The notes beneath the pieces are model-generated. The model did no database searches, was not told the origin of the DNA, and saw nothing but the letters and a program-made list of their open reading frames with translations. The translations under genes and the position numbers were made by a program. Positions 1 to 37,479 of a DNA stretch of 37,479 nt are shown here, in pieces; positions within the stretch are counted from its first letter, which is position 1; each line of letters starts with the position of its first letter. The DNA is from a virus, in the IMG/VR virus record IMGVR_UViG_3300044941_000044, positions 1 through 37,479 of that record; one strand, given 5' to 3'.

Positions 1-10
1 GGCGAGAAAG

Positions 11-99
11 CCCCTACTTTCCGAAGGAAAGTTTGGTCGCAAAGCGAGCGACCGTAGGGAGCGAGACTGCGACCAAACCTCTTTAGGGTAGTGGGATGA
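11..99 (+). other. Structured left end of IS-A
   Basis: Two consecutive hairpins are visible: ACTTTCC (16-22) with GGAAAGT (26-32), and GTTTGGTCGC (31-40) with GCGACCAAAC (69-78). They sit between the motifs CCCCTACTTT and CCTCTTTAGGGTAGTGGGAT. IS-B has the same frame of motifs but different stem sequences that still pair. This is the expected place for the subterminal hairpin recognised by TnpA. An RNA role is also possible because the paired region is large. Confidence 0.6.
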
Positions 100-215
100 A
101 TCGCCGCCATAGGACTAATTCAGGACAAAATAGGACTGCTGCTAATTCCAATTTGGCTGAAGCTGGACAAATATCACACCCCAAAAATCAGATAACAACG
201 CCACTAAAGCGGCTA

Positions 216-629
216 TCAGCCCTGTTCTTCGATGTACTTCTTGATTGTCTCTGTGGATACATCGCCAGTTGAACAAGCAAAATATCCATCTGACCAGAAC
301 GTATGTTATTTCCAGAAGTGCCTCGACAAGAATACGGGAAACCTCTGCCAGATGCGGCTCGTGGACATACTTTTCAGCCGATTCACGATACTACTCACCG
401 AGATGTTCGGCGGGTAATCCACAAGCAGGTGGACATGGTTGCTATCTTCTGACTCCATGACTTCGATTTTGAAGTCCGACTCGTTGGATATGTCAAAGAG
501 AATTTGTTTCATGTCATCGTTGACCTTGTTCACCAGTATCTTCTTCCGATACTTGGTCACAAAGATGACGTGGCATTTCAAGAGGAACTTGCAGTGCGAA
601 TTGCTTTTGTACTTCTTTTTCTTTTTCAT
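216..629 (-). pseudogene. tnpA: TnpA transposase (Y1 HUH), truncated by a nonsense codon
   Basis: The product is the small single-strand transposase that excises and inserts IS200/IS605 elements. Translation from ATG 629 gives KKKKKYKSNSHCKFLL, then the HUH motif HVHLLVDYPP, then RHFWK, followed by a TAA stop at 306-308. The same frame continues past the stop as HTFWSDGYFACSTGD and TIKKYIEEQG, ending at TGA 216-218. The catalytic tyrosine of the family lies in this last helix, so the translated product lacks it. IS-B has GAA (Glu) where IS-A has TAA, so a single G-to-T change explains the stop. Without read-through the enzyme should be inactive. A sequencing error cannot be excluded from one sequence. 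Confidence 0.85.
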
Positions 630-662
630 CGAATTTTTCTCGTTGAAAAATAACGGCAAGAA

Positions 663-677
663 CACTATATTATAGTG
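663..677. promoter_or_regulatory. Palindrome abutting the RHH gene start
   Basis: CACTATA (663-669), one base, then TATAGTG (671-677) form a perfect inverted repeat ending directly at ATG 678. It is AT-rich and resembles a -10 region. Ribbon-helix-helix regulators often bind short palindromes at their own promoters, so this is a candidate autoregulatory operator. IS-B has a different repeat, CTATACT/AGTATAG (26157-26182), at the equivalent tnpA-tnpB junction. Confidence 0.45.
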
Positions 678-860
678 ATGGCAAAAAGTAAAGAGAAAAC
701 CGAGCGGCAAGTGATCTTCATGGTACAGCCGTCTTTATATGACCAATTCTCCGAAGCGTGCGAGGAGAACTACAAGAAAGTCTCGGAAACCCTTCGTGAC
801 CTGATGCTGGAATACGTCAAGAAACAGGAGAGCAAGAATGAACGAACAGACAATGCCTAA
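678..860 (+). CDS. Small ribbon-helix-helix-like protein, passenger of IS-A
   Basis: This 60-aa protein begins with a basic segment, then a strand-like RQVIFMVQPSLYDQF and a helix ending SETLRDLMLEYVKKQ. That is the beta-strand, helix, helix pattern of CopG/Arc-type DNA-binding proteins. A GTG at 675 is an alternative start, but ATG 678 follows the palindrome cleanly. No good Shine-Dalgarno is seen, so the message may be nearly leaderless. The next gene overlaps it, which suggests a two-gene operon of the antitoxin-toxin or regulator-effector kind. That reading comes from size and arrangement only. IS-B lacks both genes. Confidence 0.6.
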   Translation: MAKSKEKTERQVIFMVQPSLYDQFSEACEENYKKVSETLRDLMLEYVKKQESKNERTDNA

Positions 861-1273
861 ATTGAACCTCATCAAGAAGGAAATAGACAAGAGCGAGGAA
901 TACGGTGTGCCAATGAAGGAAACTCGGTGGTTCGTAGAAACCAACGATGACTTTGATGGCACTGCCAACGGTCACGGCTATAAGACGCCGCAAGCGGTCT
1001 ACAAGGCGTATTACTACTTTCTAAACAAAAACAAGTTTGCCAAACAGAAGCAAGATATTAAGCAGTGGTTGGTTGAAGGATAATCCTGACGTAAAGGCAG
1101 CGTTGAACAACTACTTCGACGCAGATTGGGCTATAGATCGTGCCAAAGATGGCGAACCAACTTCCATCGAGAACATGCTAGAACACATGGCAGAAGACCG
1201 ACCGGAAGTTGCCAAGAAGTTAAATGATAACAAAAATCTGTGGAAAACGTTGATGAAGTATTACTTGGACTAA
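838..1273 (+). pseudogene. Passenger gene of unknown function, split by a 4-bp tandem duplication
   Basis: From ATG 838 (or ATG 853, which starts MPKLNLIKKEI) the frame runs to TAA 1081-1083 and ends IKQWLVEG. A second frame continues as KDNPDVKAALNNYFDADW and stops at 1271-1273. At 1067-1074 the sequence reads GGTTGGTT. Removing one GGTT joins the frames as IKQWLKDNPDVK and gives one 143-aa protein. The intact product would have an N-terminal segment with a DDFDGTANGHGYKT stretch and an acidic helical C-terminus (NMLEHMAEDRPEVAKKL). I do not recognise the family. The overlap with the RHH gene suggests the two work together. Programmed frameshifting is less likely than a duplication because no slippery heptamer is apparent. 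Confidence 0.6.
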
Positions 1274-1275
1274 AT

Positions 1276-2520
1276 ATGAAGCATCTGTACTCCTACAAGT
1301 TTCGGCTGTCTCCAACACCACAGCAAGAAGTGTTGCTCGCCAAGCACTTCGGCTGTGTGCGTTGGATATACAATCATTTTCTTGACAAAAGGATTGAGGA
1401 ATACAAGACTAACAAGAAGACGCTTCGTAGATCAGACAACGAAAAGGAACTACCTGAAATCAAGACGACTTGTATCTGGCTCAAAGAAGTCGGCAGTCAG
1501 TCTTTGCAGTATGCGGTTGAATGCTTGCAGAATGCGTATAACAACTTCTTCCGCAGAGTGAAAGAAAAGAAAAAAGGCAAGAAGGGCTTTCCTCAGTTTA
1601 AGCGAAAGCACGACAAACAGTCTTTCCGCATTAAACAGAACATCTACTTAGTTAATGGCAAGCTGGTGTTTCCTAAGTTTCTTGAAGGTATACCAATCAT
1701 TCAGCACCGTGAGGTTGAAGGCGATATACAGTTTGCAACAATCAGCAAGAACAAAGCAGGACAGTATCATGTATCCATCACGGTTGAACGAGATATACAG
1801 CCGCTACCAGTAAGTAATCGAAGTGTTGGCGTGGACTTGAACGTGACAGCGATGGTAGATAGCAATAGTGTATCACATAAAAATCCACGACCAGCGAAAG
1901 AACACCGGCAACGATTGAAGCTATTGCACCAGAGAGTCACCAGAAGAAAAAAGAACAAAAGTAATGGATTAACGAAAGCAAAGAAAGCGTTAGCAAAGTT
2001 GTACCTCAAGGCACATAATAAGCGTGAAGATTTCCTGCACAAATTGAGTCGTCGGATAGTTGATGAAAACCAAATCATCTGTCTGGAAGACCTTGATGTG
2101 GCATCCATGCTTGCAAAGACCAAACCAGATGACCGAGAAGAACCACGATGGAAGGAGAAGAGAAGACACAGGGACATTCAGGACTGTGGTTTCTATTCTT
2201 TTGTCCAGAAATTGAGCTACAAGGCGGTCTGGCATGGTCGGCAGTTGGTGAAGGTATCACGATGGTTTCCATCGTCGCAACTATGCAGTCATTGTGGTTG
2301 GCGATATAAAGATTTGCCGAAGGATTGCAAGGAGTGGTGTTGTTGGAATTGTTGGGAAACGAACCAGCGTGATTATAACTCAGCCAAGAACATTTTAGTT
2401 GAGGGGATGAGAATACTAACCTCTGGAACAGAGGGGATAGCCGTTTGTCTTGGCGTAAGACCTGCTCAGAGTGGGCTGCTGATTGGAACGGAAGCCCCGC
2501 CGTCTTTAGCGGCGGGGTAG
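1276..2520 (+). CDS. tnpB: TnpB RNA-guided nuclease of IS-A
   Basis: TnpB is the omega-RNA-guided DNA nuclease ancestral to Cas12. The 414-aa product from ATG 1276 has the N-terminal family signature KHFGCVRWIYNHFLDKR and a basic middle part. It has all three RuvC acidic residues: D187 in SVGVDLN, E271 in ICLEDLD and D366 in NQRDYNSAKNIL. A zinc finger is formed by C337/C340 and C356/C359. The start at 1276 aligns with the N-terminus of the IS-B copy; an upstream in-frame start at 1240 overlaps the passenger gene and is less likely. The last residues (TEAPPSLAAG) are encoded by the right-end hairpin, so coding sequence and omega-RNA scaffold overlap. RuvC motif I is GVDLN rather than the common GVDLG, but the aspartate is kept. 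Confidence 0.93.
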   Translation: MKHLYSYKFRLSPTPQQEVLLAKHFGCVRWIYNHFLDKRIEEYKTNKKTLRRSDNEKELPEIKTTCIWLKEVGSQSLQYAVECLQNAYNNFFRRVKEKKKGKKGFPQFKRKHDKQSFRIKQNIYLVNGKLVFPKFLEGIPIIQHREVEGDIQFATISKNKAGQYHVSITVERDIQPLPVSNRSVGVDLNVTAMVDSNSVSHKNPRPAKEHRQRLKLLHQRVTRRKKNKSNGLTKAKKALAKLYLKAHNKREDFLHKLSRRIVDENQIICLEDLDVASMLAKTKPDDREEPRWKEKRRHRDIQDCGFYSFVQKLSYKAVWHGRQLVKVSRWFPSSQLCSHCGWRYKDLPKDCKEWCCWNCWETNQRDYNSAKNILVEGMRILTSGTEGIAVCLGVRPAQSGLLIGTEAPPSLAAG

Positions 2521-2525
2521 TTCAC
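2437..2525 (+). ncRNA. Predicted omega-RNA scaffold of IS-A (3' part)
   Basis: TnpB proteins use an RNA made from the 3' end of tnpB and the right end of the element, with the guide read from the flanking DNA. The 3' hairpin CCCCGCCG (2495-2502), loop TCTTTAG, CGGCGGGG (2510-2517) and the terminal TAGTTCAC match IS-B exactly. The 5' limit given is only where strong similarity to IS-B begins; the real RNA probably starts further upstream. The guide would be read from 2526 onward, beginning ATTTCTCACACTGG. Confidence 0.7.
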
Positions 2526-2685
2526 ATTTCTCACACTGGACCGTTCGAGAATTCGGCACCGCTGATGGGCCGTATTTGGTGGGCATACAGGCAAAAATCA
2601 TATTGCCTGCGTCTGCTTCTTTGTTGATTTCCTCTTGAGAGGCGACCTTTATATCGACGCCACCGATGTTGATTGTTTCGTCCAT
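2526..2685 (-). pseudogene. Small Cys-containing protein gene, 3' end cut off by IS-A
   Basis: From ATG 2685 the frame reads MDETINIGGVDIKVASQEE, then IFACMPTKYGPSAVPNSRTV and QCEK, where the element begins. The remaining codons lie beyond the left end of IS-A, outside the window. The start overlaps the stop of the ART-HD gene (TTAATG), with GGAGG just upstream, so it was the last seen gene of that operon. The C...C spacing suggests a metal-binding knuckle, but the C-terminal partner residues are not visible. No function can be named. Confidence 0.6.
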
Positions 2686-3830
2686 TAAATCCTCCAAAGG
2701 AATTTCTTCCCGGCCTCAGTAGAGAGATATTTCGGGTCAGGAGTGATGCCTACTCGTGGCAAGTCCAGACGGTCAGCATCCCAACATACACCAATCGTCG
2801 GGTCGTTGCTAGTCTGGCCATCGTTGTGGTACTTGCAAGCCTCTACCAATTTGTTTAATTGATCCCGATTGATCTTGAGTCGCCCTTCCTCGAATAGTTC
2901 TTCTGCCCATTTAGCAGAGCGATGCCCGTGTTCGGGGTCTTCATCTTCGTTTTGCCGCTTGCTATCGTGGACCAGAGCAAACAGTTGGGCCACGGTCTTG
3001 TCGGCCCCCGGTGTGTTGTTCGCCAAGAACACTGCATTCTTTTCTACCTTCTCCCAATGCCAAAGTCCATGAAAACTTCCCGCCCGAACCAAAGAAAATC
3101 GGGACCACGCCTCTTTCAACACCGATTCCATCCAACCGGGTCGCTTTGCAACCTTCTGGCAGGGTTCGATTTTGAGACGGCTGGGCAGGGTGACGATTTC
3201 GTACTCCCCTCGCCCAAGAAGGACGCCGATAATGTCCTTTTTGTTGACAATGGCTTGTACGACGCCGTTCTTTTTGTGATCGAATCGTTGAGCGAACCAA
3301 CGGGCACGCCAATAACTGAGCGTCCAGCTATACCCGCTTCGATTGATTCCCTGATGGCCTCGATAAATGATGAATTCTTCCGGCAAGCCCTCAAGGAACT
3401 TCCGTTCTTCATCATTCATAAAGTGTTCTTTATCGCCACGGCTGCTCAATAGAAGCATGGCGACGATATGCTTGTATTGCCAGATATTTTCGCTATCTGA
3501 CCAGATGCTTCCCAAATTGTCCCAATAATCCTTGTCGGACATTAGGTTTTCAATTTCGACAAACTTCTGGAAGCGATAGGGACGTTCGTGGATGTAGAGA
3601 TAACTACTCCATTTCTGCTCTTCCATCGCTTTGGCAGCATATTCTTTCTTGGCTTTTAGTTGAGCGTTATACATGGCATTCATTGCTTCCATGTATGGGA
3701 CGCCGAATACAAGTGGGTGCTTGAGAGTAGGCCAACCAAGCGCACCCCGACCCTTCTCAAGCCAAGGCTTGAGTTCCGGGTCAAGGGCTTCTTGACGTTT
3801 CAGGACTTCTTCAAAAGATTCGATATTCAT
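2685..3830 (-). CDS. ADP-ribosyltransferase-like / HD phosphohydrolase fusion
   Basis: This 381-aa protein appears to have two catalytic parts. Residues about 150-220 look like an arginine-type ADP-ribosyltransferase: IIYRGHQG (R157), a serine-containing strand GYSWTLS (168-172) and an ExE pair in GRGEYEIV (E209, E211), matching the R-S-E triad. Residues about 250-375 form an HD domain: HGLWHWEKV (H254, H258), LFALVHDSKR (H288-D289), H301, H335 and WDADRLDL (D351, D353). The HD half matches a conserved family ending in WDADRLDLPRVGITP. It starts 20 bases inside the upstream gene. The ART could modify a host protein or nucleic acid and the HD half could act on nucleotides or reverse a modification; both are guesses. 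The HD call is firm and the ART call moderate. Confidence 0.8.
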   Translation of the reverse strand: MNIESFEEVLKRQEALDPELKPWLEKGRGALGWPTLKHPLVFGVPYMEAMNAMYNAQLKAKKEYAAKAMEEQKWSSYLYIHERPYRFQKFVEIENLMSDKDYWDNLGSIWSDSENIWQYKHIVAMLLLSSRGDKEHFMNDEERKFLEGLPEEFIIYRGHQGINRSGYSWTLSYWRARWFAQRFDHKKNGVVQAIVNKKDIIGVLLGRGEYEIVTLPSRLKIEPCQKVAKRPGWMESVLKEAWSRFSLVRAGSFHGLWHWEKVEKNAVFLANNTPGADKTVAQLFALVHDSKRQNEDEDPEHGHRSAKWAEELFEEGRLKINRDQLNKLVEACKYHNDGQTSNDPTIGVCWDADRLDLPRVGITPDPKYLSTEAGKKFLWRI

Positions 3831-5160
3831 TGGAATGAAGGATATTCTCGTAGGAATCAGGAGGGCAAATGAGAATGAAATTCTCTTCGGCCTCTGTGAC
3901 CGCCTCGATTTGTTGGATTGTATTGAGAACTTTTACTTTCTGCACAATTCCTACCGTACCGGCTGGTACTTCGTCAGCGTTGATAACTTTGATTTTCGTG
4001 CCGACCCTCGGTCCAATATTTTGTGGTTTTCTTGCTGCATGGGCAGTATAAGTGACGCTCGTATTTTTTACGTCACCGAAGAATGCGCCAGCACGAACCA
4101 TTACGGGTTTGCGGAAAATGATCTTTCGCTCCCGAAGGCCCGGTCCATAGGGCTGGTTGGCAAAATGCCCCCGCCGCCAGTGGGAACGTGGCGATTTCTT
4201 GAGCAAATCCATTTCTACAGCTTCGCCTTCGGGTACATTCTCCACGACTTCATCATAAAACTCGACCTTTTGATCGAATTTCAAAAGATTGACAGAGGCG
4301 GCAAGGTTTGCTTGTGCTTCCATCGCCCGCCGTGTTGGAATATTGCCACGACGCTTAGCCCGTGCTTCCTGTTGCCATTGTTTATACTTTTGTGGATCGA
4401 GTGGCCCATAATCCTTGACGGAATACAGGCTCATCATCATGGCGAAATTCACACCAAGCCTCTGTACGTTTTCAGCAGCATTGCATTCGGCATCAGCCAA
4501 ATTCACTAACCCCTCGTTGCGATTGGGCCGGTTGCCGATGATGGCATCTTCAATAGTTTTAAATTCTTCTCGCCGGGGTGTGACGTGAGTAATCACGTTA
4601 CTTCGGTTGAAGAAGGCACTGACGTTGATGAATTTCTTTTGATCGTCATGATGTACCAAAACAAATTTTGGTGTATCAGGAATGTTGTATTCCTGTTTGA
4701 GAGTGTTCCCGTATTCTGGTGGGATTTCCAGAATAATGACGGGATATGGTTGCTTGTAATCATCAAATGAATACGAAGCAGACGAATGCTGCAATGCCTC
4801 ACATTGCTCTGGAAGCGGGCGAAATAGCTTCGGCCCACCAGCCAAAGATTTGCTGAGGGTGTAATACCAAAAAGTCCCGATAGGGTCTATTTGGAGTACA
4901 TCGAGAATTTTGTTAAATTGCCGCCAGAATTCAGGGGGATGGCTTTTGAATTCTTTCTCCCCCACGACAATGACGGGTTCATCGGGGTGCTTGGCCTTAT
5001 ATGCATCGGCTTCGCCGTGCTTTGGGACAAGCATGAATTTAACAGGCCGTACTGAAATGGCCCGGCGTTCCGAGAGTGCTTTGTAAACAATCCACTCTTT
5101 TCTGCCGAGCCATGTCAGTACGGGAATATTCTCTTTGTGATCCAAGAACGTGAAGTCCAT
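3811..5160 (-). CDS. 449-aa protein of unknown function in the AAA/VWA operon
   Basis: I do not recognise the family with certainty. The start at ATG 5160 follows GGGAG by five bases; an in-frame GTG at 5166 is possible. The central part has charged helices. A basic segment around residues 325-345 (SPRSHWRRGHFANQPYGPG) is a motif I associate with uncharacterised phage and bacterial proteins. The C-terminal third contains VGTKIKVINADEVPAGTVG, which resembles a small beta-barrel. No signal peptide or membrane span is seen. It lies between the VWA protein and the ART-HD gene, overlaps the latter by 20 bases, and is probably co-transcribed with both. It may be the substrate or partner of the AAA/VWA machine. 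Confidence 0.75.
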   Translation of the reverse strand: MDFTFLDHKENIPVLTWLGRKEWIVYKALSERRAISVRPVKFMLVPKHGEADAYKAKHPDEPVIVVGEKEFKSHPPEFWRQFNKILDVLQIDPIGTFWYYTLSKSLAGGPKLFRPLPEQCEALQHSSASYSFDDYKQPYPVIILEIPPEYGNTLKQEYNIPDTPKFVLVHHDDQKKFINVSAFFNRSNVITHVTPRREEFKTIEDAIIGNRPNRNEGLVNLADAECNAAENVQRLGVNFAMMMSLYSVKDYGPLDPQKYKQWQQEARAKRRGNIPTRRAMEAQANLAASVNLLKFDQKVEFYDEVVENVPEGEAVEMDLLKKSPRSHWRRGHFANQPYGPGLRERKIIFRKPVMVRAGAFFGDVKNTSVTYTAHAARKPQNIGPRVGTKIKVINADEVPAGTVGIVQKVKVLNTIQQIEAVTEAEENFILICPPDSYENILHSNEYRIF

Positions 5161-5174
5161 GACCACTCCCGTAT

Positions 5175-6572
5175 TTATTCGTAATCTTCAAGGCGGAAGA
5201 AATTGCAATCTTTGTCGATATAGTTTTTGGTTCCGCCCTGAGTAATAAACCAATACCATTTCGACGGGTCTTGCGGACGAATCGAATCACCGTATCCGTC
5301 AGTAATCACAAATACCGCTTCGGGATATTTGCAGTTTTCCTGATTCATGACGGCCTGAACATGCTTCTCCAAGATGGAAAAGCTAGTGCCACCACCACCA
5401 TAAATTTTCTTGGACGCCAAGGTGGTTTCCTTGACGACCGTATCGAAGCAGAACAGGCGAACATCGAATCGTTCCGTGGGAAGACTCTCGGCGGCGGTGA
5501 AAAACCGATCCTTGAGTCCCCAACATGAACCCGAAGTATCAAGGAAGAAAAACACCTTGATCTTTTTCTTTTCATTTTCATGTTCTTCGACTTCCATATC
5601 GGAAGGTAAGAACATATCACGAGGCAGGAACGTCAACCGGCGCTGGACTCGTGCCCATTGCTCAATATCCTTGTCTTTTTCAACAAGATATTTGCTCGCC
5701 CATTTCTTGATGACGGTTTCCCACTTCTTTTTCTTTACGACCTTGCCGATTTTGGCAAAGACCCACTGACCACCAGTGCCGGTTCCGGCCTGCTGGTTTT
5801 TTGCATCCTTGGGCGGATTCTGAAAATGCTTGTCCACCATCGACTTGAGGGGTTTCTTTTCATCCTCAGTCAATTCCTTGGACAAATTGTCAATGACTTT
5901 GCCCCAAGCGTCGGACTGTTCCTCGCCCATCATCGAGTGATCGTCAAGCGAACCACCCGGTTGACCGGGGCCAGCTTCCCCGTCACCGGGTCCACCATCG
6001 CCGTACATCTTCTCGAATAGGTTGTAGTAATGCTCGAACATTTCGTCGTCTTTGGGCATGGGTTTCTTGTCCTTAAAGACAGTATCCACCCAGCAAAGAC
6101 CGCCGTTAGCCTCTTGTTCCGGTCCCCACGGCTTGCCCTCGTCAATAGCCATTTGTTTGAAAATGGGCTTGATAACATCGTCAATTTTCTTCCGGTCGAA
6201 GCCAAAGCCCCGCACCAGATTATGATTGACAACAATATCCAAAGCAGAATTGGCTGCACGCCGATTGATACCGGCATCACGAATACGGATGCCGTGATTC
6301 AAAATAACGTGCAGTGCTTCGTGGCAAATTACGAATAACTTGCCATTAAAGTCCAAACGCTGCCAGAATGTCGGATTGAAGTGGAAGTAAACAAATTCCC
6401 CCACTTCATCAAACTGTACAGCAGCGGTGGGCAAATCCTCGTTGAATACGGGCTTGCCCATCTGCCATAGCTTGTAGAAGACTGCGTGGTGCCCTTCAAG
6501 GGCCATCGAAATCTCCAACCATTCATCGTTGGTGATTCGAGGCAGGGCCATAGTTTTCATGAAGTCGGCCAT
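5175..6572 (-). CDS. Metallopeptidase-like (HExxH) and VWA-domain protein
   Basis: The 465-aa product combines an N-terminal peptidase-like domain with HEALH (H84, E85, H88) and a C-terminal von Willebrand A domain with a complete MIDAS: DTSGS (345-349), T396 in GGGGTSF and D425 in VITDGYGD. A Gly/Pro-rich linker lies around residues 190-210. This layout matches the DUF2201-type metallopeptidase/VWA proteins that pair with MoxR-family ATPases. The gene follows the ATPase by 7 bases, with GAGGAAACAATG as the start signal. Such pairs usually remodel or activate protein complexes; the target here is unknown. Whether the HExxH site is proteolytic or only binds metal cannot be told from the sequence. 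Confidence 0.85.
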   Translation of the reverse strand: MADFMKTMALPRITNDEWLEISMALEGHHAVFYKLWQMGKPVFNEDLPTAAVQFDEVGEFVYFHFNPTFWQRLDFNGKLFVICHEALHVILNHGIRIRDAGINRRAANSALDIVVNHNLVRGFGFDRKKIDDVIKPIFKQMAIDEGKPWGPEQEANGGLCWVDTVFKDKKPMPKDDEMFEHYYNLFEKMYGDGGPGDGEAGPGQPGGSLDDHSMMGEEQSDAWGKVIDNLSKELTEDEKKPLKSMVDKHFQNPPKDAKNQQAGTGTGGQWVFAKIGKVVKKKKWETVIKKWASKYLVEKDKDIEQWARVQRRLTFLPRDMFLPSDMEVEEHENEKKKIKVFFFLDTSGSCWGLKDRFFTAAESLPTERFDVRLFCFDTVVKETTLASKKIYGGGGTSFSILEKHVQAVMNQENCKYPEAVFVITDGYGDSIRPQDPSKWYWFITQGGTKNYIDKDCNFFRLEDYE

Positions 6573-6579
6573 TGTTTCC

Positions 6580-8172
6580 TCACTTGGGTTGCACGAGTTT
6601 GTGGCTCAAGCCAGCCTCATTCAGCTTAGTCATAAGGGCCACAAATCGCCCACCGTGCCGACTCAGAATCATCGACCAGTTGTGGCCGGTGTTCCGATGG
6701 ATTTCCTTGATGCAGTGGTTGACCACGCCCGGCAGCTTGGCAAACGGCGGGCTTGTCAACGATGCGGGCCACATCTTGCCCACCGATGCACTAAGCACTT
6801 CCAGAGCATTCAATGCTTGGTCTGCCGTCATGTCTTTCGGAAGGCTCTTCTCGATCTTCTCATACGCCGACTGTTGCAGTTGCGGAGTATTGGCATCCAA
6901 TCGGCGTAGTTGCGTCAGGATGCCGGTGAATGCCGCTGCGGACTCGCCAGTGTAGTGTGCTTCTGCTACTTCACTGTCGCCGCCGCTGCTTTTGGTGGCG
7001 AAGGCACGAGCCAACTCTTGGTTCTGTTGAAGAACTTTGCGAATTTCTCGTCCCGTTTTCTGGTCGGTGCCAGCCTTGAGAATTTCGTCACAAACATTCA
7101 TGAATACCGGAATTTTGTCCGAATTCGTGATGATATGCTTGCGAATTTTGGCATTATCCGCCATCGAGGAAGCAATCTTTTCCTTCGAGATAAGCGGCAG
7201 GAAGAAATTCATCAGAGTATCCGACTCTGGAATGAACTTCATCGCTGCGGCGAAGTTATTCTCGTTGGAAAGGAATGTCCGTGCCCCGGCAACGTCGTTG
7301 GCTTCCATCAATTCCGAAAGCCGGTCGGAAGTCGGCCCGGTATTGAGGGCGTTCGCCAACTTGCTGACGCCAGCCTCATGCGGAATAACATCCCGAATAT
7401 CTCCGTGTAATTGGAACATATTCAGGGCGTATTCGAGACGCCGGGGCGAGACGACATTCTGCATTTCGGGGGTCAATTCCTTCCACCAACCGATGGCGGA
7501 ATCGGCCAAGCGACGACCAAATTTCTGCCGGAACCACTCGGTATTCGGCAAATAAGGGATGGTCGTAATAACGTGGTAGCGGTCCTGCTGAGCAGGGTCC
7601 AACTTTTCCACGTCGTAGGTTTCATCTTCGTCGTCGTCGGGGTTGATCGCCGCCCAAACGATCTTGAGATTCGGGAATTTCTCGCCGTTGATGGATTTGA
7701 ATTGCAGCAATTCCATCACGGCATTGCGAACCTTCTTCGGGCTACGGTTGAATTCGTCAAAGAATAACGCTTCGACTTCGCCAGTGGCAAAGGTGCGAGG
7801 ACGAACCAACTCAAGATAGTTGAATTGACGACGGTTTTCGACGCTCTGCACTACCTTTTGAGCAGATTCGCCTTTCAGGTGCCAATTCTTTTCGATCCAT
7901 TCCAAAGCAAGGGATTGGTCGATGTTGATAAGTTCACGAATAACTTCAAACTGGTCGGAGCCGAATTTGCCTTCGGACTTTTCCTTGGGGACACCAACGA
8001 AGTCAACCCAAGGGTCCATTGTGGACGCCGAGAAATACCGCCAGTTTAAGTTGTGTTCATCGAAGGCTTGCTTGACCATAGCGGTCTTGCCGACGCCGTG
8101 CTTGCCGATAAACAACACGTTGAGGTTGTTCTTGATCCAAAAACCCAGCTTATTCTGAATGTTGACGGCCAT
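6580..8172 (-). CDS. MoxR-type AAA+ ATPase
   Basis: The 530-aa protein has Walker A GKHGVGKT (23-30), Walker B ALFFDE (135-140) and a sensor-1 asparagine in WAAINPDD (N177), followed by a lid and a long helical C-terminus without other known motifs. It fits the MoxR branch of AAA+ ATPases, which works with VWA proteins. Here the VWA partner is encoded immediately downstream. The start ATG 8172 is preceded by GGAG. A sigma70-like promoter with a perfect TATAAT lies about 45 bases upstream, so this gene heads the leftward operon running to at least 2526. The C-terminal half (residues 300-530) is unusually long for MoxR and may hold the substrate-binding part. Confidence 0.88.
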   Translation of the reverse strand: MAVNIQNKLGFWIKNNLNVLFIGKHGVGKTAMVKQAFDEHNLNWRYFSASTMDPWVDFVGVPKEKSEGKFGSDQFEVIRELINIDQSLALEWIEKNWHLKGESAQKVVQSVENRRQFNYLELVRPRTFATGEVEALFFDEFNRSPKKVRNAVMELLQFKSINGEKFPNLKIVWAAINPDDDEDETYDVEKLDPAQQDRYHVITTIPYLPNTEWFRQKFGRRLADSAIGWWKELTPEMQNVVSPRRLEYALNMFQLHGDIRDVIPHEAGVSKLANALNTGPTSDRLSELMEANDVAGARTFLSNENNFAAAMKFIPESDTLMNFFLPLISKEKIASSMADNAKIRKHIITNSDKIPVFMNVCDEILKAGTDQKTGREIRKVLQQNQELARAFATKSSGGDSEVAEAHYTGESAAAFTGILTQLRRLDANTPQLQQSAYEKIEKSLPKDMTADQALNALEVLSASVGKMWPASLTSPPFAKLPGVVNHCIKEIHRNTGHNWSMILSRHGGRFVALMTKLNEAGLSHKLVQPK

Positions 8173-8213
8173 CAGTCCGCTCCGAATTGCGATGAGGGAG
8201 TTAGTCTGCTGCG

Positions 8214-8242
8214 ATTATACCACAGTTTTGTTATGTGGTAAA
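8214..8242 (-). promoter_or_regulatory. Promoter and candidate operator of the AAA/VWA operon
   Basis: On the minus strand: TTTACC (8242-8237), 17-base spacer, TATAAT (8219-8214). An inverted repeat TACCACA/TGTGGTA (8218-8224 and 8234-8240, 9 bases apart) spans the spacer and touches both hexamers, which suggests repression at this site. The ParB-like gene has a closely related promoter. Confidence 0.7.
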
Positions 8243-8293
8243 GCAGTTTTGCTTGCTACGCTACATATACGGAAAAGTTCTTCGCACTCCCAG

Positions 8294-8330
8294 ATAAAAA
8301 AATAGCCCGGTGAATATTCACCGGGCTATT
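8294..8330 (-). terminator. Rho-independent terminator after the ParB-like gene
   Basis: A perfect 30-base palindrome (8301-8330, arms AATAGCCCGGTGAA) is followed on the minus strand by a run of T. It lies just past the stop of the ParB-like gene and upstream of the AAA operon promoter, separating the two transcription units. Confidence 0.85.
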
Positions 8331-8348
8331 TTCGCCGGATATTCGGGA

Positions 8349-9584
8349 CTACGACTTCTTCGGCATTTCCCAGCCGGGCAACCACTGGAAAATATCCTCG
8401 TCCCGTTCATAGAGTTTGTCGATCTTTTTGTCCGTCATGAGGGCGTTGATGGCCCCCAAGGTTTTACGGTACGACAATCCCTGTGCGTTAATGCGTTGGG
8501 CACGCATTCGCTGCAAACTCACGAACAGGGCACGGGCCGGATCGCCGTCATCGCTGAACTTGATTTCACGGAGCCGTTCACAGAACGGTTCGATCTTCTC
8601 GGCACCGTACCACATATACGCCTTGGCGACAGCGGCTTGCACTTCCGCCCGGCCTTGTGGCAGATGAGTGTGAATCCAGTCGATGACGTGTTCCCACTTG
8701 TGGGCGAATGCCGCCACTTCGGATTCGGTGTATCGAACCTGCTTGCTGCTCAATCCCTTCATCAGCGCCCGACAGAAACCGGCAATGCGATTGCTTGCCA
8801 ATTTCGAGTCCACAATCAGCTTCAAACGGTCGCTGAGTGGACGGACACGCCCGGAGTCGATGACGAATCGTGCCGTAGTCAGCACGTTAAAGGTGAAGTA
8901 AAGCGGGATTTCGATCTGCCCGCCTTCTTCCCAGATTTCTTTGATTGCCGTCAGCCGGTGACGACCGTTGTAGACCTTGTTCTGGTAGTCCACACCGATT
9001 GCTTCGTCGGTGGGAATCCACGAACCATTGAGCATGTCCCGTTTGTACTTCTCAACAGTTGAACGGTCAAGACGACGATTGCCTTCGTCTTCCAGCCAAA
9101 TGTTGTCGAGACAGGTCTTTGCCATTGGCCCCGTCAGCATAATGTACTCGCTATACTGATTCTGGTTGCGGGGGAAAGCGAACCACGGCTTGTCTTTGCC
9201 GTTGCAGGCAAACAGGTAGTATTCCTGATTCGTCTTGGCCTGCTTGCAGATTTCCTTGTGACGACGCTGCTCTTCCGATACAATCTCGTCGGTGATCTTG
9301 CCAACAGGACTGGTCGGAGCGGGCTTGTGCTGTGGCTGTTGCTGATTTGCAACACCCGGCAATGGCTTATCAGGAGAGACAGGCTGAACCTGCGGTTTCT
9401 CTTCGTGCAAGAAGCGATGCTTCTGCAAGACCATATCCGCAACACTGGTGCGGCCAACGCCGCCAAAGAGGGGTTGATTCACTGGACCTAGACCTCCTGC
9501 GAGTTGTGACTTGCGCATCTGTTCGGCTTGCTGTTCCTTCGCACGCTTCTCGTTCTGACGCCGGATACGTCGCTTAGAACCCAT
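8349..9584 (-). CDS. ParB/Srx-like domain protein
   Basis: The 411-aa protein has a basic N-terminus (GSKRRIRRQNEKRAKEQQ), a Gln/Pro-rich linker (residues 62-95) and a ParB-type core near residues 165-215: RRLDRSTVEKYKRDMLNGSW, then VYNGRHRLTAI (NGRHR 206-210). This is the signature of many phage and bacterial ParB-like proteins of unclear role, some of which are nucleases or CTPases. The C-terminal half is helical. It has its own promoter and terminator, so it is a single-gene unit. It is unlikely to be a true partition ParB because no ParA lies next to it. The start ATG 9584 has GACGAGG upstream. Confidence 0.72.
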   Translation of the reverse strand: MGSKRRIRRQNEKRAKEQQAEQMRKSQLAGGLGPVNQPLFGGVGRTSVADMVLQKHRFLHEEKPQVQPVSPDKPLPGVANQQQPQHKPAPTSPVGKITDEIVSEEQRRHKEICKQAKTNQEYYLFACNGKDKPWFAFPRNQNQYSEYIMLTGPMAKTCLDNIWLEDEGNRRLDRSTVEKYKRDMLNGSWIPTDEAIGVDYQNKVYNGRHRLTAIKEIWEEGGQIEIPLYFTFNVLTTARFVIDSGRVRPLSDRLKLIVDSKLASNRIAGFCRALMKGLSSKQVRYTESEVAAFAHKWEHVIDWIHTHLPQGRAEVQAAVAKAYMWYGAEKIEPFCERLREIKFSDDGDPARALFVSLQRMRAQRINAQGLSYRKTLGAINALMTDKKIDKLYERDEDIFQWLPGWEMPKKS

Positions 9585-9635
9585 AAATGCCTCGTCGTTT
9601 AGAACTGATGGGACACCGAATCGACAACGAAGTGC

Positions 9636-9663
9636 ATTCTACCACAGATTTGTCGGTTGTAAA
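9636..9663 (-). promoter_or_regulatory. Promoter of the ParB-like gene
   Basis: On the minus strand: TTTACA (9663-9658), 16-base spacer, TAGAAT (9641-9636). The stretch ACAAATCTGTGGTAGAAT matches ACAAAACTGTGGTATAAT of the AAA promoter at 16 of 18 positions. The two were probably under common control in the same expression class. Confidence 0.65.
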
Positions 9664-9683
9664 GCTGCGGGAATCCCAGCAAC

Positions 9684-9722
9684 AAAAAAACCGCAAGTCT
9701 TAGAAAACTAAGGACTTGCGGT
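9684..9722 (-). terminator. Rho-independent terminator after the 135-aa virion gene
   Basis: A stem of CCGCAAGTC-TTAG with CTAAGGACTTGCGG (one bulged base) around a short A-rich loop is followed on the minus strand by seven T. It ends the leftward baseplate and tail transcript coming from 12253. Confidence 0.85.
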
Positions 9723-9763
9723 TCAAACCCAAACCGGGTTTTCGCTCATGAAAAGACAGAAAA

Positions 9764-10171
9764 TCAGTTTTTGTCGGTTCGCTTGTAGTTCGAGAAGTTG
9801 AAAGTTAGAGCGTGCGTGACGATCTTGCTGCCCGTGCTGTAGTCGTACTTGACGGAATGATCTGTGACGGTGACGCCTTCAAAAATTTGGGTGTACAACT
9901 TTGTTCCTGCGGCGCTGAGGGCCACCAAAGTCCAGCGGTCTTTTGATCCTTCTCGAATGATCTTCTCGATCCAATCGAAGGTCTTGGCATCGACCACTTC
10001 GTATACGTTTACTTTTAATTCCTTTTTGATGTAATTTATTTCTGTGTCTTTGATTAACCATTCAAGGTCTTTGAATAGTTCAGAATAAACTTTGAATCTA
10101 AAAGCAAATGGCAATTTGTCTGCGGCCAAATATGGGTTATCTTTTCCAGACATATCTACTTTATCGGTCAT
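9764..10171 (-). CDS. Small virion-type protein, possibly tail-tube-like fold
   Basis: This 135-aa protein has no leader or membrane span. The C-terminal half (YTQIFEGVTVTDHSVKYDYS and THALTFNFSNY) has the alternating strand pattern typical of tail tube and related tail proteins, but I cannot match it to a named family. It is the last gene of a leftward series with the 247-aa protein, a 63-aa protein and the gp26-like hub protein, so a tail or baseplate role is likely. The start ATG 10171 follows GGAGATAG, which overlaps the stop region of the upstream gene. Confidence 0.65.
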   Translation of the reverse strand: MTDKVDMSGKDNPYLAADKLPFAFRFKVYSELFKDLEWLIKDTEINYIKKELKVNVYEVVDAKTFDWIEKIIREGSKDRWTLVALSAAGTKLYTQIFEGVTVTDHSVKYDYSTGSKIVTHALTFNFSNYKRTDKN

Positions 10172-10179
10172 CTATCTCC

Positions 10180-10923
10180 TTAATCGAATATTTGTAATTG
10201 ATTCTTTTCTGATATAAAAACATTCTCTCCAAACGCCAATTCAAACCATACGTTGTAAATTCCACATTCGAGTTCATTCGTGTCTAGGAAATAGTAAGCA
10301 TACATTTTTTCCCGATAGTCCACGAGGGCACGATCTACTAACAGGCGTAAATCTTGTTCTGCCGGGACACACTCCCCGCAGGCAATTTCAATAGATACCC
10401 GTAAATCTGAGACTATGGCGAGATTTTCGTAGTAGGGTAGTATATCGGACCCTCGTGGGACATTCGGGGTTATTTGTATGATTATGTATCTCTTTGTTCC
10501 CTTGCGTATTTTGTTTGGTCTGAAGGCAAAGCTGAAGTCATATATCGGTGGTACAGGAGAAGTAAACCATAAGTCGGGATAAATTACAAAGTTATTTGTG
10601 ATACAAGCTGTTTGACATTCGCCGTCCTCAAATGTCACATACCAAGCATCGACATATCTCCCGATTGTATAAAGCGGATCGGCAATCGGGACTTCAATTA
10701 AATATTGTCCGGTGGCTTCTTGAACAACGTCATCGGCAGAAATTGTTTGCACCAGTCTGCGACCATCTGGATTGGTGGAACTAACTTCATTGGGATCAAG
10801 GAAATAAATTTCTATCTTTTCGATAGACTGCACATTTCTACGGTTATTGGAATTGTATGTCAATAACCGTAGACGCACGGTGTCACCGCAGACCGGATTT
10901 TGCATTCTTTCTTTGGTTGCCAC
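10180..10923 (-). CDS. Virion-associated protein of unknown function
   Basis: The 247-aa product begins at GTG 10923 with AAGGAGATAA upstream (MATKERMQNPVCGDTVRLRL). It is rich in beta strands and shows two repeated immunoglobulin-like stretches (residues 15-115 and 125-245), each with a paired-cysteine segment (GECQTAC and ACGECVP). No enzyme motif is present. Neighbours are baseplate and tail genes, so a baseplate, fibre-attachment or tail-tip role is plausible. It follows the 63-aa gene by 5 bases. Confidence 0.68.
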   Translation of the reverse strand: MATKERMQNPVCGDTVRLRLLTYNSNNRRNVQSIEKIEIYFLDPNEVSSTNPDGRRLVQTISADDVVQEATGQYLIEVPIADPLYTIGRYVDAWYVTFEDGECQTACITNNFVIYPDLWFTSPVPPIYDFSFAFRPNKIRKGTKRYIIIQITPNVPRGSDILPYYENLAIVSDLRVSIEIACGECVPAEQDLRLLVDRALVDYREKMYAYYFLDTNELECGIYNVWFELAFGENVFISEKNQLQIFD

Positions 10924-10928
10924 TTATC

Positions 10929-11120
10929 TTATCTCCTTCTTGAAGCTGCTTGGGCCTTTCTTCTCTGGGCTTCCATTGCTTCGTTTTCTTGTTCTTTCTG
11001 CTGGACAAACCTATCAATTAACCACTTTCTGGTATTGATAGGCATAGACATGCTGCTATGCAGCCCTTGACGCAAGTGATACATGAAGAAGAATTGCTCT
11101 TCTAGCAAGTTTTTCCCCAA
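10929..11120 (-). CDS. Small conserved tail/baseplate-assembly type protein
   Basis: The 63-aa product starts at TTG 11120; ATG 11084 is an alternative. It contains LLEEQFFFMYHLRQ, then MPINTRKWLIDRFVQQKEQE and a basic helix ending in RRR. Short proteins of this shape (acidic-aromatic helix, M-P-x-x-x-R-x-W motif, coiled tail) often lie between baseplate hub and tail genes in contractile phages. I prefer the TTG start because the LLEEQFF stretch resembles the family N-terminus. The gene begins three bases after the gp26-like stop, implying translational coupling. Confidence 0.6.
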   Translation of the reverse strand: MGKNLLEEQFFFMYHLRQGLHSSMSMPINTRKWLIDRFVQQKEQENEAMEAQRRKAQAASRRR

Positions 11121-11122
11121 AG

Positions 11123-12253
11123 TTAGGCTTGGATGTTCTCGGCCTTCTTCTTCCGGGGGAAGAAAAAATTTGCTTCAAGAGGCAAGTCCATTTCAAATTC
11201 TTGGAGGCAACTTGGGCAGAAAATTTCCACGTTTGTATCCACGCCGAATGGTGGCTCATTGATACAGTTGCGGATATGAGCAACGTCATTGATCGGCAAA
11301 TTCTTCAAGAGAATTTGAAGCTCAGACTTGTCAGTAATTCCGTCAATATCTTCGAGCAACATCGACGTTCTGTGAGTCAAGGTGTCGTCTGCCGCTTGAT
11401 CGCCGTAGGTCTTGAGTCTTCGATCACGATATTCTGTGATTTCTTGTTCATCACGACCTGTGGAAAGACGGTAATGGAAAACCAAACCAGTTGTTGGCAA
11501 TGTGTCTTCGAGCATTGGGCCGAATTCGTCTGGGCAATGCTCAACATAAAGGCTTGCCAAATCAATATCAGCCGAGAATTTCTTCTCGCACTCTGGGCAC
11601 TTTACTTCTACATCGTAGTGATTTGAGTAAGAAATACCACGAAGATAAATCAAAAGATAAGTTCTGTCAGCAGTCAAAAGATTTTCTGGTTGGAAGTTTT
11701 CCATCATACAACGCTTGAAAATCATGTTGATGGCTTGGCCCTTCCGAACGAATCTCGGTGTGGCAAGAATTTGCTCTTCTTCGCCGGTCATTTGACGGAT
11801 ACTGAGGATGCCGTTGCTTGGACCATTTACGCCGTCGTAGAACTTGCCCTTAGATGGAAGTTGAACTTCTTCGTAGTTATAAGTCGAAGACTTCAACTGT
11901 TGCAAAAGGTCTTTCAAGTGACCAGAGTGAGTATCGTGACGAACAATTTCTGGACCTTGCTTAGCTTCGTTTGTAAATCTCTTGCTTCCCTTACCGGCTG
12001 GTCTTTCCTTTAGAGAAGAAAATGGCTTTGGTGCTGCCGCCCCTACTTGCTCGCTTAAAGGAACATTGGGGTCGGATTGCTGGGCCATCTTGAGTGCCTG
12101 CAAAAACTCCTTGGGTACATTTCCTTTGACCTCTACGCTGCCTGCGTCTGGCTTAGATTCTTGTTCATCATCACTCAATGCTTTGCGAACGGCTTCGGCC
12201 TTCTTTAATTCGTCATCATCTACTTTTCTTGGACGGAATACATCGTCTGCCAT
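11123..12253 (-). CDS. Baseplate hub protein, T4 gp26-like
   Basis: The 376-aa product has a disordered, charged N-terminus (to about residue 125), then the family core: LPSKGKFYDG (132-141), IRQMTGEEEQIL (152-163) and LRGISYSNHYDVEVKCPEC (204-222). Two CxxC pairs (C219/C222 and C346/C349) could bind one zinc. This matches the T4-type baseplate hub family with a CPxC knuckle. The long N-terminal extension is unlike T4 gp26. The start ATG 12253 has AAGGAG. It heads the leftward unit that ends at the terminator near 9700. Confidence 0.75.
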   Translation of the reverse strand: MADDVFRPRKVDDDELKKAEAVRKALSDDEQESKPDAGSVEVKGNVPKEFLQALKMAQQSDPNVPLSEQVGAAAPKPFSSLKERPAGKGSKRFTNEAKQGPEIVRHDTHSGHLKDLLQQLKSSTYNYEEVQLPSKGKFYDGVNGPSNGILSIRQMTGEEEQILATPRFVRKGQAINMIFKRCMMENFQPENLLTADRTYLLIYLRGISYSNHYDVEVKCPECEKKFSADIDLASLYVEHCPDEFGPMLEDTLPTTGLVFHYRLSTGRDEQEITEYRDRRLKTYGDQAADDTLTHRTSMLLEDIDGITDKSELQILLKNLPINDVAHIRNCINEPPFGVDTNVEIFCPSCLQEFEMDLPLEANFFFPRKKKAENIQA

Positions 12254-12334
12254 ATTTTTCTCCTTGTACTACTCTTTTAATTCGAGCGTCTAATTTCATC
12301 ATAGTGTGGTTGAATAAATTTTGAGGCCGATTTC

Positions 12335-12697
12335 ATGATACTCAATTTGCAAAATGTAGAAGATTTAGTTTTCTTCGACAAAAAGGTATGGGACACTCTC
12401 CCAGAATTTCGACCTCTTTTTGAGCAATGGGCACTCAGTAAAAGAGTGCCCGGTATGCAAAACTTAGGCAAACGCAGCCTAATTGATTTCTTGAACTCCC
12501 TAGAAAAATCCCATTTGGATAAGCTAGAAGAGTATTTCCACGATATAATTGTACTGGATAAAATTGATTATCACACAGTCCAGAATTATAATGGCAAGAT
12601 AGACGAAATCCAATCAGAATTGTGTAGATTCGAGGGATTTGTAGATTTTTCGGCCTATCGCAAAGGCGACCAAATAAGTTTAACATTCTGGAAATGA
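12335..12697 (+). CDS. 120-aa protein of unknown function
   Basis: The acidic, helical product starts at ATG 12335, divergent from the gp26-like gene. It contains FDKKVWDTLPEFRPLFEQW and a central helix SLEKSHLDKLEEYF, with no recognised motif. It begins a rightward chain of small genes that follow each other by 0-8 bases. The intergenic stretch 12254-12334 must hold divergent promoters; an AATAAATT box lies 14 bases upstream of the start, too weak to call. Confidence 0.6.
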   Translation: MILNLQNVEDLVFFDKKVWDTLPEFRPLFEQWALSKRVPGMQNLGKRSLIDFLNSLEKSHLDKLEEYFHDIIVLDKIDYHTVQNYNGKIDEIQSELCRFEGFVDFSAYRKGDQISLTFWK

Positions 12698-12704
12698 GGT
12701 AAAA

Positions 12705-13166
12705 ATGACCACTTTAGCTTTTTTGATGTTTATTTTGACAACCATCGGGATGGCCCATATCATTGTCGATGGTTCTATTTTTGAAACGCCAAGAAAATTG
12801 ATTAAGGAATATTCGGCCAGAGCTAAAAATTCCTCCTTCAATTTGAAGGTGATCCTTACTGCGGTTGCAGCGGCGGTGTGCGTCCTTTGGACATTTAAGT
12901 TTGGATTTACAGGACTTCCATATTTTGCAGCTTTGATGGTCGTGCTAATTCTATGGGCCGACTTTGGCTCTGTTGTTGATTGTTATTTGTGTTCTGGTAC
13001 TTGGGCCGGTTTCCTGATGGGCAATATATGGTTGACCCAAGACCCATTGCAAATTTTTGCTTGTGGATGTGCGGGTGGTTTCGTAGCTAACTTAGCAGCA
13101 ATGCTTTTGAATTGGATCGAAGCATCAACCATAGTCAAGTTACCAAGTGACGACAAAGAGGAATAA
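12705..13166 (+). CDS. Integral membrane protein with CxxC-W motif
   Basis: The 153-aa product has about four hydrophobic spans: residues 2-20, 48-66, 72-88 and 112-138. A motif DCYLCSGTWAGFLMGN sits at the start of a span and resembles the C-x-x-C-x-x-W of small DUF1360-like membrane proteins. Function is unknown. In a phage it could be a superinfection-exclusion or lysis-associated protein, but nothing shows this directly. The start has GAGGT upstream. The stop overlaps the next start (TAATG). Confidence 0.65.
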   Translation: MTTLAFLMFILTTIGMAHIIVDGSIFETPRKLIKEYSARAKNSSFNLKVILTAVAAAVCVLWTFKFGFTGLPYFAALMVVLILWADFGSVVDCYLCSGTWAGFLMGNIWLTQDPLQIFACGCAGGFVANLAAMLLNWIEASTIVKLPSDDKEE

Positions 13167-13468
13167 TGTCCCTAAAACGCTATCAATTATATTGTGAAAT
13201 CTGCGGCTATAAGAGATTAACTGATGGAACCGATATTCAAGATTTGGTTCCGGTTAAAACGTCTAAAATACAACACGAATTGCCCTTTATCGACCCGATG
13301 ACGAAGAAGACCGTTACGCCTCCTTATAAAGCACAACGCCTTCGTTTCAAATGCCCAAAATGCGGCAGGGTCATTATGTCTAAACAAATAGAATTTGTCG
13401 AGGAAGTAAATGAAACTGGTAACACTGCTGGACGTGAAACAGGCTCTTCGGGACTCCCGATTTCGTGA
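13166..13468 (+). CDS. Small zinc-ribbon protein
   Basis: The 100-aa product has two Cys pairs, YCEICGYKR (10-18) and FKCPKCGRV (63-71), a classic zinc ribbon with a 50-residue insert. It begins in the TAATG overlap with the membrane-protein gene, with GAGGAA upstream. Its last 59 bases overlap the next gene in another frame, so the tail after residue 80 may be poorly constrained. It could bind nucleic acid or protein; no more can be said. Confidence 0.65.
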   Translation: MSLKRYQLYCEICGYKRLTDGTDIQDLVPVKTSKIQHELPFIDPMTKKTVTPPYKAQRLRFKCPKCGRVIMSKQIEFVEEVNETGNTAGRETGSSGLPIS

Positions 13469-13787
13469 AAGTCTACCGAAGTCTCTTAATGAAGATGTTC
13501 AAAAATATCTGAACAATCCGGGTTGTGCCTGCAATACGCCACTCTATCGTAAGATACTCAAGGAATGTACAGAACAACTAAAGTCGTATTTCCCCAATCG
13601 CTCTTTATCAAACATAGACGAAGAAATCAAAAAGTTGGCAGAGAACAACTGGACTGTCATCAACTGTCATATTAACGAGCTTGAAGACAAAATGCGTAAG
13701 CTGCCAAAAGGTCGCAAACAAATCGCTATGACCCGCTATGAAGATCAAGTCACGGTAATCATTAACGAACTTGAGATTTTATTCTAA
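13410..13787 (+). CDS. Small conserved phage-type protein with NPGCACN motif
   Basis: The 125-aa product starts at ATG 13410 with GAGGAAGTAA upstream, 59 bases inside the preceding gene. It contains FRESLPKSLNEDVQKYLNNP and a cysteine cluster NPGCACN (36-42), then KECTEQLKSYFPNRSLS. This layout recurs in small structural-region proteins of T4-like phages, but I cannot name the function. Its 3' end overlaps the convergent glycosyltransferase-like gene by 26 bases. Confidence 0.6.
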   Translation: MKLVTLLDVKQALRDSRFRESLPKSLNEDVQKYLNNPGCACNTPLYRKILKECTEQLKSYFPNRSLSNIDEEIKKLAENNWTVINCHINELEDKMRKLPKGRKQIAMTRYEDQVTVIINELEILF

Positions 13788-14703
13788 TTGCTTTGGAGAT
13801 TACCTCGTCACAAGATGCAATCATTTTGTCGGGGTAATCTTTGTATTTTGATATATCAAATGGCCACTCATCAGAATTAAGTCGCCTAGACCCAAGAATC
13901 TTGGCATTTTCATAGAAGCACTTTGCTTTTCCGTACTCATCAGCTTCGTAGTAAATGTCCCCCAAAAGGCACCAAAATTCGGCCATCAATGGCTTCTCTG
14001 CAAAACAATACATCAGCAACTCAAGTGCCTTGCGTTGATCTTTTAGAACGTAGCAATAAACTGTGGCCATATAATAGCGAGTCATTATCGAAGCCATTGT
14101 CATTTTCTTTTCTTGAAATAAGAAATGGTTGGCAAGGTCGATGAATTCTTTCCACTTGCTTTGTGTAAGAAAAATGCAGGCTTTGTAATAGTGGTATTCA
14201 AAAGCCATTGGGTTGTTGCTTTTCCAAGCCTCTAACAATTCGAGATTTCTCTCTGTCAGGTCTGGTGGTGTGGATCGAATATAGATGCCAGTCGGCCCAG
14301 CAGTTCCCGGTATAATTTCGTAAACCGGGTTTTTATATTTGATTTTTCTGCTTTTATGCCACAACCTGATCGGCTTGGTTATCAATGTGTTTTGAATGAT
14401 ATTACAACGATAATTACCTTCATCTAAACCTTCTATCTCTTCCAAACCAGTCAAAACTTCTTCCCAAGGTTCAAGCTGAAGGTTCCATTCTGTTTCTTTT
14501 TGACACAACTCATTGCGAATAGCACTAAGATCATTACGGAAATTCATCCGAATGACTTCGCCATATTTCTTGCAAATATCTGCCGTCTTGTCTGTGCATC
14601 CTATGTCTGCAAATAAAAACTTTGCGTTCAATGAAGACACTGAATCAATCGCTTTTTGAATCGTTTTTTGATTGTTCTGTATTACCATGTGAATCGTTAT
14701 CAT
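13762..14703 (-). CDS. Family-2-like glycosyltransferase with TPR-type C-terminus
   Basis: The 313-aa product opens with a nucleotide-binding style strand and FADIGCTDKTADICKKYGE (32-50), as in GT-A family 2 enzymes (canonical D-x-G-S-x-D-x-T). The position that normally holds DxD reads QLEPWEEVL, so the metal site is altered and the enzyme may be inactive or unusual. Residues about 165-290 form helical repeats (YYKACIFLTQSKWKEF and WCLLGDIYYEADEYGKAKCF) of TPR type. Substrate unknown; phage glycosyltransferases can modify DNA, capsid or host surface sugars. The start ATG 14703 has GAGGAC upstream. Confidence 0.7.
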   Translation of the reverse strand: MITIHMVIQNNQKTIQKAIDSVSSLNAKFLFADIGCTDKTADICKKYGEVIRMNFRNDLSAIRNELCQKETEWNLQLEPWEEVLTGLEEIEGLDEGNYRCNIIQNTLITKPIRLWHKSRKIKYKNPVYEIIPGTAGPTGIYIRSTPPDLTERNLELLEAWKSNNPMAFEYHYYKACIFLTQSKWKEFIDLANHFLFQEKKMTMASIMTRYYMATVYCYVLKDQRKALELLMYCFAEKPLMAEFWCLLGDIYYEADEYGKAKCFYENAKILGSRRLNSDEWPFDISKYKDYPDKMIASCDEVISKAIRIKSQVR

Positions 14704-14848
14704 GGAATCTAGTCCTCATTAAATGCTCGAATGCATCGGCCTCATTTTTCATACCTTTGTTTCTATAATAAGTCTGTAAATCCTTATAGAACTTAGGTGC
14801 GAAGGGCTTGTCGATCATGTCGCTAAATAGTTTAAATAACTTTAACAA
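14645..14848 (-). CDS. Possible small protein overlapping two glycosyltransferase genes
   Basis: A 67-aa frame begins at TTG 14848 (GGGGGC upstream) or ATG 14818 and ends 59 bases inside the next leftward gene. It reads FYKDLQTYYRNKGMKNEADA and FEHLMRTRF, a helical, non-random composition. Its start overlaps the start of the divergent glycosyltransferase gene, which is uncommon. It may be real and translationally coupled to the downstream gene, or it may be chance. Confidence 0.42.
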   Translation of the reverse strand: MLKLFKLFSDMIDKPFAPKFYKDLQTYYRNKGMKNEADAFEHLMRTRFHDNDSHGNTEQSKNDSKSD

Positions 14849-15677
14849 TTTTGCCCCCGTTAGAAATTGTTTGGCAATGCAAAAGCCGTGGGAAGGTTCC
14901 TGTTCAAAAAAGCCTTGGCACTACAGAGTTACGGCTGTAATTCCTTGTATGGATACATACGATTCATTGGAAATTGCCGTCAAGCTGCTCCAACTACAAA
15001 GTGAAACACCATACATTGTTATTATTGACACAGGCAGTCTTCCAGAAATCTATTCTAAAATAGAAAGTCTTCGCTCAGAAAGTGTGGAAGTTCATTGCCT
15101 TCGCTTAAATTCTACAACACATCCATCAGATTTCCCAGCAATAGCAATGGATTTGGCATTTTCTTTGTGTCGCACTCCCTATCTGTTTGCTACCCACGCT
15201 GACGTTTTTCTCAAAAAGAAGACGCTTCTAGCTGACATGATTGATCTTTGCGAAAAGGAATCCCCGGTTGTCGGATATGAAATCAGCCCTCGCAGCCATG
15301 ATGACTGGAAAGGAATGGTTTCTCATACTGCAACCATGTACCACATGGCAACTATGGACAAAATTGGCTTTGGATGGAGTCTCCGAAGACTTTGCAATCT
15401 GTTTAATATTTCTGATCCACGACCAAATCCCAACCGCCCATGTTGGCCAGATACTGAGTTATTAGGGAACTATTTACTTAGGAAAAATAATATCGTTCCA
15501 CTTTTGATTGGAAAAGAACAAAACTTCCAAAGAACGAATGATGAAAATATAGACCATTTCAGGAGTTATACGTCATCAAAATTATACAGTAATAGCTATT
15601 TTAAGATGGCTAGTGAATGGTATGAAGAGGCACGGACTAAGGCTCTCGAAAGAATGTGTGAATGGGTGAAAGAATGA
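14817..15677 (+). CDS. Glycosyltransferase, family-2 type
   Basis: The 286-aa product from ATG 14817 (GAAGGG upstream) has a GT-A core: RVTAVIPCMDTYDSLEIA (38-55), VIIDTGS (68-74) and THADVF (126-131), the last fitting the DxD position. The C-terminal part (SEWYEEARTKALERM) is helical. ATG 14877 is an alternative start. Together with the divergent glycosyltransferase-like gene it suggests a sugar-modification function, for example of virion protein or host surface glycan; the substrate is unknown. The stop overlaps a possible 44-aa frame. Confidence 0.72.
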   Translation: MSLNSLNNFNNFAPVRNCLAMQKPWEGSCSKKPWHYRVTAVIPCMDTYDSLEIAVKLLQLQSETPYIVIIDTGSLPEIYSKIESLRSESVEVHCLRLNSTTHPSDFPAIAMDLAFSLCRTPYLFATHADVFLKKKTLLADMIDLCEKESPVVGYEISPRSHDDWKGMVSHTATMYHMATMDKIGFGWSLRRLCNLFNISDPRPNPNRPCWPDTELLGNYLLRKNNIVPLLIGKEQNFQRTNDENIDHFRSYTSSKLYSNSYFKMASEWYEEARTKALERMCEWVKE

Positions 15678-15808
15678 AAGTGAAAAGTACAATTAGCGCA
15701 GTAGATAGATACCCAAGTTCTTTTGAAACGTCCTCTCGAAAAGAGGATAAGGAGAGGAATGGCCAACGAATACCTAAACAACAAAAAGTTCGAGAGTTTG
15801 ATTTCTAA
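15674..15808 (+). CDS. Possible 44-aa linker peptide gene
   Basis: ATG 15674 overlaps the glycosyltransferase stop (ATGA). The frame reads MKVKSTISAVDRYPSSFETS, then a charged stretch, and ends at 15808, 50 bases inside the sigma-factor gene. The overlap suits translational coupling, but composition is uninformative. It may be non-coding leader for the sigma gene. Confidence 0.25.
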   Translation: MKVKSTISAVDRYPSSFETSSRKEDKERNGQRIPKQQKVREFDF

Positions 15809-16307
15809 ATTTCTGACGTGTAAGAAAGAAAAAACCAAGTATTTACTTTTAATCGAGGACATACGGGAAACAGAAGCAAGAACATCGAATCGAAAGAAAT
15901 ATAAGAAGCCCGATAATTGGGAAGAAATAGAGAAGACTTTTGCCTCACTTGTGGCAGAATATCAAGAACTTCAAGGAGAGTTGACGACGGCGTTCTATCT
16001 CTTATCTGAGAATATTGTCAGATACCGCAAGTTCAATCTTATTGATCCCGATGATGCAATTCAAGAAGGTGTTATGATTTGCTTTGAAAAAGTAGATCGT
16101 TTCGATCCAGATAAGGGAAAAGCCTTCAATTACATGACGACTTGTATTATCAATCATTTCCGGCAGCTTTATAGGACCGCTCGAAACTACAATGAACTCA
16201 AAAAGAAGTATCACGATTTTTTATCTGTAAAGGTGGACCAGCCGATTCCACCGATGCGAGCGAATAAGCAATTCTACAAAAAACAAGATATTAACGCCAA
16301 ATATTGA
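15759..16307 (+). CDS. Late sigma factor, T4 gp55-like
   Basis: The product should redirect host RNA polymerase to phage late promoters. The 182-aa protein from ATG 15759 (AAGGAGAGG upstream) carries a sigma region-2 core at about residues 85-150: DPDDAIQEGVMICFEKVDRF, DPDKGKAFNYMTTCIINHF and RQLYRTARNYNELKKKY. The AFNYxTT and RNYNELKKKY stretches are typical of the gp55 family. There is no region 4, as expected for gp55, which works with a sliding-clamp coactivator. TATAAATA-like boxes in this window fit its known promoter type. The stop TGA lies inside the -35 box of the next promoter. Confidence 0.82.
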   Translation: MANEYLNNKKFESLISKFLTCKKEKTKYLLLIEDIRETEARTSNRKKYKKPDNWEEIEKTFASLVAEYQELQGELTTAFYLLSENIVRYRKFNLIDPDDAIQEGVMICFEKVDRFDPDKGKAFNYMTTCIINHFRQLYRTARNYNELKKKYHDFLSVKVDQPIPPMRANKQFYKKQDINAKY

Positions 16308-16331
16308 CATTGGTGTTTTTTCCATTATAAT
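16304..16331 (+). promoter_or_regulatory. Consensus sigma70-type promoter
   Basis: TTGACA (16304-16309), 16-base spacer, TATAAT (16326-16331), both hexamers perfect. The predicted start near 16338 coincides with the base of the hairpin at 16339-16368, so any transcript begins with that stem-loop. It should drive the 90-aa gene at 16395 if polymerase passes the hairpin. Confidence 0.75.
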
Positions 16332-16338
16332 TATTGAG

Positions 16339-16374
16339 GGCTAATAGGTGCAAAAACACCTATTGGCCGTTTTT
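16339..16374 (+). terminator. Hairpin with T-run: sigma-gene terminator and/or 5' stem-loop
   Basis: GGCTAATAGGTG (16339-16350), loop CAAAAA, CACCTATTGGCC (16357-16368), then GTTTTT. This is a standard terminator for the rightward transcript carrying the sigma gene. Because a strong promoter starts right at its base, it may also be a 5' stabilising stem or an attenuator for the next gene. Confidence 0.75.
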
Positions 16375-16394
16375 ATCTAGGAAATACTTGAAAT

Positions 16395-16667
16395 ATGAAC
16401 AATGGCGATCTTATAGAACAAATTGAAAAACAGGAATTGCTCCAAAAATTGATCGACAAAGGTTATGGGAATCTGATCGACGCTCTTTTAAGTAACGAAA
16501 AAGAAGTATACACAAAAAAAGGCAGACTCAACAAAAGTGGAGCCTGCCGTGTTTTAGGTTGGAAGCCTAAAGAGCTTGATGAAGCTCTGGCTCAATGCCG
16601 TGAAATACTTAAAAGGGATATATTCACCGAAGATGGCGAAGATGACGACGAAGATTCTAAGCGGTAA
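16395..16667 (+). CDS. Small acidic protein of unknown function beside the late sigma gene
   Basis: The 90-aa product has a helical N-terminus (LIEQIEKQELLQKLIDKGYG), a basic motif YTKKGRLNKSGACRVLGWK (39-57) and a strongly acidic tail (EDGEDDDEDSK). The motif suggests a small helix-turn-helix or RNA-polymerase-associated protein. Its place beside the gp55-like gene raises a link to late transcription (the role of T4 gp33), but I see no direct similarity to gp33. It has its own promoter and hairpin leader. Confidence 0.55.
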   Translation: MNNGDLIEQIEKQELLQKLIDKGYGNLIDALLSNEKEVYTKKGRLNKSGACRVLGWKPKELDEALAQCREILKRDIFTEDGEDDDEDSKR

Positions 16668-17187
16668 TTACATACGCTCTGTCGTATCTTAGGGTCAATT
16701 CCAAAGTTACTATATCACTGGATGCCATATCCAAGTCTCCGAATTCTACGGCTTGCGGCCAAATAGATTCAAAAACCCATTGCTCAATGGTTTTTCCGCA
16801 ACCGTCGTAGAGTTCTAGTCTGGCGGTGTTCTTTTTGAACCCGTCACAGGAAGGAACCCAACGAGCATCTTGTTGAGGGTCATAGACCTCTTTTATCCAC
16901 TCAAAGACCGGGTGTTGACTTGACCCCGGTTTTTTTATGTCATACAAGCTGAGTGTGATCGGTTTCCATTCGGGCTTAGCTGGGAAATATACAGTCTCAT
17001 TTAAGTGTTGAGCTTCCATTTCCTTGAAGCTGAAGCTCGGTCTGGCCCCTCTCGATGGCGGAAGTGTGTTTACACCTTCGGCGGAAACATCGGGGATGAT
17101 TAACAACCAACGATGCTTTCGCTTGAAACAGGCTTCGGGACTTTCTAGCCCAAAGTCCAATCCCATGTTTCTTCCGTTACAACCCAT
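16657..17187 (-). CDS. Tail tube protein paralogue (gp19-type)
   Basis: The 176-aa product from ATG 17187 (GGAG upstream) is a paralogue of the next leftward tail tube gene. Shared features are a Cys-containing start with NMGL, FKRKHRW, the strand YFPAKPEWKPITLSLYD, then LYDGCGKTIEQWVFESIWPQ and FGDLDMASSDIVTLELTLRY. The gp19 fold builds the inner tube of contractile tails. Two adjacent copies may mean one forms the main tube and the other a tail-end or initiator ring. The gene overlaps the convergent 90-aa gene by 11 bases. Confidence 0.75.
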   Translation of the reverse strand: MGCNGRNMGLDFGLESPEACFKRKHRWLLIIPDVSAEGVNTLPPSRGARPSFSFKEMEAQHLNETVYFPAKPEWKPITLSLYDIKKPGSSQHPVFEWIKEVYDPQQDARWVPSCDGFKKNTARLELYDGCGKTIEQWVFESIWPQAVEFGDLDMASSDIVTLELTLRYDRAYVITA

Positions 17188-17203
17188 TCTACTCCTTTGT
17201 CTA

Positions 17204-17237
17204 TAAAAAAAGCCCCACACTAAGAAAGTATGAGGCT
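17204..17237 (-). terminator. Terminator between the two tail tube genes
   Basis: On the minus strand AGCCTCATAC and GTGTGGGGCT pair with two G-U wobbles around a 7-base loop and are followed by TTTTTTT. It lies between the stop of the first tube gene and the start of the second, and may set their expression ratio. Confidence 0.7.
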
Positions 17238-17267
17238 CTTAAATCTCTATCTAAAGTGATTTGAAGG

Positions 17268-17855
17268 TTAGCAACCACCGCAGCAAACTGTGATCGAGCC
17301 ACCGCAGAAGAGTTCGAGTTTAACTTCAGCATAACGAAGGGTTAGTTCGATTGTTACTTCTTCCGAAGAAGAGTAGTCCAATTCGCCAAAGTTAACGGCT
17401 TGCGGCCAAACTTGTCTGAGTGTCCACTTTTCCATTACAGTACCGCAACCATCATATAGTTGCAAAGTACCAATGCCTGCGTAACCACCACTGTTCTGTC
17501 CAGCACCAATCTTGGACGCTTGAGACAAGCAGACCGGATCAGTAAAGTTGTAAACTGTGGCCAACCAGCTATAAAGACCCGACATACCAGCGCCGCCGTT
17601 ACCAATGTCATAGTAGGTGACGGTGATGGATTCCCAAGTCCCTTTACCCGGAAGGAACATCTTGCCGTGCAAGAAGTTGATTTCGGTTTCTTCAATCGTC
17701 AAGTTCGGGCGAGACGCCAACTTGACATAGTGTGGCGGAATGGCTGGACCGCAAGGGGATTCCAGCGCAAACGTCCATCTATACTTTCTTTTGAATACCA
17801 AATTGGTGTTGGACGCTAATTCGCCCAAACCCATATTTTGTTGTGTACATGCCAT
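17268..17855 (-). CDS. Major tail tube protein (gp19-type) with Cys-rich C-terminus
   Basis: The 195-aa product sits directly after the sheath gene, the T4 order for gp18-gp19. Core motifs are FKRKYRWTF, RPNLTIEETEINFLHGKM, LYDGCGTVMEKWTLRQVWPQ and FGELDYSSSEEVTIELTLRY. This strand pattern is typical of gp19 tube proteins. The last 20 residues hold FCGGSITVCCGGC, four cysteines in 13 residues, unusual for a tube protein; disulphide links or metal binding at the lumen or ring interface are possible. The start ATG 17855 has GGAGA upstream and a terminator follows. Confidence 0.82.
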   Translation of the reverse strand: MACTQQNMGLGELASNTNLVFKRKYRWTFALESPCGPAIPPHYVKLASRPNLTIEETEINFLHGKMFLPGKGTWESITVTYYDIGNGGAGMSGLYSWLATVYNFTDPVCLSQASKIGAGQNSGGYAGIGTLQLYDGCGTVMEKWTLRQVWPQAVNFGELDYSSSEEVTIELTLRYAEVKLELFCGGSITVCCGGC

Positions 17856-17886
17856 ATTAGTTAATCTCCTATAGTTTTATCCAATA

Positions 17887-20244
17887 TTAGAAAGTATCAG
17901 CATTCTCACCGAAGCTGCCTGTACGGTGTACAGAGAACTCGATGAAGATGAATTCTGCGGCTCGAACTGGCTGTACACCGATTCTGGCACGGAATTCGTT
18001 GCGGTCAATTACGTCTGGGGTATTGAGTTCTTCGTCAGCCTTGATGATGTAGGCGTATATACCACGGCCCACCAAAACTTCTCTCAAGATACCATCTGCA
18101 ATGTCTCGGAACTTCGAGCGGAAAATTTCATCATGTGGATCGAAGATCAATACACGGGATGCGGCTCTAATTCTCTTCTCAATGTAGAACATCAAACGTC
18201 TTACGTTGACACGATCCAAAGCTGTCGGTCTACGCTGCAAGGTCTTTTGGCCCCACACCACAAAGCCCTCGAAGTCGTTAAACTGTACAATTGGGTTGAT
18301 GCAGTTTCTGTAACCATACATCAAGTCTCTTTCTTCAAGAGATGGACGGCTATAAACATCTGTAATACCCGGAACTGTACCACGGTTCAAACCAGCAGGA
18401 GCAAACCAAGGCTTAGCCAAGTAATCGTTTCTGGCATATACAGCCATTACCGAACCGGATGGTGGAACCCATACGTCAACTTGGTTGAAGTTGTCACGAA
18501 TCTTTACCCACGGCCAGTACATTGCACCGAAGTCCGAGTCGAATCTTGTGAGATTCAACGGGTGGGTGCCGTTTTGCCATGCGATGATTTCGTTGACCGT
18601 CAAACCGAATGGTGGATCAATGATCGCCATGCAGTCCATACGGACGTTCTGACATAGATCGAGCAATGCCGTTACTACCGTTGTGCTTGGGTGTCCCGGT
18701 ACTGCAATCAAGTCAATATCAATTTGCTCAGGTTCACTTACTGTGTAAATACCAGTGTAACCTAGTTGTTCACCGATCAAAAGATCGTCTTGCTTATCTG
18801 GGTCGGATGGAATACCGTCAGAACCACCGCTTAGGCTGTATGTTCCGTTTAGTGGACCAGCGCCTTCAGCAGTATTGTCGGATACTCTAATCCAGTCAGA
18901 TACCAATGCCATGTAGGTTTCTACATAGAATCGGCTTACAGGGTTCTTGGTTAGGTTGCCCCATGCTTCAAGTTGTACCCCGTTGTTGAATACTTCAATC
19001 GTAAAGTTGTTGTCACGAGTGTTGTTTGTAATTCTTACTTGTGTGCTGTTGCCGTCGATACCGGGGCTGTCAGCAGTTACCGTGAAGGTTACTCTTCCAT
19101 CTACGTTGTCAGAACCAGTTACACGACCAAAGCTCTCTACAGCGGCATCGCCAGTTACACCCAATGGGCTTGTGCCGATTGCGGTTGTGGTTGGGAAACC
19201 AAATAGTTGCTCTGCTGTGCTTGCTGGCTTGATACGGATTCTTGCGTCACGTCCGTGGTGGAGGGTGTAGAATTGGAGGGTTGTACCACCAACTACTGTG
19301 CATTCCCAACCGCCCGGTAATGCGCCGCCGTTCTCGGCCTTCTGATTGTTAATTTCTTCTGCAACTTCGTTAGCTGTCCAAGAAGCGCCTTCCAAGTCGG
19401 CAAGGTCGATGGTCTGAACTACGTTGTCAATTGTTACGTTGTCAGTTCCGTCTACCACGATTTGTAGGTTCAAATTGGTCAAACCGGAGAAGTCATAAAT
19501 ACCCGGTGTCTGATAGCCGACGTTCGGATACATGGAGTTGGCCGCTGTTACGGAAGCAACTGTCATGCCTGTACCCAAGCCAGTTGGGTTGCCGTCTACT
19601 ACTGCACCACCGTAGATCGCATTCTGAACAGATACGAGTTCGAGTTCAGAGTCAGGACCATAAGCCCAAATGCCCTTTACTCCAAGTGTGTCTGTTGCTG
19701 TGATGTAGAATTGAATTCCGTCATTCTCGAAGTTGAGTTGGTCGTTAAGATCGTCAACAAGCTCGTCTACGTTGTAAGTTCCATCAAGGACTACAAGAGT
19801 CTTAACAGACATTACGCCATTGAGTTTCCAACGGAAGAAGTGGTCGCCATCGAAGGTGTAAGGGCCGGGAGTGTCAGATTCGATCATGATTAGATCGCCT
19901 GCTGCCGGTACATCAACCGTCGCTGTTTCTGCTGCTTCATCACTTACTGGATCGGTGTCCGCAACACGAACGACATACAATTCGTTCGCAACAAGCAAAT
20001 ACTGCTCGGCTGCATAAAGTAAGTATGGATCACCCACATCTGGGTGTGGATAACCGAAAATTGTATGCAACTGACGACTGGTCGCTACGACTGTAGGCAA
20101 ATTAACTGGACCTTTGCTTGCAAAACCAATCAAAGCCGCTCTGTGAAACGACTGCTCAGGAGCAATAAAGCTCAAATCTTTTTCTGTAATTCTAACACTT
20201 GGGCTAATCGTATTAGAAGGCGGGAATCCCCTTAATATCGCCAT
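17887..20244 (-). CDS. Contractile tail sheath protein (gp18-like)
   Basis: The 785-aa product starts MAILRGFPPSNTISPSVRIT, a common sheath N-terminus. It contains an AALIGFASKGPVNLPTVV segment (about 36-53), a long variable beta-rich insert (about 110-470) and the conserved C-terminal part: MYWPWVKIRDNF, WVPPSGSVMAVYARND, KPWFAPAGLNRG, RRLMFYIEKRIRAASR and RIGVQPVRAAEFIFIEFSVH. Sheath subunits wrap the tube and contract at infection. The length is above the T4 value of 659 aa because of the insert. The start ATG 20244 has GGGAG upstream, and it lies between the gp15-like and tube genes. Confidence 0.92.
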   Translation of the reverse strand: MAILRGFPPSNTISPSVRITEKDLSFIAPEQSFHRAALIGFASKGPVNLPTVVATSRQLHTIFGYPHPDVGDPYLLYAAEQYLLVANELYVVRVADTDPVSDEAAETATVDVPAAGDLIMIESDTPGPYTFDGDHFFRWKLNGVMSVKTLVVLDGTYNVDELVDDLNDQLNFENDGIQFYITATDTLGVKGIWAYGPDSELELVSVQNAIYGGAVVDGNPTGLGTGMTVASVTAANSMYPNVGYQTPGIYDFSGLTNLNLQIVVDGTDNVTIDNVVQTIDLADLEGASWTANEVAEEINNQKAENGGALPGGWECTVVGGTTLQFYTLHHGRDARIRIKPASTAEQLFGFPTTTAIGTSPLGVTGDAAVESFGRVTGSDNVDGRVTFTVTADSPGIDGNSTQVRITNNTRDNNFTIEVFNNGVQLEAWGNLTKNPVSRFYVETYMALVSDWIRVSDNTAEGAGPLNGTYSLSGGSDGIPSDPDKQDDLLIGEQLGYTGIYTVSEPEQIDIDLIAVPGHPSTTVVTALLDLCQNVRMDCMAIIDPPFGLTVNEIIAWQNGTHPLNLTRFDSDFGAMYWPWVKIRDNFNQVDVWVPPSGSVMAVYARNDYLAKPWFAPAGLNRGTVPGITDVYSRPSLEERDLMYGYRNCINPIVQFNDFEGFVVWGQKTLQRRPTALDRVNVRRLMFYIEKRIRAASRVLIFDPHDEIFRSKFRDIADGILREVLVGRGIYAYIIKADEELNTPDVIDRNEFRARIGVQPVRAAEFIFIEFSVHRTGSFGENADTF

Positions 20245-20248
20245 AGTC

Positions 20249-20470
20249 TTATTCTCCCTTTCGTAACTTATTTGGTACTTGTTTTACGGAAATCAATCCT
20301 GATTTTTCTGCTCTATCTATATAGTCAGTTGCTCTTTCATCTTCTAAGTAATAAATGTTTTTTTCCGAACCAATGCCCGGCACGTTTAATACGGTGAAGG
20401 ATCGAGGAGTCTTTCTTGACCTAATAACTAGCTGAACTGGAAATCTGTTCTTGTTTCTAATCTCTAACAT
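20249..20470 (-). CDS. Small protein between gp15-like and sheath genes
   Basis: The 73-aa product starts MLEIRNKNRFPVQLVIRSRK, then PRSFTVLNVPGIGSEKNIYY. It is basic with a beta-rich first half. It overlaps the gp15-like stop and has GGAG upstream. Position suggests a tail-completion or sheath-associated role; I do not recognise the family. Confidence 0.6.
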   Translation of the reverse strand: MLEIRNKNRFPVQLVIRSRKTPRSFTVLNVPGIGSEKNIYYLEDERATDYIDRAEKSGLISVKQVPNKLRKGE

Positions 20471-21447
20471 TCTAGCTCCTTAATGGATTCTTCCAGCCTC
20501 GCCAAAACCTCAGTTATTTCTTCATCTTTTAGACCATCTACAAATTCGATGCGTGTCTTGAGGACCGCCTTCTTCCTTTGTATAGGTTGAGGTATATATG
20601 TTTCTGCTGTTAGATTAAATTCATATTTTATCACTCTAACTGCTTGGTCGCCGGGTTCGTAATCACCGCTATTAGCTATAGAGTCCAGCTTGACAATAAC
20701 CTCGTAAGGTACGCCTGATACTCGTATGTATGCAGTTTGGCTAAATTTTGTGATGATTTGTTCCAATATTTGATTCATGTCTTCGACATAGAGTGTCCAA
20801 GCCGTTAGCGTATAGCTAATATCTACTGGAATACCTCTCGCAACCCCGAAAACCGTGTCACGATCATATTTTTCTTTAATCGTAAAACCCGGCTTTCCGT
20901 CAGGACGGAGATGGTTCATATAATCTAAAGCCTTGTGATAGACGTACCTATCCAGATTCATTTGAATATCTGAGTCAACGATTGCCAGCATGGGCAATCG
21001 AATACGATCCACTACAAGTGTTTCGTCTTTTCTTACATTGTCCAACAAAATGGCAGCTACCGCTTTTTCCTGTGTACCCCAAATAATTGGAATAGGGTGG
21101 GCCTTCCCATCTTCATCAATTACCACCAAATCTCTAAACAGGTCTTGCATTGCGTCATCGCACGCTCTTTTAGATTTGGAATAACGATAAATTGTGTTGC
21201 GGTCGGTCCCATCGTTGATAATGTGACCCTTTTGCATCGGGTCGCAAAGAGCTTGAGCGCCTAGACCAATCTTCTTGTTTGTTGTATCTTTGAGCCAATT
21301 GAGAGACTGATCGTTTACAGCCCGCTTATTCATCGGGTCTGGATCGTGATCGCAGTATGGCGGTGGAGGATCAAGGTTGGGAACCGATTGGAATCCAACC
21401 TCGCACTCGTTCAATGATTTTTGATTGTGGTTAATTTCGTTGCTCAT
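20464..21447 (-). CDS. Tail sheath terminator/stabiliser, gp15-like
   Basis: The 327-aa product has a disordered N-terminus with a DPPPPYCDHDPDP stretch, then a core VDRIRLPMLAIVDSDIQMNL (143-162) and GIPVDISYTLTAWTLYVEDM, NQILEQIITKFSQTAYIRVS (209-248). The pattern of a strand pair followed by EQIxxxF fits gp15-type proteins, which cap the sheath at the head side. The gene lies upstream of the small 73-aa gene and the sheath gene. Confidence is moderate because the call rests on core motif and position. Confidence 0.62.
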   Translation of the reverse strand: MSNEINHNQKSLNECEVGFQSVPNLDPPPPYCDHDPDPMNKRAVNDQSLNWLKDTTNKKIGLGAQALCDPMQKGHIINDGTDRNTIYRYSKSKRACDDAMQDLFRDLVVIDEDGKAHPIPIIWGTQEKAVAAILLDNVRKDETLVVDRIRLPMLAIVDSDIQMNLDRYVYHKALDYMNHLRPDGKPGFTIKEKYDRDTVFGVARGIPVDISYTLTAWTLYVEDMNQILEQIITKFSQTAYIRVSGVPYEVIVKLDSIANSGDYEPGDQAVRVIKYEFNLTAETYIPQPIQRKKAVLKTRIEFVDGLKDEEITEVLARLEESIKELEC

Positions 21448-21491
21448 TTATCCTTCTCTGCTTAAAATAGATATGTAGGAGAACATCAAAA

Positions 21492-22319
21492 ATGTCCGAC
21501 TCTATAAGAGTAAAGTACCGCACTTGGTATCAAAGTAATCCGCCCAAGCCTATTAAGTTGCAAATTCCCGGCTGGGCGGGCCAAGATCACTCGCCTATGG
21601 AGGCGGGAAAAATTCAGCCGTGGCAGTGTCCGCCTTTTACCGAAGGTAATACTTACGGTTTAGAATTGACCTATCCGTTCGATACCGAGTGCCACATCCG
21701 AGTTGTTGATGGACAAATTCGTTTTGAAGGTGATTTTACAGAAGAGTTGAAAAAGGTTGCCCCATTCAATATTCCCCTTCCACCATTTAAGTCTTTTTCT
21801 CCCGGCTATTTCGGTATGACTTCCTGTCTCGACATAGATGTGCCAGAAGGGTATATTTTACGAATCGAACCACATCCCCGTTTTTATACCGACGATACTT
21901 GGACTGTGCCTGCCGCTATGCCCGGACATATCCAACCACAATGGTGGACTAAAATATTTTTCGTGGTATTTAAGTATCCACGACCGGGGCAAACATATAT
22001 TTTCAGAAAAGGGGAACCTTACGCTCAAGTATTGATATTGCCCAGAAAAGTTTCTTATGACATAAAAGAAATGACGCCCGAAGAAGTCGAAGAGCGACAG
22101 AAGAGAGATTGGCAAATCACTCAAAACGCCCAGAAAATCTCAAAAAGCGTTAAAACGAGCCACGGGCATGACTTCGATCACAAATATCAAATATTACGAA
22201 GCATTTATCTCAAAAAAGGGAAAGAAGGCGTCAATGAGTTTTTGGATGGACTCGAAAAGAAGAATAGCCCGAAAATTCAGAATAAGTTTATAGTGCGAAA
22301 AAAGAAATATGAAGATTAA
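21492..22319 (+). CDS. DUF6065-like protein, copy 1
   Basis: The 275-aa product shares a run of motifs with the gene at 34107-34931: KPIKLQIPGWAG (20-31), QPWQCPPFTEGNTYGLELTY, IEPHPRFYTDD, PGHIQPQWWTKIFFVVFKYP and IFRKGEPYAQ. These fit the uncharacterised DUF6065 family of bacteria and phages. No catalytic motif is obvious; the conserved W/H/P positions suggest a beta fold. The C-terminus is charged and helical. The gene is the only rightward one between the tail and neck genes, has TAGGAG at its start, and may be a cargo gene expressed separately. Confidence 0.72.
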   Translation: MSDSIRVKYRTWYQSNPPKPIKLQIPGWAGQDHSPMEAGKIQPWQCPPFTEGNTYGLELTYPFDTECHIRVVDGQIRFEGDFTEELKKVAPFNIPLPPFKSFSPGYFGMTSCLDIDVPEGYILRIEPHPRFYTDDTWTVPAAMPGHIQPQWWTKIFFVVFKYPRPGQTYIFRKGEPYAQVLILPRKVSYDIKEMTPEEVEERQKRDWQITQNAQKISKSVKTSHGHDFDHKYQILRSIYLKKGKEGVNEFLDGLEKKNSPKIQNKFIVRKKKYED

Positions 22320-22334
22320 ACTTTACACCAAATT

Positions 22335-22418
22335 GACGAAACGGAACCTACAGGTAAATCCGTTTATTATTTTGCCACTTCCCTTACCCAAACCCAAGAT
22401 TCCGTTTCGTCTTTTTTT
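22335..22418 (+). terminator. Long-loop hairpin with T7 tract after the DUF6065-like gene
   Basis: GACGAAACGGAA (22335-22346) pairs perfectly with TTCCGTTTCGTC (22400-22411), followed by seven T. The loop is 53 bases, much longer than usual. It sits 15 bases after the stop and probably terminates the rightward transcript before it reaches the opposing gene. A small structured RNA is an alternative. Confidence 0.55.
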
Positions 22419-22456
22419 GGATGTTCATATGCCAAATTTATATCAGTCACCCAAGG

Positions 22457-22882
22457 TTATTGTTGAGGTTGCTGAGCCGGTTGCTGCCCCGCTTGAGGTT
22501 GAGCCGGTTGCTGAGCCGGTTGCTGGCCCGCTTGTGCTTGCGGTGCCGCTGGCTTAGGTGCCGCTGCCGCTTGCTGCCCTTGTGCCGACAACATCGGGTT
22601 CTTTCCTAGTTCTTCAAATGTCTTCTTCAAATTTTGGTCTTGGATTTGTGGAACCAACTTTTGAATTTGTGGCCATAACTTCTTAATTTCTTCTACAGCT
22701 TTATCATTGGCCGGTTGAGCCGTACCTTGGCCTTGTGCCTGTGGCGGCTGTTGTGCTTGCGGCTGTCCGGCAGGAGCGGGTTGCCCACCAGCAGGAGCAG
22801 GCTGTGCAGGAGCGCCCGCAGTATTCTCACGAATACGCCGTTCCTGATTCATTTTTTTGTAAAAATCGTAAAAAGATGACAT
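22457..22882 (-). CDS. Low-complexity Ala/Gln/Pro-rich protein, possible head core or scaffold
   Basis: The 141-aa product from ATG 22882 (GGGG upstream) starts MSSFYDFYKKMNQERRIREN. It is then dominated by Pro/Ala/Gln repeats with GQQPAQQP units near the C-terminus, and has one helical segment (AVEEIKKLWPQIQKLVPQIQ). Disordered PAQ-rich tails and short F-x-D-F-type starts occur in phage scaffold and core proteins. The 1046-aa virion-type protein at 28643-31783 has a comparable FKDFF start and a PQQQAPKQP region. The opposite strand also shows an open frame here, but its composition is that of an antisense shadow. Confidence 0.6.
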   Translation of the reverse strand: MSSFYDFYKKMNQERRIRENTAGAPAQPAPAGGQPAPAGQPQAQQPPQAQGQGTAQPANDKAVEEIKKLWPQIQKLVPQIQDQNLKKTFEELGKNPMLSAQGQQAAAAPKPAAPQAQAGQQPAQQPAQPQAGQQPAQQPQQ

Positions 22883-22901
22883 TCTATTTTCCCCTTTTGT
22901 A

Positions 22902-22909
22902 TATTTATT
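22902..22909 (-). promoter_or_regulatory. Late-promoter-like box AATAAATA
   Basis: One mismatch from TATAAATA, 20 bases upstream of the PAQ-rich gene, overlapping the stop region of the preceding gene. The spacing matches the box upstream of the 141-aa virion gene. An 8-mer of this composition is expected a few times by chance. Confidence 0.3.
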
Positions 22910-23447
22910 ACACAATTTTGATTTTTGAATCAGGTTGTTTTTGTGTGACTTTGCCCTCGCCAGTTGTAACGCTTTCTTGGAATCTGCGGCAAATCAGTTC
23001 TAATCTTAACGCTCCCCACATTTTGAACTCGCCCAAGTTCCTTTGAACTACTTCCCAATTCTCTCGAAGGTGTGGAGTAAACAACCTCGAACCAATTTTG
23101 GGTGGATGCCCTATACTTTTAAGAGTTGCACGATAATTTACTTCAAACTTCATTTCATCTGGGGCGTCGATACCAAATCGAGTTAGCTCATTCTGTGAGG
23201 GTATTGGTTCGTAATTACACCACAACATGACTGGATTATTGGAGAATAGCTTTCCACGATCTTCCAAATAAAGCGGATCAACAGTTTGTGGTTGAATCAG
23301 GACTTCATAGTAATATAAAGGAGAGCCACCACGTTTGATTGCTTCTTGATCCCAATCGTTAAACAAATCGTGTTCAGGGGCATCAGGATTAAACTGCTGA
23401 ATGCTACCCGCCAACGTGTAGGGCGTTCCATCCTGATTTCTTAACAT
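22908..23447 (-). CDS. Neck / head-tail completion protein candidate (gp14-like)
   Basis: The 179-aa product starts MLRNQDGTPYTLAGSIQQFN and contains YYYEVLIQ, LFSNNPVMLWCNYEPIP, FGIDAPDEMKFEVN and PPKIGSRLFTPHLRENWEVV. The order FGI-DE..., P-x-I-G, W-E-V resembles the gp14 neck family of T4-like phages, although similarity is weak. The start has GGAGGAGAGTAATG and overlaps the stop of the 319-aa gene. Its first 13 residues resemble those of the protein at 27703. Its exact role is inferred from position near the gp15 and sheath genes. Confidence 0.5.
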   Translation of the reverse strand: MLRNQDGTPYTLAGSIQQFNPDAPEHDLFNDWDQEAIKRGGSPLYYYEVLIQPQTVDPLYLEDRGKLFSNNPVMLWCNYEPIPSQNELTRFGIDAPDEMKFEVNYRATLKSIGHPPKIGSRLFTPHLRENWEVVQRNLGEFKMWGALRLELICRRFQESVTTGEGKVTQKQPDSKIKIV

Positions 23448-24406
23448 TACTCTCCTCCGGTTGCTCTCTTGCCTCCTCCGGGTTTCTTTACTCTGTTGAA
23501 TCTTAAACCTGAAAGAAGACCTAAATCTTTTCTAGCCTTTTCTGTTGCGGTGCGAATAAGATCAATGATTCTTCCTGCTGTAGAACCACCTACACCCAAT
23601 TTATCTTGTACATCCTGCCAATTTAAAGAAGAAAGCTCTTCTCCTGAAATCATGTCTAATAATCTCAAAGCCTGAACCGTCTTTTGGTCGTCGGCACGTC
23701 CTGCCATCGAACGAATCTGATCTTTAATGGCATTCATTAAGGTTGTGGCTTCTCCGCTCTCATCGCCCAATGTTCTTACTTCATCATCGTCGCCAGTGTC
23801 CATAATGCTGCCACTGCCTACAACCGTACCTTTAGTTACGTCTCTATCTCGTCCAATATCGTCTTCCCCCGCACTGCGAGTGCCAGTCTTGATATATGTG
23901 TCATATTCCATGCCACGATTTTTGCCTTTTACTACCTTAGATCGCTGTGAATATCCTTCTGATCTACGACGCAAGGCTGTAACAATAACACTGGTAAACC
24001 ACCGTCCTTTATCTTCGGGTGACTTATCTAAAATCCCCAAGAAAGCCTGACGTGTTGCTCCACATTCATTTGGATCAGCTTCGATTCCCTTTTCAGCTTT
24101 TCTTCCCAAGAATTTGCCTTGAGCCATACACATATAGGCGTCTGTGAGAGCTTCACCCAATACAGTAGCAAAGGCTTCTGTATCACGCTTGAAAACAGAC
24201 CCGCCGCTACTTGCCGACATTGCAAGATTGACCCAATTCACGCCAGAAGTTTTGAATAGCGAATCGAATGCGCTATTCCAATGTCCCAACTCACTACTGA
24301 GGGATTCATTTAGTTTGTTTTTGAATTTGAGTTCCGAAATAGCTTCGGTCCACACGTCTCGTAGTTCTACGATTTGGAACCACAAATTAAAGTTCATATT
24401 TGCCAT
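23447..24406 (-). CDS. 319-aa virion-region protein with sigma-4-like C-terminus
   Basis: The product has an N-terminal part MANMNFNLWFQIVELRDVWT and a charged middle (GEDDIGRDRDVTKG). A C-terminal helix-turn-helix-like part (about 245-300) reads RLLDMISGEELSSLNWQDVQ, then DKLGVGGSTAGRIIDLIRTA, then TEKARKDLGL, similar in shape to region 4 of sigma factors. It is in the middle of structural genes, so it may instead be a virion protein with a helical tail. No Cys/His metal site is seen. The start has GAAGGA. The stop overlaps the next gene start. Confidence 0.55.
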   Translation of the reverse strand: MANMNFNLWFQIVELRDVWTEAISELKFKNKLNESLSSELGHWNSAFDSLFKTSGVNWVNLAMSASSGGSVFKRDTEAFATVLGEALTDAYMCMAQGKFLGRKAEKGIEADPNECGATRQAFLGILDKSPEDKGRWFTSVIVTALRRRSEGYSQRSKVVKGKNRGMEYDTYIKTGTRSAGEDDIGRDRDVTKGTVVGSGSIMDTGDDDEVRTLGDESGEATTLMNAIKDQIRSMAGRADDQKTVQALRLLDMISGEELSSLNWQDVQDKLGVGGSTAGRIIDLIRTATEKARKDLGLLSGLRFNRVKKPGGGKRATGGE

Positions 24407-24454
24407 GATTGTATATATCCTTCCTACCTTTTTCCGGCGTAGCTGATAATAAAC

Positions 24455-24492
24455 AAAAAAACCTTCTGCCTGTATATAGGCAGAAGGTTTTT
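24455..24492 (-). terminator. Bidirectional-type terminator after the 141-aa virion gene
   Basis: AACCTTCTGCCT (24460-24471), loop GTATAT, AGGCAGAAGGTT (24478-24489), with T-runs on both strands. It lies between the 141-aa gene and the 319-aa gene on the leftward strand and should separate their expression. Confidence 0.85.
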
Positions 24493-24518
24493 AAGTTATT
24501 GAATTTTAAAGGTCAAAA

Positions 24519-24944
24519 TCAGTCTAAAGTGACTTTGGGTGTAATAGCAATCTGGCCACCGCCTGCTGGCAACTGGAACGGAGCGCCTGAGAATTTCTCA
24601 ACCCACAGTAAGTTTCCGCCTGTTTGGGAAGTTACATAATACCCGTAAACTGTCACTGCCGTCGTGAAAGTAAAGGTCTGTTCACTGTAAACCGCTGTCG
24701 TCGTGCCGTTCGTTTGGGTCGTCGTCCAAGATGAACCCACAAGTGTAATTGGAGCATAACCAGTAGCTCCTACCGCTTCAGTAATAATTGAAGTTGTAAT
24801 GCTGTCGTTAACAGTTGGATTATTGGTGTAAAGTCTAAGAACTCTCTGTCCACCGGCTGGTCCGGCTGTGCCATCTGTTGCCAACATATTGACGAGATAT
24901 TGCAACATCAGAATTTCAGCAACGTCAGGTACTACTAATGCCAT
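24519..24944 (-). CDS. Small virion structural protein (MALVVP family)
   Basis: The 141-aa product begins MALVVPDVAEILMLQYLVNM and continues RVLRLYTNNPTVNDS, GATGYAPITLVGSSW, VYSEQTFTFT, VYGYYVTSQTGGNLLWVEKF and ITPKVTLD. This sequence shape is widespread in tailed phages as an uncharacterised structural protein, probably a head decoration or fibre-associated protein. It has its own TATAAATA-type box and terminator, which suggests strong late expression. The start has TAGGAG upstream. Confidence 0.68.
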   Translation of the reverse strand: MALVVPDVAEILMLQYLVNMLATDGTAGPAGGQRVLRLYTNNPTVNDSITTSIITEAVGATGYAPITLVGSSWTTTQTNGTTTAVYSEQTFTFTTAVTVYGYYVTSQTGGNLLWVEKFSGAPFQLPAGGGQIAITPKVTLD

Positions 24945-24965
24945 ATTTCACTCCTACTTTTCTTC

Positions 24966-24973
24966 TATTTATA
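24966..24973 (-). promoter_or_regulatory. Late promoter-like TATAAATA box
   Basis: Exact T4-type late promoter sequence on the minus strand, 21 bases upstream of the 141-aa virion gene. The presence of a gp55-like sigma factor in the window supports the reading. A near-match TATAAATG on the plus strand at 25019-25026 lies upstream of the split HNH gene. Confidence 0.5.
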
Positions 24974-25040
24974 GTTGTCTCCAATTTTTTTTGAGAAATT
25001 TATTTGGTCCTACTTCTATATAAATGGAAAAGGAACCACA

Positions 25041-25500
25041 ATGCGAAAATTATCTCAAGGCGAAGTCGAAAGAATCTTTGAAGACCAAGGTTGTAAACTT
25101 TTGTCGCAATATAAAGATAGTAACACTTCGCTAGAATATGTATGCTCTTGTGGCAACAAAGCTAAAAATAACTTGAAGAGATTCAGGTCTGGTGCCAGAT
25201 GTAAAAATTGTGGCAACCTTAAAAGTTCCAAAACTAGAGCCTTTGATTATGAGTATATTAGAGAATATTTTGAATCCAATAAATGTACTCTTTTGAGCAA
25301 TGAATATAAAAATTCTCTAACGCCACTTTGGTACAAGTGTTGTTGCGGCAACGTATCAGAAATTACCTTTGTTAATTTTAGGGCTGGTCATCGATGTCGA
25401 AAGTGCAGCTTAAAGATAGGCCCGAAAAACCATAAATGGAATCCCAATAGACAACTTGTTAAAGAAAATGAATCTTTGAGAAAACGATGCTATAATTTAT
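25041..25500 (+). pseudogene. HNH homing-type endonuclease, 5' part (interrupted by IS-B)
   Basis: From ATG 25041 (AAAGGAACC upstream) the frame reads MRKLSQGEVERIFEDQGCKL and contains two zinc-ribbon-like repeats: CSCGN with CKNCG, then CCCGN with CRKC. It runs into the element at KENESLRKRCYNL. Joined directly to 27399-27706, the frame continues as YNLLHRSLKSFGKKK without a shift and totals 768 bases, a 255-aa protein. The N-terminal ribbons would bind DNA. An earlier in-frame start at 24975 lacks a ribosome site. Confidence 0.85.
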
Positions 25501-25517
25501 CCATCGGCGGCGTGAAA

Positions 25518-25615
25518 ACCCCTACTTTTCTCTGAATGAGAAAAGTTAGCCCTGTGTAGGGAGTGAGCGAAGCGAACGACCAAACAGGGCTAACCTCTTT
25601 AGGGTAGTGGGATGA
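25518..25615 (+). other. Structured left end of IS-B
   Basis: Hairpins ACTTTTCTC/GAGAAAAGT (25524-25532 with 25538-25546) and GTTAGCCCTGT/ACAGGGCTAAC (25545-25555 with 25584-25594) occupy the same places as in IS-A but with different sequences. Flanking motifs CCCCTACTTT and CCTCTTTAGGGTAGTGGGAT are shared, as is the central GTAGGGAG. The compensating changes support a conserved structure. Confidence 0.62.
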
Positions 25616-25725
25616 GAGCCGCCATAGTAGAAATTACCTAAAATATGACGCTGATCTAATCTGGTTTCCACTCGTCCAATTAAAAGCCCCATAACAAACA
25701 GATCGCCAACCAATTAGAGCGGCTA

Positions 25726-26135
25726 CTATCCCTGTTCTTCAATATATCGCTTGATTGTCTCGGTGCTTACATCACCAGTTGAACAAGCAAAATAGCCCAA
25801 AATGTATGTTCCTTCCAGAAATGTCGAGACAAAAACAATCGTCTCATCTTCCATATTCTGTTCGTGGACATACTCTTGAGCCTGTTCGCAATACTGCTGA
25901 CTGACAATGTAGGCGGATAGTCGATCAACAGATGGACATGATCTCTGTCACTTTCCATCATATCAATCTGGAAATCGGACTCATTCGCAATGTCAAACAG
26001 GATTTGCTTCATGTCTTCATCAACCTGTTGATTTGCCAGCAATTTCTTGCGATACTTACAGCAAAAGATAACATGCACCTTGAGGAGAAATTTGCAGTGG
26101 GAATTACTTTTGTATTTTTTCTTTTTCTTTGCCAT
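25726..26135 (-). pseudogene. tnpA: TnpA transposase (Y1 HUH), frameshifted by a 7-bp deletion
   Basis: The frame from ATG 26135 reads MAKKKKKYKSNSHCKFLLKV, contains the HUH motif HVHLLIDYPP and continues to RHFWKEHTFW. It then shifts and stops at 25767 (AILLVQLVM). Near 25797 seven bases present in IS-A (TCAGATG on the coding strand) are missing. In the other frame the normal end follows: GYFACSTGD and TIKRYIEEQG, stopping at 25726-25728. The catalytic tyrosine helix is thus out of frame. IS-A carries a nonsense codon a few residues away from this point, so the two copies were lost independently. Confidence 0.85.
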
Positions 26136-26156
26136 TTTTTCACCAGTGAAACACTA

Positions 26157-26182
26157 CTATACTATATCAGATAACAGTATAG
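26157..26182. promoter_or_regulatory. Divergent tnpA/tnpB promoter region with inverted repeat
   Basis: CTATACT (26157-26163) and AGTATAG (26176-26182) flank 12 bases in the 53-base gap between the divergent genes. Both strands offer TATACT/TATAAT-like -10 boxes. tnpB follows 6 bases after, so its transcript has a very short leader. Confidence 0.4.
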
Positions 26183-26188
26183 GTTTCA

Positions 26189-27343
26189 ATGGTCGATTAC
26201 ACTTACAAGTTTAGGCTCTACCCAACAAAGGAACAGGAAACGAAACTCGCCAAACATTTTGGTTGTGTTAGGTTCGTTTACAATCATTTCCTTGATCGTC
26301 GGGTGAAGTTCTACCTTGAAGCCAAAGAACAAGACCTTGAAAAGAAATCGCTGAACTATAATGACGACGCCAGAGAACTAACCTCAATCAAGAAAGAAAT
26401 CACTTGGCTGAAGGAAGTCAATTCGCAATCCTTGCAACACGCACTGAAACACTTGGAGTCTGGCTTCAATCGCTTCTACAAGAAACTGGCTAAGTTTCCA
26501 CGTTTCAAGAACAGGCGAACCAAGCAAAGTTTTCGTGTCCCGCAGCATGTTCGAGTTGAAGACAATAAACTTTACATCGTCAAATTCAGAGAAGGCATCA
26601 AGGTCAAACTACATCGACCGATTGAGGGAAGCATCTGCAACGCCACAATCAGCAAGAACAAGGCTGGTCAATACTTTGTGTGTATAGGAGTGCAACGACA
26701 TATTGAGAAACATGAACCTAATGAAAACCAAGTTGGGGTCGATCTCGGAATCAAAACACTTGTTACATGCTCAGATGGCAGAAGTTTCCCAAATATCAAA
26801 CCATATCGCACACTTGAGAAGAAGCGACGTATCCTTGCCAAAGCCTTGTCTCGGACAGTAAAAGGCAGCAATGGTAGGGAGAAAGCACGTCGCAAACTTG
26901 CTCGATTGGACTTGAAGATTACCAACATCAGAAACAATCACTTGCATAAGGTCAGCCACAAACTCGTTAGTGAGAACCAAACTATCGTGATGGAAGACTT
27001 GAACGTGAAAGGTATGTTGAGCAATCGCAAGTTATCCAAGAGTATTTGGGACTGTTCTTTGTATGAGTTGGTTCGCCAGATAAAATACAAGTGCGAGTGG
27101 TATGGTCGAGAGTTTTTGCAGGTCAGCCGATGGTTTCCATCGAGTAAGACTTGTGGAAGTTGTGGTTACGTCAATGATGGTTTGACGTTAGCTGATAGAG
27201 AATGGGTTTGTCCAAGATGTTCTGTAAAGCATGATCGAGATATGAATGCAGCAAAGAACATCTTGCGACAAGGACTCAATCAAGAAAATAGAACCGTAGG
27301 AACTACGGAGATAGCCGATTGTCTTGGTGTAAGACCTGCTTGA
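26189..27343 (+). CDS. tnpB: TnpB RNA-guided nuclease of IS-B
   Basis: The 384-aa product has the full TnpB layout. It starts MVDYTYKFRLYPTKEQE and carries KHFGCVRFVYNHFLDRR. The RuvC residues are D185 in VGVDLGIKT, E269 in IVMEDLNVKGM and D351 in HDRDMNAAKNIL. The zinc finger uses C322/C325 and C341/C344. The length is typical for compact TnpB proteins. The 3' end of the gene is part of the omega-RNA. The guide read from the flanking DNA would point it at the uninterrupted HNH gene next to TTTAT. It is clearly diverged from the IS-A copy outside the motifs, though the C-terminal CLGVRPA is identical. Confidence 0.95.
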   Translation: MVDYTYKFRLYPTKEQETKLAKHFGCVRFVYNHFLDRRVKFYLEAKEQDLEKKSLNYNDDARELTSIKKEITWLKEVNSQSLQHALKHLESGFNRFYKKLAKFPRFKNRRTKQSFRVPQHVRVEDNKLYIVKFREGIKVKLHRPIEGSICNATISKNKAGQYFVCIGVQRHIEKHEPNENQVGVDLGIKTLVTCSDGRSFPNIKPYRTLEKKRRILAKALSRTVKGSNGREKARRKLARLDLKITNIRNNHLHKVSHKLVSENQTIVMEDLNVKGMLSNRKLSKSIWDCSLYELVRQIKYKCEWYGREFLQVSRWFPSSKTCGSCGYVNDGLTLADREWVCPRCSVKHDRDMNAAKNILRQGLNQENRTVGTTEIADCLGVRPA

Positions 27344-27398
27344 GTGGGCTACTGATTGGATCGGAAGCCCCGCCGTCTTTAGCGGCGGGGTAGTTCAC
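27311..27398 (+). ncRNA. Predicted omega-RNA scaffold of IS-B (3' part)
   Basis: The hairpin CCCCGCCG (27368-27375), loop TCTTTAG, CGGCGGGG (27383-27390) and TAGTTCAC end the element. From 27311 to 27398 I count about six differences from the corresponding 89 bases of IS-A. The guide would begin TACACAGGTCTTTG at 27399. The 5' end of the RNA is not determined and is likely inside tnpB. Confidence 0.72.
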
Positions 27399-27706
27399 TA
27401 CACAGGTCTTTGAAATCATTTGGAAAGAAAAAAGTATATAAAACAAGTCAAATGTTGGGATTTACTTCAGAGGAACTTCGTGATTGGATAAATCAAGAAA
27501 AATTTAAGCAAATTATTCAAGGTGAGTGGCACTTAGATCATGTATTTCCAATTAAAGCATTTGTTGATTATGGTATTCAAGATTTGAAGTTGATAAATTG
27601 TTTAGAAAATTTACAACCTGTTCCAAAGCAGCACAATCTAAACAAGCAAGGAAAATATTGCAAAAAAGAATTTGAATCTTGGCTTACAAAAAAGAGAATA
27701 AAATGA
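27399..27706 (+). pseudogene. HNH homing-type endonuclease, 3' part
   Basis: The frame continues from the 5' part (base 2 of a Leu codon) as LHRSLKSFGKKKVYKTSQML, then the nuclease core WHLDHVFPIKAF (His and Asp of HNH), DLKLINCLENLQPVP and NLNKQGKYCKKEF. This matches HNH enzymes with an N-terminal zinc-ribbon array and a C-terminal nuclease, typical free-standing homing endonucleases of phages. A TTG at 27410 could start a 98-aa remnant containing the nuclease core only. The stop overlaps the start of the next gene (ATGA). Confidence 0.88.
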
Positions 27707-28368
27707 CTTTGAAAAACAAAGACGGCAGTGTTTATCGTTTGAAGGGACCAAATCCCCTGATGAAAGAACAAAAAATATGGGAGGAGTTTCGTGTCCACAA
27801 TATGAAGTGGGGTAGCGAAATCCTGCCCGATTCTTCGGAGCTTAATGCGATCAAAACGGACTTCCAAGTTCGTAACAGCTTTATTGACGAACTCGACCAA
27901 GCCGCAGCCGCAACTCCTAAAGAACCTGATATTAAAGTAGTAGAGACACCGACGATTTCTGAACCCAAAGTCATTTTGGAACCAAAATCCGAAATAACTG
28001 TGGTTGAAAATAAGATCGTTGAGCCTCCACGACCGGAAAATATCGACAATTCTATTCCAAAAATATTTATCCATTGTCTGCCTGCTTTTCTCGAAAACAA
28101 AATCGACAATGTTTATGGCGACAACGTGCAAACTCTGAAATATAAATCCCCATTCTCTTTCGAGGGGGTAATTTTGGATCAATCTGATTTGACGTTCAAA
28201 TTTTGGACTCAGGCAGATAAATTAACCAATCAAATTCTTCAAGGCTCGATCATATACCCCAAAACCACACAAAAGAGATGGTGGAGAGTACAGGAGCGAG
28301 TCGAAAAGACTGGTGGTTGGATTATTACATCTCACCCATCCGACTTTCAGCCTCACTTTGAGGCTTGA
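27703..28368 (+). CDS. Virion-region protein sharing an N-terminal motif with the gp14-like protein
   Basis: The 221-aa product starts in the ATGA overlap with the HNH gene: MTLKNKDGSVYRLKGPNPLM. This resembles MLRNQDGTPYTLAGSI of the protein at 22908-23447. A Pro/Glu-rich linker (residues 70-120) follows, then a beta-rich domain with FEGVILDQSDLTFKFWTQAD and RWWRVQERVEKTGGWIITSH. It probably belongs to the neck or head structure, but the function is not known. It converges with the 96-aa gene, overlapping by 16 bases. Confidence 0.6.
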   Translation: MTLKNKDGSVYRLKGPNPLMKEQKIWEEFRVHNMKWGSEILPDSSELNAIKTDFQVRNSFIDELDQAAAATPKEPDIKVVETPTISEPKVILEPKSEITVVENKIVEPPRPENIDNSIPKIFIHCLPAFLENKIDNVYGDNVQTLKYKSPFSFEGVILDQSDLTFKFWTQADKLTNQILQGSIIYPKTTQKRWWRVQERVEKTGGWIITSHPSDFQPHFEA

Positions 28369-28643
28369 TCCGGGTGAACCACCGTGGCTTTAATGCCCAT
28401 TTTCTCAAGTTGTTCTTTGTAATCGCCTACAGCTTTGAGATAACCAATCTCGTATATCTCAATCGCCATTTGCAAAAAAGCCTGCACATCTTTATCAGTT
28501 AGTAGCGATACGCCAACCCTTTCTACAATATCTTGGTGTTTTGTGTACCGATCTTGTAAAAGTTGGAACATGCTTTTTTGCACATAATGAGCTTTCGGGT
28601 TACTGAGATAGCTCATCCACGGATTTAGGTCTGTTGTTGCCAT
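28353..28643 (-). CDS. 96-aa helical protein of unknown function
   Basis: The product reads MATTDLNPWMSYLSNPKAHY and then mostly helix (AFLQMAIEIYEIGYLKAVGD), with no motif I can name. It starts in the TAATG overlap with the 1046-aa gene, so they are co-translated. A structural or chaperone role for the large protein is possible. Confidence 0.6.
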   Translation of the reverse strand: MATTDLNPWMSYLSNPKAHYVQKSMFQLLQDRYTKHQDIVERVGVSLLTDKDVQAFLQMAIEIYEIGYLKAVGDYKEQLEKMGIKATVVHPDQASK

Positions 28644-31600
28644 TATAAACTCTTCATTTCTTGGTCTATGTTTAATAGAGCTTGTTGCACTTCATCTTGG
28701 TTGGCAGCATTACCGTGATCCCGCAAAATAGCCGCTCTCAGGTTTTCTAGCGATTCTTTTCTCAATCTTGTCAAGAATGTCTGGTGGAAAGCCAAAGCCA
28801 AGAAGTCTCGGTTATCTTTCAACACTTTCCAGTCAGGTGTTTTGGCGGCTCTTTCTCTGGCCGATAATGTGCCCACGTCCCTAGCCGCCGCTGCCGCTGG
28901 AACTTGTGGGCGAATTGGGATCGGCTGTTTTGGAGCTTGCTGTTGAGGACGTACCGGCGTCGGAGCGACCGCAGGCTTTTGTTCAGCCGGTTTTTCCATA
29001 TCCAAGGCATCGTAAATAGCGTCTTGTACGCCAGCAGCAATTGCTTCCTCTTTGCCGGGGAAGTTGCTGGCAATCAACTTGGCCAATCGACTTACCTTCT
29101 CTCCACCTTGAGGCAATAAAGCTGTCCGCATTTGGTCGCTAGGAACAATCTTATCATTCTCATCGGTGTCGATATTGTTGAGGTAATCATCCCACAACTT
29201 GTCGATAGCAACATCCAAATCTTTGTCTTTGCCACCAGCTTGAGCTTGTTGTGGTTGTTGTTGAGCTTGCTGTCCGGCTCGCAATTCATCCGAGTCAGAG
29301 TATTTTCTTGTCAATGGGTGTTGTGCGAAGTTGGCCACCAATTGTGCAGACGTTTGTGCTTCCTTGGTAATTGCCGCCATGACTTCATTAGCTGCTTGTT
29401 CTACATCTGATGTATAACCATCGACTTCAATCATCTTCTTAATCAATTCATAGATTTGTAGAGCTACAACCTTCTTGTCTTGAATAGATTTTGAAAGCAA
29501 TGTAATGATTTCTTGGCCCACATCTTGACGGCTTCTTTCTTTTGCGACCTGAGCCTCAGCATCAGCACTTCCGGCTTCTTGTCTCAATTCGTCAAGCAAA
29601 GCACGCATTTGGCGTACATCGTAAGGGAATTTGTGTTGACCAGAAAGTTGTTTTCTATTTACTGTGTCTCCAAGTTCGTCACGATAGAAGCCTCTGTCTC
29701 TCAATTTTTGACTTACAATATCTTGAGTTGTGGCCGAGCTTTCTTCGCCCGTCTCTGCACTCTTTGTGGCACGGTCCATTGAAGTTTGACGCAAGGTTGG
29801 ATCGAGAATTCTCTTTCTACGAGTTCTGCCACCCTCGTGGTCTTGCTGCATAATCATGCTTGTTTGCGTTTTGGCAAATGTAGCACGCTTGCTTGGTTCC
29901 AACATATCTGGGTCATTTAGATTCTGTTGCATTCTTTGAACAATGATTTGGTGAATTTCTTCGATGTTGTTCAAACCGATATTTCTTTCCCATACCGTGG
30001 CTTCACCGCAGTCGGCACCCTTCAAGCAGCTTCTGATGCCACGAATAATGTCGTCGTAGAATAAACCGCCTTCTCCCGTGCGGTCGAATCGTCCTTGACT
30101 GTCCAATTTGTTTATCTTCATGGCAGTTGTTGGACGTGGACGATCATCTCCCGGCTCTGGGCCGAAGATTTGGAACATCTTATCGTGATAATCTTTGTGG
30201 CCGTATTCGAGTGGTTGAGCGCCTGATGTATTTTGATTTAGCGACAAAGCCCCCGCAGCATATACGCCTTTTCTGCGTGTTGCCCTTTGGATTGCCTCGT
30301 AATCATCTGGGTGAACGTCAACATAATCTTTTTGATAACCTCTTCGTTCCTCATCTGGGATGGCAAGTTTTGGCTGACCAGTTCTGGGGTCAATGATGAT
30401 TTTGCCCTCCTCGTCTGTTTCATAGTCTTCGGGCAAAATGCCGATAGACCGGAAATATCCAGCCGGACGAACATATGGCATGTCGATTTTTGTTTTAATT
30501 TCTCTTCCGTCTTTATCGACCTCTATAATTTCCTTCTCAAAGTGTGGAAGGTGTACGGTTTGACGTTGATCGAAAGGAATACCTTTCCAATGTTGATGAT
30601 GACCGGGAATTGGCGGGCCAGAAATACCACCATTTCGTTTGAGCCATTCAATGTCTTGTCGAGCGAGACGTACAGCCTCCGCACGTTTCTTATCATTAGA
30701 TGGGAAACTACGGGGATTAACTTCTTCGCCGCTGAGAGTTTTGAAAGGAGCGTTAGCCAAACCTAGAAGGGTATAGTATTTGGATTCTAGTGGGTTCTGA
30801 TATTTTTCACGGATAAACGAGTCTTGTACATGCTCGCCACCGCCCTGTCGTCCGCCCTTTCCGGCTGCAACGGGCTGAAATCCCTTTACTCTAACCTTCT
30901 CGCCAGAAGGCAACTCGATTTCTTCTCCCGGTCGTGGCAAATCGCCATATATTCCGTGAGCATTTGTTGCAAGGAAATCCTTCATGCGATCCACAACTGT
31001 TTGGTGGGATGGCATTTGCATACCTTGGGTGCTGTGAGGAATATCGCTATCCCCAGCTTTCTTTTTTGGTCTTCCTTCTTTAACGCCGTGTAAATCGTAT
31101 CCATATTGACCAGTTTCGTGTCCGTATTTTGACAGTCCGGTGTGTGGAGCGTGTTGGTGGCCTCTTGTTCTTTCCAATTTGTGGATTAAACGATTGATGA
31201 ATGGGTGAGCTTTAATCCTTCGGACACCTTTGCCTTGCCCACGGAATTCATAAACTCTGGGTTCGTCATTGACAGTATCTGGCATCGCTTCTTCGACTGC
31301 ATAGTAAGCAATATCTTTTGCAGCACCCGTAGCAGCTTTTTCTAGGTTTCCGCCTCTGTATCTTTCGGCCCATTCTGGGCCGTAGTTATTTTGGATTTGT
31401 CTCAAAGTGTGCGGGGGCACCATATCTCTAAGCATGTCGAGGTTGCCCGACAGGAGAGCTTGTTTGATTTTCTGAACCAATTCCTCGTATTTTGGACCCC
31501 GTGCTTCCTCTCTGGCTCTCAAAGCAGCATATAAATCGTCGTGGTAGCGAGCGTGCAAAGCACGACCCCAAAGGTCTGGTGGGAACTGCTGTAAAAATTC

Positions 31601-31783
31601 AATGTCATCATTATCAATACGAATAGGATGCTTCGCTACGTCGCCTGTTGCACTGGCCGTAGGATCATTTGGGCTAAACGGTCTAGCCATCTCGAAGAGC
31701 TTAGGCATATATGCATTGACATATCTCCTGTCTTCGGTAAAAAATTTGGTTTTGAAGAAATCTTTGAAGTTAACGGCTTTCAT
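28643..31783 (-). CDS. 1046-aa virion-type protein of unknown function
   Basis: The product starts MKAVNFKDFFKTKFFTEDRR, the short F-rich opening seen in some head-core proteins. It is charged and low in hydrophobic stretches, with a His-rich part (residues about 210-235, RGHQHAPHTG), acidic and basic clusters, a Gln-rich linker (QQAQQQPQQAQ near 850) and a Pro/Gln-rich region near 945-975. No enzyme motif was seen. The large size, disorder and gene neighbourhood suggest an internal head, tail-fibre-hub or ejection protein. No clear Shine-Dalgarno is present: GGGG lies 10-13 bases before ATG. Confidence 0.7.
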   Translation of the reverse strand: MKAVNFKDFFKTKFFTEDRRYVNAYMPKLFEMARPFSPNDPTASATGDVAKHPIRIDNDDIEFLQQFPPDLWGRALHARYHDDLYAALRAREEARGPKYEELVQKIKQALLSGNLDMLRDMVPPHTLRQIQNNYGPEWAERYRGGNLEKAATGAAKDIAYYAVEEAMPDTVNDEPRVYEFRGQGKGVRRIKAHPFINRLIHKLERTRGHQHAPHTGLSKYGHETGQYGYDLHGVKEGRPKKKAGDSDIPHSTQGMQMPSHQTVVDRMKDFLATNAHGIYGDLPRPGEEIELPSGEKVRVKGFQPVAAGKGGRQGGGEHVQDSFIREKYQNPLESKYYTLLGLANAPFKTLSGEEVNPRSFPSNDKKRAEAVRLARQDIEWLKRNGGISGPPIPGHHQHWKGIPFDQRQTVHLPHFEKEIIEVDKDGREIKTKIDMPYVRPAGYFRSIGILPEDYETDEEGKIIIDPRTGQPKLAIPDEERRGYQKDYVDVHPDDYEAIQRATRRKGVYAAGALSLNQNTSGAQPLEYGHKDYHDKMFQIFGPEPGDDRPRPTTAMKINKLDSQGRFDRTGEGGLFYDDIIRGIRSCLKGADCGEATVWERNIGLNNIEEIHQIIVQRMQQNLNDPDMLEPSKRATFAKTQTSMIMQQDHEGGRTRRKRILDPTLRQTSMDRATKSAETGEESSATTQDIVSQKLRDRGFYRDELGDTVNRKQLSGQHKFPYDVRQMRALLDELRQEAGSADAEAQVAKERSRQDVGQEIITLLSKSIQDKKVVALQIYELIKKMIEVDGYTSDVEQAANEVMAAITKEAQTSAQLVANFAQHPLTRKYSDSDELRAGQQAQQQPQQAQAGGKDKDLDVAIDKLWDDYLNNIDTDENDKIVPSDQMRTALLPQGGEKVSRLAKLIASNFPGKEEAIAAGVQDAIYDALDMEKPAEQKPAVAPTPVRPQQQAPKQPIPIRPQVPAAAAARDVGTLSARERAAKTPDWKVLKDNRDFLALAFHQTFLTRLRKESLENLRAAILRDHGNAANQDEVQQALLNIDQEMKSL

Positions 31784-31826
31784 TTAATTACAACCCCATT
31801 TCGTAATCCCGAAACTATATATTAGC

Positions 31827-32699
31827 ATGAGCAGCAATATGTTATTTATTCCCCGACCCAGCAAAGAAGAGTACAGTGCTTACGCCAACTGTGCTTCTTG
31901 CAATGATTTAGGTGCAACCGATCCCTTGGTAAAAATCGGTCCCAGACGTTCCAGACTCAAAGTTAGAGAACAAATTAAAGAATATGTTCTCACTATGCTG
32001 GGTGCCCCGGTAATTCAGTTAGAGCTAGACGAACAACAAGTTTACAATGCAATTGATTTTGCTCTTCAAATATTTGAAGACTATGCTCCTGCTGAATACT
32101 TCCAATATTACACCTTTTATGCTACGCCGGGGCAAAGCGTTTACGAATTGCCAGCCGACGTAGGATACGTTCGTAATATCTATTACAAAGAAACCGCTAA
32201 TTATGCATTTTCTTCATCAGATTTAGGTGGTGTAATCCCCCTCGAATACATGGGAGCGGGTGCTTATGGCAGTATTGCAGGCGGTATTAACCCTCAACAG
32301 CCTGTCTGGGGCAAGATGGGCGAATGGGTCTTGTACAAACAATATGAGGATATGTACAACCGAATTTCAGGTCAACAGGGTGGCTGGGAATGGCTTGGCG
32401 GATACAATCACGTCAAATTGTATCCTACCCCTTATAGAAGTTTCCCGGTAATTGTTCGATATTTGCAACGCCGACCGGACTTTGCAATGGTCACTCAGGC
32501 CATGCAAGAAGGTGCTTTGGCATTTGCCAAGATTATTCTCGGCAGAATTCGTTCTAAAATTCAGAACCCACCCGGTCCCAACGGTGGCATTCAGTTGGAC
32601 GGCCAACAAATTCTTCAAGAAGGGCTGGAAGAGAAAAAAGAATGGGAAGAAAAGCTACTCAATAAATGGGGCGATTTGCTTGGTCCTTCTATGGGGTAA
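31827..32699 (+). CDS. Neck/head-completion protein, gp13-like candidate
   Basis: The 290-aa product has a core VREQIKEYVLTMLGAPVIQL, ELDEQQVYNAIDFALQIFED (46-85), then GQSVYELPADVGYVRNIYYK. The LGxPVxxxExxxxQ...ID.AL pattern occurs in neck and head-completion proteins of T4-like phages. The C-terminal part holds YLQRRPDFAMVTQAMQEGAL. There is no visible Shine-Dalgarno before ATG 31827. It faces away from the 1046-aa gene, with a 43-base divergent promoter region between them. Confidence 0.6.
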   Translation: MSSNMLFIPRPSKEEYSAYANCASCNDLGATDPLVKIGPRRSRLKVREQIKEYVLTMLGAPVIQLELDEQQVYNAIDFALQIFEDYAPAEYFQYYTFYATPGQSVYELPADVGYVRNIYYKETANYAFSSSDLGGVIPLEYMGAGAYGSIAGGINPQQPVWGKMGEWVLYKQYEDMYNRISGQQGGWEWLGGYNHVKLYPTPYRSFPVIVRYLQRRPDFAMVTQAMQEGALAFAKIILGRIRSKIQNPPGPNGGIQLDGQQILQEGLEEKKEWEEKLLNKWGDLLGPSMG

Positions 32700-32703
32700 A
32701 AAT

Positions 32704-33300
32704 ATGAAGTCATATAAAGAATGGTATCAAGAAAAGAATATCGGTGATTCCGGCGAGCTTAAATTCCTCAGCAAAGATGAATTTACCAAGCTCGCCTTGG
32801 AGTATTTCGGTATTGTTCTTAAAGGTAATTTGAAAACCTATTTTGAACATCGTGAAAATATGCTTGTCGAAGCAGTTGAAACTTCTCGATACGGTATTGA
32901 AGTCAATTATCGCACCAAAAAAGACGAAGTTTTGGAAGGTTTCGCCAAGGTTGCTTTGGGGTATGTAAGTGCCGCTCTCAAAAATAATGGTTATCACACA
33001 AAACACGTTTTTACAGAAAAACCTCTTCGTTTATTGGTTTCCACAAGAAATTGGGACGATGGCGAATGGGCTGGTGTTGTCACTTGGAATGCAGAACATG
33101 CCTGCTTTGTAATATCCAAGGGATTTTACAATCGTGAAAGAAAGACGGTTTCCATTCAGACAAATAAGAAATGTGACGCCGATAATGCAGCAGAAATAGC
33201 CAAGGAATTGAACAATATGATGCATCACTTGAAGGATCAACCTGATCGTCATCAAGAGAAATTGAAACCAGTTCCGTTAAAGAGAGGGCCAAAGGGATGA
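32704..33300 (+). CDS. 198-aa protein of unknown function
   Basis: The product from ATG 32704 begins MKSYKEWYQEKNIGDSGELK and has a mixed alpha/beta body with LRLLVSTRNWDDGEWAGVVT and a basic tail (KLKPVPLKRGPKG). No family is recognised. It follows the gp13-like gene by 4 bases and overlaps the Nudix gene by 4 (ATGA), so the three are one operon. Confidence 0.6.
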   Translation: MKSYKEWYQEKNIGDSGELKFLSKDEFTKLALEYFGIVLKGNLKTYFEHRENMLVEAVETSRYGIEVNYRTKKDEVLEGFAKVALGYVSAALKNNGYHTKHVFTEKPLRLLVSTRNWDDGEWAGVVTWNAEHACFVISKGFYNRERKTVSIQTNKKCDADNAAEIAKELNNMMHHLKDQPDRHQEKLKPVPLKRGPKG

Positions 33301-33887
33301 TTTGTTGCCACTGCGGAGAACCCAGCAACCAAGATATTTGTGATGGCTGCTTAGCGTGGGGCGTTACTCAAGAAGACGTATTCCCCACGTTCTCTGAACA
33401 ATTTCACAGAATCGGAAAAGACGGCAAGCGTTATTGGCATCAGTCCGGGGCCGGAATCCTTTTTACGGATGGACATTCTATTTTGTTGCTAAAGCGGAAA
33501 GAGCCGAGCGACAATGCAGGGACGTGGGGAATTCCGGGTGGCGGCGCTAAAAAGGGCGAAAGCCCCATCGCTACGGCGTGGCGTGAAACCAAGGAAGAGT
33601 GCGGTGCTGGGCCTCAAGGCTACCAAATCGAAAAGTTCCACGAAAAAGATGGCCACCACAACTTCCACGTCTTCATGTACAGGATTTCCAAGCCGTTCGA
33701 GTGCGAAATCAGTAAAGAACATAGCGAGGCTAAGTGGATACCCATCAACGAGTTAAGCAAATACAAATTGCATCCTAAAATGGCCGAACACTGGCCGTCA
33801 TACAAACGTGTGATAGATCGTAAAATCCCCAAGAACTCGTTCTCGGAGTGGTTGGCGAGCAAAAATGTGCTTGACAGCCAAAAGTAG
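33297..33887 (+). CDS. Nudix hydrolase with N-terminal zinc ribbon
   Basis: The 196-aa product opens with a four-Cys ribbon CCHCGEPSNQDICDGC, then a Nudix fold. The Nudix box is complete: G82-x5-E88-x7-R96-E97-x2-E100-E101-x-G103 (GGAKKGE...RETKEECG). Nudix enzymes hydrolyse nucleoside diphosphates linked to X; phage examples act on mRNA caps, NAD-type or damaged nucleotides. The substrate here is unknown. The ribbon fusion could direct it to a protein or RNA. Confidence 0.85.
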   Translation: MICCHCGEPSNQDICDGCLAWGVTQEDVFPTFSEQFHRIGKDGKRYWHQSGAGILFTDGHSILLLKRKEPSDNAGTWGIPGGGAKKGESPIATAWRETKEECGAGPQGYQIEKFHEKDGHHNFHVFMYRISKPFECEISKEHSEAKWIPINELSKYKLHPKMAEHWPSYKRVIDRKIPKNSFSEWLASKNVLDSQK

Positions 33888-33899
33888 AAGGGTACAATC
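33872..33899 (+). promoter_or_regulatory. Sigma70-type promoter inside the Nudix gene end
   Basis: TTGACA (33872-33877), 16-base spacer, TACAAT (33894-33899). It overlaps the last Nudix codons and should drive the small Cys-rich gene at 33938. Confidence 0.65.
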
Positions 33900-33937
33900 T
33901 GTTCTGTTGTAAAGCCGAAATAATTTTGAGGCAAAAC

Positions 33938-34138
33938 ATGAACGCCACAGAATGCCAAAGAATTTGTGTTGATTGTAAAAATCTCGATGAATGCCCGCTG
34001 TTGAAAACGATCAAAAAACACCCGAAAGGTATCAGCGGCAAAAAACTTGCAGAAGAAGTAAGTCTGCCTTTTGCTGAAGTGAATTTTCTTTTACTTCAGC
34101 TTTGCCTTATTTCTCAATTTGTTTTGAGGTCTTCTTGA
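33938..34138 (+). CDS. 66-aa Cys-rich protein with winged-helix-like C-terminus
   Basis: The product has CQRICVDCKNLDECPLLK (four Cys in residues 6-19), then GISGKKLAEEVSLPFAEVNF, which looks like the first helices of a winged helix. It may be a small regulator. The start has TGAGG. Its last 32 bases overlap the opposing DUF6065-like gene. Confidence 0.55.
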   Translation: MNATECQRICVDCKNLDECPLLKTIKKHPKGISGKKLAEEVSLPFAEVNFLLLQLCLISQFVLRSS

Positions 34139-34931
34139 TAAGGCGTCGGACTATTTTCTTCTTGTTCTGATCGCTCTTAGATTGAATTAACTGCATTTTT
34201 TGTTCGCCCTTTTCTCGGCATTTATCAAACAGCTTTTTTACTCCGTCCATGCCGTCTTTGGCATAGGCACTAGCCATTTGTTTGTATTTGTCGTTGAAGG
34301 GGATGCCGTTATCGGCCCGCCAAGTATTCTGGCCTAGATATTCATCATATAAGAAGGTCAGTTCTGAAAGCTGACTTCTTTCAATGGCCTCTTCTTGATG
34401 TTGCTCCCGCAGTTTGTAATCTGGCTTCTTGGGAACAACCAGAAATTGTCCGAATGGCTCGCCGTATCTAAAGATGTGCGTTTGACCTTCGAGCGGGCTT
34501 TTGAATACGATAAAGAAAAATCTCGTCCACCATTGGGTTTGTATGTGCCCCGGTAGCATCAAGGGTACATCCCCTATTTCGTCAACGAAATATCTTGGGT
34601 GGGGTTCGAGTCGGATAACGTATCCGTCTGGGACTTTAATATCCGTTCCACTTTGATAGCCGTAATGTCCACTTGCGAAACATTTGAATGGTAGGTCTGG
34701 ATTTGAAAACTGTACTTTACCGTCCACTCTGGTAACTCTTTGTTCTTCTTCATATGGATACAAAAACTCTATTCCGTAAGTATTCCCTTCGACAAATGGC
34801 ACGCAATGCCACGGTTGAGGCGGGCCTCCATCTCCGTGATAATTATTGATCCCCGCCCAACCGGGAATTTTAAGTTTGATTGGGCGGGGTGGTAACGCTT
34901 TGCCTAAGCGATATGCAATGTCTATAGTCAT
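34107..34931 (-). CDS. DUF6065-like protein, copy 2
   Basis: The 274-aa product shares with copy 1 (21492-22319): RPIKLKIPGWAG, QPWHCVPFVEGNTYGIEFLY, LEPHPRYF, PGHIQTQWWTRFFFIVFKSP and IFRYGEPFGQ. The N-terminus and the charged helical C-terminus differ. The start ATG 34931 is in the ATGA overlap with the HEAT-like gene; a TTG at 34940 is less likely. It is the last gene of the leftward operon from 36922. The function of the family is unknown. Confidence 0.72.
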   Translation of the reverse strand: MTIDIAYRLGKALPPRPIKLKIPGWAGINNYHGDGGPPQPWHCVPFVEGNTYGIEFLYPYEEEQRVTRVDGKVQFSNPDLPFKCFASGHYGYQSGTDIKVPDGYVIRLEPHPRYFVDEIGDVPLMLPGHIQTQWWTRFFFIVFKSPLEGQTHIFRYGEPFGQFLVVPKKPDYKLREQHQEEAIERSQLSELTFLYDEYLGQNTWRADNGIPFNDKYKQMASAYAKDGMDGVKKLFDKCREKGEQKMQLIQSKSDQNKKKIVRRLIKKTSKQIEK

Positions 34932-35629
34932 GGCCCCCAACCATTTGGTTCTTTGAAATCTTCTTTCTTAATCATAGGGCCGGGAGGCGAATTGTACCAG
35001 TCATAAGCAGGCCATTCTTGGTCAATATTTGCAGTTTGATAGTAATGCAGATATTCCTTGCTGTTTTTGACAGCTTGATTCAGCAATTTTTTCAAATCAG
35101 CGTGTTTTTCGCCTCTCAGAAGTCGTTGCTTCATGTATAGCCACATAGCCTCTCGTTCAAAATCTTCATTTTTGTAATCATTCAAATCTGCGTTATTTCT
35201 TTTTACTGCCTTTTCGTAAAATTCTTTGGCAACATCTGGCACATCTAGTATTTTGCAGACGCTGCCAAGACGATCTATTTTTGCTTTTTCTAATTCATAA
35301 CCTTTTGGGTATCTTAATTTTTCATCCAAAAACCAAATTGAAGGCATTCTTATTTCTGGGTCATCACTTGAAATGTTAAAATATGATCTGTAGATTCTTA
35401 TCGACCGTACTCGTGTCTCTAAGTCTTCGCCATATATTCCAGCACAATACACACCTTGTAGAGCGGGCCAACCAATTTTTCTAAGATCGGAATCTGCCTT
35501 TTCTCGAATGCGCCAACTATCATCACCAAGTTGTTTAATGAGTTGTTGTATTTCTTTTGTGGGTGGGGGCATATGAATAGTTTCATCGCCCAATAGACCA
35601 AGCCAAAGCAACAAAAATAGAGAGAACAT
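34928..35629 (-). CDS. Secreted or membrane-anchored protein with planctomycete-style HEAT-like repeat
   Basis: The 233-aa product has a hydrophobic leader (MFSLFLLLWLGLLG), then IQQLIKQLGDDSWRIREKAD, SDLRKIGWPALQGV and LETRVRSIRIY. The pattern LGDDxxxxREKAxxxLxxIGxPAL is typical of short HEAT-like repeats abundant in Planctomycetes exported proteins. The rest is charged and helical (EFYEKAVKRNNADLNDYKNE). It lies between the uracil-DNA glycosylase and DUF6065-like genes, and overlaps the latter by ATGA. Export suggests action at the host envelope, perhaps superinfection exclusion. Host acquisition is likely. Confidence 0.65.
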   Translation of the reverse strand: MFSLFLLLWLGLLGDETIHMPPPTKEIQQLIKQLGDDSWRIREKADSDLRKIGWPALQGVYCAGIYGEDLETRVRSIRIYRSYFNISSDDPEIRMPSIWFLDEKLRYPKGYELEKAKIDRLGSVCKILDVPDVAKEFYEKAVKRNNADLNDYKNEDFEREAMWLYMKQRLLRGEKHADLKKLLNQAVKNSKEYLHYYQTANIDQEWPAYDWYNSPPGPMIKKEDFKEPNGWGP

Positions 35630-36190
35630 TTATTTGTCCAATTCTTTTTTTATCTCCTGAAAATCTTCCCATGCTTTGTCTTTTTCTGCCGGGTTTCTCA
35701 GAAGATACGCAGGATGGAAGGTTACACGAACTTTTGAACCATTGTGTTCGTACCAACTCCCCCGCAGATTATTTACAGAGGTTTTTACGCCCAAAAGATT
35801 TTGAGCGGCAGTCGCCCCAAGACAAACAATGATCTTGGGAGAAATAACTTTAAGTTGTAAATCAAGAAAGGGGCGACAATTTCTTGATTCTTGCGGAGTT
35901 GGCACCCGGTTATATTCTGGTCTGCATTTAATGATATTGAGAATATAAACTTCGTCTCTATTCAATCCGCAATTATTCAGAAGGATATTTAGTAACTCTC
36001 CTGCTCTACCAACAAACGGTCTTCCTGTTTCGTCTTCCGTGCGACCGGGTGCCTCTCCACAAAACACAATCCTGCTTTCAGGATTGCCTTCGCCAAAAAC
36101 TGTCCTCGTTCTACTGGACGCCAAATCTGGACATTTGGTACAGTTGCAAACCTTCTCGTTTAGCAACTGAAGCATTTTGGCTTTTTGCAC
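35630..36190 (-). CDS. Uracil-DNA glycosylase, family 4 (4Fe-4S)
   Basis: The 186-aa product from GTG 36190 (AAGGG upstream, ATG 36175 possible) has the family pattern: C17 and C20 (CTKC), C89 and C105 as cluster ligands, the motif GEAPGRTEDETGRPFVG (45-61) and HPAYLLRNP (159-167). Family 4 enzymes excise uracil from DNA. In a phage this could protect against deamination or act in host DNA turnover. It adjoins the nucleotidyltransferase gene (4 bases) and the HEAT-like gene (TAAATG). Confidence 0.9.
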   Translation of the reverse strand: MQKAKMLQLLNEKVCNCTKCPDLASSRTRTVFGEGNPESRIVFCGEAPGRTEDETGRPFVGRAGELLNILLNNCGLNRDEVYILNIIKCRPEYNRVPTPQESRNCRPFLDLQLKVISPKIIVCLGATAAQNLLGVKTSVNNLRGSWYEHNGSKVRVTFHPAYLLRNPAEKDKAWEDFQEIKKELDK

Positions 36191-36193
36191 GGG

Positions 36194-36922
36194 TTAATCC
36201 CTTTTTATTGTAGCAGCCTTGTTGCAAGCAGACAAATATCCGTCGATATTTTCTCCTGCATCCATCCACCAGCCATCGACCTTGTGAGCCGACAATTTTC
36301 CAATCTTCAAATAACGGTTGTTTACGTCTGTGATTTCAAGCTCGTTTCTCTTCGATGGAGATAGACTGCGAATGAAATCCCACACATTCTTATCATACAT
36401 ATAAAGTCCGGTTGCGATCAAGTTGGATTTCGGAGCCTTGGGTTTCTCTTCAATAGAAATGATTCTTCCCGTCTTGTCGAGTTCCACTACACCATAGTGC
36501 TGCGGATTTTCTACTTCGGATAAGAATATCTTTGCTCCATCTGGATTTGCTTCAAATTCTTGAACTGCATCGCCAAAACCATTTTCAAAAATGTTGTCGG
36601 CTAGAATAACACAAATGGCTTCATTGTCGGCCCAATCTTCGGCCAATGACAAAGCATCAGCAATGCCTCTTGCTTCTTTTTGGTATGTATAGTGAAGGTG
36701 TTTTAGACCGAATTCTTCACCGTTACCAAGAATTCTCAAAAACTCACCAGCGGCATTACCTCCACAGACAAGGAGAATATCTTTAATGCCGCTACGGACC
36801 AAACTTTCGATTGGCCAGTAAATCATTGGCTTGTTGTAAACTGGTAACAAACACTTATTTGTGACTTTTGTTAAAGGGTAAAGCCTCGTCCCCATTCCAC
36901 CTGCAAGTATAACGCCTTTCAT
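36194..36922 (-). CDS. Glucose-1-phosphate thymidylyltransferase-like nucleotidyltransferase
   Basis: The 242-aa product from ATG 36922 (GAAGGAGGAAG upstream) starts MKGVILAGGMGTRLYPLTKV, followed by NKCLLPVYNKPMIYWPIESL. These are the nucleotide-binding GGxGTRL and the K-x-LLPV signatures of RmlA-type enzymes. It also has CVILADNIFENGF, EVENPQHYGVVELD, SIEEKPKAPKSNLIATGLYM and DGWWMDAGENIDGY, as in RmlA. It likely makes a dTDP-sugar for surface or virion glycans; the two glycosyltransferase-like genes in this window could be linked. Confidence 0.85.
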   Translation of the reverse strand: MKGVILAGGMGTRLYPLTKVTNKCLLPVYNKPMIYWPIESLVRSGIKDILLVCGGNAAGEFLRILGNGEEFGLKHLHYTYQKEARGIADALSLAEDWADNEAICVILADNIFENGFGDAVQEFEANPDGAKIFLSEVENPQHYGVVELDKTGRIISIEEKPKAPKSNLIATGLYMYDKNVWDFIRSLSPSKRNELEITDVNNRYLKIGKLSAHKVDGWWMDAGENIDGYLSACNKAATIKRD

Positions 36923-36974
36923 TTTTTTCTTCCTCCTTCTGGAATACCTAGTTAATAGAGTGGGAGGAAAACAA

Positions 36975-37479
36975 ATGTTAAAGAAGACTATTTTGATTTT
37001 TACTATTTTTGCCCTGCTTGCCGCAGGGTATTTTTGTCTCCCCAAATATACCGCCGAAGTTTGTCGAAGAAAGCAATTCGTAGTGGATAGAGACTTCGTG
37101 TCTATGCGAAAGTCGCTGTCTCAAGGTCGATTTGAGGAAGAAATATTGCGTGCAAACAACGCAACTATGATACAAAAAAGCTGGATTGATAAAGGGTTTC
37201 ACATCGAAAGACCCCTGAGAAAAGACAGATATTGGGAGTTTAATGGGGTTTTGCAGGCTAAAGTGAGCGTCAATGATCCCCGAACCGGGCAAATGACGGT
37301 AGACTTGCAACATAAAGTCTTAGTGACGCCCGAACAAATTGATTTAGAGGCAACCGTTCCCAGAAATCTAGGGAAATCTGGGTTTGACGAAATCACTCCT
37401 GTTCTCTGCCGTTATACGCAAAGAACCTTCAATGGATTGACCCGTACTGGCATTGCGGCAATGCTCCTATCGGGGAAAG
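36975..37479 (+). CDS. Membrane-anchored protein of unknown function (C-terminus outside window)
   Basis: ATG 36975 follows GGGAGGAAAAC and the frame is open to the last base (168 codons). It starts MLKKTILIFTIFALLAAGYF, a signal peptide or membrane anchor, then KYTAEVCRRKQFVVDRDFVS and a soluble part with NDPRTGQMTVDLQ and PEQIDLEATVPRNLG. No family is recognised. It is divergent from the nucleotidyltransferase gene with 52 bases between starts. Confidence 0.65.
   Translation, partial: MLKKTILIFTIFALLAAGYFCLPKYTAEVCRRKQFVVDRDFVSMRKSLSQGRFEEEILRANNATMIQKSWIDKGFHIERPLRKDRYWEFNGVLQAKVSVNDPRTGQMTVDLQHKVLVTPEQIDLEATVPRNLGKSGFDEITPVLCRYTQRTFNGLTRTGIAAMLLSGK

What the first reader, a model, noticed from the sequence alone, without database searches (positions are those of the whole stretch)
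25041..27706. TnpB element inserted in a homing endonuclease gene; exact ends, TAM and guide recoverable
Removing 25501-27398 joins AATTTAT to TACACAGG and restores one 255-aa HNH protein (YNLLHRSLKSFGKKK across the joint). This fixes both ends of the element to the base, gives TTTAT as the presumed target-adjacent motif, and gives the guide (TACACAGGTCTTTG...). TnpB programmed this way should cut the uninterrupted endonuclease allele. One selfish nuclease has thus displaced another, and may act against relatives that keep it.
Basis: partly seen in the sequence, partly recalled or inferred. Interest (0 to 1): 0.85.

Follow-up and report, generated by a model that had tools for sequence, protein, structure and literature searches.

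The report
RNA-guided transposon inside phage endonuclease gene
A phage gene for one DNA-cutting enzyme has been split by a small transposon that encodes a different, RNA-guided DNA cutter, and a nearly identical phage still carries the unsplit gene with exactly the sequence that the guide should target, so a known kind of selfish element can be seen at a natural filled-versus-empty site.

Summary
A 99.9%-identical phage contig (G002, IMGVR_UViG_3300044998_000182) carries the predicted empty site AATTTAT|TACACAGG and an intact 255-aa HNH protein, with no mismatch over the 800 bases compared. The insert (25501-27398) is an IS605-type element of the IS200/IS605 family, with a divergent Y1 transposase gene tnpA and the RNA-guided nuclease gene tnpB. 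Thirteen distinct left ends fix the target as TTTAT or TTTAC, and its last base goes with the left-end guide (AAAA for T; AAAG or AACG for C). The right end forms an RNA structure supported by covariation and ending at 27398, so the guide starts at 27399. TnpB keeps its RuvC D/E/D residues and is under strong purifying selection. The tnpA of both window elements is broken before its catalytic tyrosine. Cutting of the empty allele, and homing, are inferred. A relative at 82-87% DNA identity keeps the HNH gene without the TAM, so action would reach only near-identical phages. New here: a second element (1-2525) differs from G002 by an exact deletion that gave it a new guide; both window guides match G002, while G002's one visible guide has no target in the window strain. 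New member of a known kind; moderate interest.

The parts
25041..25500 (+). 5' part of the HNH endonuclease gene (codons 1-153 plus one base; zinc-ribbon-like repeats). It reads on into the element and stops at 25535, giving a 164-aa product without the HNH motif.
   Evidence: intact allele in L011
25496..25500 (+). TTTAT, insertion target site of TnpA and presumed TAM of TnpB
   Evidence: empty site in G002; TTTAT next to 8 of 8 AAAA-type left ends, TTTAC next to 5 of 5 others
25501..27398 (+). IS605-type element, 1898 bp
   Evidence: exact empty allele; element families
25515..25518 (+). AAAA, presumed left guide (GL) that selects TTAT, next to the left-end palindrome
   Evidence: last base changes with the target in 12 of 13 left ends in the AAAA/AAAG form, the 13th being AACG with TTTAC; IS608 model GL AAAG / CL TTAC (PMC5934647)
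25729..26135 (-). tnpA (Y1/HUH transposase) remnant: open to 25767; a 7-bp deletion at about 25797 puts the end that carries the catalytic Tyr (GYFACSTGDVSTETIKRYIEEQG) out of frame
   Evidence: Pfam Y1_Tnp 9.9e-26; frames; full-length relatives in L047 and L037
26189..27343 (+). tnpB, 384 aa; RuvC D185, E269, D351 and both zinc-binding CxxC pairs present
   Evidence: Pfam OrfB_IS605, Cas12f1-like_TNB; ISDra2 TnpB structures 8h1j/8bf8 at 6.7e-65; positions; dN/dS 0.05 against L008, dS near saturation
27288..27398 (+). scaffold of the presumed omega-RNA (3' end of tnpB plus right end)
   Evidence: 13 of 35 pairs with compensatory changes in 8 elements; covariation score 0.419 against 0.209 shuffled and at most 0.166 slid
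27367..27391 (+). terminal right-end hairpin GCCCCGCCGU-CUUUA-GCGGCGGGGU, preceded by GAAG (27364-27367, presumed right guide) and followed by TCAC (27395-27398, right cleavage site)
   Evidence: analogy with IS608 GR GAAT / CR TCAA
27399..27418 (+). guide region TACACAGGTCTTTGAAATCA; present beside TTTAT in sister phage G002
27399..27706 (+). 3' part of the HNH gene, with the HNH motif (HLDHVFPIKAF...NCLENLQPVPKQHNLNK)
1..2525 (+). second IS605-type element of the same family, cut at its left end by the start of the record (2534 bp in G001), with nonsense-mutated tnpA (219-629, minus), a cargo of small genes, tnpB (1240-2520) and the same right end. Guide from 2526: ATTTCTCACACTGGACCGTT

Best explanation
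An IS605-type transposon of the IS200/IS605 family inserted 3' to TTTAT in an HNH endonuclease gene of a tailed phage. Steps shown by sequence: the exact insertion and its empty allele in a near-identical phage; an open, constrained TnpB with intact catalytic residues; a covarying right-end RNA scaffold that ends exactly at the element's end, so that the next about 20 nt (the HNH gene) are the guide; and loss of the TnpA catalytic helix, so the element can no longer move itself. Steps inferred from ISDra2/IS605 biology: TnpB processes its own transcript, and TnpB with omega-RNA cuts the TTTAT-flanked empty HNH allele when an empty phage genome shares the cell; repair from the filled copy, or loss of the cut genome, favours the filled allele. 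The element thus behaves like a homing endonuclease that has replaced an HNH endonuclease gene, limited to near-identical phages that keep TAM and target.
For: Exact empty site and intact HNH in G002. 13 distinct left ends give TTTAT/TTTAC with matching guide base. Covariation of the right-end RNA in 8 elements, above all 500 shuffles and all slides. TnpB like ISDra2 TnpB, E 6.7e-65, D185/E269/D351 kept; dN/dS 0.05 while both tnpA copies are broken. Target with TAM present once in G002; in the filled genomes the only copy of the sequence lies beside the element. ISDra2 TnpB cuts next to the TnpA target motif (PMC8612924); IS200/605 TnpB acts as a gene drive in plasmids (PMC11870625).
Against: No expression, cleavage or co-infection data. 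The HNH gene may simply be a dispensable landing site. TnpB conservation was measured against one relative (L008) with near-saturated dS, over a branch that includes time when tnpA may have worked. One empty strain only; the direction of change is supported only by the empty relative L017. All sequences are metagenome assemblies.
Confidence: 0.75

Rival explanations
1. Neutral hitchhiker: the element landed by ordinary TnpA transposition at one of many TTTAT sites in a dispensable gene; TnpB serves only to keep the element after excision, and there is no effect on other phages and no conflict with the HNH gene.
For: HNH genes are usually non-essential; TTTAT is common; related elements sit at many unrelated sites. 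Only one exact empty target is known.
Against: tnpA is dead in both window elements while tnpB stays open, so retention after self-excision no longer explains a benefit unless TnpA acts in trans.
Confidence: 0.45
2. Decaying element: tnpA is already dead and TnpB is intact only because too little time has passed; the locus is inert.
For: Both tnpA genes carry single inactivating changes and are otherwise well preserved, so the loss is recent.
Against: dN/dS of about 0.05 between this TnpB and L008 and a conserved RNA fold show function until recently; nothing in tnpB or the scaffold is broken.
Confidence: 0.2
3. Assembly artefact: the filled or empty allele is a chimera of repeat-containing contigs.
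For: Other contigs do look chimeric at shared left ends: L013 (G003) and L014 (G004) leave the window inside the element.
Against: The insert continues unbroken into both HNH flanks in the window and in the 56-kb contig G001, identical over the stretch compared; the empty allele lies in a contig that runs about 6.5 kb beyond it on one side and more than 20 kb on the other; HNH is also intact in L017.
Confidence: 0.03

Closest known systems
ISDra2 (Deinococcus radiodurans), IS200/IS605 family, TnpA plus TnpB
   Same: Y1 TnpA and RuvC TnpB, insertion 3' to a pentanucleotide that is also the TAM, guide taken from the right flank, no target duplication
   Different: TTTAT instead of TTGAT; tnpA divergent from tnpB and broken; in a phage; TnpB matches over residues 6-363
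IS608 (Helicobacter pylori)
   Same: Left-end guide next to a palindrome selects the target; the TTTAC group here has the identical AAAG/TTAC pair, and the TTTAT group AAAA/TTAT
   Different: Five conserved target bases instead of four; right cleavage site TCAC with GAAG rather than TCAA with GAAT
IS200/605 TnpB gene drive in plasmids (Mears et al., PMC11870625)
   Same: Filled copies would be favoured by cutting empty copies of the same replicon
   Different: Shown there by experiment for plasmids; inferred here for phages
Free-standing and intron-encoded HNH homing endonucleases of phages (T4 mob genes, PMC2988022; phage PhiPA3 gp210, PMC11620839)
   Same: Same kind of selfish or competitive role; the split gene is itself an HNH gene between phage genes
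   Different: Target found by RNA guide, not by protein; here the HNH gene is the victim

Membership tests
IS200/IS605 family (IS605-type) | Y1/HUH TnpA gene | tested here: met
   Pfam Y1_Tnp, E 9.9e-26; but the end carrying the catalytic Tyr is out of frame
IS200/IS605 family (IS605-type) | TnpB gene of the OrfB_IS605 type | tested here: met
IS200/IS605 family (IS605-type) | No target duplication, insertion 3' to a fixed short motif | tested here: met
   empty site; 13 left ends
IS200/IS605 family (IS605-type) | Subterminal palindromes with guide sequences that match the cleavage sites | tested here: met
   right-end hairpin 27367-27391; left guide AAAA for TTAT, AAAG/AACG for TTAC
IS200/IS605 family (IS605-type) | Single-strand transposition by TnpA | not testable with these tools
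   needs an assay; the element's own TnpA is predicted inactive
TnpB RNA-guided nuclease | RuvC D-E-D residues and zinc ribbon | tested here: met
   D185, E269, D351, CxxC pairs; alignment to 8h1j/8bf8
TnpB RNA-guided nuclease | omega-RNA from the right end with the guide beyond the element | tested here: met
   covarying structure that ends at the element end; transcript not observed
TnpB RNA-guided nuclease | TAM- and guide-dependent DNA cleavage | not testable with these tools
   needs a biochemical or interference assay
Phage HNH homing endonuclease (the split gene) | HNH endonuclease similarity | tested here: met
   phrog_559 HNH endonuclease 6.9e-15, over residues 4-166; HNH-type motif in the 3' part; no Pfam family above its cut-off
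Phage HNH homing endonuclease (the split gene) | Presence/absence variation at the locus, or homing | tested here: inconclusive
   only relatives with the gene were found

The most novel reading that the evidence does not exclude
Phages of this lineage carry immobilised TnpB elements as RNA-guided weapons against sister phages. Each guide records a site that rivals keep; the 1-2525 element gained a new guide through an exact 92-bp deletion from its right end to the next TTTAC, so the window strain can target G002 at two sites while the one guide visible in G002 has no target in the window strain.
Probability: 0.2. Interest if true: 0.75.

Novelty: new member of a known kind. Interest (0 to 1): 0.5.

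Why it matters
It gives a natural pair of near-identical phages, one filled and one empty, with exact ends, TAM and guide, so that TnpB-driven homing between co-infecting phages, so far shown for plasmids, becomes directly testable. It also shows one selfish nuclease gene disrupting another, TnpB outlasting its transposase in two elements, and a simple route by which an element can acquire a new guide without a new insertion at its left end.

Tried and rejected
Named phages: DNA comparison gave only short weak TnpB matches, so no isolate relative was available. Bacterial origin: the exact left-end pattern is absent from about 85,000 prokaryote species genomes and the nearest TnpB found there is 39-48% identical, so no host could be named. 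HNH-less relatives: only the same three contigs carry the neighbouring gene, all with HNH, so the mobility of the HNH gene stayed untested. Escape by L017: its TAM is lost by synonymous changes, but 8 of 22 conserved Leu codons are changed in this gene, so selection is not shown. Alternative elements at the same site in G003/G004: rejected, since their right flanks are not the HNH gene; probably assembly joins or rearrangements at the shared left end. Nested TnpB/HNH in other phages: five annotated phage TnpB loci were read and none had an annotated HNH gene next to it, a small sample. Literature: no paper found that describes a TnpB element inside a homing endonuclease gene, in an incomplete library. 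Rfam: no match.

Full report
Observation. The window is a 37,479-base viral record of a tailed phage (tail sheath and a head protein family found by PHROGs). Joining 25041-25500 to 27399 restores a 255-aa frame. A natural uninterrupted allele was found: contig G002 (IMGVR_UViG_3300044998_000182) matches the joined sequence over 800 bases without mismatch and has 7 and 2 SNPs in the 5 kb on either side. The filled allele also lies in a 56-kb contig, G001 (IMGVR_UViG_3300045911_000087), identical over the stretch compared. The ends 25501 and 27398 are therefore fixed by an empty allele and not only by the reading frame.

What the insert is. It carries a minus-strand Y1 transposase gene and a plus-strand TnpB gene: the IS605 arrangement. 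The TnpB aligns with ISDra2 TnpB over residues 6-363 (E 6.7e-65), with D185, E269 and D351 at the RuvC positions and the zinc ribbon. A second element of the same family occupies 1-2525. Scans for the shared right and left ends found further elements in other viral contigs. Thirteen distinct left ends are preceded by TTTAT (8) or TTTAC (5). The four bases before the left palindrome are AAAA in every TTTAT element and AAAG (4) or AACG (1) in the TTTAC elements. In IS608 the pair is AAAG with TTAC (PMC5934647), so the last target base goes with the left-end guide as that model predicts. TTTAT is thus the target of this element and, by the ISDra2 rule that TAM equals the TnpA target (PMC8612924), the presumed TAM.

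Guide RNA. The last 111 bases of eight elements, aligned, share a structure in which 13 of 35 pairs have compensatory changes. The covariation score of 0.419 exceeds all 500 shuffles (mean 0.209) and all slid versions (at most 0.166). The structure ends in a 10-bp hairpin (27367-27391) and the element ends 7 bases later. The guide is therefore the HNH sequence from 27399 on. This is sequence evidence; no transcript was seen.

State of the genes. TnpA of the 25501-27398 element has a 7-bp deletion that puts the final helix (STETIKRYIEEQG, with the catalytic tyrosine by analogy with IS608 Y127) out of frame; tnpA of the 1-2525 element has a TAA codon before the same segment. Relatives in L047 and L037 are intact there. 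TnpB is open in both. Between this TnpB and that in L008 (86% aa identity) dN/dS is about 0.05, with dS near saturation. HNH between G002 and L017 gives 0.08, so the uninterrupted HNH gene is also under constraint.

Reach of the guide. The exact 19-base target occurs in IMG/VR only in G001, beside the element, and in G002, beside TTTAT. The relative L017 (82-87% DNA identity) has an uninterrupted HNH gene, but the site reads TCTTT|TGCACAGG; the protein is unchanged there. Any attack would thus reach only near-identical phages. L017 being empty also suggests that the empty state is ancestral.

Second element. In G001 its left flank is ...GGCTTTTAC and its right flank ATTTCTCACACTGG. In G002 a closely similar right end sits beside TTCCGTTGTG..., and 92 bases further comes GTTTAC|ATTTCTCACACTGG. 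Placing the G001 left flank, the 92 bases of G002 and the right flank in a row gives one open frame of a phage gene. So the window strain's element has the left flank of one site and the right flank of another TTTAC site 92 bases away, with an exact deletion between. Recombination between two insertions, or a TnpA reaction from the right end to the next TTTAC, would both give this. The result is a new guide. The guides of both window elements match G002 with their TAMs; the guide of G002's element has no match in G001 (first 24,000 bases) or in the window, which together cover nearly all of G001. G002 is a partial contig and may hold other elements.

Interpretation. The best reading is a retained IS605-type element whose TnpB is programmed against the empty HNH allele of sister phages. 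Cutting, repair from the filled genome and any gain in competition are inferred from work on ISDra2, plasmids (PMC11870625) and phage homing endonucleases (PMC11620839, PMC2988022). The main rival is a neutral insertion in a dispensable gene. Both agree on the anatomy and differ only on whether the filled allele gains in mixed infections.

Novelty. The element is a new member of a known kind. A TnpB element inside an HNH endonuclease gene with a natural empty sister allele was not found in the papers searched, but it follows from known behaviour. TnpB genes are common in phage records (417 of 50,697). The two points that a specialist may find worth following are the loss of TnpA in both elements with TnpB kept, and the change of guide by an exact adjacent deletion.

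Noticed in passing
window 1-2525; G001 left flank; L021: The second element's left and right flanks come from two TTTAC sites 92 bp apart in one phage gene; relative to G002 the 92 bp are exactly missing, which changes the guide.
   Followed up: partly
window 675-860 and 838-1273; L013 5670-5870: Small genes between tnpA and tnpB of the second element, the first a ribbon-helix-helix-like ORF; the element in G003 (L013) has a similar small ORF directly before its tnpB.
   Followed up: no
L045 505-847, L046 and L049 (about 340 bp), L028 2648-2959 (312 bp), L038 (170 bp): Short elements with the same left and right ends but too short for tnpA or tnpB. They keep the right-end hairpin or a variant of it, so they may use TnpA, and perhaps TnpB, in trans.
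   Followed up: no
L013 5461-7113 and L014 after 5560: Two contigs share the HNH left flank and the start of the left end but continue into other elements with other right flanks: probably assembly joins, possibly rearrangements between elements.
   Followed up: partly
L017 1390-2367: The HNH gene of an 82-87% identical phage lacks the TAM through synonymous Leu codon changes; not distinguishable from neutral divergence.
   Followed up: yes
L008 4001-5170: A TnpB 86% identical to the window's sits in a 111-kb phage contig with a strongly altered right end and only the start of tnpA.
   Followed up: no
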